This document shows positions 1 to 64,000 of a stretch of 64,000 nucleotides of DNA, piece by piece. Source of the DNA: Armatimonadota bacterium (lineage in GTDB: Bacteria > Armatimonadota > UBA5829 > DTJY01). The position numbers and the translations under genes were made by a program. The notes beneath the pieces were generated by a model. The model ran no database searches and was not told the DNA's origin. It saw only the letters and a program-made list of their open reading frames with translations. Within the stretch, counting starts at the first letter, position 1, and each line of letters begins with the position of its first letter. The stretch is taken from assembly GCA_023511795.1 (NCBI GenBank), contig JAIMAU010000007.1, positions 1 through 64,000 on the forward strand, given 5' to 3'.

Positions 1-183
1 GTATGCGGGTAGTACCAATTTCATAACATCATGCTCGGTAACAATGCCTGCAAGTTTGCCGTCATTATCTACAACTGGGATACCGCTGATGTCCGACTCA
101 GCAAGCATTGAAACTGCCTTTTCGAGAGTGGTGTCAAATGTTGCGGTTGGTATATTTTGTCTTATCAATTCTCCTACTTTCAT
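1..183 (-). CDS. CBS-domain protein, N-terminal part (runs off window)
   Basis: The reading frame starts at an ATG at 183 behind a strong AGGGGAGGTGG ribosome binding site and stays open to the window edge, so only the first 61 residues are visible. They form most of one CBS motif: a VGELIRQ start, then ISGIPVVDNDG and LAGIVTEHDVM, which is the usual strand-helix ending of a CBS repeat. CBS pairs bind adenine nucleotides and regulate enzymes or transporters, or stand alone as small two-CBS proteins. Which kind this is cannot be told because the C-terminus is missing. It lies downstream of the GNAT gene on the same strand with a 184-base gap. Confidence 0.8.
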   Translation of the reverse strand, partial: MKVGELIRQNIPTATFDTTLEKAVSMLAESDISGIPVVDNDGKLAGIVTEHDVMKLVLPAY

Positions 184-367
184 TTCCACCTCCCCTATTT
201 ATCTACAACAAAAACAATATACGAAAAACTGTAGAAAGATTAACCAACCTAGCGCAAAAATCCTTTAGTTATTTAACTACAGAAAGTTGGAAATAAAAGA
301 AATACTATTGTTGTAGAGTATCAGATGATGCAAGTATCACCAGGGCATTAATAACGTGCCAAACTTT

Positions 368-784
368 TTATTCGTCACGCTGAAGCATATCGGTGTATAT
401 GCCAGGTGTACTGTCAGGGATTAAGGTAGCACCAACGCACTTTGAGTAGAAGTCCACTGGCCCGACGCCGCCTATTATGGCGTAAGCATATCCCATTTCC
501 CTCATCGCCCGCAGGCACTCTATGAGGAGAACCTTGCCAATCCCCTTGCCCCTATATTCCTCATTCACTCCTGTTGGCCCGAAGAACCCACGGCATGTTA
601 CTTCATAGCAACCGAAGCCGATAATCTTTTTCTCATGAGTGGCGATGAAAATTGTAGGCGGTTGAGAAGAAAAAGCGGTATCGGCTTCGTCTGCCCAGAC
701 CTCAGACCATTTGCTGAGCACGTACCTACGAACAACCGAGCGTTCGAGTGGGCGTGCATGTCTAATGATAATACCCTCAGCCAT
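368..784 (-). CDS. GNAT family N-acetyltransferase
   Basis: This 138-residue protein has the length and layout of a single GNAT domain. The acetyl-CoA pyrophosphate-binding loop RGKGIG is at residues 78-83, preceded by GVNEEY, and the C-terminal part has a typical DFYSKCVGAT segment that closes the fold. The family transfers an acetyl group from acetyl-CoA to an amine; the substrate cannot be inferred here. A GGAGTG ribosome binding site sits just upstream of the ATG. It follows the six-hairpin glycosidase gene by 72 bases on the same strand and may be co-transcribed with it, but nothing links the two functions. Confidence 0.85.
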   Translation of the reverse strand: MAEGIIIRHARPLERSVVRRYVLSKWSEVWADEADTAFSSQPPTIFIATHEKKIIGFGCYEVTCRGFFGPTGVNEEYRGKGIGKVLLIECLRAMREMGYAYAIIGGVGPVDFYSKCVGATLIPDSTPGIYTDMLQRDE

Positions 785-856
785 GAGTCACTCCATGTCT
801 TCACGGTCGTCGGGCAGCTTTAAAAGATGAACAAGCATATCAGGCATTTGAAATCC

Positions 857-2857
857 TTACTCCTGTAGTTTTGAATATAATGTCGAAAGCTTCCTCTTTT
901 GAGGATCATTCGAGGAGGCATAGCGCTTCATTAGGGAATCAAGCCCATTATACATGTTCACGGCAGCATTCTTATACATGTTTAAGATTGCTGCTCGTTT
1001 TTCTGGACTGAACTGCCGATATTCTCCTGCTACATCCCTCGCTACTCTCTCATCATAGGCTTGAAGGGCGTTAATAGTTTCCTTTAGAAATGCAAGCTCA
1101 TAATCGACGTTAGATTCCTCTTTTATGAGGCCCATCATCGAGTTAAGCACTGAGAGTAGAGGTTTGGTGAATGACTCCGAAGGCTTTAGCTTATTTGCAG
1201 GTTTGATTCCAACAATCCCTTCTGCTGACTTATAATTCAGTTTTTTAACTGCATCTCGAGGCCATTCGCCCGTCATTGTAATCTCCACTTGGGCCCTTTT
1301 CGGCAACAATGCAAATGGCAGAACAATCCGGTCTTTTTCAGTCTGAGTTATGATTTTTCCATTAGCTTTAACTGTTTCGACCTCGGGGCCGTTGTTCTTG
1401 ACAGCTATGAAAATTCGCTTTTCTCCGAAACGTATGGGCTCCTTTTGAACATATTCGCTTATAAAAGGCGGCAAGTGAGGGTAGAGCGTCAAGCCGTCGG
1501 CTTTGTATACATATTCGAAAAGTCCGCGGATAGTTGCGGCGGGGACTCCCAAGGCGTCGTAACAAAGATTGGTTAGCCTATCCTTAAACCAGATATCGCC
1601 CCCAAAATTGGTTAACGGTGCGTCCATTTGGTAATCCCGCACGAACTTCATGGATTGAAGATTTGAACGCCAGACATCCTCATATTTTCCCAGTCGGTAG
1701 TAGGCAATTATCGCTCGGGCTTCCATGGTGGACCATACGCCGCCGTTAACCCATCTACCGTATTCCCAAAGACCATTTAGATTCGTACTATCCCATGCTT
1801 CATATGTATCGTCAAGGGAAGGATAGTTTGTTATAAGAAAGTCATGCGGCCGAAGCTGAGGAATTGAAGCGACCTTCGCGTAAATTTTATTAGCCTGCGC
1901 CTCGTCTACAACGCGGAAACATATGGCATCAACATTGGGGGCAACTTCAAAGTAACCGTATTTCTCATTGCCAAATACGCCGTGTTTTGTTCCATTAACT
2001 TCCATTGATTTGACAAAGTAACCCTCCGAAGTCGTGAGCAGCGGCAGGGAGTCTCTTGTTATTTTACGCCGTTGCTCATAAAGCTTTGTCTTTTCCTTAT
2101 CGCCGACAAGCTTAAATAGCTCAATCATGCGGTCGCATGCGGCAATGTAATTAACCGAAAGTCCAGCTAAATATCCCCTACCAAAGCTTCCATCTGGCTG
2201 TCGTATGCCCCCATAACTCGGTGCTAGGAGATTAGCCGCTGGGCCCACTAAAAAAAGGCCATTAGCATCACGCCTGGTTTCTATAAAGTTGCATGCTCGT
2301 TCCAAGTTTGGCAAGTACTTTTTTATTGCAGCCTTATCTCGCTGAATAAGAAGTAGTTCTGCTTGCATTACCGCGCCAGCTGCGGTGAACTCAAAACCCC
2401 AATCATGGATTGGCCAATTGCAATCGCCCTGAACCATATGGGCGCCGGTTGGAAATGCACAATCACATAAGCACCCATCTGGCCCTATAAGGTCGTGTTC
2501 GCGTTTTGTCTTTCCATCGCCCTGGTGCTTAAACCACATATCTTGCGAGTGTTGAAGGAACGTCAGGTATGGCTCCTGCAGAAATGGTAGTGAGCAATAT
2601 GTTGGCCCGTAGCTGTTCTGAACCCACCATGCCATCCATGTCGGAAATCCCTCAATCAAGCAGTCCCACTCTGGGTAATAAAGCATAGAAATATTTTGGG
2701 TATCTGGATTTGCATGGAAGAAGCCGAAGGATTGGTCAATCAATCGCAGGAACGCCGCATCGCCCTTCCCCTCGCAATAGCGCCCCGAATATTTGGTGGC
2801 ATTTGCATCCGACATGCTTATCAACATTGCTAGCACTCCAAAGATTATCAATCTCAT
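857..2857 (-). CDS. secreted (alpha/alpha)6 six-hairpin glycosidase-like protein
   Basis: From the ATG at 2857 the product has 666 residues and begins with a signal peptide (MRLIIFGVLAMLISMSDANA). An in-frame ATG at 2929 would add 24 residues inside the previous gene and place the signal peptide internally, so it is rejected. The body is rich in Trp, Tyr and Gly with NGGVWSTMEARAI and a WDSTNLNGLW segment, the style of six-hairpin barrels of GH63, GH78 and GH94 type, followed by a small beta domain and a helical tail of about 120 residues. A polysaccharide-active enzyme outside the cytoplasm is inferred; the exact family and substrate are not resolved. The gene starts 8 bases after the GH99-like gene ends, so the two form an operon. 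Confidence 0.75.
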   Translation of the reverse strand: MRLIIFGVLAMLISMSDANATKYSGRYCEGKGDAAFLRLIDQSFGFFHANPDTQNISMLYYPEWDCLIEGFPTWMAWWVQNSYGPTYCSLPFLQEPYLTFLQHSQDMWFKHQGDGKTKREHDLIGPDGCLCDCAFPTGAHMVQGDCNWPIHDWGFEFTAAGAVMQAELLLIQRDKAAIKKYLPNLERACNFIETRRDANGLFLVGPAANLLAPSYGGIRQPDGSFGRGYLAGLSVNYIAACDRMIELFKLVGDKEKTKLYEQRRKITRDSLPLLTTSEGYFVKSMEVNGTKHGVFGNEKYGYFEVAPNVDAICFRVVDEAQANKIYAKVASIPQLRPHDFLITNYPSLDDTYEAWDSTNLNGLWEYGRWVNGGVWSTMEARAIIAYYRLGKYEDVWRSNLQSMKFVRDYQMDAPLTNFGGDIWFKDRLTNLCYDALGVPAATIRGLFEYVYKADGLTLYPHLPPFISEYVQKEPIRFGEKRIFIAVKNNGPEVETVKANGKIITQTEKDRIVLPFALLPKRAQVEITMTGEWPRDAVKKLNYKSAEGIVGIKPANKLKPSESFTKPLLSVLNSMMGLIKEESNVDYELAFLKETINALQAYDERVARDVAGEYRQFSPEKRAAILNMYKNAAVNMYNGLDSLMKRYASSNDPQKRKLSTLYSKLQE

Positions 2858-2865
2858 ACTTAATG

Positions 2866-4611
2866 TTAATCTCCTAAAATAATTACTTTGCTGATAAGGA
2901 AACGAACGCCAGCACCTGCGTTGGCGCAAGGATCGATTCTTAGCCTAAGTAGAGGTGTGCCCGTTTTCCCCCAGCAGACTATCTCTGATACATCGACCAC
3001 TGGGTATCCTTTTGTTGGCCAAGAAACATTAGCAGAAGCGAACCCACAGAACTCTGGCATCAGGCCAGTAGACCAGTAAATCTCCATATCGCGTTGCTCG
3101 ATGTTAGTTGTATTGCTTATTATCTTCCCTTCTATAGCGATGTGCTTTATCTGGTGCATTGGAATACGCATCTCAGGAAGTACGATCTTTGGGTCGATGC
3201 CCTTTGCTTCGAATAAGGTTCCTTCAGGTGTCCTTTCTATGGCAGATATGTTATCGAACCAAACGTCCTCCATTGCTATGCCGCCGGTTGCAAAGTCTAT
3301 AATATATGGCATTTTTACCTCGGGCACATCAAAACTCCTCCCACGCCGCGCCAATTTCGGTTTTTTGCTGGGCCACGGCTTTAGCTCGTTTTCCTTGGCA
3401 ACCTTCAGCTCATCGGGCGTGAGCACGCTCCATGATTCAATCTCCTGTGCAGTCGGAAGTGACTCGTTAGGCGACCGTTTGCCAAGCACATTTGCCAAAA
3501 CCTTGAGGAATCCGAAGCCATGTTCCTTTGATGGCTCGATACAAGCGCCCTCGCCCCATTCATTCCAAGCCTCAATCATCACGACTGGAGATGCTGGATT
3601 GATTTGCTTGAGTGCGCCCCTGAACATTATTTCAAATGCCTTAGGCGTGCTTCCGACATTCATGAAGGCGTTTTCTACACCACGTCGCGGGCGGTCGTCC
3701 CATCCTGGGAACGTCGCTGGCCAGTATGGAATGCCTGCCTTTATGCTATCTTTTTTTACCTGCTCGTAAAAGCAATCGGAGAGCATTACAGCAAGGTCAG
3801 GATAAGGCACAGCTTCAGTATTCCATACTACGCATGGAGGGCGCATCCATGAGTACGTGTAGGCGGTGAAAGCGTCAAAGCCTATTTCTTTTAACATGGA
3901 CATATATTCGCGAGAGCTGCCATGATATAGCGCTACAAGGTAAAGGCCTTTGAAGCCATTTTCTCTTGCACGTTTCCTCATTGCGGCCAGCGTGTCCTTG
4001 AGAACGTCAGGGCCACCGAAGCTAAGAAGCTGGCGTATGTCATATATCATGAATACTGGGCATCCGTTTATTTTCAAGTAGTTCGGGCGATGGAAGTATC
4101 TTGCACACAAGAGGTCTGTCATCTCGAGAATAGCAGACTTTGTTTGGTCAAGCGGCTTAAGCCACCATCCACCGCCGTGATTGCACCAGTGAATGCAAAA
4201 CTTGATGTCTTTTGCATTCTTGGCTTGCAGGAACCCACGGTCCAGTGATTCGTAGAGGAATTCCTGGCCGGCGTTGTAATACCAATCGAAAGCAATAAAA
4301 TCTATTCCGTGGGAGGACATCCAGGTAATGTAGTACTTCCATAGCCGAGGGTCTGCATCGTTATAGAATCCGCATAGCGGTCGTGGAACAGCGGCCTTCA
4401 TAATTGCTGACCGCCATTCACTTGTTTCGCCTGATGGATTCTTAGCGGCACGATACCAGCCTGGAAAGTAGTAGACTCCAATCATCGGCTTGACCTCCGT
4501 TGCATAAGAAGCATAGTGGGCTAGCAACCCAATGCAAGCCATTATGGTTATCAAGAATTGGCGGGGAAAAGCAGGGAAAAATAAAAGATAGGATGCTTTT
4601 GTGTAACTCAC
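2866..4611 (-). CDS. secreted GH99-like / WbsX-type glycosidase domain protein
   Basis: The 581-residue product starts with a hydrophobic signal sequence (residues about 18-38, ending ASYA-TEV). Residues about 42-375 match the GH99-like domain often called WbsX: an IGVYYFPGWY opening, a FDWYYN segment near residue 109, and EAWNEWGEGACIEP near 347-360, the hallmark that carries the acidic residues of this barrel family. About 150 further residues form a beta-rich C-terminal domain that looks like an accessory carbohydrate-binding module. Characterised GH99 enzymes are endo-mannosidases or mannanases, while many GH99-like proteins have no known substrate. It is the first gene of a pair with the six-hairpin protein, which suggests joint breakdown of an external glycan. 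Confidence 0.8.
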   Translation of the reverse strand: MSYTKASYLLFFPAFPRQFLITIMACIGLLAHYASYATEVKPMIGVYYFPGWYRAAKNPSGETSEWRSAIMKAAVPRPLCGFYNDADPRLWKYYITWMSSHGIDFIAFDWYYNAGQEFLYESLDRGFLQAKNAKDIKFCIHWCNHGGGWWLKPLDQTKSAILEMTDLLCARYFHRPNYLKINGCPVFMIYDIRQLLSFGGPDVLKDTLAAMRKRARENGFKGLYLVALYHGSSREYMSMLKEIGFDAFTAYTYSWMRPPCVVWNTEAVPYPDLAVMLSDCFYEQVKKDSIKAGIPYWPATFPGWDDRPRRGVENAFMNVGSTPKAFEIMFRGALKQINPASPVVMIEAWNEWGEGACIEPSKEHGFGFLKVLANVLGKRSPNESLPTAQEIESWSVLTPDELKVAKENELKPWPSKKPKLARRGRSFDVPEVKMPYIIDFATGGIAMEDVWFDNISAIERTPEGTLFEAKGIDPKIVLPEMRIPMHQIKHIAIEGKIISNTTNIEQRDMEIYWSTGLMPEFCGFASANVSWPTKGYPVVDVSEIVCWGKTGTPLLRLRIDPCANAGAGVRFLISKVIILGD

Positions 4612-5052
4612 GCTAATTGCTCCCGTTTTCGCATATTAGCCTAGGATTAAAAGTGTACAAATGCATTAATCACTAATGACTAATGGGAAAAGCCAGCGTT
4701 ACTTCCACCCATAATTTTTCGATAAGATACATAAAATTGGAAACTAGTACCGTTACGTTATCGCCTGCCTGCTCGACGTGTAATCGAAGTGTAGCTTTTC
4801 TCGGCCGCATTGTCAAGCAGCGGATGTCAATTCGCATTTAAGCCAAACCGCATAGTAGAAAACAAGCAAATGCTGTGATAAAAGGTCCTTCCACCAGCGT
4901 TTAATACCTGCTTATGGCAGACTTTCTGCGCACTTTTGCCAACAATTGTGCGTAGTTTCTGATAGTTACAGTTGCATTTACAATCTCTAGAAAATAAATT
5001 TGGAGCGCAATTTACACGTACTCGGATGATGTAAAAGGGGTGTGCTTTTATC
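4612..5052. other. intergenic region without a supported gene
   Basis: This stretch lies between the divergent GH99-like gene and the tRNA promoters. It should hold the promoter of the GH99-like operon, but I could not find a convincing -35/-10 pair for the minus strand. The open frame across 4827-5195 on the minus strand has no family resemblance, runs through the tRNA promoters and is taken as noise. Confidence 0.6.
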
Positions 5053-5081
5053 TTGACATATTTCTCGTAGGATGCTATACT
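5053..5081 (+). promoter_or_regulatory. distal sigma-70 promoter of the tRNA cluster
   Basis: TTGACA at 5053-5058 and TATACT at 5076-5081 are separated by 17 bases, an almost ideal housekeeping promoter. Transcription should start near 5088, about 118 bases before the first tRNA. Confidence 0.8.
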
Positions 5082-5139
5082 TTGATTGCACAAATCGCTT
5101 TGAGTGAGAAAATCGAGCAGGTGGCGATACCTGTTTTTA

Positions 5140-5168
5140 TTGACAGCAGGGCGTAGTATTGATATACT
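5140..5168 (+). promoter_or_regulatory. proximal sigma-70 promoter of the tRNA cluster
   Basis: A second TTGACA (5140-5145) and TATACT (5163-5168) with the same 17-base spacer lies 87 bases downstream of the first promoter. Transcription would start near 5175, about 30 bases before tRNA-Val. Confidence 0.8.
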
Positions 5169-5205
5169 ACGAAGTAAAGAGGGTCCGGTAAGCAATCCCG
5201 GACGC

Positions 5206-5281
5206 GGGCGAATAGCTCAGTTGGGAGAGCGCTTCCCTTACAAGGAAGAGGTCACAGGTTCGAGCCCTGTTTCGCCCACCA
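5206..5281 (+). tRNA. tRNA-Val (anticodon TAC)
   Basis: A complete 76-base cloverleaf is visible: acceptor arms GGGCGAA and TTCGCCC, D-arm AGCTCAGTTGGGAGAGC, anticodon stem CTTCC/GGAAG with loop CTTACAA (TAC at 5239-5241), T-loop GGTTCGAGCC and an encoded CCA end. TAC reads GUA and other Val codons. It is the first of four tRNAs in the cluster. Confidence 0.97.
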
Positions 5282-5348
5282 ACGAAGCCAAGCAAAAGCG
5301 GAAGGAACACAGGAAGGGTTTCCTCACTTTTGACTTTTGGCTCAACAC

Positions 5349-5427
5349 GGGGGTGTAGCTCAGTACGGTTTAGAGCGCCTGCCTGTCACGCAGGAGGCCG
5401 CGGGTTCAAGTCCCGTCATCCCCGCCA
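5349..5427 (+). tRNA. tRNA-Asp (anticodon GTC)
   Basis: Acceptor arms GGGGGTG and CATCCCC pair with one G-T wobble. The anticodon stem CCTGC/GCAGG holds the loop CTGTCAC with GTC at 5385-5387. The D-loop is slightly long (CAGTACGGTTTAGAG), giving 79 bases including the encoded CCA. The T-arm GGGTTCAAGTCCC is standard. Confidence 0.96.
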
Positions 5428-5476
5428 TTTTTAATTTGAAAGCTGACTTTGCCGATAGCCTTTACCGCGAAGTAGT

Positions 5477-5552
5477 GCCGGGATAGCTCAGTTGGTAGAG
5501 CAGTGGACTGAAAATCCACGTGTCCCCAGTTCGATTCTGGGTCCCGGCACCA
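5477..5552 (+). tRNA. tRNA-Phe (anticodon GAA)
   Basis: Acceptor arms GCCGGGA and TCCCGGC pair perfectly. The anticodon stem GTGGA/TCCAC holds the loop CTGAAAA with GAA at 5510-5512, and the T-loop reads GTTCGATTC. The gene has 76 bases including an encoded CCA. Confidence 0.97.
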
Positions 5553-5580
5553 ATCTGATATTATCAGAGCGGTGGTGCGG

Positions 5581-5656
5581 GCCGACGTAGCTCAGCTGGT
5601 AGAGCAGCGCATTCGTAATGCGCGGGTCGTCCGTTCGAATCGGATCGTCGGCTCCA
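5581..5656 (+). tRNA. tRNA-Thr (anticodon CGT)
   Basis: Acceptor arms GCCGACG and CGTCGGC pair perfectly. The anticodon stem GCGCA/TGCGC holds the loop TTCGTAA with CGT at 5614-5616, which reads ACG. The discriminator base is T and CCA is encoded. It is the last tRNA of the cluster and is followed by galU after about 120 bases, so read-through into galU is possible. Confidence 0.97.
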
Positions 5657-5777
5657 TTTATATGTCTCCGAGGATTTGGACTGTGATTTTCCAGGGCTGT
5701 GCTGGTTGGCCTCGCTTTTTATTCCTTCGCCTACTATTTTCAGTTGAACCACAAGATTTTTCGCTGGAGGTAAGTTT

Positions 5778-6611
5778 ATGCCTACCAATAATTCCATAAT
5801 AACAAAAGCTGTAATTCCTGCCGCTGGGCATGGCACTCGACTGAGACCGCTTACAAATATCATCCCAAAGGTACTATTGCCGCTTGGAACCAAGCCAACT
5901 GTCCAGCATATAGTAGAGGAGTTGCAGGCGGTGGGCGTAGAAGATATTATATTTGTAGTTTCTCCAACCGGAGGAAGTATAAGGGAATATTTCGACAGTG
6001 CAGATTGTAAGGGCAAAGTTCGTATTTCGTATGCTGTTCAGAAGACCCAAAAAGGCCTTGCCGATGCAATTTTGCAAGCGGAAGAGTTGGTAGGCGAAGA
6101 TGATTTTATCGTAGCATTGGGGGATACAGTTGTAATCTCCCCATACGATGATTTTCCAGTGAGGAGATTAATATCAGCTTACCAATCAAATCCAGCGTTC
6201 GCAGCCATTCTTGTTGAGAAGGTGCCGATTAGCACTTCGCCAAAATATGGCATGGTTAAGCCCATGGGCGAAATTGCTGAGTCGTTTGAAATATCGGATG
6301 TAATAGAAAAGCCGCCGGTCGAAGAATCACCAAGTGATTATGCAATCGGTGGGAGATATATCTTCAGGCCAGAGATATTTGACTGGATAAGGCGGACGCC
6401 CCCAGGGGCATTGGGCGAGATTCAAATTACCGATGCGGTAAGGCTGGGAATCTCCGCCGGAAAGCGGGTTTGGTGCGTGCCGACACGAAAAGATGAATAC
6501 CGATATGACATCGGAGACTTTAAAGTTTACTGTGCAGCATTTATTAAAACATGCATGGCTGACCCTCATCTTTCGGCAATAGTAGAGAAGGTTGCGAAGG
6601 GGGAGTCCTAA
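5778..6611 (+). CDS. galU: UTP--glucose-1-phosphate uridylyltransferase
   Basis: GalU makes UDP-glucose from UTP and glucose 1-phosphate for glycan and exopolysaccharide synthesis in the cytoplasm. The 277-residue protein carries the nucleotide-binding signature AAGHGTRLRPLT near residues 15-26 with the PK pair at 30-31, QKTQKGLADAI in the middle and a VIEKPP loop, all typical of GalU. It lacks a C-terminal hexapeptide domain. The length is close to the family norm of about 290. The ATG has a GGAGGT site 6 bases upstream. It opens a plus-strand run of sugar-nucleotide genes, and the next gene begins within two bases of its stop. Confidence 0.9.
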   Translation: MPTNNSIITKAVIPAAGHGTRLRPLTNIIPKVLLPLGTKPTVQHIVEELQAVGVEDIIFVVSPTGGSIREYFDSADCKGKVRISYAVQKTQKGLADAILQAEELVGEDDFIVALGDTVVISPYDDFPVRRLISAYQSNPAFAAILVEKVPISTSPKYGMVKPMGEIAESFEISDVIEKPPVEESPSDYAIGGRYIFRPEIFDWIRRTPPGALGEIQITDAVRLGISAGKRVWCVPTRKDEYRYDIGDFKVYCAAFIKTCMADPHLSAIVEKVAKGES

Positions 6612-6612
6612 A

Positions 6613-7713
6613 GTGTATGTGCCGATGGCTGATCTAAGGGCTCAGTATCAGTCAATTAGGTCTGATATAGACAAGGCAGTTCAGACTGTAATGGAAAATG
6701 GCCGGTATATACTAGGCGAAAATGTTGCAGCTTTAGAGAGAGAAATAGCCGAGTACTGCGGCTCAACATATGGAATCGGCGTCGCATCGGGGACGGATGC
6801 TCTAGCACTATCACTTAAAGCGCTTGGAGTAAAAGCCGGAGATGAGGTAATCACTACGCCGTTTACATTCGTGGCGACTGTTGAGGTGATAGCTCTATTA
6901 GGCGCCCGTCCGATATTTGTTGATATCGACCCAAAAACCTTTAATATTTGCCCGATATTACTGGAAGATAAAATTACCCCAAGAACGAAAGCCATAATAC
7001 CTGTACATTTATATGGTCAAACGGCGGATATGACCTCTATACTCGAGGTTGCTAGGCGTCATAACGTTCATGTGATATGCGACGGCGCCCAAGCCATCGG
7101 CGCAGAACACAAAGGGAAGCCAATCGGGTTTTATGGTGATATGGTCACGCTAAGCTTTTTCCCGACTAAGAACCTCGGCGCAGCAGGAGATGGTGGAATG
7201 GTGCTCACAAATAATCAGGGGTTGGCGGAGAAAGTCAAATATCTGCGGTTTCATGGAAGCGGCGGAACCTACTCATACAAGCTCATTGGCTACTGCAGTC
7301 GGCTAGATGAGCTCCAAGCCTCGATACTCAGAGCCAAACTTCCCTATCTGGATAGGTGGAATGAGAGGCGTCGGAATAACGCAGCTATATACAACGAACT
7401 TTTCGCAGATGCTTGCATTAGCATTCCCACAGAACAGCCAGGTAACAAGCATGTTTATCATCAATATACAATAAGAACAACGCGGCGCGACGAACTTAGA
7501 AGCTATTTAAAATCAGCAGGTATTGAAACTGGAATATACTATCCTACTCCTTTGCACTATGAGGAGGCATATCGTTATCTGGGATACAAGGAAGGCGACT
7601 TTCCTGAGGCTGAGAAAGCTGCACGTGAAGTGCTTTCTTTGCCGGTGTTTCCCGAACTTACAGAGCAACAACTTGCCCATGTGGCAGCTACTGTTCGTAC
7701 TTTCTTTGAGTGA
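6613..7713 (+). CDS. DegT/DnrJ/EryC1/StrS family sugar aminotransferase
   Basis: A PLP-dependent aminotransferase of the type that converts keto-sugar nucleotides into amino sugars. Visible hallmarks are the N-terminal PMADLRAQY, the GVASGTDAL loop, CDGAQAIGA with the Asp that contacts the pyridine nitrogen, and the Schiff-base lysine in FFPTKNLGAAGDGG (residue 186). I chose the GTG at 6613 because AAGGGGGAG lies 7 bases upstream and it directly follows the galU stop; an ATG at 6592 would overlap galU by 20 bases. That gives 366 residues, normal for the family. The product sugar is unknown, but position between two nucleotidyltransferases points to surface-glycan precursor synthesis. Confidence 0.9.
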   Translation: MYVPMADLRAQYQSIRSDIDKAVQTVMENGRYILGENVAALEREIAEYCGSTYGIGVASGTDALALSLKALGVKAGDEVITTPFTFVATVEVIALLGARPIFVDIDPKTFNICPILLEDKITPRTKAIIPVHLYGQTADMTSILEVARRHNVHVICDGAQAIGAEHKGKPIGFYGDMVTLSFFPTKNLGAAGDGGMVLTNNQGLAEKVKYLRFHGSGGTYSYKLIGYCSRLDELQASILRAKLPYLDRWNERRRNNAAIYNELFADACISIPTEQPGNKHVYHQYTIRTTRRDELRSYLKSAGIETGIYYPTPLHYEEAYRYLGYKEGDFPEAEKAAREVLSLPVFPELTEQQLAHVAATVRTFFE

Positions 7714-7747
7714 TTGACAGAGTTCTCTGGGGAGGATAAGTTCGAGA

Positions 7748-8782
7748 ATGAAGGCGATGATACTGGCAGCAGGAGTAGGTTCAAGGTTGGACCCCCTGAC
7801 GCGCAATGTGCCAAAACCCATGGTGCCAATTATGAACAAGCCCGTCATGGAGCATATTGTCGAGTTGCTTGCAAGACATGGGTTTAGGAACATAATGGTG
7901 AATCTGCATTACCTAGGCGACCAAATAGAAAGTTACTTTGGTGATGGCTCAAGATGGGGAGTGAAAATCCATTACTCCCATGAAGACCGCCTTTGGGGCG
8001 ATGCAGGGAGTGTCAAACGCTGTGAAAACTTCTTCGACAGCACCTTCGTTGTTATAGGTGGCGATGACCTTGCTGATATAGACCTTAGCCGCTTGGTAAA
8101 CTTGCACAAAGAGAAAAAAGCGATTTGCACCATTGCTCTATCGCTTGTAGATGACCCATCCGAGTATGGTATAGCTCTGTGTGATGAACGAGATAGAATC
8201 ACAAGGTTTATTGAGAAACCTAAGGGCGAGGTAATCTTCAGCAATTTGGCGAATACTGGCATATACGTCTTGGAGCCCGAGATATTCGAACTTATCCCCA
8301 AGGACACGTTTTTTGGCTTTGGTAACAATGTATTTCCGCTACTTCTTGAGCAAAAGCGGCGATTCTATGGATGCATTACCTCTGGATACTGGCGTGATGT
8401 TGGTAATCTGAAACAGTACCAAGAAACCCATAATGATGCCCTGCGCGGCCGAGTAAAAATACAATTTCCCCTGCCGGAGGTTCGGAAGTACGTATGGATG
8501 GGCACAAATACGCAAATAGACCCAACCGCAGAGATTGGCTATCCAGTCGTGATTGGCAATAACTGCGTAATTGAGCGAAACGCAAGGGTGTTGGAAAACT
8601 CGGTGCTTGGTGACAATTGCGTTGTGGAACAGGAAGCTGCCGTGAAGGAAAGCATCTTGTGGGAGGGGGCTCGAGTAATGCAGAATACGATACTCGAGCG
8701 CTGTGTTGTTGGAAAAGGCTGCCAAGTAAAATCGAACGCTGCTGTGTTCGATGGGGTGATTGTTGATCCGAACAGACACTGA
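7748..8782 (+). CDS. NDP-sugar pyrophosphorylase with C-terminal left-handed beta-helix
   Basis: The N-terminal 230 residues form a nucleotidyltransferase domain with AAGVGSRLDPLT, the PKPM pair and GGDDLADIDLS, closest in style to mannose-1-phosphate guanylyltransferases or glucose-1-phosphate nucleotidyltransferases. The C-terminal 100 residues (from about TQIDPTAEIG) show isoleucine/valine-led hexapeptide repeats such as IGNNCVIE and LGDNCVVE, forming a left-handed beta-helix for oligomerisation or, in bifunctional relatives, acyl transfer. The base and sugar specificity cannot be read from sequence. It follows the aminotransferase by 34 bases and fits a shared glycan-precursor operon. Confidence 0.85.
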   Translation: MKAMILAAGVGSRLDPLTRNVPKPMVPIMNKPVMEHIVELLARHGFRNIMVNLHYLGDQIESYFGDGSRWGVKIHYSHEDRLWGDAGSVKRCENFFDSTFVVIGGDDLADIDLSRLVNLHKEKKAICTIALSLVDDPSEYGIALCDERDRITRFIEKPKGEVIFSNLANTGIYVLEPEIFELIPKDTFFGFGNNVFPLLLEQKRRFYGCITSGYWRDVGNLKQYQETHNDALRGRVKIQFPLPEVRKYVWMGTNTQIDPTAEIGYPVVIGNNCVIERNARVLENSVLGDNCVVEQEAAVKESILWEGARVMQNTILERCVVGKGCQVKSNAAVFDGVIVDPNRH

Positions 8783-8897
8783 GTCTATGCAATCACTTCA
8801 AGCATTCTTCGGGTACTTAAAACCCACGAGGAAATATCAGTTGGAAACTTAGCATAAAAGAGCTTTTAAAGGGAAGTGTAAAAGAATAATTTTGTGA

Positions 8898-10178
<1,281 letters not shown>

Positions 10179-10240
10179 CGCTCGTCAATTCATGTTGTCG
10201 AGCCTCGCTTTGGTTGATTTGAAGGGAAGGTCAGCTTATC

Positions 10241-10987
10241 ATGACCGTAATTAGGCGTGTAACCATTCTGGGTGTGGGGATAGACGACGTAAATACGGAT
10301 GAAGCTCTAACTATCATGGAAGGGTTTATTTCAAGCCGAAAGCCCCACATGGTTGTAACCGCCGACTCATCAGGCATAGTAATGTCCAGGTACGATTCCG
10401 AGCTTCGGGCAATAATTAATTCCGCAGATCTCGTTACGCCAGATAGCTATGGAATACTTTGGGCTGCGCGGCGACAAGGTACACCCCTCCGGGAACGCGT
10501 TTCTGGCATTGACATTGTGCACCTGCTTTGCAAACGGGCGGCTGAGAAAGGCTACTCAATTTTCCTACTTGGTGCTGCTCCTGGTGTGTCGGAAGCCGCC
10601 GCCGAAAATCTCAAACGAGAATGCCCGGGATTAGTTGTCGTGGGTACTCATCATGGCTTCTTTCACGAGGAAGAATCGCCAAAAATTGTTGAATTTATTA
10701 AATCATGTCAGCCAGATATCTTATTCGTAGCCCTTGGAATCCCCCGTCAGGAGAAGTGGATTGCCCGCCATATGCACCAACTTGGAGTGCCACTTTCAAT
10801 GGGTGTAGGGGGTAGCTTTGATGTCATTTCGGGGCGAGTAAGGCGTGCGCCAAAATGGATGCAGGAGCACGGATTGGAATGGGCATTCCGCCTTGCAAAT
10901 AATCCTAGAAAAATTGGCAAGGTTCTGACCCTTCCGCGCTTTGTGACAATGGTGCTCTTTTCGCCTAAAGTCCAGGAGAGCGAGTAA
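10241..10987 (+). CDS. WecG/TagA/CpsF family glycosyltransferase
   Basis: The family (GT26) adds N-acetylmannosamine or a related sugar to an undecaprenyl-linked intermediate at the inner face of the membrane in teichoic acid, enterobacterial common antigen or capsule synthesis. The 248 residues contain the signature VTPDSYGILWAARRQG near residue 70, which includes the conserved Asp, then GYSIFLLGAAPGV and the C-terminal GVGGSFDVISGRVRRAP. A GGGAAGG site precedes the ATG. It sits 62 bases after ahcY and 8 before the PfkB gene. With galU and the aminotransferase it supports a surface polymer pathway; the acceptor is unknown. Confidence 0.9.
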   Translation: MTVIRRVTILGVGIDDVNTDEALTIMEGFISSRKPHMVVTADSSGIVMSRYDSELRAIINSADLVTPDSYGILWAARRQGTPLRERVSGIDIVHLLCKRAAEKGYSIFLLGAAPGVSEAAAENLKRECPGLVVVGTHHGFFHEEESPKIVEFIKSCQPDILFVALGIPRQEKWIARHMHQLGVPLSMGVGGSFDVISGRVRRAPKWMQEHGLEWAFRLANNPRKIGKVLTLPRFVTMVLFSPKVQESE

Positions 10988-10995
10988 CGAGTATT

Positions 10996-11925
10996 ATGAC
11001 TCAATCTACACAGGCAAAGCCAGTTCTTATAGTAGGAAGCGTTGCACTTGACACCGTAAAAACGCCGTTTGGCGAGGTCCGTGACGCACTCGGGGGCGCC
11101 GCTGTATACTCATCGGTGGCTGCAAGCTTCTTTGCACCAGTTCAGCTTGTTGGTATTGTCGGCACTGACTTTCCCGAAAAACACCTGAGGTTCCTTTCGT
11201 CCAGAAATATTGACCTTGCCGGTTTGCAGAGAGTCAAAGGAAAAACTTTTAGGTGGGCTGGCGAGTATGAGTATGATATTAACAAACGTCGGACGCTCAG
11301 CACAGAGCTGAACGTTTTCGAACGTTTTCGCCCACATATCCCAGAGGCATATCGGGATGCGAAATATGTTTTCCTAGCGAATATTGACCCCGAACTCCAA
11401 CTAGAAGTGCTTGCCCAGGTAAAGAACCCTGTTCTCGTTATGTGCGACACCATGAACTTTTGGATTGAAGGCAAACGCGATGCTCTTATTGAGGTTCTAA
11501 AGAAAGTAGACATTGTTTTACTGAATGATGAGGAAGCACGTCAACTGTGTAATACGCCAAGTCTGGTCAAGGCTTCGCGAGACATTCGCGCGTTTGGTCC
11601 TTCGGTAGTTGTGATAAAAAAGGGCGAACATGGGGCGATTATGGTTACTGATAAGGCACATTTCTCCGCACCTTCCTATCCGCTAGAGGAGGTTGCAGAC
11701 CCAACCGGCGCAGGTGATGCTTTCGCTGGTGGATTTATTGGCTATATCGCGGCAACTGGCAACACTAGCGAGACAAATCTCCGCAAAGCGACAATTTATG
11801 GGAGCACGCTAGCTTCTTTTTGTGTTGAAGATTTCAGCTTAGGAAGGCTTGCTACCTTATCGCCCGAAGAAATTGTTGCCAGATACTGTGAATTCAGGCA
11901 AATAGCATTTTTCGAACCATTATAG
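10996..11925 (+). CDS. PfkB family carbohydrate kinase
   Basis: This ribokinase-like enzyme phosphorylates a sugar or nucleoside with ATP. It begins with VLIVGSVALDTVKTPFG, has the GGAAVYSSVAA glycine pair that closes over the substrate, and shows the C-terminal signature DPTGAGDAFAGGF with the catalytic Asp near residue 242. The 309 residues match the family. Relatives in this subgroup are often annotated as sugar or adenosine kinases. Adenosine would fit with ahcY nearby, but nothing in the sequence decides it. Confidence 0.88.
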   Translation: MTQSTQAKPVLIVGSVALDTVKTPFGEVRDALGGAAVYSSVAASFFAPVQLVGIVGTDFPEKHLRFLSSRNIDLAGLQRVKGKTFRWAGEYEYDINKRRTLSTELNVFERFRPHIPEAYRDAKYVFLANIDPELQLEVLAQVKNPVLVMCDTMNFWIEGKRDALIEVLKKVDIVLLNDEEARQLCNTPSLVKASRDIRAFGPSVVVIKKGEHGAIMVTDKAHFSAPSYPLEEVADPTGAGDAFAGGFIGYIAATGNTSETNLRKATIYGSTLASFCVEDFSLGRLATLSPEEIVARYCEFRQIAFFEPL

Positions 11926-11948
11926 CAAAAAATAAATAAGATAAGCTC

Positions 11949-12698
11949 TTGAAGCAAATTTACGGGTTCTTCAAAGCAAATAGTATTCTTAAATCTGCAG
12001 AAGAAATCTTTGCTGGGTTTCTTGACCTTATTTATCCGCCAAAATGCGTCGTATGTGGCGAGCTAAATCCTCTCAGCATATGCCAAAATTGCTTTTCAAA
12101 ATTCGAGCCCATTCCAAAGCCGTATTGTAGGCGATGCGGACATACTCTAGTTGATTCAAGGTGCAGAAATTGCTCAGGTTTAAAACGTTCCTTCGCCGCA
12201 GGTAGGGCAGCTGGTCAGTATGCTGGCAACCTAAGAGAAGCAATATGTAGGTTCAAGTATAACGGCATGCGAATGCTTGCCGAGCCTCTTGGCCGTTACA
12301 TGCACGGTTACCTCGAAACTCGGGCGGATTTCCGCTGGCGTCAGGCTGATTGTATTGTGCCCGTGCCGATACATCCAATCCGTCGGAGACTGCGAGGATA
12401 TAATCAAAGTGAATTGCTTGCCGAACATCTCTCCCGCTTAACAGGAAAGCCGTTGGTAAGCGATGCCCTTGTAAGGATAATCCATACCCGCCCACAAGTT
12501 GAGCTTGGGCCTGAAGAACGGCGTATAAACGTCCGCAATGCGTTTGCGGTCAAAAAGAGCAGTGCAATTGAAGGCAAGACAATTCTTCTGGTGGATGATG
12601 TTGCAACTACCTGTAGCACAGTTGATGAGTGCAGCATTACTCTTCTCAAAGCTGGGGCTTGCCGGGTTTATTTCCTCTGCATAGCCTTCGGAGCTTAG
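11949..12698 (+). CDS. ComF family protein (zinc finger plus phosphoribosyltransferase domain)
   Basis: The 249-residue protein starts with a TTG at 11949; no in-frame ATG lies before the conserved region. Two CxxC pairs followed by two more (CVVCG, CQNC, CRRCG, CRNC) make an N-terminal zinc module, and the C-terminal half is a PRTase fold with the PRPP-binding LLVDDVATTCSTVDEC and the GYNQSELLAEHLS segment. ComF acts in natural competence in Gram-positive bacteria and as GntX in gluconate use elsewhere, but the biochemical role is unsettled. It closes the operon that begins at galU. No other competence gene lies in the window. Confidence 0.88.
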   Translation: MKQIYGFFKANSILKSAEEIFAGFLDLIYPPKCVVCGELNPLSICQNCFSKFEPIPKPYCRRCGHTLVDSRCRNCSGLKRSFAAGRAAGQYAGNLREAICRFKYNGMRMLAEPLGRYMHGYLETRADFRWRQADCIVPVPIHPIRRRLRGYNQSELLAEHLSRLTGKPLVSDALVRIIHTRPQVELGPEERRINVRNAFAVKKSSAIEGKTILLVDDVATTCSTVDECSITLLKAGACRVYFLCIAFGA

Positions 12699-12829
12699 AC
12701 GTCCATTGTTCGTAAAGCTAAAAGGTACAAATAGTTACCTTAGTAAACAATATCACGCAGTCCTCGCAATTTTGCGGATAAGTGAAAGGCAAGCGAAATC
12801 CAAAATAAAGAATGGAGGAGATTTAACGC

Positions 12830-14863
12830 ATGCCCAGGGATCTGGTGCTGGGGAACGGCACGCTTCTGGTGAACTTGGATCGGAACCTGAATATTCGCGA
12901 TCTCTACTATCCTCATGTTGGCCTGTACAACCATGTCGGTGGATATAAGAACCGCATTGGAGTATGGGTTGGCGGCCAGTTTTCATGGCTAGAGGATACT
13001 TGGTCAATTCGAATTGGATATAAGCCGCAGACGCTGATTACGGATGTCCATGCTTCGAACGGACGATTAGGGATAGGTCTCAGGTTTAACGATGCAGTTC
13101 ATCCGGAGCTAAACTTGCTCCTGCGCCGGGTTTCGGTCGAGAATCTCCATCCCGAGGAGCGAGAAATTAGACTGTTTTTCAGCCATGATTTCCGCATTTA
13201 TGAGACCGATGTAGGAGACACCGTCTTCTTCCACCCTTTCACAGGGGCGATTGTCCATTACAAACGTGATTGCTACATCTTGGTCAATGGCCGCATAGGA
13301 GACTCAGGAATATTTGAGTACGCGACCGGGATCAAGGAGTTTGGGGGAGCGGAGGGAACATGGCGGGATGCGGAAGATGGGTCCCTGAGCATGCATCCTA
13401 TTGAACAAGGTTCTGTAGATTCCACCATAAGCTTCAAGTTGAGTGTGCCAGGCGATGGTTCTTGTGTTGTGGACTACTGGCTAGCTGTTGGCCACTCGCT
13501 GGATGAGGTTGAAGAGCTAAACTCAATCGCAGCTGGCAATACAATGGATTCGCTGATGGATGAATTCAGCGATCATTGGAGTAACTGTCTTAAAAAAGGC
13601 ACCCCCCTCGATGCTCATTTACCACCCACAGTTGTCGACCTCTATGAGAGGAGTCTTCTGGTCCTTCAGACCCAGATTGACCGATGCGGCGGCATAGTGG
13701 CGGCAAACGACACGGACATAATGCAAACCGCGAGGGCACACTACAGCTATGTTTGGCCTCGCGACGGCGCATTGGTGGCAAATGCACTTGACAAGGCTGG
13801 CCACCCGGAATCGGCAAGGCGTTTTTTTTCGTTCTGTACTGGCTTACTGAGGCCAGATATGCCTTTCTTTCTCCAAAAATACTGTCCCGATGGTACGCTA
13901 GGGGCAACTTGGCACCCGTGGGTTGCCGATGGAGAACCGGAAATTCCATGCCAGCAGGACAGCACTGCATTAGTGATTTGGGCCGTTGGAGAGCACTGCG
14001 AACGGTACAAAGATAAAGATTATGCTCTTACAGCATACGAAGAATTGGTAGTTCAAGTTGCCGACTATATGATTGAAAATCTTGATCCTTCTACTAAACT
14101 GCCTCAGCCAAGCTACGACCTATGGGAGCAGCGAAGGGGAATTCATCTTTGGACGTGTAGTGCAGTCTATGGCGCTCTCTCAGCGGCAGCCAAACTAGCT
14201 AATTTTATAGATAAAAATCGAGCTCAAAAATATCACCAAGCAAGCAAATTGATAAGGAATGCTATTATTGATAATTTCTACGACGCGAACCTAGGTAGAT
14301 TCGTTAGAAGCATATTCTTTGGGAGCAGTAAGATAGGAGCTGGCTCAGGGAAGGCTGAAGTCTCCGGCCAAGTCTCACAACCCAAAGTTGCGGACCCCAC
14401 GCTTGATGTTTCCATGGCGGGTATTTTCCTCTTCGATGTACTTCCGCCTGACTCGCCTCAAGTTGTCAGCACAATGGAAGCTATTTATGACAGGCTGTGG
14501 GTTCGCACGCCTATCGGTGGGCTCGCACGGTACGAGGATGACTATTACTTCCAGGTAAGCTCAGATGTGAAGAATGTTCCTGGCAATCCTTGGTTTGTCT
14601 CGACGCTTTGGATGGCGGAGTGGTACATTTCGGTCGCACGAAGTCTGAGGGATCTTGAACCTGCGCTTGACTTGCTTCAATGGGTAGTGAGGCATGCATC
14701 GGAAGCCGGCTTACTTGCTGAGCAGATACATCCTTTTACAGGCCAGCCACTTGCAGTAATGCCGCTTACGTGGAGCCATGCGGCTTTTGTCTCTGTAGTT
14801 CAAAACTATCAGTCCAAAGTTCGAGAACTTATCGGGCGCAAGGCAGATAAGGCAGAGTTTTAG
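12830..14863 (+). CDS. GH15 family glucoamylase/glucan 1,4-alpha-glucosidase-like protein
   Basis: The 677-residue protein has no signal peptide, so it probably acts on intracellular alpha-glucans. Residues 1-270 form the N-terminal beta-sandwich of bacterial GH15 enzymes (starting PRDLVLGNGTLLVNLD), and the rest is an (alpha/alpha)6 barrel. YVWPRDGALVANAL marks the substrate pocket. A glutamate in YDLWEQRRGIHLWT is the likely acid, and EQIHPFTGQPLAVMPLTWSH holds the likely base. A GGAGGA site precedes the ATG. It might also be a trehalose- or dextran-type GH15 enzyme. It stands 131 bases after the comF-like gene and may be transcribed with it. Confidence 0.88.
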   Translation: MPRDLVLGNGTLLVNLDRNLNIRDLYYPHVGLYNHVGGYKNRIGVWVGGQFSWLEDTWSIRIGYKPQTLITDVHASNGRLGIGLRFNDAVHPELNLLLRRVSVENLHPEEREIRLFFSHDFRIYETDVGDTVFFHPFTGAIVHYKRDCYILVNGRIGDSGIFEYATGIKEFGGAEGTWRDAEDGSLSMHPIEQGSVDSTISFKLSVPGDGSCVVDYWLAVGHSLDEVEELNSIAAGNTMDSLMDEFSDHWSNCLKKGTPLDAHLPPTVVDLYERSLLVLQTQIDRCGGIVAANDTDIMQTARAHYSYVWPRDGALVANALDKAGHPESARRFFSFCTGLLRPDMPFFLQKYCPDGTLGATWHPWVADGEPEIPCQQDSTALVIWAVGEHCERYKDKDYALTAYEELVVQVADYMIENLDPSTKLPQPSYDLWEQRRGIHLWTCSAVYGALSAAAKLANFIDKNRAQKYHQASKLIRNAIIDNFYDANLGRFVRSIFFGSSKIGAGSGKAEVSGQVSQPKVADPTLDVSMAGIFLFDVLPPDSPQVVSTMEAIYDRLWVRTPIGGLARYEDDYYFQVSSDVKNVPGNPWFVSTLWMAEWYISVARSLRDLEPALDLLQWVVRHASEAGLLAEQIHPFTGQPLAVMPLTWSHAAFVSVVQNYQSKVRELIGRKADKAEF

Positions 14864-15065
14864 GCCTAGGATGGAACTAGGCAAAGGGGCGAATTAAAAA
14901 GAATTGCGATTGCCAGATTGAGTCCTCACCACCATCCCCCCAGAAATTTTAAGGATTTGAGTGGACTTTATCTTATTCAAAATCGAGGGATGTTAGTCCT
15001 ATTGCGATATATATAATGTTGGAGGTAGAATTAGGTATCAAAAGTGAAGTGTAATGGATTAAAGC
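14864..15065. other. intergenic region upstream of the MarC gene
   Basis: It contains a short GCCTAG/CTAGGC hairpin just after the glucoamylase stop, without a T-run, and a TATAAT at 15012-15017 with no good -35 partner that may form part of the promoter of the next gene. Nothing coding is visible. Confidence 0.45.
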
Positions 15066-15653
15066 ATGAGCTTTCTGATACCTTTTTCAAAGGCAACTAT
15101 CGCGTTGTTCATTATAATAGACCCACTGGGTCTAATACCGCTGTTTCTAGCGCTTACGCAAGATGCTACTCCAGAAGAACGGCGTGCTATCCTTGCACGG
15201 GCTACAAAGGTCGCACTCCTTCTTTTGCTTCTTTTTGCTTTTACTGGGACTGGCATTCTGAGGTTGTTTGGAATCACCCTAAGTGATTTCAAGATAGCAG
15301 GCGGCATATTACTTCTCGTTGTAGCAATGAAAACAATCAGCGAGGCGCATTATGGCATTTCCTCGGCAGGCCAGACTGGCGTGGTCCCACTAGCAGTGCC
15401 ATTACTAGTAGGCCCTGGTGCGATAACCACCACAATTGTATTAATAGGACTCTATGGCCTTTGGGTAACAGTAGCAGCTGTTATATCCTCATTTGCTGTT
15501 ACTTTCCTAATATTCAGATATGTAAGCTTTCTTTACCGAATTCTTGGCAAGACAGGCTCAGATGTTATCGCCAAGATAATGGGGATGCTCCTTGCTGCGA
15601 TTGCAGTTCAGTTCATCCGCCAGGGCATTCAAGAAGTCTTTCATCTATATTGA
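15066..15653 (+). CDS. MarC family (UPF0056) inner membrane protein
   Basis: The 195-residue protein is almost entirely hydrophobic with about six membrane segments. It has the family landmarks IIDPLGLIPLFLALT near residue 17, FKIAGGILLLVVAM in the middle and AVPLLVGPGAITTTIVL, the internal repeat of the N-terminal motif. Despite the name, MarC proteins are no longer thought to confer multidrug resistance and their transport substrate is unknown. It seems to be a single-gene unit between the glucoamylase and the ATP-grasp gene. Confidence 0.9.
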   Translation: MSFLIPFSKATIALFIIIDPLGLIPLFLALTQDATPEERRAILARATKVALLLLLLFAFTGTGILRLFGITLSDFKIAGGILLLVVAMKTISEAHYGISSAGQTGVVPLAVPLLVGPGAITTTIVLIGLYGLWVTVAAVISSFAVTFLIFRYVSFLYRILGKTGSDVIAKIMGMLLAAIAVQFIRQGIQEVFHLY

Positions 15654-15839
15654 AATGCGACTGGTTGATTTTTGAATGCACTGATTTGATAGGGAATTCT
15701 CCGCATAGTTTACCCTCACTAGCCTTAGGGTATAGCTAGAATGAACTAACATATCCCAACCAAAAGCCTCAAAGACCGTCGTCGCTGGGCTATTGAAAGT
15801 TTGTGCTTAATTTACTTGTAAGTTAAGAAAAGGCGCTTC

Positions 15840-16760
15840 ATGCGGAGAATAGGTATAGTAACCCCGGATTTCGAGCGTGACTGGGCAAGTAGAGAGCTTC
15901 TCAATGCGGCAATGAATGTTGCCGAGGGCTTGCCGATAGACCCCCTATCTTCGGTGATAGAGGTCGACAACAGCGGCTCAATACGTTTCGATGGCGAGCC
16001 TGCCGAAAGCTTTGACGCTTTTATTCTGCGGTATTTTAGTCAGCAAGGCGAAGTAGATTACCAATATGACGTATTTGAACTTATTGCGCGCAGTGGCAAG
16101 CTAATTATAAACTCTCTCGAGAGTTTGTCCGTTGCTGAGAGCAAAGCTCAAACGACATTTTTCCTGAAACAGGCAGGGTTGCCTGTGCCCCGCACGATTA
16201 TTACTCAGAAAATTGATAAGGCGATGGCTGCGATAGAGAAGTTTGGTACAGCAGTAATTAAGCCCCTTTATGGTTCACATGGCATTGGTGTTGAAAAGGT
16301 TGTGCCTGAGACTAGCATGGAAATACTTCCAACCTTCTTGCAGCAATATCGTGCAGTTTACGTTCAAGAATTTATACCAAACAATGAAAGAGATATACGT
16401 GCCTTTGTGGTCGGTGATGAGGTTGTCGCTGCAATGTACCGATACGCTAGCGAAGGGCAGTGGAAGACAAATGTGTATCAAGGAGGTAAATGCGAACCTT
16501 GTAATTTAACAGACGAGATGCGGGAAATGTGTTTGGCAGCTGCGCGAATTCTGGGCCTTGATTATACCGGTGTGGACATAATAGAGGGTCCAAATGGTCC
16601 TCTAATATTGGAGCTTAATGGTGCTCCATCGTGGTTTGGATTGTCAGATACTACCTCGTGCGATATAGCCTCAGAAATTATTCAATACGTGCTTTGGAAG
16701 CTTGATAGAAGCCAACCTGCGCGCATGCCGATGGTCTTCACTATGAAACGTCAGCCATGA
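15840..16760 (+). CDS. RimK-like ATP-grasp ligase
   Basis: The 306-residue protein has an N-terminal pre-ATP-grasp domain (RRIGIVTPDFERDW) and an ATP-grasp fold: KPLYGSHGIGVEKV in the P-loop-like region, VQEFIPNNERDIRAFVVGD, and DIIEGPNGPLILELNG with the metal-binding Glu and Asn. RimK relatives form peptide bonds between an acyl phosphate and an amine, for example adding glutamate to ribosomal protein S6, to coenzyme F420 or tetrahydromethanopterin, or to LysW in lysine synthesis. None of those partner genes is adjacent, so the substrate is open. Length and layout agree with E. coli RimK at about 300 residues. Confidence 0.85.
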   Translation: MRRIGIVTPDFERDWASRELLNAAMNVAEGLPIDPLSSVIEVDNSGSIRFDGEPAESFDAFILRYFSQQGEVDYQYDVFELIARSGKLIINSLESLSVAESKAQTTFFLKQAGLPVPRTIITQKIDKAMAAIEKFGTAVIKPLYGSHGIGVEKVVPETSMEILPTFLQQYRAVYVQEFIPNNERDIRAFVVGDEVVAAMYRYASEGQWKTNVYQGGKCEPCNLTDEMREMCLAAARILGLDYTGVDIIEGPNGPLILELNGAPSWFGLSDTTSCDIASEIIQYVLWKLDRSQPARMPMVFTMKRQP

Positions 16761-17226
16761 GATTCTACGAAGGCGATTTTTGATGGAACGATGGATTCAG
16801 CATTATGCGTAGCCTTTATCTGTACGCAATGTTTGGCATGGTTATCAAATGGTTATAACCAGATTGAGAAGGCGAAATAAAAAGGCTGGAGGGAACAAGG
16901 TTAAAGCCGATTTGCATTGACTGATGACATAAGTTCATAAAATGCGCGTAATTTATTTTGCTATGTTTAGCAAATAGACTTAATGAAGTCGGCAAAGTAG
17001 CTAACAAGATGTCATAAATTTTACAAAAATATCGACTAGGAGGGCGTTAAGAGATTAAAGATTTTGTCAAAAAGGTAATAAAGATTATGGCAATTAGCTT
17101 TGGGCTTTGACATCTTAAAACAATTTTTAATGTCGTTTGCCCGCAGAATAAACCAAGGGCAAACGAAAAATCGAAAAAACTCGCAGCGGGCTTTTTGCCC
17201 GGCGAGCACAGTAGGAGGTGAGATAG
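16761..17226 (+). other. 466-base region upstream of the stress-protein cluster
   Basis: No gene is visible. The region holds a 12-base palindrome TGGTTATAACCA at 16850-16861 with a second TGGTTAT at 16839, and two strong hairpins close to the first gsiB-like gene, described separately. I found no convincing promoter hexamers. Confidence 0.55.
17134..17206 (+). promoter_or_regulatory. two-hairpin leader of the first GsiB-like gene
   Basis: CGTTTGCCC at 17134-17142 pairs with GGGCAAACG at 17157-17165. CTCGC/GCGAG plus CGGGC/GCCCG, with a two-base AG bulge, form a second hairpin at 17180-17206 with a TTTTT loop. The second helix ends a few bases before the TAGGAGGTG ribosome binding site of the gene at 17227, so it could control its access or stabilise the mRNA. 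Confidence 0.5.
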
Positions 17227-17397
17227 ATGGCCAAGGAGAAGAAAGGCGCTATGACGGTAAGCGAGGCCGGACGCAAAGGTGGCCAGACCACGAGCAGCAG
17301 ATACGGCCATGAGTTCTATGAGGAGATCGGCCACAAGGGCGGTCAGAAAGTCAAGAGGCTGATTGAGGAAGGTAAGAAGGCTGCCGCCTCGAAGTAA
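17227..17397 (+). CDS. GsiB/KGG-type stress protein, one 20-residue repeat
   Basis: This 56-residue gene follows a TAGGAGGTGAGATAG ribosome binding site. The product has the order N-cap MTVSEAGRKGG, one 20-residue unit that begins GGQTTSSRYGHEFYEEIG, and a basic tail GGQKVKRLIEEGKKAAASK. The unit matches the repeat of Bacillus GsiB (EFYQEIG, KGGEATS) and resembles group 1 late-embryogenesis-abundant (Em) proteins of plants. These are small, very hydrophilic, glycine-rich proteins linked to water and general stress, thought to be disordered and protective. It is the first and shortest of four paralogues in a row. Confidence 0.88.
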   Translation: MAKEKKGAMTVSEAGRKGGQTTSSRYGHEFYEEIGHKGGQKVKRLIEEGKKAAASK

Positions 17398-17490
17398 TGT
17401 AGGTTCTCATTAGTTTGCAAAGAAGCAATACGCCAGGCTCTATTCTGGCGGGACAGATATCCTCTCGAATTTCCGGGAGGAGGTGAAAAA

Positions 17491-17721
17491 ATGGCCGAGG
17501 AAGGCAAGGGCGGAATGAGTGTGAGCGAGGCCGGACGCCGAGGCGGCAAACGCACAGCCGAGACTCATGGCCACGAGTTCTATGAGGAGATTGGCAGGAA
17601 GGGCGGAGAAACAACCAGCGTAAAATATGGAACGCCCTTCTATGAGGAGATCGGCCATAAAGGCGGCCAGAAGGTGAAGAGGCTCATTGAAGAAGGCAAA
17701 AAGGCTATTGGAGAGAGCTAG
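17491..17721 (+). CDS. GsiB/KGG-type stress protein, two 20-residue repeats
   Basis: This 76-residue paralogue has the SEAGRRGG cap, two 20-residue units (with HGHEFYEEIGRK and YGTPFYEEIGHK) and the same GGQKVKRLIEEGKK tail. A GGGAGGAGGTG ribosome binding site lies upstream, and part of it can pair with CCTC at 17460-17465. A hairpin CGCCAG/CTGGCG at 17431-17450 separates it from the first gene. As for its neighbours, a protective, disordered, general-stress role is inferred from GsiB. Confidence 0.9.
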   Translation: MAEEGKGGMSVSEAGRRGGKRTAETHGHEFYEEIGRKGGETTSVKYGTPFYEEIGHKGGQKVKRLIEEGKKAIGES

Positions 17722-17731
17722 CTTAGCTATG

Positions 17732-17763
17732 CAGCCATCCCCGCTCCGGCCCGGGGATGGCTG
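17732..17763 (+). terminator. 12-bp hairpin between the second and third GsiB-like genes
   Basis: CAGCCATCCCCG at 17732-17743 pairs perfectly with CGGGGATGGCTG at 17752-17763 around an 8-base loop. There is no T-run after it, so it may be a weak terminator or a 3'-end stabiliser of the upstream message. Confidence 0.55.
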
Positions 17764-17846
17764 GAATAAGTTTCGCTAGCTTAATATAGCCTTGAAGTCT
17801 CCAGTCAAATTAATTCGTTTACTCCCAATTGAGGAGGTGAAACGAA

Positions 17847-18086
17847 ATGGCAAAAAGAGATGTTGGTGATATAACGGTTAGCGAGGCTGGTCGCCGAGGT
17901 GGTAAACGCACTGCTCAAACTCACGGCCATGAGTTTTATGAGGAGATCGGTAAGAAAGGTGGCCGCAGAGGAGGCGAGACCACAGCTGAGCGTTATGGCC
18001 ACGAATTTTATGAAGAAATAGGGCGTAAAGGTGGCCAAAAAGTTAAGAAGCTCATTGAGGAAGGTAAAAAGGCTCTTGGCGAATAG
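17847..18086 (+). CDS. GsiB/KGG-type stress protein, two repeats with a 4-residue spacer
   Basis: The 79-residue product is close to the preceding paralogue but has an extra GGRR between its two 20-residue units, so the second unit is out of the strict 20-residue register. It ends GGQKVKKLIEEGKKALGE. A GAGGAGGTG ribosome binding site lies 9 bases before the ATG. Third of the four tandem stress-protein genes. Confidence 0.9.
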   Translation: MAKRDVGDITVSEAGRRGGKRTAQTHGHEFYEEIGKKGGRRGGETTAERYGHEFYEEIGRKGGQKVKKLIEEGKKALGE

Positions 18087-18217
18087 AGCATCTCTTTATT
18101 GGCTTCTTAACATGATTGGCTTTTAGTAAATTGGTTTCTTGTTGGTAATTTGTTAATTAAATGGGTATAAGGAAAATAGCAGTGCATGAAATTGGCAAAA
18201 CTGTGAAATCACGGAAG
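18087..18217 (+). other. putative promoter region of the fourth GsiB-like gene
   Basis: TTGGTA at 18142-18147 and TATAAG at 18166-18171, 18 bases apart, could form a housekeeping promoter with a start near 18178. The same place contains GGGTAT at 18163-18168, the -10 element of SigB-type promoters, but the matching -35 (GTTTAA) is poor. Either reading leaves a leader of about 210 bases. Confidence 0.4.
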
Positions 18218-18297
18218 GTAAGCGAGCCATGGCCGGCACGTCGAATGGACGTGGCATAAAGTGGATTGCCGCACTTGCAGTTCGGCCGGGCTCTTAC
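18218..18297 (+). ncRNA. candidate structured leader RNA (three-way junction)
   Basis: The 80 bases fold on paper into a closed three-way junction. An outer helix joins GTAA (18218) to TTAC (18294) and GAGCC (18224) to GGCTC (18289). A second helix joins GGCCG (18231) to CGGCC (18283). Inside it are the hairpins CACGTC/GACGTG (18237-18253) and AAGTG/CACTT (18259-18276). A further hairpin CCAGC/GCTGG follows at 18332-18348, just before the AAAGGAGGT site of the gene at 18388. It matches no riboswitch consensus that I know. A cis-acting control element is inferred. Confidence 0.45.
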
Positions 18298-18387
18298 ATA
18301 ATAAGCCCCATATAGTTCAAAAGGTGTCGTGCCAGCAGTTTAAGCTGGTCCGAGATTATAGTAAGCGAATGAAAGGAGGTGCTTCTC

Positions 18388-18672
18388 ATGGCGCGTGAAA
18401 AGAAGGGGCAGATGACTGTGAGTGAAGCCGGAAGACGCGGTGGTGAGACCACCAGCGAGAAGTACGGCCATAAGTTCTATGAAGAGATCGGCAAAAAGGG
18501 CGGCAAGACTACCAGTCAACGGTACGGCTCGCCGTTTTATGAGGAAATCGGCGCCAAGGGCGGACAGACCACCAGCGAGAAATATGGACACGAGTTCTAT
18601 GAAGAAATTGGCCATCGAGGTGGTCAGAAAGTCAAAGAGCTGATTGAAAGAGGAAAAGCTAGCGGTCAGTAG
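18388..18672 (+). CDS. GsiB/KGG-type stress protein, three 20-residue repeats
   Basis: The longest of the four paralogues, 94 residues from the ATG at 18388, which has AAAGGAGGT 7 bases upstream; the in-frame ATG at 18379 overlaps that site and is rejected. After the SEAGRRGG cap come three exact 20-residue units containing HKFYEEIGKK, SPFYEEIGAK and HEFYEEIGHR, then the tail GGQKVKELIERGKASGQ. The YGSPFYEEIG unit also occurs in slightly different form in the second paralogue (YGTPFYEEIG), which indicates repeat shuffling among the genes. It has the longest leader of the set and may be regulated separately. Confidence 0.9.
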   Translation: MAREKKGQMTVSEAGRRGGETTSEKYGHKFYEEIGKKGGKTTSQRYGSPFYEEIGAKGGQTTSEKYGHEFYEEIGHRGGQKVKELIERGKASGQ

Positions 18673-18691
18673 CGTCCTTCATACCCAGATA

Positions 18692-18732
18692 GACGACGGC
18701 ATCATTCCCGTTAATAGGGAGATGCCGTCGTC
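18692..18732. terminator. hairpin between convergent stress-protein and RsbW-like genes
   Basis: GACGACGGCATC at 18692-18703 pairs perfectly with GATGCCGTCGTC at 18721-18732, and TCCC/GGGA extends the helix after an AT bulge. It lies between two converging genes and overlaps the stop codon of the minus-strand one, so it may serve both directions. T-runs are weak. Confidence 0.7.
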
Positions 18733-19195
18733 ATGTCTGTTTACATTTGGTGTTTGCTGTAGCCAGGCTTTGAAGTGAGGATGTTTTTTTCTTTACCATT
18801 CGCACACTCGACCCTTTACGAGTTTTGGCAACTTGAACATAATCCATTAGACTGTAAATAAGCGTCAACCCCCTACCGCTTTCCTGCAAACTTCCTGCGT
18901 TCTTCAAGCAGGAATCCGGTTGGAAGCCAGGGCCTTCGTCGCGAATGTCAATAGTGAGGGCATCGTCTGTTACCTCACATATAATCACAACGGCATTGTC
19001 TACCTGTCTAGGACTTCCATGACTTACGGCATTGGCAACCGCTTCTGAAACCGACAATTCGATATCCTTTACTGCTTCGACCGGGAAGCCCATGCTCTCT
19101 GCAATTGCTGCTATTCCCTTGCGAGCCATTGGGACGTACCTTACATCGCTGGGGATTCGGAAGAGGACGCTTCTATTGCGTGATATGGCAGGCAT
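18731..19195 (-). CDS. RsbW/SpoIIAB-like serine kinase (anti-sigma regulatory ATPase)
   Basis: The protein is a single HATPase_c_2 domain with the N-box SVSEAVANAVSHGSP, the G1 box DIRDEGPGF and the G2 segment ESGRGLTLIYSLMDYV. Such proteins bind a sigma factor or phosphorylate an STAS-type antagonist in partner-switching stress circuits. I chose the ATG at 19195 (154 residues) because GGAAGGA lies 8 bases upstream; the ATG at 19264 has no such site and adds residues outside the domain. It is the last gene of the dnaG-rpoD block and converges on the GsiB-like genes. No STAS protein or matching sigma gene is adjacent. Confidence 0.87.
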   Translation of the reverse strand: MPAISRNRSVLFRIPSDVRYVPMARKGIAAIAESMGFPVEAVKDIELSVSEAVANAVSHGSPRQVDNAVVIICEVTDDALTIDIRDEGPGFQPDSCLKNAGSLQESGRGLTLIYSLMDYVQVAKTRKGSSVRMVKKKTSSLQSLATANTKCKQT

Positions 19196-19302
19196 CGTAG
19201 GATTCCTTCCAACAATCACTCTTATTGCGTCGGGTATAAAGCTTATACCCGACAACAGTGGCATTGAAACGCAGGGGGTAGACAGTCACACTTGCTCTAG
19301 GA

Positions 19303-20382
19303 TTAGCTCCTTCGCCGTCGGGCATTAGCTCGTATGAACTCAATGTGCTCGTCGGTGACTGCCTTTTCGAAGCTTCGGAAGCCTGCAAGCTTGAATCCGT
19401 GTTTCTGCGCCAGCGCTGAAATCTCAGTTACTTGTTCAACGCTTACATTCTTGCCAAGTGTGAAATTCTCGTAGCGGCCTTCGAGGGCTAGAATTATTGT
19501 CTCAGACATGCAGGCATATGCTGTTTTGGGTGGGAAGCCAAAGTTGAAACGGAAATCTACATCACCGGGAACGGCGACAACGCCTCCTTCAATAACTAGA
19601 ACGTCGTTGCGCTCCTTTGCAACCCTTGATGAAACGTCCCTGGGACGGGCTATATCGCATACAACAGCGCCGGATTTGAGGTCGGATGGGTGAATTATGG
19701 CATTTATTGCACTGGTGACCGTAATGATGATATCAGCGTCTCGAATTCCCGTATGCACCTCTGTAAATACTTTGGTAGTACAATCGGATTCTGCCGCGAT
19801 TTCTGTTGCTACCTTGTTTAGTGGTTCGAGGGAACGGTCTACTAGTGCGAGTTCTGGCGTCCGGCGGGCGAGGATGCGAGCACAGGTTCGGCCAATGGAG
19901 CCTGCTGCGCCAACGACAGCCGCCTTTGCTTTTGAGGGGTCAATATCCATAATCTCAGCTGCTTTGAGTACACCTTCTATGCCGGTGGCAATTGTATAAC
20001 TATTTCCTGTTGTAACTGCAATATTAAGATTCTTTGCGATAGTTATTCCGCCATCGCCTACGACCGAAGTATGTGCTCCGAGTCCTATTATGCGTGCTCC
20101 CTGTTCTTCGGCAAGCTGTCCAGCCTTGATTATTTTCTCATACACAAAGTCTAGCGGCAGTGTGCTCATCTGGCGCGGCGTGAGCGGACAACCTATAAAC
20201 CAGCCTTCTGCTTCTTTGCCGGTTGCCGATTTTACGCCGGTGATATGCGAAAGGACCATTGGCTCCTTGAACTTAAGGCCCCATTCGACTAGTCTTTCAG
20301 GTAGAAATTTGGCAATGGGATATTTACGGGCAACGTCGCGTTTTGCATCTATCGGATGGATTACAAAGGCAAATTTTTCCAA
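19303..20382 (-). CDS. acyl-ACP reductase-like / shikimate-dehydrogenase-fold oxidoreductase
   Basis: The 359 residues resemble the cyanobacterial long-chain acyl-ACP reductase that makes fatty aldehydes, from end to end. Shared landmarks are SATGKEAEGWFIG in the N-terminal domain, TTGNSYT at 125-130, the Rossmann loop VVGAAGSIGR at 156-165, IEGGVVAVPGDVDF, and ACMSETIILALEG with Cys291. That Cys aligns with the one I recall as the acylated nucleophile (Cys294) of the Synechococcus enzyme. The same family is often annotated as predicted amino acid or shikimate dehydrogenase. No aldehyde-deformylating oxygenase is present in the window. It follows dusB by 55 bases in the dnaG-rpoD block. Confidence 0.72.
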   Translation of the reverse strand: MEKFAFVIHPIDAKRDVARKYPIAKFLPERLVEWGLKFKEPMVLSHITGVKSATGKEAEGWFIGCPLTPRQMSTLPLDFVYEKIIKAGQLAEEQGARIIGLGAHTSVVGDGGITIAKNLNIAVTTGNSYTIATGIEGVLKAAEIMDIDPSKAKAAVVGAAGSIGRTCARILARRTPELALVDRSLEPLNKVATEIAAESDCTTKVFTEVHTGIRDADIIITVTSAINAIIHPSDLKSGAVVCDIARPRDVSSRVAKERNDVLVIEGGVVAVPGDVDFRFNFGFPPKTAYACMSETIILALEGRYENFTLGKNVSVEQVTEISALAQKHGFKLAGFRSFEKAVTDEHIEFIRANARRRRS

Positions 20383-20437
20383 TTTACTTTCCTTGCTTAC
20401 AAATTTTCACCGTGAGTTTTAAATCAGCGTCCAATTT

Positions 20438-21352
20438 TCACGCTTGTTTGCAAGCCTCTTCTGTTAGGGCGAGCATTTCGTCCAATGTCGTTGCGCTAGA
20501 GACCGCTCGTCTTATCTGGGAAGCGCCTGGGATACTTTTTATGTACCAGGCTAGTTGCCCTCGCATTTCTCTAACTCCACGTTCCTCGCCGTATAGCTCG
20601 GTCATTAGGCGAAGATGTTCGCGGGCAACTTCCATCCGTTCCGCACAGGAGGGTTCTGGTGGGATTTCGCCAGTAGCTATGTAATGTGCGGTTCTGCTGA
20701 ATATCCAGGGATTTCCCAGTGCCGCTCTGCCTATCATCACAGCATCACAGCCTGTTTCTGTCAACATGCGCACTGCATCCTGAGGGCTTTTCACATCACC
20801 GTTGCCGATAACAGGGATGCGTACAGCCTTTTTTACATCAGCTATAATATTCCAATCGGCCGTTCCTGAGTAACCTTGTGCTGCTGTGCGACCGTGGATT
20901 GTCACTGCGGCGATTCCAACTTCTTCTGCTATCCTGGCGACTTCGATGGCCGTAACATGTTTGTCATCTGGCCCTTTCCGTGTTTTTACCGTCACCGGAA
21001 TGCTTACTGCTTGGACGACGGCTGACATAACCTCCCGCGCTTGTTCTAGGTTTTGCATTAGTGCTGCCCCGGCGCCTGTTCTCACTACCTTGCGAACTGG
21101 ACATCCAAGGTTGATATCTATTGCGTCTGCCCCAACAGCCTCAGCCATTGCGGCTGCTGATGCCATTGTGTCAGTGTCTGCACCAAAAATCTGAACAATT
21201 ACAGGCCTTTCTTCATCCGTCCAGTCGAACATTCTCAGCGTTTTCGAATTTCGATATCGGAGCCCATAACTGCTTATCATTTCCGTCCAGACTGCCGCCG
21301 CACCATGATGTCGACAAATCAGTCGGAATGCGTGATTTGTGACGCCTGCCAT
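20438..21352 (-). CDS. dusB: tRNA-dihydrouridine synthase (DusB family)
   Basis: DusB reduces a uridine in the tRNA D-loop with FMN and NADPH. From the first ATG the protein has 304 residues and begins MAGVTNHAF, in the middle of the usual APMAGVTD motif. It shows the catalytic Cys in NLGCPVRKV (residue 84), TVKTRKG, TIHGRTAAQGYSG, PVIGNGDV and MIGRAALGNPWIF. The frame stays open upstream to a TAG at 21437-21439 and encodes ISLDPPIVLAP, which aligns with the normal N-terminus, yet it holds no ATG, GTG, TTG or CTG. The true start is therefore unclear (see findings). It sits between coaX and the reductase-like gene. Confidence 0.9.
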   Translation of the reverse strand: MAGVTNHAFRLICRHHGAAAVWTEMISSYGLRYRNSKTLRMFDWTDEERPVIVQIFGADTDTMASAAAMAEAVGADAIDINLGCPVRKVVRTGAGAALMQNLEQAREVMSAVVQAVSIPVTVKTRKGPDDKHVTAIEVARIAEEVGIAAVTIHGRTAAQGYSGTADWNIIADVKKAVRIPVIGNGDVKSPQDAVRMLTETGCDAVMIGRAALGNPWIFSRTAHYIATGEIPPEPSCAERMEVAREHLRLMTELYGEERGVREMRGQLAWYIKSIPGASQIRRAVSSATTLDEMLALTEEACKQA

Positions 21353-21508
21353 CGGCGCGAGGACGATGGGAGGGTCAAGCGAAATTCGGAACTCTTGTCG
21401 CCGGATTTCAGATGGCCTGCGTTCGATTTTCGTTTTCTATTCTTACTCCCTTATTGGAAAACAATACGAGTAACAAATAGCATACTGATTGAAAGCAGTA
21501 TCTATTAG

Positions 21509-22297
21509 CTACTCGTTGCTAGTTTTGATTGCCAATTTTGCTCTTTCATAGAGGATTCTTAGACCCTCTAGTGTAAGAAAGAGGTTAATGATTTCTATTG
21601 TCCGACTAAGTGGCGCGATTAAACCGGCCAGTCCACCTGTTGCTATTACCTTTGCAGTTCCTCCCAGCTCACTTTGCACTCGGTTAACTAACTCGTCAAT
21701 CTGGCCAGCAAATCCAAATAATATTCCTGCTTGCATACTGGTGACCGTTGTTGTGCCTATTGCCGATGGCGGGGTCACTAAATCTATCCTTGGCAATCGG
21801 GCAGCGGCGCGGTGGAGTGCTTCTGTTGATATGCCGATTCCTGGCGCAATCACACCTCCCAGGTATTCACCTGTTTCAGAAACGGCGTCTAGCGTTGTTG
21901 CGGTGCCTAAATCCACAACTATCGCTGGACCGCCGTAAAGTGCATATGCTGCGATGGCGTTGGCTATTCTATCCGCTCCAACATCGGATTTTGGTTCGTA
22001 GTTAATTTTAATTCCCATGTCTTTAGACGGGTCCACTACGAATGGTTCGATGTTAAAGAACTTCCGACATGCTGCGACCATATCCGACATTGTGGGCGGT
22101 ACAACGTTTGATATGGCTATACCCGTTATGTCTTGAAATTGGATGTTGGAATATTCAAATAAATCCCGAAGAAGCATTCCATATTCGTCCGCTGTCCTGC
22201 CGAGTTGCGTACGAATACGCCAATCTGCAATCAGTTGGGAGTCTTTGTAGACTCCTAACATTATGTTTGTATTTCCAACATCGATTGTAAGAATCAT
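21509..22297 (-). CDS. coaX: type III pantothenate kinase
   Basis: CoaX phosphorylates pantothenate with ATP in the first step of coenzyme A synthesis. The 262-residue protein begins MILTIDVGNTNIMLGVY, the phosphate-binding loop of this ASKHA-fold kinase, and has GADRIANAIAAY, VDLGTATTLD with the catalytic Asp, and GGVIAPGIGIS. The length is normal for the family. It follows rpoD by 38 bases in the same direction and belongs to the same transcription block. Confidence 0.95.
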   Translation of the reverse strand: MILTIDVGNTNIMLGVYKDSQLIADWRIRTQLGRTADEYGMLLRDLFEYSNIQFQDITGIAISNVVPPTMSDMVAACRKFFNIEPFVVDPSKDMGIKINYEPKSDVGADRIANAIAAYALYGGPAIVVDLGTATTLDAVSETGEYLGGVIAPGIGISTEALHRAAARLPRIDLVTPPSAIGTTTVTSMQAGILFGFAGQIDELVNRVQSELGGTAKVIATGGLAGLIAPLSRTIEIINLFLTLEGLRILYERAKLAIKTSNE

Positions 22298-22335
22298 CGG
22301 TTAACTTGGAGTAGATTGAAGTAAGGGCTCGAGGT

Positions 22336-23469
22336 CTATGCCAGGTACTCTTCGAGTTTTTTCCGTCGCTTGGCATGGCGGAGCTTTTTAAGAGCTTTGG
22401 CTTCAATCTGGCGGATGCGCTCTCGTGTGACCTGAAAGTGCCGCCCAACTTCCTCGAGTGTTCTGGGGTAGCCGTCGTCCAGTCCGAAACGCATCCTCAG
22501 CACATCCCGTTCTCGACTGGTAAGCTCTGATAGCACCTCGACAATCCGCTCGCGCAAGAGCTGATGCGATGCGGCGTCGTCTGGCGAAACGGTGTCACGA
22601 TCTTGAATAAAGTCGGAAAGGTGACTATCCTCTTCTTCTCCGATAGGTGTTTCGAGCGAAAGAGGCTCAGGTGCAATCCGCATAATTTCGCTAACGCGCT
22701 CAACCGGCAAGTCCATTTCTCGAGCCAGCTCTTCCATCGTTGGCTCACGGCCAAGTTCTTGAAGGAGGTGGCTTGATGTCTTTATTAGACGGTTGATCGT
22801 CTCGACCATATGCACCGGGATTCGAATTGTCCGACCCTGGTCCGCTATAGCACGAGTGATCGCCTGGCGAATCCACCATGTGGCGTATGTGCTGAACTTA
22901 TAGCCTTTCCTATAATCGAATTTCTCGACTGCGCGAATAAGCCCGATATTTCCTTCTTGAATTAGATCAGGAAATGACATCCCGCGACCGCTGTATCTTT
23001 TTGCAATGCTTACGACGAGACGCAGGTTTGCTTGAATTAGCTTTTCCTTTGCTTTTTGAGCTTCCGGAGTCTTGCCGTCGCCTTCAGCTATTGTTTTGGC
23101 AAGGGCAACCTCTTCCTCCATTGTTAGGAGCGGAGTTCGACCAATCTCGCGGAGCCACATCCTAACCGAGTCGTCAAGCGGAAGTCCTTCCATGGCAGCG
23201 AGTTCTTCTTCATGAACCTCGATGTCATGGACGGGTGCTTCTTCAGGCACAGGGGCTTCCTCGACGAGTTCAGCATCTTTGATCTCCTCGACTACTTGAA
23301 TTCCTTCATCAGCAAACGTTTGCAGGAGATCGTCTATCTGGTCCGCGTCAATATCTTCTTGGCGGCTCAGAGTGTCGCTGATCTCGTCGTACGTAAGTAT
23401 GCCCTTGCGTTTGCCTTCGTTTAGTAGTTTTTGTATTTCTGCGTTTTCTTTAATATCTTCAACTGTCAC
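22336..23469 (-). CDS. rpoD: primary sigma factor RpoD/SigA
   Basis: The 377-residue protein is a housekeeping sigma-70. It has a short region 1.1 ([20 protein letters not shown]), region 1.2 ([16 protein letters not shown]), the -10-recognising region 2 ([17 protein letters not shown]), region 3 ([13 protein letters not shown]) and the -35-recognising helix-turn-helix in region 4 ([20 protein letters not shown]). An acidic linker lies between regions 1.1 and 1.2. The absence of the long non-conserved region of proteobacterial RpoD makes it SigA-like. Its ATG overlaps the end of dnaG by 11 bases, so the two are probably translationally coupled, as in the classic macromolecular synthesis operon. 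Confidence 0.97.
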
Positions 23470-25285
23470 TTTCGTTCATCCCTTTAGGACCAGCTTTTGG
23501 ATCTACTTTTCCGGTTTCTCTAAATAATTCGATAGCTTGTCTGATTGCTGCTTTGCGCAAATCCTTTGAAGCATCTATTATACCATCTTTCATATACGGT
23601 GCAAGAATGTCCGAAGTTCTCATTTTCCTAAGTTTTGATTTCTTTATCAATTCAATACAATCCTGCAAACCTTTTTCATTAAGTGGCGGTATGTCCTCCC
23701 GCAATGCAAGCTCGCTTAGAAATCTGCCGACTTCAGTTGTAACTGAGCCTATTATCTTGTTTAGCTCGGCCACTCCATTTTCCCTAACGGCTTCGAACGC
23801 CGCTTTTGCCGCTGTGCGGGTTAGGTCGTTTGAAAAATCATTTTCTGATAGCGCTTCTACAATGAGTTGCGCCCCCGCCTCGTTGTGAATTAATGTTCTT
23901 AAGATTGAAATTTCAGCCTTCTCAACGGCTGTTTTGGGTTTTGCCCATTGGTTGATAGGCGTTTTTATTCCTTTTATGCTCTGTTGCCTTCGCGCTATTA
24001 GTTCAATATCCTGCCTTAGGTGTTCCTCCGCTCTAGTTGTACCCGTCTCAAAGTTCGGATGATACCTTGCGAGCTTTCTAATATGCTTTTCACGTTCGAT
24101 ACTAGTGGGAATCTCAGCCAAGATCCTTACAGCCTGTTTGAGCATTTCTGCTCTGCCTGTGTAAGATGAAAGATCATGGTTCTCCATTAGTATCGCAAGC
24201 CTGTAATCTATAATTGGTAGTGCATTTGAAATTGCGGCGGCAAACTCGGTTACAAGTCCTTTCCTAAGCACACTATCTGGATCGTCGCCGCCCGGAAGCC
24301 TGGCTATTCGTACGTCGCACCCAGCTTCTTCAAACATGGAAGCGCCTCTAATTGCCGCCGAAATTCCCGCAGAATCGGCATCGTAAGCTAACACTACCCG
24401 CTTTGTATAGCGTAGTAGTACATTAATATGTTCCCTAGTGAGCGCCGTTCCTAACGTGGCTACACAGTTCTCGAAACCTGCTTGGTGGCAGGCAATTACG
24501 TCTGTATAGCCTTCAACAACAATCGCTTGGTCAAGCTCTGCAATCTTTTTACGTGCAAAGTTGAGACCATAAAGCGCTTTTGTTTTGCTAAAGAGCGGGG
24601 TCTCTGGCGAATTTAGATATTTTGGTTGGTCGTCGGAGGCGATGGCCCGACCGCCGAAGCCGATTGTCTGTTCGTGTATGTCAAAGATCGGAAAAATAAT
24701 CCTATGCCTAAAACGGTCATAATATCCGTCGTCACGATCGCTTTTGATAACAAGGCCTGCCTCTGCCGCACAAGCCAAGTTCACGCCTTTTTTGGTCAGG
24801 TAAGAGACCAAGCCATCCCAAGCGGCTGCGGCATATCCGAGCTTAAACTGCTCGATAGTTTGATCGGCAAGCCCGCGCCTGCGAAGATATTCAATAGCGA
24901 TTGGTGTTCGGTTTAGCAACTCCCGATAGTAGGAAGCTGCTATTTCATTTACTTCCCTAAGGGCATCTCTGCGGCTTGAATGTCGTTTTTGAAGGCGCTC
25001 AAGCTCTACTCCCGCACGTTTTGCCAATCGTTCGAGGGCTTCCGGGAAAGTGAGGCTCTCCGCCTTCATCACAAATGCGAAAATATCGCCATGCTCACCA
25101 CAGCCGAAACAATGCCAAGTTTGAAATTGCTCGCTGACCGTAAAAGAAGGTGTTTTTTCTGCATGGAATGGGCAGAGCCCGACGTGATTTTTTCCGACGC
25201 GCTTCAGAGTAACATAGTCGGATACGACGTCAAGAATACTGAGCTTTGTCCGAATCTCATCGATGGCGTCGCGCACATCAGCCAC
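23459..25285 (-). CDS. dnaG: DNA primase
   Basis: DnaG makes RNA primers at the replication fork. The protein has the N-terminal CHC2 zinc finger ([11 protein letters not shown] with CFGCGEHGD), the catalytic core, the TOPRIM motif [15 protein letters not shown] and LAYDADSAG, and a C-terminal helical DnaB-interacting region of about 180 residues. I prefer the GTG at 25285 (608 residues): it gives [15 protein letters not shown] and has a GGGGG stretch 9 bases upstream. A TTG at 25324 would overlap the preceding gene. It is followed by rpoD with an 11-base overlap. Confidence 0.96.
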
Positions 25286-25314
25286 ACAGAGCAACCCCCG
25301 CTCGGTTAACGGCA

Positions 25315-25989
25315 CTAGTCCCAAAGCGCAATTGTGATGCCTACAACTGTCTTGCCCAAGAATGTAAATGCTACCCTGTTCTTTTCAATGTATTTCGTGA
25401 CCATTTGCATTCCGGACTTCTGGTGGGACTCTGGGTAGCCGTATTTCATGATAACGTCCTTATAAGTGCTTCCGAGCTTAATACCCTTCGAAGTTCCTAT
25501 GCCGGGCCAATCCACGCCGAAAGCGGCAATCTGGATTACTATGCCATCAGGGTTGATGATGAACTCGAGGGTATGATTCTTGGGAAACCGATAGATCCAT
25601 GTAACCTCGGGAGCTGACTGCTTGTTTGCTTTGCCTCCGGTTGAGCCTTGGAAAGGCGATGATTGCCCCGATGCCGAAGAACCGCCTGCTGATGGAGGAG
25701 GACCTTCAAGCGCCGCAAAGGGGTTTGATGCCCCACCCATGCCTGGAGGTGGGCCTTCGGCGGTACCGAATGGACTGCCGGCCCCTGTGTCTGTTGCCGC
25801 TTGTCTTGTAGACCCAACCCTTATTTCTGTAGGATTGCCGTACTTCTGGATTATGCTCAGTGCCGATCTGCCTAGCCGGATTCCTGCCAGCTGAAGCTCT
25901 TTTACCTCCGCTGCATAGGCGAATGACGTGGATATAACCAGGACTACTATGATAGGAATACATATGAATACTTTTGTTCTAAACGCCAT
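25315..25989 (-). CDS. secreted protein with a duplicated domain and a Pro/Gly linker
   Basis: I do not recognise a named family. The 224-residue product has a signal peptide ending SFAYA-AEV, then two copies of a short motif: LAGIRLGRSALSIIQKYGNP near residue 34 and SKGIKLGSTYKDVIMKYGYP near 166. Between them lies a Pro/Gly/Ser-rich linker with a repeated EGPPP and NPF/SPF pattern. The motif resembles repeats in lipoproteins with an outer-surface beta fold that begin with GI.LG.....V....G.P, but no function is known. It is the first gene of the dnaG-rpoD block, 29 bases before dnaG. Confidence 0.7.
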   Translation of the reverse strand: MAFRTKVFICIPIIVVLVISTSFAYAAEVKELQLAGIRLGRSALSIIQKYGNPTEIRVGSTRQAATDTGAGSPFGTAEGPPPGMGGASNPFAALEGPPPSAGGSSASGQSSPFQGSTGGKANKQSAPEVTWIYRFPKNHTLEFIINPDGIVIQIAAFGVDWPGIGTSKGIKLGSTYKDVIMKYGYPESHQKSGMQMVTKYIEKNRVAFTFLGKTVVGITIALWD

Positions 25990-26225
25990 GCTTTACCCTC
26001 GCTTTCGAAAGTTTGTAGCTAAAAATATTTCTACAATGCCTATTTCAAATCCTCCTTGTGGCAATAATTTTTATAGGCAATGACAAAGGAATCGGAATTA
26101 CCCTGTTTTAGACAATTCCAATGGAACTTTTGTTCCAAAACGTCAATCATAAAAACGGCACGCTTTGAGCAGGATATGAGTAACAGAGAGCCACATATTT
26201 CGTTTGGCAGAAGTACAGTAGCAAG
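25990..26225. other. intergenic region between divergent genes
   Basis: It lies between the secreted protein that heads the dnaG block and the sensor kinase. The plus-strand promoter follows at 26226. I could not pick out a strong promoter for the minus-strand block in the AT-rich part around 25990-26090, although it should be there. No gene is visible. Confidence 0.5.
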
Positions 26226-26255
26226 TTGACGATGGCAGCACCATTATGTTATAAT
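26226..26255 (+). promoter_or_regulatory. sigma-70 promoter of the sensor kinase gene
   Basis: TTGACG at 26226-26231 and TATAAT at 26250-26255 are separated by 18 bases, and TG one base before the -10 makes it an extended -10 element. Transcription should start near 26262, about 60 bases before the start codon. Confidence 0.75.
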
Positions 26256-26322
26256 GCTTTGGTATGACGACTAACTTACGCTCAATTAGCAGATAACAGA
26301 ATGGAAAGGTGATAGCACTCGG

Positions 26323-28044
26323 ATGTTCGACAGTAACGAGGCGTTGCTCGCCAGGGTTGAAGAACTCCAAAAAGAGTTAGAGGAGAGCAAGCAATATATA
26401 GCAACCCTTGAAAAGGCAAAGAGAGAGCTCGAGCAGAAAATTCGAAGCCTCTCCGAGCCTAGTGGCGAGCCGATTCCAATAACTGAAATTGAGGAGACCC
26501 TTAAAAGGTTCGTACGCAAGACAGCTGAGATTCTCTACGCCGAAAAGTGTGTGTTTATGCTTTTTGACAAAGAAAGCGGTGAACTTGTAGCTACTAAACC
26601 TGCTTATGGGTTGACCGACGAAGAGATAAAGGCATTCAGGGTCCGTGCCACACAGGGAGTTTCGGGCGAGGTATTCCGAACTGGCAAGCCAATTATAATA
26701 CATGATGCGTTGAATGACGAACGCACGTACAAGGATAATGTTGCTCTTCTCCATGTTCGCAATGGTGTTTGCGTGCCCCTGATCTCTGAAAAACGCGATG
26801 AAGAGGGGCGCGTGATTGAGAGTACCACTATTGGTGTTCTTCATGTTTTCAACCAGCGCTATGGAAACATTTTTACTGAAGAAGACGTTCGCCTACTTCA
26901 ACGCTATGCAAAGAACGCTACTGCGGTAATTCTGAATGCCCAGATATATCGCGAATTTGTCGCGGAAAAAGAAGACCTTGAGCACATCATCGAGAGTGTA
27001 TACGCAGGCTTGTTAATGGTAAACAAGGACGGCAGAATCACTCAGATGAATGCCTCTGCACGGTCGATGTTTGGTGCGCAGGGTAAAGATGTTCTTGGCA
27101 AAATGTATTATGAGGTAATAGACGAACCAAAGGTAAAGGACATACTTGTCCAATGCTTAACGGAAAATACAGAAATCGCAAGCGAAATCTCGCTCCGTTT
27201 GGACGAGAGCGAGAGGATTTATCAAGTACAAACGGCACTTGTTAAGGGCGAAGAGCAGCAACCCATAGGCGTTGTTGCAATCTTTAATGATATTACAGAA
27301 ATACGAAACGTTGAGCGAATGAAAACGGCGTTTGTGTCAACTGTTTCCCATGAGCTTCGAACTCCTCTGACTTCGATTAAGGGCTTCATTTCTACGCTCT
27401 TGATGGATGAAGAGGGTTATTACGACCGTGATACTCAGCGTGAGTTCTACACAATCATTGACACTGAGTGTGACCGTCTTACCAGATTAATTAGTGACTT
27501 GCTGAACGTTTCTAGAATCGAAGCTGGCCGAGCGTTGGAACTCAACCTTAAGCCTGTCAACTTGCCGAATCTAATCGAAAAGGTCGTCACCGTCCAAAAA
27601 TCATACACAAATAAGCATACCTTTAAGATAGAGCTCGATGACCTGCCAGAAATCACAGCCGATGAAGACAAAGTCGACCAAATTTTGACCAACCTAACAA
27701 ACAACGCAATCAAGTATTCACCAAAGGGTGGTCAAATTACTATAACCGGTACATCAAAAGACGGTATGGTTACAATAAGCGTTGCCGACCAGGGAATGGG
27801 AATTCCTAAGGACCACTTACCAAAAGTGTTTGAGCGATTCCATCGCGTTGACAACCGGGATACGCGTGAAGTTGGCGGTACTGGAATAGGTCTCTACCTT
27901 GTGAAGCACCTTGTTGAGGCGCATGGCGGCAAGATTTGGGTTGAAAGTGAGCTAGGGAAAGGCTCGACGTTTACGTTCACTTTGCCGATAACGCCTCCGT
28001 CTGAGGAAGAGGAAGAAACGAAAGAGAAAGAGGCCGTAGCTTGA
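26323..28044 (+). CDS. soluble sensor histidine kinase (coiled coil-GAF-PAS-HisKA-HATPase)
   Basis: The 573-residue protein has no membrane segment and is predicted cytoplasmic. A coiled coil (residues 5-45) is followed by a GAF domain (about 50-205), a PAS domain (about 215-330) ending in [15 protein letters not shown], the HisKA helix pair with the phosphorylated His343 in [16 protein letters not shown], and a HATPase_c domain with the N-box [19 protein letters not shown] and [11 protein letters not shown]. The tail is acidic. It should sense an intracellular signal and phosphorylate a response regulator, but no regulator gene is adjacent, so it is an orphan. The start of dut overlaps or closely follows it. 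Confidence 0.92.
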
Positions 28045-28085
28045 GTCTCAAATCGCGGCGAGATTATGCAAAGGCATTTCCTGAA

Positions 28086-28559
28086 ATGGCTCAAGTAACG
28101 GTAAAAGTTCTTATCCAAAAGCTGCCTGATGCCGAGGACCTTCCTCTCCCTGATTATGCAACTGCTGGAGCCGCTGGCATTGACCTTCATGCGGCGGTGG
28201 AAAACGATACAATCCTCAATCCGGGCGAGCGTAAGCTCATTTCAGCTGGTATACGAATAGCAATCCCCGAAGGTTTTGAAGGGCAAATACGTCCAAGAAG
28301 CGGCTTGGCGCTAAGACATGGCATTGGCTGTGTGAATTCTCCCGGCACGATTGATTCTGATTACCGAGGGCCTATTCAAGTGATTTTGATCAACTTTGGC
28401 GATAAACCATTTACTATCCATCGGGGAGACCGCATTGCTCAGCTTGTGATTGCGCCAGTCGCGAAGGCAGCCCTTGTCGAATCGAAATTTCTTCCTGAAA
28501 CTGAGCGCAGCGACGCTGGCTTCGGCCACACAGGTGTTGCTCCGACGAACAACAAATAG
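28086..28559 (+). CDS. dut: deoxyuridine 5'-triphosphate nucleotidohydrolase
   Basis: dUTPase cleaves dUTP to dUMP and pyrophosphate, keeping uracil out of DNA and supplying dTMP synthesis. Motifs 1-5 of the trimeric enzyme are visible: GAAGIDLHA, RSGLALRHGI, GTIDSDYRGPI with the catalytic Asp, GDRIAQLVI and RSDAGFGHTG. From the ATG at 28086 there are 157 residues, the usual length. A TTG at 28041 overlaps the stop of the kinase gene (TTGA) and would give 172 residues; it cannot be excluded. It is probably co-transcribed with the kinase, although there is no functional link. Confidence 0.93.
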   Translation: MAQVTVKVLIQKLPDAEDLPLPDYATAGAAGIDLHAAVENDTILNPGERKLISAGIRIAIPEGFEGQIRPRSGLALRHGIGCVNSPGTIDSDYRGPIQVILINFGDKPFTIHRGDRIAQLVIAPVAKAALVESKFLPETERSDAGFGHTGVAPTNNK

Positions 28560-28633
28560 GAAACATTGGCTGTTTTAAGTTCATTTGCCAATGCAATTTG
28601 CTTGCCGCGAAAAGACAAAGAAGGAAAAGTCTG

Positions 28634-30007
28634 ATGAGTGAGCTAGCATATCGGGAGCTTTATGCGCCTGGCCATTTTGGAAATTGGTACGAAGTAATGG
28701 CTCCTTATGAGGCCGAAGAGATGCTTCGCGAGGCGAAATATTGGGGTTTTAACTCATATGGTGACTGGCTTGACGCCGCCGACTTAAAGGACCCACACGA
28801 CAATCCCAGAAGGGAATACCTGCTGCCCCAGGTGCTCTGGGAACGGAAACAAGAGTTTTATCGCATTGCAGAAAAACTTGGCTTTCAAACTAACCTGGTC
28901 ATCACCCCAAATCATGTCTATCTCAACCAAGTTTCACCAGAAATCGCCGCCGACAGAAAGGACAAAAGGCTCTTTGGCGGCCAACTGATATGTCCTTCGA
29001 AGCCGAAGGGCCGAGAGATTATCTTGAATAATCACCGTAACCTTTTTAAGGACCTGAAGTCAAAGGGGGTTAGCTTGGACTCTATCTCAGGCTGTCCATT
29101 TGATTACGGTGGGTGCTCCTGCCCTGAATGCAGCCCTTGGATACTGACTTTCGGAAAACTTATGGTGGAAATCCACGGAATTGCGCGAGAATATTTTCCG
29201 GGGATTCAGATGAGGTTAATCGGCTGGTGGTGGACAGCGGAAGAGCATAAGATGTTTAAAGAATGGGCCGACCGCGAGCAGAAAGGGCGGTTTGTGTCAT
29301 TGGCAGAACACATTCTCTACGGCGAAACCCGTCCAAACCCTGAATTTGTGTTGCCCGAGGGATGTGAGCTTCATGCGTTTGTCCACATTGGATATGCAGA
29401 AAAAGCAAGCCCAAGGGATGTCTATGGAGCTTGGGGGCCGGTGATTGCTGCAAATCGTCTTGCTAGAACTGTATATGAACTTAAAGGCATTGGATGCACT
29501 GGGTTCCAAGCATATTCTGAAGGCTGCCTTGACGATGTGAACAAAGCTCTTCTAGGCGCACTTTCGTCTGGGAAAGCGTCGGATGCGAAAGCAGTCCTCG
29601 CAGAGTATGCGGAAAGGTACTTTGGTGCAAAGGGGCCGGATAAAAATGAATGGGCTAGTTGGTTGGCAGACTGGGGTGAACCATTCACTCGTGATGCTAA
29701 AAAGGCTCGCAAGGAGTTCGATAGACTTGCAAAGAAAGCGCGCTCGAGCTGGCGGCTAAAGCAATGGGAAGCCAAATTACGAATCTTTGAGGCTAATGCC
29801 GAGGTGTTGGCGGGTAAAGAATGGAATGAGGAACGCCGAGCTGCTGCGGACCGTTTCTTTTTTGAGCGCGAAAAACTATTCCGCGGCATCTGGGGACTTG
29901 GACCGGTGCGTCACGTGCTTAATGCTAGATACCATCCGCCACCTTGGTATCAAGAATTTCGAGCGGCAAAGGCTGTTGAAATAGGAGTGAACAATGAGTG
30001 TAGTTGA
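28634..30007 (+). CDS. cytoplasmic TIM-barrel-like protein of unknown family
   Basis: I do not recognise a specific family. The 457-residue protein starts at the ATG at 28634, behind GAAGGA, and has no signal peptide. The Trp- and Gly-rich sequence alternates strand- and helix-like segments (for example SISGCPFDYGGCSCPECSPW, QMRLIGWWWTAEEH, GCTGFQAYSEGC) as in glycosidase-type barrels related to GH20 or DUF4838, and ends in an Arg/Lys-rich helical domain of about 120 residues. CPFDYGGCSCPEC has four cysteines that could bind a metal. Its end overlaps the glutamate dehydrogenase gene by 14 bases, so the two are co-translated. Confidence 0.65.
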   Translation: MSELAYRELYAPGHFGNWYEVMAPYEAEEMLREAKYWGFNSYGDWLDAADLKDPHDNPRREYLLPQVLWERKQEFYRIAEKLGFQTNLVITPNHVYLNQVSPEIAADRKDKRLFGGQLICPSKPKGREIILNNHRNLFKDLKSKGVSLDSISGCPFDYGGCSCPECSPWILTFGKLMVEIHGIAREYFPGIQMRLIGWWWTAEEHKMFKEWADREQKGRFVSLAEHILYGETRPNPEFVLPEGCELHAFVHIGYAEKASPRDVYGAWGPVIAANRLARTVYELKGIGCTGFQAYSEGCLDDVNKALLGALSSGKASDAKAVLAEYAERYFGAKGPDKNEWASWLADWGEPFTRDAKKARKEFDRLAKKARSSWRLKQWEAKLRIFEANAEVLAGKEWNEERRAAADRFFFEREKLFRGIWGLGPVRHVLNARYHPPPWYQEFRAAKAVEIGVNNECS

Positions 30008-31181
30008 CTTAAATCAAATTTCAAAATTCATTGATGTTAGCGCTGAAGCCCAACAACTTCTTAGCAAGAGCGATCAAGAAGCATATGCAAACCTAAACTT
30101 TAAGTGGGAAGGTCAACTTATTTCAGCTGATGCTTATATCGTTCTTCATTGCTTGGTTCGTGGACCTGGCAAGGGCGGCATTAGAATGTCCGATGGTGTT
30201 AGTCTTGAGGAGACGCGCAGGCTTGCAGAACTTATGACATACAAGTGCGCGCTCACACGAATTCCTTTTGGCGGTGCTAAGTCTGGTATTTGCATTGCTC
30301 CCCAGACTCTCACACCAGAGGCTAGGCGTGCGCTGATTGCAGAATACGTTCATATGTTTGGATTGTATCTCCAATCTGGCACATACGTGCCAGCGCCTGA
30401 CCTTGGCACGGGTCCTTCCGACATGGCTACTATTTATGGCTACACCCATGTTCCTGAATCCGTAACTGGGAAGCCGCCTAGGATTGGAGGACTTCCAGGT
30501 CGTGAAGAAGCAACCGGTTATGGAGTTGCTACTGTAGTTAGGATGGCAGTAGCTGATATCCTTGGAAAAGAGTTGTCCGATGCCACAGTTGCAATACAAG
30601 GATATGGCAATGTTGGATACTGGACTGCCAAGTTTCTTTCTGAATGGGGCATGAGGGTAATCGCAGTGTCGGATGTTGGGTCTGCTTTATACTCAGATGT
30701 TGGGCTGCCTATTTCCGAGATTGGAAAAGTGAATTCCCTGGCAGCTACAGGTATGCCCCAGATACCGCGCGATGAGCTACTGGTTGTCCCAGTAGATGTG
30801 TTAATTCCTGCGGCGGTAGAGAATGTCATTACAGAAAAGACGGCACCAAATATTCAGGCAAAATTAGTTGTTGAAGCCGCCAATGATCCTACTACAACCG
30901 AGGGCAATAAAATACTCACTGAGAGGGGAATCCCCGTAATCCCTGACATTCTTGCCAACGCCGGAGGCGTTGTTGCTTCATATATTGAGTGGCGCCAGGC
31001 GAAGTCTGGAAGCCTTACAGAAAAAGAAGAAACTTATGCGGCTATCGAAAAGCAGCTCTCTCAGGCATATAGAGAGACAACTGAGGTTGCTAGGAGCAAG
31101 AATATAACTCATAGATTGGCAGCGCAGATAATTGCAGTGGATGAAGTTGTTCAGTCAATGCGCGACCGTGGCTGGATCTAA
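29994..31181 (+). CDS. Glu/Leu/Phe/Val family dehydrogenase, probably glutamate dehydrogenase
   Basis: The 395-residue enzyme should interconvert glutamate and 2-oxoglutarate plus ammonia with NAD(P). KGGIRMSDGVS holds the substrate-binding region, PFGGAKSGI the catalytic lysine, PAPDLGTGPSDM the catalytic Asp, and TVAIQGYGNVGYWTA the Rossmann loop. The hexameric bacterial and archaeal GDH subfamily usually has about 415 residues. Leucine dehydrogenases are shorter, near 360, so glutamate is the better guess. The ATG lies inside the end of the upstream gene. The gene ends before a strong terminator that faces gyrB. Confidence 0.88.
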   Translation: MSVVDLNQISKFIDVSAEAQQLLSKSDQEAYANLNFKWEGQLISADAYIVLHCLVRGPGKGGIRMSDGVSLEETRRLAELMTYKCALTRIPFGGAKSGICIAPQTLTPEARRALIAEYVHMFGLYLQSGTYVPAPDLGTGPSDMATIYGYTHVPESVTGKPPRIGGLPGREEATGYGVATVVRMAVADILGKELSDATVAIQGYGNVGYWTAKFLSEWGMRVIAVSDVGSALYSDVGLPISEIGKVNSLAATGMPQIPRDELLVVPVDVLIPAAVENVITEKTAPNIQAKLVVEAANDPTTTEGNKILTERGIPVIPDILANAGGVVASYIEWRQAKSGSLTEKEETYAAIEKQLSQAYRETTEVARSKNITHRLAAQIIAVDEVVQSMRDRGWI

Positions 31182-31222
31182 GATTGCCTTTTCCTTCTTG
31201 CTGAGTTGTAAACTTACCAATC

Positions 31223-31246
31223 GGGGGCAACTACGTAGTTGCCCCC
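31223..31246. terminator. bidirectional terminator between glutamate dehydrogenase and gyrB
   Basis: A perfect 24-base palindrome with arms GGGGGCAACTAC and GTAGTTGCCCCC, followed by ATTGCTTTT on the plus strand. It stands 41 bases after the dehydrogenase stop and 41 before the gyrB stop, so it can end both convergent transcripts. Confidence 0.8.
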
Positions 31247-31287
31247 ATTGCTTTTAGCCAATTTGCTAACTAAAGACATTATGTCAA

Positions 31288-33336
<2,049 letters not shown>

Positions 33337-33423
33337 TTAGGACACGCAAAAGCTCTGACAACGATGTGAACGCTGTGTGCATGGGGTGAGATTTTGAGTG
33401 CTTATGTTGCTTTTTGCAAATCA

Positions 33424-33453
33424 ATTTTAGCACAAAATGGGTGTGAAAGTCAA
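33424..33453 (-). promoter_or_regulatory. gyrB promoter
   Basis: Read on the minus strand, TTGACT and TAAAAT are 18 bases apart, and TG precedes the -10 by one base (TGCTAAAAT). Transcription should start near 33417, giving a leader of about 100 bases. Confidence 0.65.
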
Positions 33454-33583
33454 TTTTTCGAGCGTTACTAGAAGGTTTCAAGACTAGCATGCGAAAGCAA
33501 GCTTGGAAAGTAAGAGATTTTCAAACTTGGTCTTTATAGTAACTAGGTTAAGGAGAATCAATCCGGCAAATAGGAGAATAAGT

Positions 33584-33940
33584 CTACTCCTTGCTAGTTC
33601 CCATTCCACGATCATGTGGAACATGTGGTTTCTTAGTTGTTTCCTCGGGGGTTGTTCCCTTGCGGGAAGGAAGCATTGCTGTTGCCGCGCTTTTAAATGG
33701 AGTGCGTGGGGCTGGTTCAGGCGGCAATAGTCCTTTTTTACGCTCCTCCGCCTCCTTGAGGATTTCCTTGGTAGAGGGTATTTCTTCTTCTGTGGCAAGC
33801 TCAGCGTCAAGTTCGACAGATGAGCCATCCAAGTCTTGGTCTGCACCGGTTGGAATTAGCCCAATGGGATCACCTGGCATTCCGGTAGGTCCAACAGAAA
33901 TTGTGCCCTTTTGGGTTCTTTCCCCGCCTTCGTCGGCCAT
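33584..33940 (-). CDS. small Pro/Glu/Thr-rich, probably disordered protein
   Basis: The ATG at 33940 has AGGAGGA 5 bases upstream, strong evidence that this frame is translated; the in-frame ATG at 33967 lies before that site. The 118-residue product is rich in Pro, Gly, Glu, Thr and Lys (starting MADEGGERTQKGTISVGP) with one helical, acidic stretch near STKEILKEAEERKKG. It has no signal peptide or membrane segment and no recognisable domain. It lies upstream of gyrB on the same strand with a gap of about 270 bases containing the gyrB promoter. Function unknown. Confidence 0.65.
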   Translation of the reverse strand: MADEGGERTQKGTISVGPTGMPGDPIGLIPTGADQDLDGSSVELDAELATEEEIPSTKEILKEAEERKKGLLPPEPAPRTPFKSAATAMLPSRKGTTPEETTKKPHVPHDRGMGTSKE

Positions 33941-34174
33941 AGTATCCTCCTGAAGATTTAATAACATTTGTATTTATTTCCCCAAAAAATTCGAGTGGAA
34001 AACAGTATTGTTTCCACAGTCAATGTTGCTGGATTCTGCAAAAGCTAGCTAAGCGAATTTGTAGCTTTGGAAACTTTCTAGCTGGGGTGCTTGCTTTTGT
34101 GGTGGGATATGAAGTATTTTAAAGTAGTATCGATTTTTATCTAAATTGGGTTCAGCGGGTAATTTGGTTTACTT

Positions 34175-35155
34175 ATGTCGAGAATAATTCCTATTTTCAG
34201 CATTGCCATCCTAGCTATTGTTGTCGTTTCAGCTACCCAACCTGCGCCGTTTGAAAGGACAACTTCTGAGTTGGATTTCCAATTTTGTATAACCGGCTTT
34301 GAGCATGATAGTTTTTTTGGTGAGCCTTCTGCACTTGCGCTAGATGATAGGAACTGCTTATTATACGTTGCTGATTTGAAGTTTGGCATAAGTTTGTTTA
34401 CTTCTGACGGTGTTCCAAAGGGACAGCTGGGGATTCAGTCTGGTATTGAGAAGCCCGTTGGCGTAGCGGTGGACTCGGGTGGGAACCTCTATGTTGCTAA
34501 TGATTCGGGCGGTCCGATTCGAGTAATGGCTAAAAATGGAGAAATTACTGAGATAGAAATTCCCGTGGAGCAAGGTGAAGAGGTGCCCAAGGTCGGTAGG
34601 ATGACTTTCGACCGGGATGGCAACCTCTATTTGGTTGATCGCGCTGGGTGCCGGATATATGTTTTTGACAAGAATCGCAAGCTAAAGCTGAAGTTTGGTG
34701 CAAAAGGCGACAAACGCGGTCAATTCAAATCGCTTTGCGATGTTGCGGTTGATCGCCAAGGTAGAGTCTATGCCCTCGACGCATCTGGTACGCCTGTCCA
34801 AGTGTTTGATAAGAAAGGCAAGTATCTATTCAAATTTGGCTTCCGAGGTGGTGGGTTGGAAGACATAGGGATTGCCTCTGGTATTTTTGTTGACCGACAT
34901 GACCAAATATGGATTGTGGACAAAGGTCAGCATTGCCTAAAAGTGTTTGACCGCTCTGGCACTTTCTTGAGAAAGCTTGGGGTTTATGGGACTGAGGGTG
35001 GCGCATTTTTCCACCCTATTGATATGGAGATGGATAAGTTTGGAAGAGTTTATGTGGCTGAGGCAGGGGGACGCCGTGTGCAGGTATTTTCGCTGGTAAA
35101 GCCATATGAACCATTTCAACCTGCGGATATTGGTGGAAATCTTTTGTATCCATGA
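34175..35155 (+). CDS. secreted NHL-repeat beta-propeller protein
   Basis: The 326 residues start with a signal peptide (IIPIFSIAILAIVVVSATQ) and then carry about six NHL-type repeats, such as KPVGVAVDSGGNLYVAN, RMTFDRDGNLYLVDRAG and IDMEMDKFGRVYVAEAGGRRVQVF. These form a six-bladed propeller that typically binds proteins or ligands. The stop overlaps the ATG of resB (ATGA), so it is translationally coupled to cytochrome c maturation genes and may help assembly or electron transfer outside the membrane. That role is inferred from position only. Confidence 0.85.
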   Translation: MSRIIPIFSIAILAIVVVSATQPAPFERTTSELDFQFCITGFEHDSFFGEPSALALDDRNCLLYVADLKFGISLFTSDGVPKGQLGIQSGIEKPVGVAVDSGGNLYVANDSGGPIRVMAKNGEITEIEIPVEQGEEVPKVGRMTFDRDGNLYLVDRAGCRIYVFDKNRKLKLKFGAKGDKRGQFKSLCDVAVDRQGRVYALDASGTPVQVFDKKGKYLFKFGFRGGGLEDIGIASGIFVDRHDQIWIVDKGQHCLKVFDRSGTFLRKLGVYGTEGGAFFHPIDMEMDKFGRVYVAEAGGRRVQVFSLVKPYEPFQPADIGGNLLYP

Positions 35156-36594
35156 ATTGGCCTGGGAGTCAAAATAAACGTACAAAGGAACAAATTATAG
35201 TGTCCGACCGCGAAGTTCATAATCATAAGAGTGACGTTGAAGAAACAGAACCGATAGGTGAATTGGCGATATTTGCTTCGCTGTGGAAGCTTTTCTCGTC
35301 TATGAAAACCGCCATAGTTCTACTTTTATTGCTTGCACTGGCGTCCGTATTCGGAACTTTCAAAGAGGCTCCGGACGTTTATCATTCATGGTGGTACGCA
35401 ACCCTCCTGGGTTTAATGCTAGTCAATCTCTTGGTTTGCAGCATAAACCGCTTTGGTATCGCATGGCGCAGAACTTTTTCGCCTGCTATCTCGATTACGC
35501 CCAAGCAGGTTGGAGCGATGAAGAGGTCTGAGCAATTTTGTACCCCTCTGCCTTCCCAGGAAGCTACGGCGAGAATTGTAACAACCCTACGTTCTAGAGC
35601 GTACAAAGTATTGCATGTAGAAGAGGAAGGAAATATATCACTTTACTCCACAAAGGGGCGTCTTGCAATCTGGGGGCCGTATTTAACCCACCTGAGTATT
35701 CTTGTAATTTTTCTTGGGGCCGTTATAGGTGCAAAGTTTGGCTTCGAGGGAGTTGTAGTTATTCCAGAGGGTGAAATGGTCTCAGTCTACTTTGCAAAAG
35801 ACTCAGGTCAAGAAAAGCCGCTAGGATTTGAACTGAAGCTACACAATTTCCACATAGTGTGCGATAACCAAGGCCGGCCGAGCGCATATAACAGCGACTT
35901 GGAGGTCTTCGACGGAGGTCGCTCAGCTTTGCGGAAAGTGATAGACGTAAACCGGCCACTTACCTACAAAGGGATATCGTTCTTTCAGGCGAGCTATGGG
36001 CTAACTCTAAGAGTTGCTGTTACTTCTCCCAATGGTGAGACAGGGTCGGCGAATTTTTGGATTGATGTGGTAGAATCAGAGGGGTCAGTGGACTACAGGC
36101 TGCCGAATGTGGAGCCCCAGGGAATCCGCCTTGGGGGTAAGGAGATGGGGGTATTTATCCACGACTTCGCACCAAATTTCAGAGGAATGGTACCAAAATA
36201 TATGGTCGCACTGCCTCCTGATCCAGCGGCGCTGATATATCTAAATGAGCGTTACCCTAGCGAAATGAGCGTTGAGAACTGGAAATCGCTTGGGTGGATT
36301 AGGTCCGGCCAGACGGTTGATTTTAGTGGATATAAAGTTACTTTGGAGGCAATTGAATACTCAAAGCTTGATATCTCCCGCAACCCAGGACTACCAATCT
36401 TATATGCCGGATTCATGCTTGTTTTATTTGGCATACTTGCGGCATTTTATATTAATCATAGGATTATTCGAGTAAGCGTATTATCAAGTGAGGATGGAGC
36501 TTTGGTTGTGGTTGGTGCAACATCGAGAGCCGACTCATCAATTTTCGATAAGGATTTCGAGCGAATTAGGGATTGCTTGAAATCAGAGTCTTAG
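35152..36594 (+). CDS. resB: cytochrome c biogenesis protein ResB (system II)
   Basis: ResB works with CcsA to carry heme across the membrane and attach it to apocytochrome c. The 480-residue protein has two N-terminal membrane segments (KTAIVLLLLLALASVFGTF and YATLLGLMLVNLLVCSI), a third at ILVIFLGAVIGAKFGFEG preceded by a likely heme-ligand His (LTHLSI), a large periplasmic domain and a last segment LPILYAGFMLVLFGILAAF. The DVNRPLTYKGISFFQASYG stretch is a ResB signature. The ATG overlaps the NHL gene stop. A multiheme cytochrome and ccsA follow. Confidence 0.92.
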   Translation: MNWPGSQNKRTKEQIIVSDREVHNHKSDVEETEPIGELAIFASLWKLFSSMKTAIVLLLLLALASVFGTFKEAPDVYHSWWYATLLGLMLVNLLVCSINRFGIAWRRTFSPAISITPKQVGAMKRSEQFCTPLPSQEATARIVTTLRSRAYKVLHVEEEGNISLYSTKGRLAIWGPYLTHLSILVIFLGAVIGAKFGFEGVVVIPEGEMVSVYFAKDSGQEKPLGFELKLHNFHIVCDNQGRPSAYNSDLEVFDGGRSALRKVIDVNRPLTYKGISFFQASYGLTLRVAVTSPNGETGSANFWIDVVESEGSVDYRLPNVEPQGIRLGGKEMGVFIHDFAPNFRGMVPKYMVALPPDPAALIYLNERYPSEMSVENWKSLGWIRSGQTVDFSGYKVTLEAIEYSKLDISRNPGLPILYAGFMLVLFGILAAFYINHRIIRVSVLSSEDGALVVVGATSRADSSIFDKDFERIRDCLKSES

Positions 36595-36722
36595 TCTAAC
36601 ATAGTTAAGCAGACTAAAGCAGGGTTCTGAGAAGAAGCTTGCGTTAGGTTGCTTGTTATTCGATGAGCTTAGCGTTTTTTACATTAAGCATAACAGCGAG
36701 TTTGTTCAAAAGGAGCAGAGGC

Positions 36723-37682
36723 ATGATTAAGAAGTATGGCATTCCCGCCCTAGTCATTTTGGTTTTGGTTGGCATTGGTCTATCAAATATCATTAGGGTG
36801 GATGGAGACACCCATACGGCGGCGTATAAAGGTTCTACATTATGCAAAATGTGTCACCAAAATACGCATAAAGAGCTCGTGGAAGCGTATTTAAAAACGG
36901 GGCACCCAAAAGCGTTCCAAAAAGCGGATGCTGAGGGGGCAATTGTCGCAGATTTCTCGAGTAATCCTGTTTTCACAAAGGACAAAGTAGCCTATGTTCT
37001 CGGCAAAGGCATTAAACAGCAGGCGTTCCTGGATGCTAATCTTCAGGTGCTCCCTGCTATCTGGGACGTAAAAACAAAAAAATGGAAGCCAACGCAGGCA
37101 GTTGATGGTGCAACCCAATGCATAGGGTGTCATGTAACGGGTTACAACGCGGAGACTAAGGCCTACGTTGAGGCAGGTGTAGGGTGCGAGTCGTGCCATG
37201 GACCAGGAGGCGATCACGTCTCAAATGCCACTGCAAAGGGGTCAATCCTAAAACTAACCGAACTACCTAGAGATAGGCAGACAATGATTTGTGGTGGATG
37301 TCACTCGAAAGGAAAGGATTTGTCAGGCAAGTTCGCCTTCCCAATTGGCTTTAAACCTGGCGATGACCTTGCAAAGTTTTTCGTTGATGCCAAACCAACA
37401 ACTCCTGGTCTAAACCAGCAGTACTCGGAGCATATAACCTCAACTCATTACACGAAGCTTACAATGACATGCACGACATGCCATGACCCGCATAACCAGT
37501 CGGGCATAGCACATGAGCTGAGAAAGCCGGTCAACGAACAGTGTCTTGGCTGCCATGCAGCAAAAATAAAAGACATGGCAACTCATGCTCCAAATGCAGC
37601 TGCAGACGCCACTTGTGCAACCTGCCATATGCCTTATGGCGAGCATATTTTCAAGAAGTTGGAGAAAAAGGAAGGTTCATGA
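36723..37682 (+). CDS. membrane-anchored seven-heme cytochrome c
   Basis: The ATG at 36723 (319 residues) has AAAAGGAG 7 bases upstream; the ATG at 36663 lacks a site and adds a non-conserved stretch. A single N-terminal membrane anchor (YGIPALVILVLVGIGL) is followed by seven CxxCH heme motifs starting at Cys41, 133, 155, 190, 250, 274 and 298. CESCHGPGGDHV and CTTCHDPHNQS are typical of cytochrome c554/NrfB-like carriers. It should carry electrons on the outer face of the membrane, perhaps for a nitrogen or sulfur compound, but the partner enzyme is not in the window. It lies between resB and ccsA, its own maturation machinery. Confidence 0.9.
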   Translation: MIKKYGIPALVILVLVGIGLSNIIRVDGDTHTAAYKGSTLCKMCHQNTHKELVEAYLKTGHPKAFQKADAEGAIVADFSSNPVFTKDKVAYVLGKGIKQQAFLDANLQVLPAIWDVKTKKWKPTQAVDGATQCIGCHVTGYNAETKAYVEAGVGCESCHGPGGDHVSNATAKGSILKLTELPRDRQTMICGGCHSKGKDLSGKFAFPIGFKPGDDLAKFFVDAKPTTPGLNQQYSEHITSTHYTKLTMTCTTCHDPHNQSGIAHELRKPVNEQCLGCHAAKIKDMATHAPNAAADATCATCHMPYGEHIFKKLEKKEGS

Positions 37683-38503
37683 CAAATCAACTTAGCCTAG
37701 TATTCTTTAAAATTGCAATTGGGTTTTATATAGGTGCGGCTGTGTTTTATATTGCCAACTTCTTAAGTCAGCGAAGGGCGTTTGGTGATATTGGGAGGGT
37801 AGTCCTAATTATCGCTGTCATACCACATATATGTGCAGTAATCATTCGGGGAATCGTTTCAAATCGCCCACCATTTTTAAATTTGTATGAGTACATGCTT
37901 TCGGTTACGCTAGGCGTTGTAATATTATACCTGGCGCTAGAATTTTCCACTAAGAGCAAGATTTTCGGGGCAGTTGCTGTGCCGCTGGTAGCTTTGGCGT
38001 GTGTTTTTACCTCACGTCTACCTAGCGAGGTAGCATGGACCATGCCAGCGTTAAAGAGCGCATGGCGCGTGCCCCACATCTCAACCGCTATACTGGCATA
38101 TTCAGCTTTTACTATAGCGTTTTGTCTAGGCGTTCTCTATCTTCTTCGCGAGCATGTCGGAAAAGTGGGAGGATTTCTAGCAAGCAGACTTCCTTCGCTA
38201 GATGTGCTTGATCATACTGCCTATCGAATGATTGCTTTTGGGTTTCTTATGCAAACTGCACTATTGCTTACAGGCGCTGTGTGGGCGCAATTTGCTTTCG
38301 GGCGGCCTTGGAGCTGGGACCCAAAGGAAGTCTGGGCTCTAATAACATGGCTTGTTTATGCCGCGTATCTTCACACTCGTTTGAGCATGGGGTGGAAGGG
38401 TCGAAGATCTATTATCCTGACGATTGTTGGGTTTGCAGTTGTGCTCTTTACATTATTTGGTGTGAACTGGATAGGTAGAGGCTACCACGCAACCTACCAG
38501 TAG
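37679..38503 (+). CDS. ccsA: cytochrome c biogenesis protein CcsA (system II)
   Basis: The ATG at 37679 overlaps the stop of the cytochrome gene (ATGA), giving 274 residues; an ATG at 37541 would extend deep into that gene. About eight membrane segments are visible. The heme-handling WWD motif reads RPWSWDPKEVWALITW near residue 209, and conserved histidines lie in VIPHI (residue 50), VPHIST (133) and DHTAYR (179). With ResB it forms the heme exporter and ligase of system II. The next gene, for siroheme or precorrin processing, starts 4 bases later. Confidence 0.93.
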   Translation: MTNQLSLVFFKIAIGFYIGAAVFYIANFLSQRRAFGDIGRVVLIIAVIPHICAVIIRGIVSNRPPFLNLYEYMLSVTLGVVILYLALEFSTKSKIFGAVAVPLVALACVFTSRLPSEVAWTMPALKSAWRVPHISTAILAYSAFTIAFCLGVLYLLREHVGKVGGFLASRLPSLDVLDHTAYRMIAFGFLMQTALLLTGAVWAQFAFGRPWSWDPKEVWALITWLVYAAYLHTRLSMGWKGRRSIILTIVGFAVVLFTLFGVNWIGRGYHATYQ

Positions 38504-38507
38504 TCCA

Positions 38508-39131
38508 ATGGCGTACTATCCTATCAACCTTGACCTACAGAACAAGAAATGCATAGTTGTTGGCGGCGGGGCAGTCGCCGAGCGGAAGGTCATCTCGCTG
38601 CTTGAATTCGGTGGTCGCATTGTAGTTATTGCTCCAGAGTTAACCCCCGCCCTTAAACAACTCGCCAAGCAGGGAAAGGTGGAACATGTTTCCGCAGAGT
38701 ACCAGCCAGGTATTCTCCAGGGTGCTTTTTTAGTAATTGCAGCCACGAACGAACGTCATGTAAACGAGGCAGTTGCAGAAGAAGCCGGACATCTTGGCAT
38801 TCTAGTGAACGTAGTAGACACACCTTCGCTTTGCAATTTCTTTGTGCCGGCAACCGTTAAAAGAGGCGACCTCATCATAAGCGTATCAACTTCGGGGAAA
38901 AGTCCGGCTCTTGCCAAGCATATTAGAGAGAAATTAGAGACTGAGTTTGGACCGGAGTTTGGCATGCTTGCCGACCTGCTTGGCGCTATTCGTGAGAAGG
39001 TTAAGGCGAAATATTCAAACCAGCACGACAGAAATTCTGCTTACGAACGGATAATCAATTCAAATGTACTGGCGCTTCTCGCCGAAGGCAGGTCGGAAGA
39101 AGCATTGGAGGTTGCGATAAAGTGCATCTAA
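38508..39131 (+). CDS. precorrin-2 dehydrogenase / sirohydrochlorin ferrochelatase-type protein
   Basis: The 207-residue protein matches the N-terminal half of CysG (Met8p type). It opens YPINLDLQNKKCIVVGGGAVAERK, a Rossmann loop for NAD, and contains LVIAATNERHVNEAV and NFFVPATVKRGDLIISVSTSGKSPALAKHIREK, which carries the active-site Asp/Ser region. It oxidises precorrin-2 to sirohydrochlorin and may insert iron to make siroheme. It is followed by hemA with a 10-base overlap, so tetrapyrrole genes are translationally linked here. Confidence 0.92.
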   Translation: MAYYPINLDLQNKKCIVVGGGAVAERKVISLLEFGGRIVVIAPELTPALKQLAKQGKVEHVSAEYQPGILQGAFLVIAATNERHVNEAVAEEAGHLGILVNVVDTPSLCNFFVPATVKRGDLIISVSTSGKSPALAKHIREKLETEFGPEFGMLADLLGAIREKVKAKYSNQHDRNSAYERIINSNVLALLAEGRSEEALEVAIKCI

Positions 39132-40420
39132 TGGTCGTCGGCCTGAGCCACAAGACTGCGCCGATTGAGCTGCGGGAAAAATTGTTTTTTTCAGAGCAAC
39201 AGCTTCCGACCATTCTTGCCAATTTAAAGGATTCAACTGCCATTTCCGAGTGCGCCATTCTTTCAACATGCAATCGTACTGAGGTTTACATTTGCGCGTC
39301 TGATCCCGGTGCCGATACTTCCATCAAGACATTCTTAAGCAGAATTGGTGGTTTCTCAAACGAGGAGCTCACGCCGAAACTCTATGTTTACAGGAGCTAT
39401 AAAGCCGCCGCCCACTTGTTCCGCGTTGCATCGGGGGTTGATTCGATGGTTATCGGCGAGCAACAGATTCTCGGCCAGGTAAAAACTGCATATGCTACTG
39501 CTTCTAAGCATGGTGCAAGCGGGCCAGTGTTGAACACCCTTTTTCAGCAAGCGATTACAGTTGGCAAGAGGGCGAGGACAGAAACCGAAATTGCACGCGG
39601 AGCATTCTCCATTGGCTCGGTTGCAGTTCAGCTTGCACGCTCGATATTCGAAGAGCTTTCCGAACGAACGGTTCTAGTCATCGGTGCTGGCAAGATGGCT
39701 GAACTGACTATTACCCATCTTGTTTCATGCGGTGTTAAATCTGTTTTGGTGGCAAACCGCACCCATGAGAAGGCCGAACATCTTGCTTCAGAATTCAACG
39801 GCCAAGCTGTAAGGTTTGATAACCTTCTAACCGCCCTTATGAAAGCCGATATAATAATTACTTCCACCGGCGCGCCTGAGCCCATTATTTCTCGGAATCT
39901 AGTTCTCTCTGTAATGCGTGCAAGGCGCGGCCGCCCAATCTTCTTTATTGACATAGCCGTCCCAAGAGATATTGAGCAGACAGTCGGCTTGATTGATAAT
40001 GTTTTTGCTTACAACATAGACGACCTCCAGAAAGTTGTTGAAGTTGGAGAGGTAGCCCGCCGAGCAGAGATTGCTAAGGTTGAGGCGTTGATTGCCGAAC
40101 AAGTAGACGAATTCATGCGCTGGTTTCGCATGCGTGATGTAGTGCCGATTATTGCTGATCTTCAAAAGAAATATGAGGAAATCTGCGATGGGGAAATGAA
40201 AAAGCTTAGAAGAAAGCTTGAGCATCTTTCCGAAGACGAATGGAATGCAATTGTAGCAGCGGCGCGCTCAATCCTGCGCAAAGTTATGCACCAGCCATTA
40301 ACTTTCATCAAACAATGTGCTGAGTCTGAAGATTCCTCAGATAGGCTCAGTTTTTTGCGAGAGCTGTTTGGCATTCAGGTAGATGAGTTGAAAGCTGACG
40401 AAAAGATTGACGGGAGTTAG
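39122..40420 (+). CDS. hemA: glutamyl-tRNA reductase
   Basis: HemA reduces glutamyl-tRNA to glutamate 1-semialdehyde with NADPH, the first committed step of heme synthesis by the C5 route. The protein has MVVGLSHKTAP, the catalytic Cys50 in ILSTCNRTEVY, GEQQILGQVK, the Rossmann segment TVLVIGAGKMAEL and a C-terminal dimerisation helix. The GTG at 39122 (432 residues) gives the family-typical MHLMVVG start and has GGAGG 10 bases upstream. The ATG at 39131 (TAATG overlap) is an alternative that loses three residues. hemBCDL are not in the window. Confidence 0.96.
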   Translation: MHLMVVGLSHKTAPIELREKLFFSEQQLPTILANLKDSTAISECAILSTCNRTEVYICASDPGADTSIKTFLSRIGGFSNEELTPKLYVYRSYKAAAHLFRVASGVDSMVIGEQQILGQVKTAYATASKHGASGPVLNTLFQQAITVGKRARTETEIARGAFSIGSVAVQLARSIFEELSERTVLVIGAGKMAELTITHLVSCGVKSVLVANRTHEKAEHLASEFNGQAVRFDNLLTALMKADIIITSTGAPEPIISRNLVLSVMRARRGRPIFFIDIAVPRDIEQTVGLIDNVFAYNIDDLQKVVEVGEVARRAEIAKVEALIAEQVDEFMRWFRMRDVVPIIADLQKKYEEICDGEMKKLRRKLEHLSEDEWNAIVAAARSILRKVMHQPLTFIKQCAESEDSSDRLSFLRELFGIQVDELKADEKIDGS

Positions 40421-40423
40421 GAT

Positions 40424-41263
40424 ATGCCTGACAATAGCTTGTTAATCAAATTGGCAGCGGTTCTTTTTGGCTTGGCGGGCGTATTTTATATTTGGCGGGT
40501 TTTTGTGTGCGAAACAATTGGTAGACTTGCATCCTCAATTCCCATCATCGGTTCTATTATCCTTTGCTTCGGGGTGGTCGGTCGCAGTATTGAGATGCAG
40601 CAAGTGCCGTTTACCAATTTGTCGGGAGCGCTAGCGTTCATGGCCCTGGCCCTAGCTGCAATATATCTTCTTATGGAGCAGCGGCGGCGGATTGGGGCGC
40701 TTGGAACCTTTGTATTTGGAATGGCAACAATTGTACTTCTGATTAGTATTTTTATGCCCCAGCAGATAAATTTGATCCCGTTACCGGCGCCAGCAAACCT
40801 TTGGGGCATGATACACTTTGGGGCGAGCTTGCTGGCTTGCGTTGCTTTCACTCTCGCTTTTTTCGCTTCAATTACATACATGCTTCAGGAGTACATGCTC
40901 AAGAGAAAGCAAATCACTCGGTTACAGAGGCATTTGCCGTCCCTGGATATGATGGACGATTTAGCATACCGAATGGTGACGCTTGGGTTCTTACTGCTCA
41001 CAGTCGGAATTATTGCGGGTGTTTTATGGGTCCAATCTACTTTGAGAGAGATTTTGATCTCGAAAGGCATCTGGTTTTTGATTACATGGCTTGTCTATGC
41101 AGCCTACCTTCATGTGCGAGTAGTTCGTGGGTGGCAAGGGAAATGGTCGAACCGACTTTTAGTTCTCGGATTTGCGTGCATTTTTGCTGGCTTTGTAAGT
41201 ATCTTCGTTGCTTACTTAGGAGCAGATTCTACCTATTTTAATCTGCATAGATTTGAGAGGTAA
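40424..41263 (+). CDS. CcsA/HemX-like integral membrane protein without a WWD motif
   Basis: The 279 residues have about eight membrane segments and the CcsA-type layout, including VPFTNLSGALAF and an LPSLDMMDDLAYRMV segment almost identical in style to the CcsA at 37679 (LPSLDVLDHTAYRMI). Where CcsA has WSWDPKEVWALITW, this protein has REILISKGIWFLITW, so the Trp-rich heme motif is lost. HemX proteins next to hemA in Gram-positive bacteria look like this and are thought to regulate HemA levels. It follows hemA by 3 bases. A second cytochrome c assembly factor is the alternative. Confidence 0.82.
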   Translation: MPDNSLLIKLAAVLFGLAGVFYIWRVFVCETIGRLASSIPIIGSIILCFGVVGRSIEMQQVPFTNLSGALAFMALALAAIYLLMEQRRRIGALGTFVFGMATIVLLISIFMPQQINLIPLPAPANLWGMIHFGASLLACVAFTLAFFASITYMLQEYMLKRKQITRLQRHLPSLDMMDDLAYRMVTLGFLLLTVGIIAGVLWVQSTLREILISKGIWFLITWLVYAAYLHVRVVRGWQGKWSNRLLVLGFACIFAGFVSIFVAYLGADSTYFNLHRFER

Positions 41264-41339
41264 TCTATGCGGAGACCTCGTCGATTGTGTTCACGACTTT
41301 GCTTCAAGTCGCTTGGACAACGGACACCGAAAGCAATTC

Positions 41340-42035
41340 TTAAATTTTAATCCGTGCTTTCCCTTCTTCGTAACATTGGGGACAATAGCCGTGTGAGATA
41401 GCAATGTCGTGTTCATTACCGAGGTAAGCCTCTGGTGAGACCCATTGGCCATCGGAGCGGCGAATCTTGCCACAAACACAACAAAACGTAAGCATTGAGC
41501 CAAGGAGCCTTTTCTGGGTGAGCTCAAGGAGATCTGCTTGAGGCTTTCTTATTTTTTCAAACCGAAGTATGCTTTCATATCCATTTATTTCTTCAATATA
41601 TTGACCGGATTCCACAATAACTTTATAGCCGCTTTCAGCTAGTGCAGCTAAAATCAACGCCCAAAGTGGGCACGGAGCGGTTCCTCTCTCCCAAGATTTT
41701 TGCTCGTTCCATATTTTGCCGCCGAACTGATTGTATTCGACCATTCGATATCTATTGTTAGGTAAATCTTCGAGCTCAATTTTGGAAAAGAACCCGCACG
41801 ACGTAGCAAATTTTATGAGATTGCAGTACAGCTTCCAAGGGTCGGGATCGCGGAAAGATACTTTCATTTTTTCTTCAATGTAGCGCAAAAAGAAGCTCCC
41901 AATGGCCAAATACATTGCTTCTTCGCCTTTTGCGCCGAATAGCCTGTGGCATACTTCACCAAGCCCAAAGAAATAGCCCTCCATTAGGTCTGGTAGTTTT
42001 TCTCGTCGTTTTGGTCCTTCGATGACCTGTTTCAT
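41340..42035 (-). CDS. protein with a C-terminal zinc finger of the CxxC-SHGxCPxC type
   Basis: I do not recognise the N-terminal 170 residues, which look like one alpha/beta domain (starting KLPDLMEGYFFGLGE). The last 45 residues read CCVCGKIRRSDGQW and then HDIAISHGYCPQC, a zinc-binding module commonly found at the C-terminus of PAS proteins and response regulators. Here it is attached to another sensor-like domain. No signal peptide or membrane segment is present, so it is cytoplasmic. A sensory or regulatory role is possible but unproven. It converges on the HemX-like gene. Confidence 0.65.
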   Translation of the reverse strand: MKQVIEGPKRREKLPDLMEGYFFGLGEVCHRLFGAKGEEAMYLAIGSFFLRYIEEKMKVSFRDPDPWKLYCNLIKFATSCGFFSKIELEDLPNNRYRMVEYNQFGGKIWNEQKSWERGTAPCPLWALILAALAESGYKVIVESGQYIEEINGYESILRFEKIRKPQADLLELTQKRLLGSMLTFCCVCGKIRRSDGQWVSPEAYLGNEHDIAISHGYCPQCYEEGKARIKI

Positions 42036-42097
42036 GTTCCATTGCCCTTATGAAATCTGCTAATTAATAAAGCATTTTCATGATTTCTCAGCCATCC

Positions 42098-43549
42098 CTA
42101 TGGTGCCGGCGGTGTTATGGGTGCGGGGGCAACCGGCGCTTCAGGCGGCGGAGCAGTCTCGGAAGGTGCGTCAGGATTAGCAGGCTCCGCAGGAGCTGGG
42201 GCAGACTCGGTTGCCGGCTTGGGAGGGTTATCGGGCGGTGTTGGCGTGTCAAAAGTAATCGGCGCTGAGGGAGCGGCTTCACGCCGGCTTGGGTCGTATA
42301 TCATATCATAGGTGAAATTCATTAGCCGAGCAAATCCCTGGCGGTCAGGTTTGTCATAGATTGCTGATGAGCTGTCGCTCATCTCGTTCCAATTGTAATA
42401 ACCTAAGCCATTTGCTGATATAGCACAGTCGACTGCAAATGCCGATGCTCTTTCAGGGGTTGAATCTCCGAAGAATCTGTAAGCAAGAATTAGTTTCTTT
42501 CCATCAAGTATCAAAAGGTCCTGTTCTTTCTTTACCGCATCAGACGAGATATTTCCGACAGTGCGAATCATGACAATGTCGGCGAAATTCACAATTCGAA
42601 CTAGGTTTGCGTTGTTCCAGCGAAAAACATTCGCATCAGGGTGGTCGATACTAAAAGGATAGGCGACTTCGGCGAGGAAAAGGACATCCTTGTGCTTTTT
42701 CTTCACGCGTTGGGCGACATCCGCAAGTGCATCAGCAATTAAGCGTGCCCTGAACGTTACATGTTCGCGTACAGCCATCGGCATGTTTTGCTTATCTTCG
42801 AATGCATAATCAAAGATTGTCTTATCGCAAGGGTCAATCTCATCGAAGCTTTTATAGTTTGTCCCCCATTTTTTGTTTAATTCAGCTAAGTCATGATATG
42901 ATGAGCGCATCCATTTGCGGAAATACGCATTCGTCTCTTCATCGAAAGAAAGGGGTAGCCCTTGTTCATTCCTCCAGCCAGTCTCAACACATAAGCCCAC
43001 TACCGGAAGGAGCTTCCCACCGACCTTCACACGCAGCAAGGAGGGGTCATTGCCATACCTGTCTAGATATACTGACACATAATGCGCGAGTGCTTTTCTG
43101 AACTCGCCATCTTGAAATAAAATGCAGCCTTCTTCTACCTGCTTGTCTTGATTAACCGCTGGCTTGAGCTGTAAATGTGAGAATTTCATCAAGTTTTGGC
43201 GGTCTACAGCTTGGAGTTGAAGCCAGGGTAATATATAAACTTTCTCTTGCCCGGCCAACTTGTATTCGCGGTCAAGCCAGTACCAATCCCTATCTACCGC
43301 TTGACTTACTTCGTGGTCTACGCAGATTGTATTGAACCCAAGGTCCTTAATTTTCTTGAGTTCGGCGGCAAGAATTGCATCGTCGCTCTTCCAAGGGTCC
43401 CACCAATGCCCGAAGAAGTATATTGACTTTAAGAGTTGTCCATCTGGTAGTCTCAATGGGTCCTGTGGTCTGATTGGTCCTGCAAAAACAGACAAAGCAA
43501 TGTTCAACGAAACTAGGCAAAGGGCGGTTTTAATGATTAGGGATTTCAT
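42098..43549 (-). CDS. secreted TIM-barrel glycosidase-like protein with Pro/Ala-rich tail
   Basis: The ATG at 43549 has AGGAGGA 9 bases upstream and starts a signal peptide (MKSLIIKTALCLVSLNIAL, cleaved near VFA-GP), giving 483 residues; the ATG at 43627 is upstream of that site. The mature part reads like a glycosidase barrel of the beta-galactosidase/GH42 sort (SIYFFGHWWDPWKSDDA, GFNTICVDHEV, LCVETGWRNEQG, LAELNKKWGTNYKSFDEID). The last 55 residues are a Pro/Ala/Glu-rich tail that may tether it to the wall. Substrate unknown. It is a single-gene unit facing the mraZ operon. Confidence 0.72.
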   Translation of the reverse strand: MKSLIIKTALCLVSLNIALSVFAGPIRPQDPLRLPDGQLLKSIYFFGHWWDPWKSDDAILAAELKKIKDLGFNTICVDHEVSQAVDRDWYWLDREYKLAGQEKVYILPWLQLQAVDRQNLMKFSHLQLKPAVNQDKQVEEGCILFQDGEFRKALAHYVSVYLDRYGNDPSLLRVKVGGKLLPVVGLCVETGWRNEQGLPLSFDEETNAYFRKWMRSSYHDLAELNKKWGTNYKSFDEIDPCDKTIFDYAFEDKQNMPMAVREHVTFRARLIADALADVAQRVKKKHKDVLFLAEVAYPFSIDHPDANVFRWNNANLVRIVNFADIVMIRTVGNISSDAVKKEQDLLILDGKKLILAYRFFGDSTPERASAFAVDCAISANGLGYYNWNEMSDSSSAIYDKPDRQGFARLMNFTYDMIYDPSRREAAPSAPITFDTPTPPDNPPKPATESAPAPAEPANPDAPSETAPPPEAPVAPAPITPPAP

Positions 43550-43873
43550 GCAATCATCCTCCTGCACGTACGGCGAAAGCTTTATAAACTGTCGATAACG
43601 CAGCCGGCCCCGTATAATTACTGGCATTCTACCATGCGTTTAAGAGCAGGTCAAGGCGACAAATTTCAACGGTGATTATACTTAAAGGCTTTTTGAATGG
43701 ATTGGGAACAAGTGAGGAAACGAACTAAGGCTTTTTTACCTAGTCTATTAAAGCTAATTCACAGCTCCAGATATAACCAAAATTATCATGCGAGGACTTC
43801 GATGATTGTAAATATCCTCTGCTTTTACTGGCCCTGTTCGCAGAAAGTTCACAAAGTTTTGCAATTACCGACA

Positions 43874-43902
43874 TTGACAATTTGCCGTACCAGGCATAGA
43901 AT
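43874..43902 (+). promoter_or_regulatory. sigma-70 promoter of the zinc-ribbon gene and mraZ
   Basis: TTGACA at 43874-43879 and TAGAAT at 43897-43902 are separated by exactly 17 bases. Transcription should start near 43909, inside the GNGGT repeats described next. Confidence 0.82.
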
Positions 43903-43940
43903 TGGGGTGATAGGTGGTGGAAAGTGGTAAATTGTTCCAC
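43902..43940 (+). promoter_or_regulatory. MraZ-box-like repeats over the transcription start
   Basis: Three units with a 10-base period read TTGGGGTGAT, AGGTGGTGGA and AAGTGGTAAA (43902-43931), sharing G(G/T)GGT at the same offset. MraZ of E. coli binds TGGGN direct repeats with the same 10-base period, and the mollicute box is AAAGTGG, which the third unit matches. An inverted repeat GTGGAA/TTCCAC spans 43917-43940. Since mraZ is the second gene behind this promoter, autorepression is a natural inference. Confidence 0.5.
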
Positions 43941-43996
43941 AAACGACCAGGAATGACCTGACTCGGCCAATGCAAAGAAAGGGAGGACAAATTTTG

Positions 43997-44668
43997 ATGG
44001 CACCTCTCGCGATACCAGAAGGTGTGGTCACCGACATCCAGGTAGAAACTCAGCCGGCAGGTCTGACGGCCATGTACATGGTCGAGGCTCAGAACGCCGA
44101 GGAAAGCAAAGAGATAGCGGTCCTATTTAAGGAGTTCGCGTCAGCGGTTGACGTTGTGCAACTTTGTACAGGCAGGCTAATGGGCTATGCGGTGAGGGCA
44201 CGTGACCAAGAGCAAAACCTCCTCCTAGACCAGATATACAAAGTAATCACATCTCGTTACCACGGTTTCGTAATACGGCAAAAGCCGATTGAACAATGCA
44301 TGTTTGAACTTTGCCGCGAATTATGCAGGGACTACGGAGGAAAAATGTTAAAAATACCCACCTGCGATATCTGTGGGAAATATGATCCCTTCCCCAGTAC
44401 TATCGTGAACCTATTGAATGAGCGCGGCACGACAATCGCTTCACGTACATACTGTGCCAGTTGCACAGCTGAATGGGGTGATAGCCCCAGCAAAGAGTTT
44501 CTGATTTCCCTCCTTCAGGCTGACAAACGTAATTTTGGTTCTTTGCTGGGGATGAATATTGTCAGGAAGCCTTTGCGACGAAAGCATACAATTGGAAGTA
44601 AACCATGCGGAAAATACCTTGCTTTCAAGATAATGTCTGATGCTGACCAGCAGTCAGCCATGGGGTAA
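43997..44668 (+). CDS. cysteine-rich zinc-ribbon protein of unknown function
   Basis: The ATG at 43997 has GGGAGGA 9 bases upstream, giving 223 residues; the in-frame ATG at 43970 is upstream of that site. Family unknown. A zinc ribbon is visible as CDICGKYDPFPST and YCASC about 40 residues apart, with other cysteines in QCMFELCRELC. The N-terminal 100 residues look like an alpha/beta domain and the end is basic (RKPLRRKHTIGSKPCG), which could contact nucleic acid. It is the first gene behind the promoter at 43874 and mraZ follows after 20 bases, so a link to growth or division control is possible but unproven. Confidence 0.7.
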   Translation: MAPLAIPEGVVTDIQVETQPAGLTAMYMVEAQNAEESKEIAVLFKEFASAVDVVQLCTGRLMGYAVRARDQEQNLLLDQIYKVITSRYHGFVIRQKPIEQCMFELCRELCRDYGGKMLKIPTCDICGKYDPFPSTIVNLLNERGTTIASRTYCASCTAEWGDSPSKEFLISLLQADKRNFGSLLGMNIVRKPLRRKHTIGSKPCGKYLAFKIMSDADQQSAMG

Positions 44669-44688
44669 ACTTTTCGGGGGGCAAGCCC

Positions 44689-45117
44689 TTGTTTTCAGGA
44701 GCATACGCACATTCTGTTGACAGCAAGGGTAGAACAGTAATCCCTGCTAAGTTCAGGGCAAGGCTTGGTGAGAGGTTCTACATTACAAAAGGGATGCATG
44801 GATGCCTGTGGGTACTTTCTGATGAACAGTGGAGACAATTCCAACAGGCGCTTGCACCAAAATCACTCCTTGCCTCCCAGGCGCTTAAGCTTGAAAGGTT
44901 TTTCGTGGGCTCCGCGGTCGAGTGTATACCGGATGGCCAGGGAAGGATTTTGATTCCCCAGAACCTTAGGGATTACGCGGGAATCGACGGAGATATATGG
45001 ATCGTGGGGCTCACGAACAAAATCGAGATTTGGTCCACCGACCGTTGGGAAGCATTCAATCGTGAGTTGACTGACGAAGAAATTCAGAGAATAGGTGAGA
45101 GTTTGGAGCTAGGCTAG
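44689..45117 (+). CDS. mraZ: transcriptional regulator MraZ
   Basis: MraZ is a DNA-binding repressor of the AbrB-like swapped-hairpin type that normally heads the division and cell wall (dcw) cluster. The 142-residue protein has both conserved DxxxR motifs, in YAHSVDSKGRTVIP at residue 11 and PDGQGRILIP near residue 82. It begins with a TTG at 44689 behind a G-rich stretch; no in-frame ATG fits. rsmH/mraW and ftsL, the usual followers, are absent: a terminator and a minus-strand gene come next. It is therefore an orphan mraZ, with a zinc-ribbon gene as its only operon partner. Confidence 0.95.
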   Translation: MFSGAYAHSVDSKGRTVIPAKFRARLGERFYITKGMHGCLWVLSDEQWRQFQQALAPKSLLASQALKLERFFVGSAVECIPDGQGRILIPQNLRDYAGIDGDIWIVGLTNKIEIWSTDRWEAFNRELTDEEIQRIGESLELG

Positions 45118-45195
45118 CATTGAGGCTTGCCCGCATCGGAGGACACATAATAAAAAGCAAACAATCGGAAACTACCTGCGTCACACTACGTTATA

Positions 45196-45247
45196 CCGGG
45201 CGGGATGTTTTTTTATGCTCCCCTTGCGCTGCCCGCCCGGCTTTTTT
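45196..45247 (+). terminator. terminator of the mraZ operon
   Basis: CCGGGCGGG at 45196-45204 pairs with CCCGCCCGG at 45232-45240 and is followed by CTTTTTTATC. The loop is long (27 bases) and itself contains TTTTTTT. It lies 78 bases after the mraZ stop. Confidence 0.75.
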
Positions 45248-45286
45248 ATCTTTGAAAAAACCCTGTTGCTGATTGGGACGACTTAA

Positions 45287-45322
45287 TTAGGTAAAGAATC
45301 ATGCGCATGATTCTTTACCTAA
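45287..45322. repeat. perfect 36-bp palindrome
   Basis: An 18-base arm starting TTAGGTAAAGAATC is followed directly by its complement, with no loop (centre ATGC/GCAT at 45301-45308). It overlaps the stop codon of the monooxygenase gene. No T-run follows on either strand, so it is not a standard terminator. Confidence 0.85.
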
Positions 45323-45602
45323 GGCCTCTATACACAATTCCCTTCCGTGGTTCGGCCATCCAGTCTGCTACTGTTTCCCGCCATCTCAAATAGTGAGGCG
45401 TGTTCTTGTGGGCAGCAGCATCCTCGGCAGTTTCGTAAGCCTCATAGAGGATAAATCGGGAAGGGTCATCCTCAAGCTGAAGCACATCAAATCGTACGTT
45501 GCCAGGTTCTTTTACAGACTCACGTGCGTTTTCAAGGGAGGCCTTGATAAAATCCTGGATATTCTCCGGCTTAACATGAACATGAACAAGAGTTACATAC
45601 AT
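45315..45602 (-). CDS. antibiotic biosynthesis monooxygenase (ABM) domain protein
   Basis: The 95-residue protein is a single ABM dimeric alpha/beta-barrel. It begins MYVTLVHVHVKPE, has GNVRFDVLQLEDDPSRFILYEAYET in the middle and HKNTPHYLRW with the conserved His near residue 70, and WMAEP at the end. Relatives include YgiN quinol monooxygenase and LsrG. They act as cofactor-free oxygenases or isomerases on small aromatic or quinone compounds; the substrate here is unknown. It appears to be a single-gene unit that converges on mraZ. Confidence 0.88.
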   Translation of the reverse strand: MYVTLVHVHVKPENIQDFIKASLENARESVKEPGNVRFDVLQLEDDPSRFILYEAYETAEDAAAHKNTPHYLRWRETVADWMAEPRKGIVYRGLR

Positions 45603-45716
45603 AACATCAACCCCTTAAAAAATAACGATATTAAGGTGGCAGGCTGGTGGCTTTTAAATATGCCAGTACTTCATTTTACTCCAATTTTCTAAGCTTTCCT
45701 TCTTTGTTGACTCTTC

Positions 45717-45745
45717 AGCCTATATTCCATACAATGAAATAAGCA
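45717..45745 (+). promoter_or_regulatory. sigma-70 promoter of the GH32/43-like lipoprotein gene
   Basis: TTGACT at 45717-45722 and TACAAT at 45740-45745 are 17 bases apart. Transcription should start near 45752, 18 bases before the ATG at 45770, leaving room for the GGAGG at about 45760. Confidence 0.7.
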
Positions 45746-45769
45746 CCTTATGGGTATTCGGAGGTCTTA

Positions 45770-47260
45770 TTGATGAGTAATTTCTTGCTTAGCGTAGTCA
45801 TTCTTCTTGCGGTTGCGCTGTCCGCATGCGCAGAGATACCAAAGCCTAAATACGATGAGCAACTTGCGGGGAAACCACCATTCCGCCGACTATTTCTAGA
45901 CGCTATGGTAGTTGAGGAATCATCGGGCCTAGCAAGAGTTTTCCACTCGGCTGAAAAGCACGAGGGCAATCCAATAATACGAAAGGATAAGCCATGGGAG
46001 GAATGGGGGCCCTATCTCTACGGGACAATAATGCACGATGAGGGGAAGCTCAAAATGTGGTACCAAGCGATCGGCAACATAAGTGGACCAACAAGGGGTT
46101 TTGTATGCTATGCTGAGTCCCAGGACGGCATTAGGTGGACAAAGCCAAATCTCGGTGTTGTGGAATGTGACGGGTCGAAAGCAAACAACATCGTCGAGAC
46201 CAACGAGAGCTTCCATATTCCGTGTGTGTTTAAGCTTTCCGACTCCAGCTGGGTCATGTATGGCTATGGTCGGGGCATTGGGCCGCACCTAACCTATTCT
46301 TCCGATGGCATACACTGGCATGATGCAACAACATCGCCCCTTTTTAAATCCTCAGACGTAATCAACTTTTTCTGGGATCCTTATGAAGAAAGATGGGCTG
46401 CAACGTATAAGACTCACAACCGCAGACACAGGGCAGTTGGTATCGTTTTTTCTGAAAATGGCTTAGATTGGAAAAAGCCGATTGATAGTGCAGTATTTGG
46501 CGCAGATGATCTTGACCCAGATGCTACTCAAATCTACGGCATGCCAGTATTTCCCTACCAGGGTTTATATATTGGCCTCCCATGGGTCTATCATGCCCGT
46601 TTCATCAAATACGGAAAGTATGAAAAACCTGAGCAAATGTATGAAGCGCAGGAGGGCAGTCCGCGGACGGTGGATGTACAGCTTGCTTGGAGTTGGGACC
46701 TGATAATTTGGACGCGAACACCCGAACGTAAGCCTTTTATTGCCCTTGGACCAGAGGGAAGCTTTGACTCCAAAGGCATTTATACCGCTCGCGCTCCCGT
46801 CATTGTTGGCGATAAGCTCTACTTCTACTATGGCGGCCATAACAGGATTCATGATGATGAAGGTGGTGAATGTGCTGCCATCGGGCTTGCCACACTTAGA
46901 CTAGATGGCTTTTGCTCCATGCATGCCGACGAAAATGAAGGATGGTTTATAAGCCGCCGCGAGGTATTTAAAACACCGAAGGTGGTAATTAACGCAAAGG
47001 TTGGCCCGAATGGTTATGTGGTTGCAGAGTTGCTGGACAGAAACAACAATGTAATTCCAGGATTCTCAAGAGACCAGTGCATTCCTTTTAGAGGCGATGA
47101 TGTCCGCCATGTTCTCTCATGGAAGAATGAAACATTCGCTAATAAATATAAAAACGCAGACAAGAAGATACGCTTTTTCCTCAAAAACGCCGATATTTAT
47201 TCCTACATTCCGGTGGATATAGACACAAGCAAGGACTGGGACAACAGGAAATTGCATTAA
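45770..47260 (+). CDS. lipoprotein of the GH32/GH43/GH68 five-bladed propeller type
   Basis: The 496 residues begin with a lipoprotein signal whose lipobox is LSAC (Cys20). The rest reads as a five-bladed beta-propeller glycosidase-like fold: NPIIRKDKPWEEWGPYLYG, SQDGIRWTKPNLG, SDGIHWHDATTSP, FFWDPYEERWAATYK and ARAPVIVGDKLYFYYGG, with Asp-containing blades at expected intervals, then a small beta-sandwich. Such proteins hydrolyse or bind beta-fructans, arabinans or sulfated glycans. The context (sulfatase next, a decayed paralogue between) suggests breakdown of a sulfated polysaccharide at the cell surface, but the substrate is not known. Confidence 0.82.
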   Translation: MMSNFLLSVVILLAVALSACAEIPKPKYDEQLAGKPPFRRLFLDAMVVEESSGLARVFHSAEKHEGNPIIRKDKPWEEWGPYLYGTIMHDEGKLKMWYQAIGNISGPTRGFVCYAESQDGIRWTKPNLGVVECDGSKANNIVETNESFHIPCVFKLSDSSWVMYGYGRGIGPHLTYSSDGIHWHDATTSPLFKSSDVINFFWDPYEERWAATYKTHNRRHRAVGIVFSENGLDWKKPIDSAVFGADDLDPDATQIYGMPVFPYQGLYIGLPWVYHARFIKYGKYEKPEQMYEAQEGSPRTVDVQLAWSWDLIIWTRTPERKPFIALGPEGSFDSKGIYTARAPVIVGDKLYFYYGGHNRIHDDEGGECAAIGLATLRLDGFCSMHADENEGWFISRREVFKTPKVVINAKVGPNGYVVAELLDRNNNVIPGFSRDQCIPFRGDDVRHVLSWKNETFANKYKNADKKIRFFLKNADIYSYIPVDIDTSKDWDNRKLH

Positions 47261-47334
47261 ACTCAATTCCACTTCCTGGCGCGTACAAATTGGTAAAAGG
47301 CTTCTGCAAAGTTGTGCAATCGAGGATGTTCTTG

Positions 47335-47500
47335 CCGAACCACAACCTTGCAGAGACACATCCAATTGACGTTGCGATGAAAAAAGCAACTTTTTGGATC
47401 CTTGATGTTGTTATTGGTCCCAATGAGAGGCAATTTTATAAGATGCTTGTATTTCCTTATCAGGTTTGTATATCGGCCTATGTTGGATGTGCCGTGGATG
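47335..47500 (+). pseudogene. remnant of a paralogue of the GH32/43-like lipoprotein gene
   Basis: Translated in one frame and then shifted by one base near 47466, this stretch reads HPIDVA and then GPNERQFYKMLVFPYQ and GLYIGLCW. The intact neighbour has KPIDSA and then DPDATQIYGMPVFPYQ and GLYIGLPW. At the DNA level ATGCTTGTATTTCCTTATC (from 47443) parallels ATGCCAGTATTTCCCTACC (from 46541). The fragment has no start or stop context and carries a frameshift, so it is a relic. The rest of 47261-47585 shows no recognisable coding sequence. Confidence 0.7.
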
Positions 47501-47585
47501 ATTATACTAATCGGAGGAGCATTAGATACGTTTCGAATCCTTAGGGATTTCACTCTGGGCAATCAAAAATTAAGAGGTGAATGGA

Positions 47586-48974
47586 ATGTCAAAAGCCGAC
47601 CGACAAGTTTCGCGAAGGGATTTCCTCAAAACGTCGTTGGTGGGGGCAGCATTACTCGGGTTAAATGGCTTTTCTACCGACGCCCGGGCAGATGCCGAAA
47701 GGCTGCCGAACTTTATTGTTATATTGGCCGATGACCTAGGTTACAATGACCTAAGTTGTTATGGCTCTGAGTTGATTCACACGCCAAGGCTTGACCGAAT
47801 GGCAGCTGAGGGAATGAGATTTACTGACTTTCACACAAGTGCGCCAGTATGCACGCCTACACGCGCTTCCCTCATGACCGGATGTTATCCGCTGCGGGTA
47901 GGACTCCCTGCAGTCATCAACTATCATAGCAAGATAGGTATCAGCTCGGATGAAACTACCATTGCCGAGTTGTTGAAGTCTCGTGGTTATGTGACGGCAT
48001 GCATTGGCAAGTGGCATCTTGGCTGGCAGAAACAGTTTCTTCCGACTCGACATGGTTTTGACTATTACTTTGGCCTTCCTTACAGCAATGACATGTCATA
48101 TAATGGTTTTCCTGTGCCGCTAGTTCGAAATGAGAAGATTATCAAGCAGCCTGCAGTGCAAGAAACTCTTACCGAGCGCTACACCGCCGAGGCAGTCAAA
48201 TTTATTAAGGAGAACAAGGACCGGCCGTTTTTCTTATATCTTGCGCATACCTTCCCGCACGTTCCGCTCCACATCTCAGAAAAGTTTGCAGGCAAGTCAA
48301 AAAGAGGGCTGTATGGCGACGTTGTCGAGTGCATTGATTGGAGCACTGGCGAAATATTAGATACGCTCGCACGGCTTGGATTGGATAAAAACACATTAGT
48401 TGTCTTTACCTCCGATAACGGTCCATGGCTGACGAAGAAAGAGCACGGCGGCTCTGCATTCCCCCTGCGCAACGGCAAGGGCTCAACCTGGGAGGGTGGA
48501 ATGCGAGTGCCCTGCATAATGCGCTGGCCTGGGCAAATTCCTGCTGGAACGACATGCGATAAGCTTGCGACTGTTATGGATTTTTTGCCAACCTTTGCAC
48601 GGCTTGCAGGAACCCATGTGCCAAGTGACCGTGTCATTGATGGCAAAGATATTTGGCCACTCATGAGAGGCGATAAGGATGCGATTTCGCCGTACGAGGT
48701 GTTTTATATGTATCGCGTCGAACGGCTAGAAGCCATAAGATGCGGCAAGTGGAAGCTTGCGCTACCTAGGCAGGAAGTAGGCACGAAGGAGAACATACCT
48801 CTTTCGCTTTATAATTTGGAAGAAGATATTAGTGAGACAACCGATGTCTCGAATATGTACCCAACCATCGTCAAGCGCCTCCAAGCATATGCCGAACGCG
48901 CTCGTGAAGACCTTGGTGACTCATTGACGGGTGCAATTGGCAAAAACCGCAGGCCGCCGGGGAGAGTGGATTAA
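47586..48974 (+). CDS. secreted sulfatase (arylsulfatase family)
   Basis: The 462-residue protein starts at the ATG at 47586, which has GAGGTG 6 bases upstream. A twin-arginine signal (SRRDFLKTSLVGAALLGL) directs it outside the cytoplasm. PNFIVILADDLGYNDLSCYG supplies the metal-binding Asp pair, and VCTPTRASLMTG holds the CxPxR motif at Cys89, which must be turned into formylglycine. GKWHLGWQ and FTSDNGPW are other S1-family signatures. No formylglycine-generating enzyme lies in the window. It should cleave sulfate esters from a glycan together with the GH32/43-like protein upstream. Confidence 0.93.
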   Translation: MSKADRQVSRRDFLKTSLVGAALLGLNGFSTDARADAERLPNFIVILADDLGYNDLSCYGSELIHTPRLDRMAAEGMRFTDFHTSAPVCTPTRASLMTGCYPLRVGLPAVINYHSKIGISSDETTIAELLKSRGYVTACIGKWHLGWQKQFLPTRHGFDYYFGLPYSNDMSYNGFPVPLVRNEKIIKQPAVQETLTERYTAEAVKFIKENKDRPFFLYLAHTFPHVPLHISEKFAGKSKRGLYGDVVECIDWSTGEILDTLARLGLDKNTLVVFTSDNGPWLTKKEHGGSAFPLRNGKGSTWEGGMRVPCIMRWPGQIPAGTTCDKLATVMDFLPTFARLAGTHVPSDRVIDGKDIWPLMRGDKDAISPYEVFYMYRVERLEAIRCGKWKLALPRQEVGTKENIPLSLYNLEEDISETTDVSNMYPTIVKRLQAYAERAREDLGDSLTGAIGKNRRPPGRVD

Positions 48975-49047
48975 TGGGTTGTTTTCAGTTTCGCATATGC
49001 TAATTATGGGTATCCTTCACCAGGAAAATTTCCGCGGAGGGATTGCT

Positions 49048-49542
49048 ATGCATTTAAAGACGATGAACGACCTTTTCTGGGAAGAGATGAGGGACTTATA
49101 TACAGCAGAATAAATGCTCGGTAATGAGCTTTCTAAGCTGGCGGCAGAGGCTTCGAATGGTTGCTTGAGGGATAGCCTCCAAAGCTTTGCCAACGATTCC
49201 CAAAGGCAGGTGGAGAGGCTTCGACAAGCATTTATGATGATGGGTCAGCCCCTTGAGGTTGAGGAATGCAAAGGCATGGAAGGACTAATTAAGCAGGCAG
49301 ACTATATGGTCGAGCATGCGGCGGACCCAGAAGTTAGGGATGCGGCCATAATCTCCGAAGTTCAAAAGATGAAGCACTATGAGATTGCGGCTTATAGTAA
49401 TATGCGAATCTTCGCCGATAAGCTTGGCATGCAAAACATAGCTAGCATGATGGCAGACGCATTGTATGATGAGCAAAAGATTGACAATGAGTTAACTTCG
49501 CTTGCCGTTGGAATAATTGCATCTAAGGCGATAGCGGCCTGA
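49048..49542 (+). pseudogene. DUF892 (YciF-type) ferritin-like gene with an in-frame TAA
   Basis: The gene begins at an ATG at 49048 behind GGAGGG and reads MHLKTMNDLFWEEMRDLYTAE, the normal start of the family. Codon 22 (49111-49113) is TAA, and the same frame continues at once with ATGCTCGGT, encoding LSKLAAEASNGC and MKHYEIAAYSNMRIFADKLG, the normal rest of the family (142 residues, including the EHYE-like helix). Relatives have Lys, Gln or Asn at the TAA position. It is either a nonsense mutation, a sequencing error, or a gene in which the ATG directly after the stop allows restart. YciF-type proteins are stress-linked ferritin-like four-helix bundles. Confidence 0.75.
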
Positions 49543-49581
49543 GTAAAACCACAACCCACAGTTGCAAAGGTAAGAGTTAAA

Positions 49582-49600
49582 GGGCGGGTTATTCCCGCCC
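49582..49600. terminator. hairpin between the DUF892 gene and the convergent phosphoesterase
   Basis: GGGCGGG at 49582-49588 pairs with CCCGCCC at 49594-49600 around a TTATT loop. It is followed on the minus strand by TTTAACTCTT, so it can end the phosphoesterase transcript, and it also faces the DUF892 gene. Confidence 0.65.
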
Positions 49601-49608
49601 TCATATCA

Positions 49609-50640
49609 TTACTTACTTGCAGAAGCCGGGGGTTTGGGAATGCGCTTTTGGAAATTGCGGATTATCCCTGTGATTTTTGGGTCTTCTGGGATTGAGTTGT
49701 TGATGGGCACTAGCTCTCCTTTACAACTCATTAAGGTATAGCGGTTCGTAATTCTGTCTCGATGGAAAATGAGGCGCGTTTTCCCGACATATATTCCGTA
49801 GTACCATGCTTGCGTGATTGGGACAGCCCCTATCCAAAACGCAGTTGGCTGGCCGACAGCGGTCATTTCTGGTTTGTCGAGTCTGGTATGAGTGTGGCCC
49901 CCGAGAATAATATCAATACCAGGAACCGCTTTTGCAAGGGCTTTGTCTTTTGAAAATCCGAGATGACTCAATAATACAACTATATCGGCTTTCTCTCTGA
50001 GTTCCGGTACAAGCTTTGAGGCTACTTCTGTTGGGTCCAGCGCCTTTAATCCAAGTTCGGGGCCAGATAAATATATATTAGGCTGTGTTTCCACTAGGTT
50101 GTTTGTGAGGCCAAAAATTGCTATTCTTATGCCGTCAACTTCCTTAATTACGTATGGTTCTGTAAACAGTTTACCGGTGTCCTTATAGACAACGTTTGCA
50201 CAGACCCAAGGAAATGTCGATTCGCGGAGGTTCCTAAGCAAATCACCGGAGTGCCACTGGAAGTCATGATTCCCAGGCACCATCGCATCATAACCGATTG
50301 CATTCATTACAGCTACAATCGAGCCGCCACGAAAGGCTCTGGCCAGGGCGCCGGAGCCGTGGGTGGTATCACCAGAATCAACGACAAGAACTGGTGTTTG
50401 TTTCTCAGCGCGTGTTTTGTTTATGATAGTAGCTATACGAGCCATGCCGCCTACATCTTCTATTGCAGGTCTGTTGCTTTTCGCGTCGGCTGGCAAAGTG
50501 AATGGCAAGTCATGCAAGTGCAAATCATTTGTGGAAATGAACGTAATCTCTAGATATCGTGGTTTTTCAGCGGATGCAGTAGTGGCCGAGATAATTAAGA
50601 GAACGAAGAGTAAGAAATAGATATTGCGTTTAGACCTCAA
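49609..50640 (-). CDS. secreted metallophosphoesterase, 5'-nucleotidase/UshA N-domain type
   Basis: The 343 residues start with a signal peptide (YFLLFVLLIISATTASA-EKP). The metal-binding motifs of calcineurin-like phosphoesterases appear in order: STNDLHLHD near residue 36, VVDSGDTTHG, PGNHDFQWH, LLSHLGFSKD and GGHTHTRLD. The C-terminal 5'-nucleotidase domain that binds the nucleoside in UshA is missing, so the protein is a single-domain form. It probably removes phosphate from nucleotides or other esters outside the cytoplasm. It seems to be a single-gene unit. Confidence 0.88.
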   Translation of the reverse strand: MRSKRNIYFLLFVLLIISATTASAEKPRYLEITFISTNDLHLHDLPFTLPADAKSNRPAIEDVGGMARIATIINKTRAEKQTPVLVVDSGDTTHGSGALARAFRGGSIVAVMNAIGYDAMVPGNHDFQWHSGDLLRNLRESTFPWVCANVVYKDTGKLFTEPYVIKEVDGIRIAIFGLTNNLVETQPNIYLSGPELGLKALDPTEVASKLVPELREKADIVVLLSHLGFSKDKALAKAVPGIDIILGGHTHTRLDKPEMTAVGQPTAFWIGAVPITQAWYYGIYVGKTRLIFHRDRITNRYTLMSCKGELVPINNSIPEDPKITGIIRNFQKRIPKPPASASK

Positions 50641-50726
50641 TTTTACCTCCGAATGTGATGATAATTTAGGGATTTTCTATGTGCATTATATGCAAAAAAC
50701 CGATTCTTGTGCAAGGACTGCATAAG

Positions 50727-51425
50727 TTATTCAATGGTTACAGTGCGTATGCTACTTGGCATCGAGCGGCTGGGTTCTGAGAGGGTGAAGGTGCGGCCAA
50801 AATACGATGGATAGGCGGTCATAATAGTGTTTAGGTCTCGGACTGTAACGGTTTGTGGCTTGCCGAGGGTTATCGTTGAATAAAGCAAATCCTCAGGGTA
50901 TGGACTGTGTCCATAAATTCCTAGCGCGTGGCCTAGCTCATGGGCAATTGTTGCTTGAACATCAGCAGCTGATGCATATCCTCCGCTAGGCAAGTCAATT
51001 GCAATCTTAATTGAAGCCGAGTGAAGAGTATTTGACGAATCGACCTTACATTCTGTGCGCCCAAGAGTCTTGTCTCCGAGCTCGCTCTGTTTGACAAATG
51101 TAATAGTGGCGTCGGCTGGGCTCCCCGGAGGCACGACTTTGACTAGAGGTTGCATTCCGGGCTGGTTCCACTCGTTTGCTGCATCAATGTAAAGGTTCTG
51201 GTTTGATGGGTAAATCTGCGCCCAGTTAGTTGGAAGGTAGACAGCAACAGTCATTGGTAGATGGTTCCAATGAAAAAGGCCTTCGAGGGAAGACACATAA
51301 TTTGGCACAAATAACTGGTCGTTTATTGGTGGGGGAGTTGAACTGCCTCCGCCACACCCAACAAGGTATGGCAGTATTACAAAGAGGGCGATTGCGAGAA
51401 AGCTTCTCGGTATGCGCTTAGCCAT
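50727..51425 (-). CDS. matrixin-like metalloprotease lipoprotein
   Basis: The 232-residue product has a lipoprotein signal with lipobox LVGC (Cys24) followed by a glycine/serine run. The zinc site is HELGHALGIYGH: His162, Glu163, His166 and His172, with the metzincin third histidine six residues on. PTNWAQIYPSNQ and DATITFVKQSE are seen in matrixin-like proteins. A Met-turn would be expected after the zinc site, but only EDLLYSTI is seen, with no Met. Cell-surface protein cleavage is inferred. Confidence 0.8.
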   Translation of the reverse strand: MAKRIPRSFLAIALFVILPYLVGCGGGSSTPPPINDQLFVPNYVSSLEGLFHWNHLPMTVAVYLPTNWAQIYPSNQNLYIDAANEWNQPGMQPLVKVVPPGSPADATITFVKQSELGDKTLGRTECKVDSSNTLHSASIKIAIDLPSGGYASAADVQATIAHELGHALGIYGHSPYPEDLLYSTITLGKPQTVTVRDLNTIMTAYPSYFGRTFTLSEPSRSMPSSIRTVTIE

Positions 51426-51525
51426 TTTTTTCTCAGCGATAAGGAATCTTTCCGGGGCTATCCCTGCTACTGCTCAAAGTGTACCAGATATTTGATGTTA
51501 AGGACAATAGAAAAACAAAAGTTAG

Positions 51526-51780
51526 TTAGGTTTGATTGCGATATCGCATCCAAAGAGCCAAATCAGCGCCAACCATAATTGCGTTCAAAGAATATAGAGC
51601 AATTACAGGGTCCGGGTTGTAGATTATTTTGTGAGCTATGCCGGAAAGGTAGCCGATGGTGATAAGCGTTAGGAAAATAGCGCTTTTTCCGCCAACATTT
51701 TTCGTTTTGATTGTCTTGTATAGAGAAAATGGCCAACTTGCTCCGAAGCATAGGAGCATAATCGTTTCAAAGATGCTCAT
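51526..51780 (-). CDS. small three-helix membrane protein, PQ-loop/SemiSWEET-like
   Basis: The 84 residues contain three hydrophobic segments (IFETIMLLCFGASWPFSL, AIFLTLITIGYLSGIAH and VIALYSLNAIMVGADLALW). The SWPFSLYKTIKTKNVGGKSA stretch resembles the first helix and loop of PQ-loop and SemiSWEET proteins, small dimeric transporters of sugars. The PQ dipeptide itself is replaced by WP. The substrate is not known. It lies between the matrixin-like gene and ppdK, with no obvious operon link. Confidence 0.6.
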   Translation of the reverse strand: MSIFETIMLLCFGASWPFSLYKTIKTKNVGGKSAIFLTLITIGYLSGIAHKIIYNPDPVIALYSLNAIMVGADLALWMRYRNQT

Positions 51781-51844
51781 AGTTGTTGTTTATTTGAACC
51801 CTCTGTGTGTAATTTTTAGCTTTTATTGACCTATGTTTGAAGAA

Positions 51845-51870
51845 AAGGGCGGGTAAGAGGGCCCGCCCTT
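51845..51870 (-). terminator. terminator of ppdK
   Basis: AAGGGCGGG at 51845-51853 pairs with CCCGCCCTT at 51862-51870. Read on the minus strand the helix is followed by TTTTCTTC, as expected for the end of the ppdK transcript. Confidence 0.75.
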
Positions 51871-51900
51871 GGTTTTTATTCCTAGCTTCTCACTTTTGGC

Positions 51901-54582
51901 TTATTTATCTCGGGCTTCGCCTCCCCCGCGCTCCTCAATAACTGCTTGTGCGGCGGCTAGGCGGGCAACGGGGATTCGCCTTGGCGAGCATGATACGTAA
52001 TTAAGGCCAATTTTATGACAGAATTTCACGCTTTCTGGCTCGCCGCCGTGTTCTCCACAAATGCCCAACTTAATATTCGGGTTGACGGCTTTTGCATCTT
52101 CCACACATATCTTCATCATTCGGCCGATGCCTTTTTGGTCGATAGTCTCTGTTGGGTCGGTTTTGAAAATGCCTTCCTTGAGGTAGACTGGCAGGAATCG
52201 GCCAGCGTCATCGCGCGAGATGCCGTAACCCATTTGAGTAAGGTCGTTTGTGCCGAAGCTGAAGAATGCAGCTTCCTTTGCTATCTCATCAGCGGTTAAA
52301 GCAGCGCGCGGGACTTCGATCATTGTGCCAAACGAATAATCCACATCTATTCCTTCTTTTGCCATCGTATCTTTTGCGACTTTATCGAGCCGCTCTTTTA
52401 TCCAAACCAGCTCGTTCACAACCCCCACCAGGGGTATCATTATTTCTGGATGAACGTCTATGCCCTCTTTCTTGACTTCGCATGCCGCGCCTATAATTGC
52501 GGCGGTCTGCATGCTAACAATACCAGGGAAGTAGATTGAGAGGCGACATCCTCTTAGTCCGAGCATTGGGTTTGCCTCGTGCATCTCCGATACTTTTCGA
52601 AGCAGTTTTTCTTTTTCCGGGAGCTCCGGATTGTTTGGATCTTTGCACCTGAGCTCGGTTACTTCGACTAGCAATTCGTCCATTGGTGGAAGGAATTCAT
52701 GAAGTGGTGGGTCAATTAGGCGGATAGTAACTGGCCGACCGCCCATTGCTTTGAAAATGCCGACAAAGTCTTTGCGCTGGAGTGGCTCGAGGCGGTCAAG
52801 AGCCCTTTGGCGAGTTTCTTCATCCTCAGCCAAAATCATTTCGCGCACTAAAGGCACGCGGTCGCCGAGAAACATATGCTCGGTGCGACATAGGCCAATA
52901 CCTTCCGCTCCAAGGGCGACTGCATCTGCCGCATGTTCTGGCGTATCCGCGTTCGCACGCACGCCGAGTCTGCGTACCTCGTCTACCCATGCCATAAAGG
53001 TGCCAAAATCGCCCGTAACACTTGCGGGCTCTGTTTCGAGCGCAGTGTTGTATACTTCGCCCAGTGTGCCGTCGATTGTAATTACATCGCCTTCTTTGAT
53101 GACTGTGCCGTCAACGTGAATTTCACGCTTAGCTTCGTCTATGTGGAGGGCGCTACATCCGCAGATTGTAGGTATGCCATATTGGCGAGCAACTAGGGCG
53201 GCGTGGCTTGTGCGTCCTCCGCGTGCTGTCAAAACTCCGACCGAAGCAAGCATGCCGCCAAGATCGTCGGGGTTGGTTTCCTCGCGGACAAGAATAACTT
53301 TTTCGCCTGCTTCAGCCATTTTGATAGCCGTCTTCGAATCAAGTGCTACCTTTCCGGAAGCGCCGCCTGGCCCTGCGTTAAGTCCCCTGGCAAGCGGCTT
53401 TGGACGCTCGCTGGGGGCAGCTTTGATTCTCGGGTTAAGGAGCTGTTCGAGCGCTTCAGGTGCAACTCGCATAAGTGCTTGCTCCTTCGTGATAAGTCCC
53501 TCATTTACCATGTCAACGGCAATTTTTACAGCCGCAACGCCGGTTCGCTTGCCAGCGCGACACTGAAGAATAAAAAGTCGGCCTTTCTCAATGGTAAACT
53601 CAATGTCCTGCATCTCCCGATAGTGCTGCTCTAGTTTGCGAGCTATCTCTTGGAACTGGTCGTGAATATGCGGAAATTCACGTTCCATTTGCTCAATTGA
53701 TTCGGGAGTGCGCACGCCGGCAACAACGTCTTCTCCCTGGGCGTTCTTTAAGAATTCTCCGAAGAGTTTGTTTTCGCCAGTAGCTGGGTTACGCGTGAAC
53801 GCCACGCCGGTACCGCTGTCGTCGCCCATATTGCCGAAGACCATCGCTTGGATGTTGACGGCGGTGCCAAGGTCATGAGGTATTTTTTCGCGGTTTCTGT
53901 AGATTATCGCTCGTTCGTTATTCCAGCTCTTGAATACTGCAATAATTGCCAAACGAAGCTGTTCGAGAGGATCGCCGGGGAAATCTCGCCCTATAACCTC
54001 TTTAAAGTATGCTTTGAATTGGCTGACGAGCTCTTTAAGGCCGGCAGCATCCACATCTGTGTCTACTTTTGCTCCAAGCTTCTTTTTAAGTTCATTGAAG
54101 ATTTTCTCAAAGTTCTCTTTTTTAAGCCTGGGATATTCGCTAGAGAGAACGATATCGGAGAACATCATTATGAAGCGACGGTAAGCGTCATAGCCAAAGC
54201 GCTCGTTGCCAGTCGCCTTGATGAGCCCCTGAAGGGTATCATCGTTCAGGCCGAGGTTGAGAACTGTGTCCATCATGCCGGGCATTGAAAACTTTGCGCC
54301 GGAGCGGACGGATACGAGCAGCGGGTTGTTTGGATCGCCCAGCTTTTTGCCCATATCCTTCTCGACCTCGGCGAGAGCGGCCATAACCTCTTCCCAAAGG
54401 CCATCGGGAAGGCGGCCGAGCTTGAGATACTCGTTGCATGTTTCGGTTGTGATGACGAACCCAGGCGGGACAGGCAGGCCGATATTTGTCATTTCACAAA
54501 GGTTGGCCCCCTTGCCGCCGAGAAGGTCCCTCATCTTCGCGTTGCCCTCGCGGAATAGGTAAACGCGTTTCTTGTTAGACAT
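51901..54582 (-). CDS. ppdK: pyruvate, phosphate dikinase
   Basis: PPDK interconverts pyruvate, ATP and phosphate with phosphoenolpyruvate, AMP and pyrophosphate, letting the cell run glycolysis reversibly. The 893 residues cover the full enzyme. The N-terminal ATP-grasp part has LLGGKGANLCEM and VRSGAKFSMPGMMDT. The phosphohistidine is His460 in GGRTSHAALVARQ. The C-terminal PEP/pyruvate barrel has GLCRTEHMF and GICGEHGGEPESV and ends in YVSCSPRRIPVARLAAAQA. The ATG has AGGAGGATG just upstream. No PPDK regulatory kinase gene is next to it. It is a single-gene unit with its own terminator. Confidence 0.97.
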   Translation of the reverse strand: MSNKKRVYLFREGNAKMRDLLGGKGANLCEMTNIGLPVPPGFVITTETCNEYLKLGRLPDGLWEEVMAALAEVEKDMGKKLGDPNNPLLVSVRSGAKFSMPGMMDTVLNLGLNDDTLQGLIKATGNERFGYDAYRRFIMMFSDIVLSSEYPRLKKENFEKIFNELKKKLGAKVDTDVDAAGLKELVSQFKAYFKEVIGRDFPGDPLEQLRLAIIAVFKSWNNERAIIYRNREKIPHDLGTAVNIQAMVFGNMGDDSGTGVAFTRNPATGENKLFGEFLKNAQGEDVVAGVRTPESIEQMEREFPHIHDQFQEIARKLEQHYREMQDIEFTIEKGRLFILQCRAGKRTGVAAVKIAVDMVNEGLITKEQALMRVAPEALEQLLNPRIKAAPSERPKPLARGLNAGPGGASGKVALDSKTAIKMAEAGEKVILVREETNPDDLGGMLASVGVLTARGGRTSHAALVARQYGIPTICGCSALHIDEAKREIHVDGTVIKEGDVITIDGTLGEVYNTALETEPASVTGDFGTFMAWVDEVRRLGVRANADTPEHAADAVALGAEGIGLCRTEHMFLGDRVPLVREMILAEDEETRQRALDRLEPLQRKDFVGIFKAMGGRPVTIRLIDPPLHEFLPPMDELLVEVTELRCKDPNNPELPEKEKLLRKVSEMHEANPMLGLRGCRLSIYFPGIVSMQTAAIIGAACEVKKEGIDVHPEIMIPLVGVVNELVWIKERLDKVAKDTMAKEGIDVDYSFGTMIEVPRAALTADEIAKEAAFFSFGTNDLTQMGYGISRDDAGRFLPVYLKEGIFKTDPTETIDQKGIGRMMKICVEDAKAVNPNIKLGICGEHGGEPESVKFCHKIGLNYVSCSPRRIPVARLAAAQAVIEERGGGEARDK

Positions 54583-54689
54583 GAGTCATCCTCCTTGTGT
54601 TTTATTTAAAATTTGGATATGCGCATCATTAGCTGATGCATGCTGGCAGTTATGTTATCTGTTCGGCAGTCGATATTTCCGCCGCCAGC

Positions 54690-55538
54690 TTATTGTATGG
54701 TAATTTTAATCGGTCCTGCGCTTGGCCTTGCATTTCGGTCGGCCAGTGTAAGCATTGCAGTGACCGAATACTCACCCGCCGTCAGCTGTGTTCCCTGGCT
54801 TCCTGTTTGTCGCCAGGTTTCTCGAAAGCTCTTCGATTCTCCAGCTTGCAGGGTCAGTGATACAAACGCTTGGGTGAAGGCTTTGCCTTTTGACCAACGC
54901 CAGACTTCGCGTCCGCCTTGAGTGATGACGAAGTCATACATTTGGCTTGAAGAGAAGTTATATGTCACCGGTGCGGTACCTACGTTTGTGATTGTGAAGA
55001 TGAGAGTTACCGGTTGACCTTTCCGGTAGGTTTCCTTATCAGCCTCTAAGGTTAGCATTATGTTGCCATGCATGCTTGTGCTCTTTGGCGGTGTACTTGG
55101 CGTCGGATTTGGGATGGGAGCCGGTATGTATTCCATGCTACGGCTTATCCCATAAATTAGCCATTCACACCCCTGAATGACACCGGACATTAGTTTAGCA
55201 CGTATCTCATCTCCGGGCAACAGGTAGTAAGCTGCCAAAGAGTCTATATTTCGACTATCCTTGTAATCAATCTGACTGCCGCTTTTCCAGAGGTAGTTTT
55301 CTGCTGTAATAATCCGTGCTCCATACGATGGGTTGAGTACTTTGTGGTTTGAGCTTGAATTAACCCGAAGCTCGAGCTTCGCACGCGGAAACTCCATTCG
55401 TCGAATGCTCAACACAGTTGCTTTGATGTCGGAAATCTCGCTTGTGGAGAAGAATTCCCTTGATTGGGCGAACCCAGCCGTAGACACCCATAAAAAGATG
55501 GCTACCCAAGGTACAAATTTTGATGACATTACAGGCAC
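54690..55538 (-). CDS. secreted protein with a C-terminal BsuPI-like domain
   Basis: The 282 residues begin with a signal peptide (VPWVAIFLWVSTAGFA-QS). Residues about 25-140 form a small beta domain I do not recognise. After a Pro-rich linker (PAPIPNPTPSTPPKS), residues about 165-282 match the BsuPI fold, with VTLIFTITNVGTAPVTYNF, the YDFVITQGGREVWRWSKGKAF signature and SFRETWRQTG. BsuPI was named after an intracellular proteinase inhibitor of Bacillus, but most secreted family members have no tested function. The ATG lies 6 bases after the mazG stop. Confidence 0.8.
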   Translation of the reverse strand: MPVMSSKFVPWVAIFLWVSTAGFAQSREFFSTSEISDIKATVLSIRRMEFPRAKLELRVNSSSNHKVLNPSYGARIITAENYLWKSGSQIDYKDSRNIDSLAAYYLLPGDEIRAKLMSGVIQGCEWLIYGISRSMEYIPAPIPNPTPSTPPKSTSMHGNIMLTLEADKETYRKGQPVTLIFTITNVGTAPVTYNFSSSQMYDFVITQGGREVWRWSKGKAFTQAFVSLTLQAGESKSFRETWRQTGSQGTQLTAGEYSVTAMLTLADRNARPSAGPIKITIQ

Positions 55539-55544
55539 CCCTAA

Positions 55545-56333
55545 TTAGGTTGCGTTTTTTGCTCTGTCCCAAATAGCATCCATTTCTTCGATACTCATTT
55601 GACTTAGTTGTCTGCCACTTGATTGTGCGACCTCTTCGATTTGTTTGAATCGCTCGATAAAGCGGTCGGTCATTCGCCTCAATGCATCTTCAGGATCGAC
55701 TTTTGCCCACCTAGCGACGTTTACTACAGTAAAGAGGAGGTCGCCAATTTCATCGGCGATTCTTTCTTTATTGCCGACTTGTATCTCGTTTTCTAACTCA
55801 GAAATTTCCTCGCGAACTTTTTCAAGGACAGCATGCATATCAGGCCACTCGAACCCTGCGCCGGCGGCACGTTTTGAGATTTCCATAGCACGTGCAAGGG
55901 CTGGAAGCGTCCTAGGCACACCGTCTAGGATTGATTTCCTTTTTTCATACCCAGGCTCGCAGGCTTTGATTTCCTCCCACCGATGGAGAACCTCTTCCGC
56001 GCAGGCAACTTTTACATCGCCAAAAACGTGTGGATGGCGGCGAATTAGCTTTTCGGAGATTGCCTCGAGTACGTCCTTGATATTAAATACTCCCTCTTCG
56101 GCGGCAATCTGGGCGTGAAAAATAATCTGAAGCATTAGGTCGCCTAATTCAGTTTTTAATTCAGCCAAGTTGCCAGCATCAATCGCTTCTAGCACCTCGT
56201 ATGTCTCTTCGAGTAGGTATTTTTTCAGCGTCTGATGAGTTTGCTCCCGATCCCATGGGCATCCATCCGGCGCTCTAAGTTTTTCCATTATGCTGACGAG
56301 TTTCTCGAAGGATGTTCCTACATTATCGTTCAC
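55545..56333 (-). CDS. mazG: nucleoside triphosphate pyrophosphohydrolase MazG
   Basis: MazG hydrolyses (d)NTPs to monophosphates plus pyrophosphate and clears damaged or excess nucleotides. The 262-residue protein has two MazG domains in tandem: PWDREQTHQTLKKYLLEETYEV and GDLMLQIIFHAQIAAEEG in the first, and VREEISELENEI and DEIGDLLFTVVNVARW in the second, with the ExxE and ExxD metal-binding acids in each. This is the usual two-domain form. It overlaps the YabN-methylase-like gene upstream by 11 bases, so the two are translated together. Confidence 0.95.
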   Translation of the reverse strand: MNDNVGTSFEKLVSIMEKLRAPDGCPWDREQTHQTLKKYLLEETYEVLEAIDAGNLAELKTELGDLMLQIIFHAQIAAEEGVFNIKDVLEAISEKLIRRHPHVFGDVKVACAEEVLHRWEEIKACEPGYEKRKSILDGVPRTLPALARAMEISKRAAGAGFEWPDMHAVLEKVREEISELENEIQVGNKERIADEIGDLLFTVVNVARWAKVDPEDALRRMTDRFIERFKQIEEVAQSSGRQLSQMSIEEMDAIWDRAKNAT

Positions 56334-57003
56334 TTTGGTCTCCCATTGGCGGAATATATACTGTTGTCAGGTGATCGAATTCATATCTGTCAAGCTCAAA
56401 AAGTGGGATTTCGCGCACCTCTTGTTCTGGCGTTCCAGCGGCGGAGATGATGCTAATCTGATAGTCGTCTGGATATACTTCCATAAGAGCGAGCTTTACC
56501 TCGGATGCAATAAGCTTGTCGTAAACTTGGTAAATTAGATTACCCATCTCAAGGTCAGGCCTAACCTTGCCAAGAGCCAAGGCATCGAGGATTTTTAGAC
56601 CCTCGCCAAGAACAATCCCAAGTGCCTCTAGAGACGCTTCGATAAAACTTTCTGAGCCAACTATCCTTATAGGTATTCTTTTATTGGAAGCCTCGCGCAG
56701 GAGGATTCGCACTGATTCTTCACCGATAAGTGGGTGACCCGGCACTGCGTATACCACTTCAGCTGAACGGCTAGCCTCTTCGAGTACTAGTTTGGCAATG
56801 CGCGAATACACTTCGTCAAAGCTTTTCGCCGATTCATAAATATTATCGAAGGAAATGAATTTAATGCCATCCTTTGCCAGACCATTTATAGCAGGATGCC
56901 TGGATGTGCGCACAAAAACAGTGGGTGCAGACCGGATAGCTTTCCGCGCACCCACCGAGATTTGTTTATAGTCGGATGGCCCAAGGCCAACTACGGTGAT
57001 CAC
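56323..57003 (-). CDS. tetrapyrrole methylase-fold protein (YabN N-domain-like)
   Basis: The 226 residues form a SAM-dependent tetrapyrrole methylase (CbiF-like) fold: MITVVGLGPSDYKQIS at the start, VVYAVPGHPLIGEESV with the GxP motif, and RIVGSESFIEASLEALG. In Firmicutes the YabN protein is a fusion of this domain with MazG; here both parts exist as separate overlapping genes in the same order. The methylated substrate is unknown in either case. The start is a GTG at 57003 that shares its G with the TAG stop of the PpiC gene (TAGTG), so three genes are tightly coupled. Confidence 0.88.
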   Translation of the reverse strand: MITVVGLGPSDYKQISVGARKAIRSAPTVFVRTSRHPAINGLAKDGIKFISFDNIYESAKSFDEVYSRIAKLVLEEASRSAEVVYAVPGHPLIGEESVRILLREASNKRIPIRIVGSESFIEASLEALGIVLGEGLKILDALALGKVRPDLEMGNLIYQVYDKLIASEVKLALMEVYPDDYQISIISAAGTPEQEVREIPLFELDRYEFDHLTTVYIPPMGDQSER

Positions 57004-57986
57004 TACTTCTTCTGAGCCGCAGGGTTTGATGTCTGCTGTCCTGGGATAGGCTGAGCCTTCGGAGGCTGTAAGAACCGCCTATATCGTTCGATGTTAATCT
57101 TAATATCCGATTCGTCGCGGAACTTATTGAGCATTGATTCAAGGTCGTTCTTCTTTGAGCCTCGCTCTATCATCAGCTGGTTCCAAATACCGTATTTTAC
57201 TTGTTCGAACGGCTGGACCTGCTTTGGCTTCTTTTCAAGTACCTTGAATATCACGTATCCATTGCCGCCAAATATTGGCTTTGTATATTCGCCTTTCTTT
57301 TTGCTGAGGACGGCATCTTGTACTTCCTTAGGAAGCTCAGGGTCGCCGCGGACAATTGCTTTTCTTAGACGCCCGCCAACTGCGGCGGATACGCGGTCAG
57401 TAGACTTCTGCAGCGCAACCGTCCCAAAGTCTACCCCCTTTTGAAGAAGTGCGTAAGCTTCATCGGCGGTCTTCTTGTCATCTGTAAATATGGCGGCAAC
57501 CAATGCATATTCAGGTTGAGTGTAAATGGTGTCTTTATGCTTTTCATAGTATTCGCGAACTTCCTTATCGGTAACTTTGACTCCGCGAGTCACGAGGTTG
57601 AAATGTGCTTGTTGAACTCTAAGAAGGTCCCTAGCTTGTTCTTGGGTAACGCCAGCCGCCCGTAGCCTATTCATAAAGAATGGCTGTTTTTTTGCGTGAT
57701 TGTACCGTTCTTCAACCTGTTTGTCGGTAGGAGGTACATGTTCTTTTTCAGCGAGCCCAAGTAGCAGTTGTTCGTTGATAAGATCGCGTAGCACTAAAAG
57801 ACCCACTTCTTGCTGCCCGTTTGGGGTGTCAATCAGTGTTCGTTCCAACCTGTTGTAATAATCCTGCCTGGTGATTTTGTGGCCATTGACTTTGGCGACC
57901 GCTGCGCGACCGCATCCGCTTATTATACCTGCGAATATCAGGCCCGCAATTGCCAGAATTAATGCTTTCTTTTGCGCATGATTCAT
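57003..57986 (-). CDS. PpiC/SurA-type peptidyl-prolyl isomerase, secreted foldase
   Basis: The 327 residues start with a lipoprotein-like signal (ALILAIAGLIFAGIISGC, lipobox ISGC). An N-terminal SurA-like helical domain follows (VNGHKITRQDYYNRLERTLID), then a parvulin domain (about 165-265) with YALVAAIFTDDKKTADEAYAL, VGGRLRKAIVRGDPELPKEVQ and GNGYVIFKVLEKKP. A Pro/Gln/Ala-rich tail ends it. It should help outer or exported proteins fold. The parvulin HIL...D motif is weak, so the isomerase activity may be low and a chaperone role is possible. The methylase gene starts in its stop codon. Confidence 0.85.
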   Translation of the reverse strand: MNHAQKKALILAIAGLIFAGIISGCGRAAVAKVNGHKITRQDYYNRLERTLIDTPNGQQEVGLLVLRDLINEQLLLGLAEKEHVPPTDKQVEERYNHAKKQPFFMNRLRAAGVTQEQARDLLRVQQAHFNLVTRGVKVTDKEVREYYEKHKDTIYTQPEYALVAAIFTDDKKTADEAYALLQKGVDFGTVALQKSTDRVSAAVGGRLRKAIVRGDPELPKEVQDAVLSKKKGEYTKPIFGGNGYVIFKVLEKKPKQVQPFEQVKYGIWNQLMIERGSKKNDLESMLNKFRDESDIKINIERYRRFLQPPKAQPIPGQQTSNPAAQKK

Positions 57987-58047
57987 ACCCTTGTTTTTCT
58001 CTCCTCTCGGTTTTGGCCGCTATTCTCAATTTTTGCGGCAATTTTTG

Positions 58048-58842
58048 TTAATGGAAAAGAGCAACGTCTCTGGAAAGGTAACCACGGAGTCTCAGCACCG
58101 CCTGAGTGTGAAGTTGATACACCCTGGATTCTGATACCGATAGAACCTTACCAATTTCTTTGAATGTAAGCCCTTCGTAATAGTATAGGGCAATGACCAG
58201 CCTTTCGCGCTCCGGAAGTCTATCTATTGCAGCTGCCAACGACCTTTGCATCTCCTTTAGTTCGACTTCCGCTAATGGCGCAGCAGCCTGGTCGTTTATC
58301 ACATCTGACAAATGGATTCGTTCGTTGCCATCTGTGCTTACAATTACATCATCTAGCGAAAGGAGTGTGGCCCGACCACTATCGCCTAAAAGTGAATGTA
58401 GGTCATCTAGTTCGATTCCGAGAGCGTTTGCAACTTCTTCTTCGGTGGCAGGCCTTCCCAGCTTCATTTCAAGTTGTAGATATGTTCGCTCCAGATTCTT
58501 AACTCGTTCTCTTACCGATCGTGGCACCCAATCTTCCTCGCGAAGCATTTCGAGTATGGCGCCTCGGATTAATGCGATAGCGTACGTTTCGAACTTAACT
58601 TTTCTGTCAAGGTCATATTGGTCAACGGCTTTGATGAGGCCAACGACCCCCGCGCTAACCAGGTCGTCTCGTTCGACGTTGGGAGGTAAGCTAGTTACTA
58701 CTCTCCCCGCCGTAATCTTGACGAGGTAGGAATACTGATTGATTAGCGCGTCTCGTGCGTTTTGGTCCCCGCCTTGCTTATACTTCCTCCAGAGCTCCTT
58801 GGTATCCGGGACCGTAGTTGTTCTGCTATCTTTATTACGCAT
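58048..58842 (-). CDS. FliA/WhiG family alternative sigma factor
   Basis: The 264-residue sigma factor belongs to the sigma-28 group. Region 2 reads DDLVSAGVVGLIKAVDQYD and FETYAIALIRGAILEMLRE, region 3 is LGRPATEEEVANALG, and region 4 reads LPERERLVIALYYYEG and TFKEIGKVLSVSESRVYQLHTQA. Relatives direct flagellar and chemotaxis genes (FliA) or sporulation genes (WhiG). No flagellar or sporulation gene lies in the window, so its regulon is unknown. It has its own promoter region at 58979-59054. The PpiC gene follows after about 60 bases. Confidence 0.93.
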   Translation of the reverse strand: MRNKDSRTTTVPDTKELWRKYKQGGDQNARDALINQYSYLVKITAGRVVTSLPPNVERDDLVSAGVVGLIKAVDQYDLDRKVKFETYAIALIRGAILEMLREEDWVPRSVRERVKNLERTYLQLEMKLGRPATEEEVANALGIELDDLHSLLGDSGRATLLSLDDVIVSTDGNERIHLSDVINDQAAAPLAEVELKEMQRSLAAAIDRLPERERLVIALYYYEGLTFKEIGKVLSVSESRVYQLHTQAVLRLRGYLSRDVALFH

Positions 58843-58986
58843 GAGAATAGGCAGTGGGTTCCTCCGTGGAGGAACTATATAAATTTAAAATGTCAATATT
58901 TCTTCGAGTAAATGTAACCCCTCAGGCTGCAAAATTGCTTGCTAGTCGTGCGTAACCCCATCTGCCGGCTACCCACTGTGCAAAAT

Positions 58987-59014
58987 TGTATACCACAATC
59001 ATATTCTATGTCAA
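58987..59014 (-). promoter_or_regulatory. promoter of the FliA/WhiG-type sigma gene
   Basis: Read on the minus strand, TTGACA and TATACA are 16 bases apart. Transcription should start near 58979 and leave a leader of about 137 bases. Confidence 0.65.
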
Positions 59015-59031
59015 CAATTAAACTTTTCCAT

Positions 59032-59054
59032 AATATGCAAAGAAATTGCATATT
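59032..59054. repeat. 9-bp inverted repeat upstream of the sigma-gene promoter
   Basis: AATATGCAA at 59032-59040 and TTGCATATT at 59046-59054 are separated by five bases. It lies about 18 bases upstream of the -35 element at 59009-59014, where an activator or repressor could bind. No other function is visible in 58843-59092. Confidence 0.6.
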
Positions 59055-59092
59055 TCGTTTGCAAAGGCAAAAATTTAAAGAATTTTCTAGAT

Positions 59093-59130
59093 AAAAAAGC
59101 CGGGCCGGAGACCAAAGTCTACCGACCCGG
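59093..59130 (-). terminator. terminator of glgA
   Basis: On the minus strand CCGGG, CGG and AGAC pair with GTCT, CCG and CCCGG around a TTTG loop, and CTTTTTT follows. It lies 30 bases after the glgA stop codon. Confidence 0.85.
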
Positions 59131-59160
59131 GTGGCCGTCGAGATTATGTACCAATGCTAA

Positions 59161-60663
59161 TCATGCAGCTGGACGTATTTCACCCATGCAATTTCGTCTT
59201 CGCAAAGAAACTGCTTCCCAATAGAGTTTTACGTATTCTTGTGCTGATGTGTTCCACGAGTAGTCACTAGAAAGCGCTCTCCGAACTAGCTTGTCCCATT
59301 CAGCCTTGTCTTTATATACCTCTACTGCTTGCTTTACTGCTTGGAGTAGAGCTGTAGGGCTATATTCGCAAAAGCAGAACCCATTCGAGTTAGGGTTGGA
59401 TGGTTCGTAGCCAATTATTGTGTCTGCTAGGCCACCTGTTCTGCGCACGATTGGAATTGTCCCATACCTCAAGCTGATTAGCTGTCCAAGCCCGCAGGGC
59501 TCGAACCTCGAAGGCATAAGGAACATATCGCAACTAGCGTAGATTCTCTGTGCAAGCTTAACATCAAAGCCAATATTTGCCTTGACTTGTGATGGGTATT
59601 TCTCTTCCAATTGAGTTAGGAATTTCTCGTATTTGCGGTCGCCTGTGCCTAGAACAACCAGCTGCACACCAAGCTTCATAATCCTTGACGCTGCTCCTTT
59701 GATGAGGTCAAGGCCTTTCTGGTCAGCAAGTCTTGATACCAAGCCAATCAATGGGATGTTTGGATCCATTGGGAGGCCTAGCTCTGATTGGAGCTCTGCC
59801 TTGTTTTTTGCCTTACCTTCGGGATTGCTTGCGCTATAATTGAAGCGTATTCGCTTATCTGTGGCGGGGTCGAATTCTTCATAATCAATGCCATTAAGTA
59901 TACCGCGAAGGCGTCCCAAACTGTTCATATAAGAGAGTAATCCTTCCAGCCGGCACCCATATTCAGAGGTTTGGATTTCACAAGAGTACGTTGGACTTAC
60001 GGTAGTCACAAGGTCGGAGAAGACTATGCCAGCTTTTAGGAAGTTGACCTTTCCATAGCACTCGAGCTTGTCCATTGTGTAGAGCGATTCGGGAAGGCCG
60101 TAGTCCGCCAGGATTGAGGCGTCGAACTCGCCTTGGTACGCTAAGTTGTGAATGGTAAAAACCGACGCCGCTTTCCCCAGCACGTGGTCACTGTCATAGT
60201 AGACGCTCCGATATACCGGGAGCAGTCCAGTGTGCCAGTCGTTGCAGTGAATTACGTCGGGCTTCCATGTGGGTTTCATTGCACAAATTGTGTCCAGCAC
60301 TGCCTTGGCAAAGAAAGCATAAGGCTCACTGCCAGGGATATAAATGCTTTTTGAATCCACACATTGCTCAAAGTATGGGGCGCAAACAAGGTACACTGGA
60401 ATGGCGTCTCCGAGAGTTGTTTCTTTTATGGAAGTGCCCACATTCCGCCAGCCAAATGTTACATTTAGGTTCTTTATGCGTTCAGAGATATTATATGCTG
60501 GGTTATCTTTCACCATCTTGTAGCCTGGCATGGCAATTCGCACGTCATGCCCCATTGCCTTTAGTGCTTTTGGAAGCGACCCTGCCACATCTGCAAGGCC
60601 GCCTACTTTTGCAAATGGTGATACCTCTGCGGAAACAAATAGAACCTTTAGCATCTTGGACAT
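59161..60663 (-). CDS. glgA: glycogen synthase (ADP-glucose type)
   Basis: GlgA (GT5) adds glucose from ADP-glucose to the growing alpha-1,4-glucan. The 500-residue protein begins LKVLFVSAEVSPFAKVGGLADVAG, with Lys18 of the K-x-G-G-L motif binding ADP-glucose. It has VIHCNDWHTGLLPVY, GLVSRLADQKGLDLI in the second Rossmann domain and DMFLMPSRFEPCGLGQLI with the catalytic Glu. glgC and glgB are not in the window. It follows a response regulator gene by 25 bases on the same strand and may share its transcript. With the GH15 enzyme it indicates a glycogen-like store. Confidence 0.96.
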   Translation of the reverse strand: MSKMLKVLFVSAEVSPFAKVGGLADVAGSLPKALKAMGHDVRIAMPGYKMVKDNPAYNISERIKNLNVTFGWRNVGTSIKETTLGDAIPVYLVCAPYFEQCVDSKSIYIPGSEPYAFFAKAVLDTICAMKPTWKPDVIHCNDWHTGLLPVYRSVYYDSDHVLGKAASVFTIHNLAYQGEFDASILADYGLPESLYTMDKLECYGKVNFLKAGIVFSDLVTTVSPTYSCEIQTSEYGCRLEGLLSYMNSLGRLRGILNGIDYEEFDPATDKRIRFNYSASNPEGKAKNKAELQSELGLPMDPNIPLIGLVSRLADQKGLDLIKGAASRIMKLGVQLVVLGTGDRKYEKFLTQLEEKYPSQVKANIGFDVKLAQRIYASCDMFLMPSRFEPCGLGQLISLRYGTIPIVRRTGGLADTIIGYEPSNPNSNGFCFCEYSPTALLQAVKQAVEVYKDKAEWDKLVRRALSSDYSWNTSAQEYVKLYWEAVSLRRRNCMGEIRPAA

Positions 60664-60688
60664 TTTCTGCTCCTGACTTTTTAGGGAT

Positions 60689-61066
60689 TTATGCTGCCAT
60701 GCGCTCCTTAAGGAGTTCCGTTAGGACTTTTAAGAGGCGCCTTGGGTTTATAGGCTTTGTAATAAAATTCTTTGCGCCTGCCTGCAATGACTCCATTGCC
60801 AGTGCTCGCTGTCCCTGGCTTGCGCACATTAGAATTATTGCGTTTGGGTCAATGCGTGTAAGCTCTCTCACAGTGCTGGGGCCATCCATGTCGCGCATGG
60901 CTACATCAACAATAACCAAATCGGGCTCGAGTTCTTTGTACTTCTCGAGCGATTCCTGCCCATCCTTCGCCTCACCGACAACTGAGTAGCCCAGAGACGC
61001 AAGAAGGTCCCTTAAAATCATTCGGTCGGCGAAAGAATCATTTACAACAAGCACCCTTTTGCTCAA
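60689..61066 (-). CDS. single-domain response regulator (CheY-like receiver)
   Basis: The 125-residue protein is one receiver domain with the phospho-acceptor Asp54 in LVIVDVAMRDMDG, a conserved Ser in LMCASQG and Lys in FITKPINP. The acidic pair at the N-terminus is Asn9-Asp10 (VVNDSFADR) rather than two acids, which may change metal binding. No output domain is attached, so it acts by protein contact, as CheY and Spo0F do. It starts the transcript with glgA, 25 bases apart; a role in controlling storage polymer synthesis is possible but not shown. Confidence 0.9.
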   Translation of the reverse strand: MSKRVLVVNDSFADRMILRDLLASLGYSVVGEAKDGQESLEKYKELEPDLVIVDVAMRDMDGPSTVRELTRIDPNAIILMCASQGQRALAMESLQAGAKNFITKPINPRRLLKVLTELLKERMAA

Positions 61067-61378
61067 TTCGTTTGCCTCTTTTATAAATCACGGCGAGTTT
61101 TTGAATTCGCCGACAGCCCCACATTTTCCAAGCGGCGCTAGGATTTTTTATGGCAACTGCCGGCGATACCGATTGGTTAGCATGAAACTTGGGTGCATTG
61201 CCCCTCGTTTTCGATTATTGGAAAACAGAGACATTTCTTCACAAAGTTGTGACTTTTCTTTGAGAAGTTGTTGGGTGGAGTGTATTGTTGAGTCGTGTGT
61301 TGAGTTGCTAAATGTCCGATATATATGATATAATTACTGCGCTTTGCTGCATCTGATGCTTCGAAACAGGAAACAAAT
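61067..61378. other. intergenic region between divergent genes
   Basis: It separates the response regulator (minus) and the small membrane protein (plus). Near the right end TATAAT at 61329-61334 and TTGCTA at 61305-61310, 18 bases apart, may be a weak promoter for the plus-strand gene. I see no gene and no strong minus-strand promoter. Confidence 0.5.
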
Positions 61379-61867
61379 ATGAGAAAATCGAGATTAAAGC
61401 CGTGGCATCGATTATGGGTTATTATACCTGCATTAGTTATATTCCCTTTAGGCTTTTTCTTTCTTTGGTCATCGCCCCGCAGCTTGCGAAGTAAGCTTGT
61501 TATAACTTTTCTGTTTGTTGCGATAGTAGGTGGAATGGCGGTGGGGGTAGTATCTTCGGGATTGTATGATAGAATGAGAGGTGCGCATGAATTTGTTGGC
61601 GAGTACGACACATCGATGGATTCTCGAGGGAACTACCGCACGCCAGAAATACTCCCCTTTGAGCGCGAGGTGTTTTCTGCTGTTGTCCGCAAAATGCGTA
61701 AACTGCAAAACGAATATTCTCCACAGCCAGAAGATATGTCTTTGGATGTAATAATCCCTGAGGCAAAGGCATTCCAATCCGTTGCAGAGGAAAAAGGGAT
61801 TCCAGTCGAAGACGTCCAACAAATATATTTCAAAGTCTCACATCAGATATATCGCAAGAAGCGCTAA
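61379..61867 (+). CDS. small membrane protein of unknown function
   Basis: I do not recognise a family. The 162 residues hold two hydrophobic segments near the start (LWVIIPALVIFPLGFFFLW and LVITFLFVAIVGGMAVGVV), separated by a basic loop, followed by about 100 polar residues that look helical (REVFSAVVRKMRKLQNEYS, AEEKGIPVEDVQQIYFKVS). The polar part should face the outside if the positive-inside rule holds for the start. An AGGAAAC site precedes the ATG. It stands alone between divergent and convergent neighbours. Confidence 0.72.
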   Translation: MRKSRLKPWHRLWVIIPALVIFPLGFFFLWSSPRSLRSKLVITFLFVAIVGGMAVGVVSSGLYDRMRGAHEFVGEYDTSMDSRGNYRTPEILPFEREVFSAVVRKMRKLQNEYSPQPEDMSLDVIIPEAKAFQSVAEEKGIPVEDVQQIYFKVSHQIYRKKR

Positions 61868-62078
61868 ATACTTCTGAGGTGTGTTTTTTGTATTCTTCTA
61901 AGGTTTACTATGCTAACTAGCTGTTTATTGTGTTGTTGTTTATGAGGCGGCAGGACCTCGATTTAAAAGATATCCTCCATCCAATGGTTTTTTTACTCCA
62001 CTTATCGCCATGCCAACCACGAGCAGTTTCTTGAAGGCTTTTGGGAAAGCCCTATTTTCAGGATGCTTGAAAAAAGAG

Positions 62079-62098
62079 GGGCCGGCTTTCGCCGGCCC
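62079..62098 (-). terminator. terminator of the FN3/golvesin protein gene
   Basis: GGGCCGGC and GCCGGCCC pair around a GAAA loop on the minus strand, followed by CTCTTTTTT. It lies 57 bases after the stop codon. No other element was seen in 61868-62155. Confidence 0.85.
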
Positions 62099-62155
62099 GC
62101 ATCTCACTCCCTTCGGAGAGAGTCATGCTGATCTTTTAGCACTGCATTGCTTTTC

Positions 62156-64000
62156 CTACTGCCGAACCAGCTTTACGGCATCAGCAACTACTATGTAGCC
62201 AGTGGTCGCCCAGCAAGAGAGGTTGACATGGTTGCTCCCTGCTGCAAATGTCTTCGTTGTAAGGGAGTTCCACTTTCCACCATTGGTCTGCTGGTTTACC
62301 TTTATGGTTGTATTTCCGCCACTATAGTAGACGATGTATGGGGCTTGAGTAGACCGGTTTGTTCCAACCGTCCACCATGCGTAGACGGTAAAGCTTCCCG
62401 GACCTATGAGGCTGAAGTTCCACACTGCATGGTCGCTGGTTGCAGCAGTGGGTCTCCAGCGGTAGTTCGACCCATACTTATCCGTGGAGGAAGTACCTGT
62501 GGACCAGTTGGCCGATGCGGAGAATCCAGCGTCGGAGTTGTCTATGATCACTTGGGATTCCCATGTAGTTGCGGTTGCCTGATTGCTCTGGCCAGACTCG
62601 TTTTCAGCCGCATCGTATGCCGACACTTTGTATGAATAGGTTGTCTTCTCTGGAAGCCCAGTATTCGAGTAGCTAGTGCCGGTTACGGATGTCAGGTACG
62701 TGCCGTTCCTGTAAATCTTGTAGCCAGCTACGCCGACGTTATCCGTTGATGCGGTCCAGCTTAGGTTAATCTGGCTCTTCGAGACAGCCGTGGCAGTAAG
62801 GTTGGTTGGCGTGCTCGGCGGTGTAAGGTCAGACGAGGTCATTTGGAAGCGCACTGCATCTGCAACAACAATGTAGCCGGTCGAGCCGGTGCCGTTGTGT
62901 AGCTTTACTGAGCCGCTGATGCCTTGCATGTATACTTTCCTAGTAACCAGGGTGACCCATGTACCTCCACCGGACTGCTGGTTGATGCTCACTGTTTGCG
63001 AGCCATTATACCAGGTGACTACATAGGGTGCGTTAGTCGCCCTGTTGGAGCCCTGGGTATACCAGCAGTAGACAGTGTAGTAGCCTGACACGTCAATAGG
63101 CGGGGTCCACGTCGCCGAGCCTGTTTCTGTTACTGCAGTGCTTCGGTAAATGTAGTCCGTACCGTACTTGCCTGTTGTAGAAGTTCCTGAGGTCCAGGCT
63201 CCTACGAGCGTGGCCGCGGTGTTGTCCATGATAATGTCTGTAACGGCTGGGGTTGTTCGTACCGACGGCGAACTTTGCGCCGATTCGTTGCCTCGAGCGT
63301 CATAGGCGCTTACCTTGTAGGTATAGGTTGTGTTCCCCCAGCATGTAGTGTCAGAGTAGCTAGTCGTGGTGCTTGTGCCGATCTGGACGGAATTCCGATA
63401 GATCTTATACCCTGCCACGCCAACATTGTCTGTGGAAGCTGTCCACGACAGGTTAATCTGCGACCGCGATACTGCCGTGGTGGTCAAGTTTGTTGGCACA
63501 CTCGGCGGAGTCGAATCCTGATTCGTGGTGCCCGTCACAGGCGAACACAAAGCTGACACGTTGTGGTCTGCATCCTCGGCCGCTACCTGATAGGTGTAGG
63601 TAGTTGATGGGACGAGGTTTGTATCCGAGTAAGTCGTCGTCATTGGTACGGCAATCTCAACGCCGTTTCGATATAGCCTGTAGTTGGTTACCCCAACATT
63701 ATCAGTTGAGGCGTTCCAGCTTAGGTCAATTCGACTTTCGGATATGGGAGTCGCGGTCAGCCCCGTCGGCACACTAGGAGGTGTGCCATCAAGTGTCCTG
63801 CCTTCATAAGGGGCACTCCTGGATGACTCGTTATTTGCGGCGTCGTACGCTGACACCTCATAGGTATAAGTCGTAAGTTCAGCCAGTCCAGTATCGCTGT
63901 AAGAGGTATTGGTTGTCGTTGCAATCTGGTTGCCGTTGCGATAGACCTTATACCCAACGACCTCTACGTTGTCGGTTGAAGTTGTCCACGCAATGTCTAT
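62156..64000 (-). CDS. large FN3/golvesin-type repeat protein, C-terminal part (runs off window)
   Basis: The frame is open from the right edge to a TAG at 62156, giving 614 visible residues with no start; a GTG at 63856 lies inside a repeat and is not the start. The order is three fibronectin III domains, a golvesin C-terminal-like beta domain, a fourth FN3 and a second golvesin-like domain. FN3 copies share LSWTASTDNVGVAGYKIYRN and TYSYKVSAYDA. Both golvesin copies share TGKYG or TDKYG, FTVYAWWT-like strands and GYIVVADAV. Such tails occur on secreted polysaccharide-active or adhesive proteins; the catalytic part, if any, lies beyond the window. Confidence 0.88.
   Translation of the reverse strand: MDIAWTTSTDNVEVVGYKVYRNGNQIATTTNTSYSDTGLAELTTYTYEVSAYDAANNESSRSAPYEGRTLDGTPPSVPTGLTATPISESRIDLSWNASTDNVGVTNYRLYRNGVEIAVPMTTTYSDTNLVPSTTYTYQVAAEDADHNVSALCSPVTGTTNQDSTPPSVPTNLTTTAVSRSQINLSWTASTDNVGVAGYKIYRNSVQIGTSTTTSYSDTTCWGNTTYTYKVSAYDARGNESAQSSPSVRTTPAVTDIIMDNTAATLVGAWTSGTSTTGKYGTDYIYRSTAVTETGSATWTPPIDVSGYYTVYCWYTQGSNRATNAPYVVTWYNGSQTVSINQQSGGGTWVTLVTRKVYMQGISGSVKLHNGTGSTGYIVVADAVRFQMTSSDLTPPSTPTNLTATAVSKSQINLSWTASTDNVGVAGYKIYRNGTYLTSVTGTSYSNTGLPEKTTYSYKVSAYDAAENESGQSNQATATTWESQVIIDNSDAGFSASANWSTGTSSTDKYGSNYRWRPTAATSDHAVWNFSLIGPGSFTVYAWWTVGTNRSTQAPYIVYYSGGNTTIKVNQQTNGGKWNSLTTKTFAAGSNHVNLSCWATTGYIVVADAVKLVRQ

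Follow-up and report, generated by a model that had tools for sequence, protein, structure and literature searches.

MraZ acts as a repressor of its own promoter in E. coli and, in M. genitalium, of the cluster that holds the division genes (PMC8475190). The MraZ site of B. cenocepacia is composed of four 7-bp repeats with 3-bp spacers, which lie downstream of the −10 element and overlap the start site (PMC7761207). Here we describe a candidate operator with the same layout, that is, a 10-bp period after the −10 element and over the predicted start site, in a 64,000-nucleotide stretch of DNA from an Armatimonadota bacterium (hereafter referred to as the window), whose genome comprises 3.09 Mb in 35 contigs. 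The candidate operator stands before a gene for a predicted zinc-ribbon protein (ZR) and a second copy of mraZ (mraZ2).

The ZR gene (positions 43997–44668, forward strand) encodes a 223-residue protein with a four-cysteine zinc ribbon (CxxC...CxxC) and is the first gene of the predicted operon. After a gap of 20 bases, it is followed by mraZ2 (44689–45117, forward strand), which starts with TTG and encodes 142 residues including the motifs DSKGR and DGQGR. An upstream ATG at 43970 was rejected as the start of ZR because a sister species has a stop codon in that stretch, which closes it. As the sequence-only reading of this DNA had proposed, a terminator follows mraZ2: an intrinsic-terminator-like hairpin at 45196–45246 of the forward strand (CCGGGCGGG...CCCGCCCGG, then CTTTTTTAT) combines a nine-pair GC stem with a T-run (−21.2 kcal/mol, z −2.2), its long loop lying outside the rule of the promoter/terminator scan. 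The RNA family search returned a chance-level match only. A 231-residue protein encoded near the operon, and not part of it, on the reverse strand (41340–42035 of the window) carries a different C-terminal four-cysteine motif.

Upstream of ZR, a sigma-70-type promoter on the forward strand, TTGACA-17-TAGAAT (43874–43902; TTGACA at 43874–43879, TAGAAT at 43897–43902), has 11 of the 12 consensus bases and was ranked first in the region by the promoter scan. A single base (T) separates TAGAAT from three boxes of the form GKGGT, arranged as GGGGT-N5-GTGGT-N5-GTGGT at 43904–43908, 43914–43918 and 43924–43928 in steps of exactly 10 bp. This putative MraZ-type operator (43904–43928, forward strand) spans about −5 to +20 over the predicted start site, behind the near-consensus promoter. 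The arrangement thus agrees with the published MraZ operators in placing at least three repeats after the −10 element with a period of 10 bp. The triple-box score was reached by none of 200 dinucleotide shuffles of the same upstream region, and the 3.09-Mb genome contains no second copy of the exact triple, so that the promoter with three 10-bp-spaced boxes, which had been claimed from the letters of the window, is confirmed at 43874–43928. Apart from the dcw promoter described below, the candidates for further regulon members in this genome were intragenic or promoterless and were rejected; this check covered every exact double-box match and the single triple match with one mismatch.

The window's genome has two MraZ genes. 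The one in the window has no rsmH or fts neighbours, and is a MraZ paralogue rather than the mraZ of the dcw cluster, which lies on contig C3 in the order mraZ1-rsmH-ftsL-ftsI-murE-murF (rsmH to murF being named from translations alone). The sequence-only reading had called the window gene an orphan; it does lie outside the dcw cluster, but the word can only mean a second copy, since that cluster has its own mraZ. MraZ2 scored 118.6 bits against Pfam PF02381 (cut-off 23; E 1.2e-34) and 116.2 against TIGR00242 (cut-off 98.35), matched the solved MraZ structures 1n0e, 9qlr and 9sx6, and is 51% identical to MraZ1. Both DxxGR motifs, the DNA-binding motifs of the family, are intact. Phylogenetic analysis of 50 MraZ proteins grouped MraZ2 from 18 genomes in one clade (support 99/99) that was separate from all dcw copies. 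We read MraZ2 as an ancient paralogue of the MraZ encoded in the dcw cluster, predicted to bind an operator of its own. Third, divergent MraZ copies were also encountered (L125, L127 and L129, in G018 and G022); they sit on a long branch and have lost the second DxxGR motif, and two of them have no DxxGR match at all.

ZR is present in 20 of 291 Armatimonadota genomes, namely 17 of the 28 genomes of the class and three in family f6 outside it. In essentially all 17 class genomes with ZR, the gene lies directly upstream of mraZ2; in G017 a contig end splits the pair, with a C-terminal fragment of ZR adjoining mraZ2, and in G020 the gap is about 0.6 kb. The expectation that a zinc-ribbon gene accompanies mraZ in relatives thus held, with the order reversed: ZR precedes mraZ. 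Class genomes without ZR have one mraZ each by gene count, the exception being G014, which has mraZ2 and no ZR. The pair is kept across four families while the flanking genes change between genera; the conserved unit is therefore the two genes, and a conserved third operon gene was rejected. A search for ZR on plasmids or viruses found none. The distribution given here is that within Armatimonadota, the contig scan having reached close relatives only. Between two species, ZR differs at 5 non-synonymous per 520 sites vs 18 synonymous per 149, and mraZ2 at 1 per 332 vs 7 per 94. These counts indicate purifying selection on both genes.

To compare the candidate operator among relatives, we used 20 upstream regions: those of the 17 class genomes with ZR, of G014 (mraZ2 alone), and of ZR in G028 and G055. 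In all 20, GKGGT boxes recur every 10 bp downstream of a TTGAC-17/18-TATAAT-like promoter; 19-nt spacers given by the automatic promoter search reflect a shifted hexamer, the TATAAT-like element being found at 17/18 nt. The first box begins 1–4 bp after the −10 element in the class and 9–11 bp after it in f6. The box score was 14 or 15 of 15 letters in 19 regions, in each case unreached by 200 shuffles of the region itself; G004 was weaker (score 12, reached by 6.5% of shuffles). In the 28 class genomes, 13 of the 14 exact triple-box matches were at the ZR-mraZ2 operon, and an exact triple in G005 was rejected as a regulatory site because it sits within a coding frame. Allowing one mismatch, 24 of 32 triples were at the operon, vs 26 scattered matches for a reversed control pattern. 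The boxes are therefore conserved before the orthologues; the opposite outcome, named in advance by the sequence-only reading as contrary to its proposal, did not occur. Its central claim, an autoregulated two-gene operon, gains strong support from this comparison, as the predicted promoter and boxes stand before ZR-mraZ2 in every relative that has the pair.

In G014 the boxes are kept before mraZ2 although ZR is absent. In G028 and G055, no mraZ lies near ZR, yet boxes precede it; no other observation hints as strongly that ZR is a true target in its own right. The second mraZ copies of f6 lack boxes in their own promoters, and autoregulation is therefore not universal where ZR has boxes. Divergent ZR paralogues of f6 (L054, L055, L056 and L057, in G028 and G042) have near-consensus promoters and no GKGGT boxes.

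ZR had no match above cut-off in Pfam, NCBIfam or PHROGs, and nothing significant was found among PDB sequences. Its residues C123, C126 and C156 are invariant and C153 is near-invariant, with a predicted beta-hairpin between the two CxxC knuckles. By this cysteine pattern, which is that of a zinc ribbon, ZR is predicted to be a zinc-binding, zinc-ribbon protein. AlphaFold models of ZR from 22–23 relatives were confident (mean pLDDT 84.8 and 88.9) and placed in order a beta-alpha-beta-beta-alpha-beta domain, the four-cysteine zinc ribbon and a short tail. Foldseek matches were weak and mostly to ACT and ferredoxin-like domains (best E 3e-3, low TM-score). An ACT domain was not identified, as there was no Foldseek match below E 0.001 and no Pfam match. 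With the structural matches this weak, a sensor role of ZR is a guess.

We consider it probable, on comparative grounds, that ZR and mraZ2 form a two-gene operon which MraZ2, the product of the second gene, represses, and that ZR is a dedicated member of the circuit. In this model, a ring-shaped MraZ2 oligomer would occupy the GKGGT boxes, of which there are three or sometimes four, spaced by one turn of the helix. It would thereby mask the start site immediately after the −10 element and limit transcription of ZR and mraZ2. ZR would be a dedicated target, carrying boxes even when not beside mraZ, and is possibly a partner of MraZ2 as well. Repression by MraZ2 is inferred because the box layout is that of the known MraZ autorepression sites. 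We likewise infer the binding itself, the oligomeric state and an action of ZR on MraZ2 or division. MraZ is known as an activator and as a repressor, in different bacteria, so MraZ2 might instead activate the operon; boxes at about −5 to +20 behind a near-consensus promoter are in the typical position of a repressor, which makes activation quite improbable. G014, with mraZ2 and no ZR, counts against the autorepression model and fits the notion that ZR and mraZ2 are co-transcribed neighbours with no functional link, as unrelated genes can share operons. We find this notion doubtful, given that the pair persists in four families despite changing flanks and that boxes are also found at the unlinked ZR outside the class.

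A different candidate for the protein on the boxes is MraZ1. The dcw promoter of the window's genome reads TTGACA-17-TATATT, with GGGGT-N5-GTGGT and a poor third box right after the −10 element, and G002 has a comparable three-box set before its dcw cluster. Because the family's dcw promoter carries GGGGT-N5-GTGGT, MraZ1 could also bind the ZR-mraZ2 boxes, and cross-talk between MraZ1 and MraZ2 is possible in this family. Taken further, the boxes might mainly be MraZ1 targets, with MraZ1 repressing both dcw and ZR-mraZ2 and MraZ2 acting elsewhere or in mixed oligomers. In three sister families (f3–f5), no GKGGT triple above chance was found in the dcw upstream regions, many of which have TGG steps of 10–11 bp instead. 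The f3–f5 MraZ1 proteins form a long-branched clade in the MraZ tree, with altered recognition loops (e.g. DSAGRFVMP and DSQFRVQLT vs DxKGRTVIP and DxQGRIxIP of MraZ2). In f3–f5, the divergence of the dcw operator thus seems to have gone hand in hand with that of MraZ1, so that the two circuits would be separate there, yet the ZR-mraZ2 boxes remain near-perfect GKGGT. This argues for MraZ2 and leaves the reading with MraZ1 as the main binder rather unlikely. The proposed link to cell division has a corresponding split: related, weaker boxes stand before mraZ1-rsmH-ftsL in the window's family, whereas the dcw operator has diverged in the three sister families. At L128 (G020 dcw, upstream of mraZ1), and also at L126 and L118, long arrays of TGG in helical phase were seen, with as many as seven units 10–11 bp apart; such arrays before the dcw mraZ are possibly a shifted MraZ1 operator.

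An extension of the preferred reading, autorepression by MraZ2, is that after the MraZ paralogues had split their operator specificities, ZR, as an ACT-like sensor joined to a zinc ribbon, came to bind MraZ2 or its DNA complex and to tune repression in response to a metal or a metabolite in an insulated module. We regard this as unlikely. With a second MraZ, a conserved candidate operator for it and a dedicated but unnamed companion gene, the locus offers a natural experiment on the evolution of MraZ specificity, and ZR hints at a possible cofactor of MraZ regulation.

Among described proteins, the modelled N-terminal domain of ZR resembles ACT, PII-like and ferredoxin-like domains in fold (weak Foldseek matches to aspartate kinase ACT domains, SbtB and PstA), but it lacks sequence similarity to them and is fused to a zinc ribbon. 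MraZ2 shares with the MraZ family (PF02381, TIGR00242) scores above the cut-offs and the two DxxGR motifs, and is set apart as a supported clade of Armatimonadota paralogues. As in the dcw mraZ promoters of E. coli, Mollicutes and Burkholderia cenocepacia, the ZR-mraZ2 locus combines a MraZ family protein with GTG-containing direct repeats upstream of mraZ. It differs from these autoregulated promoters in lying outside dcw, in belonging to a second copy, in having a zinc-ribbon gene first and in the consensus GKGGT. Self-repression of this kind is already known for MraZ; the interest of the locus lies in its unnamed, conserved companion gene.
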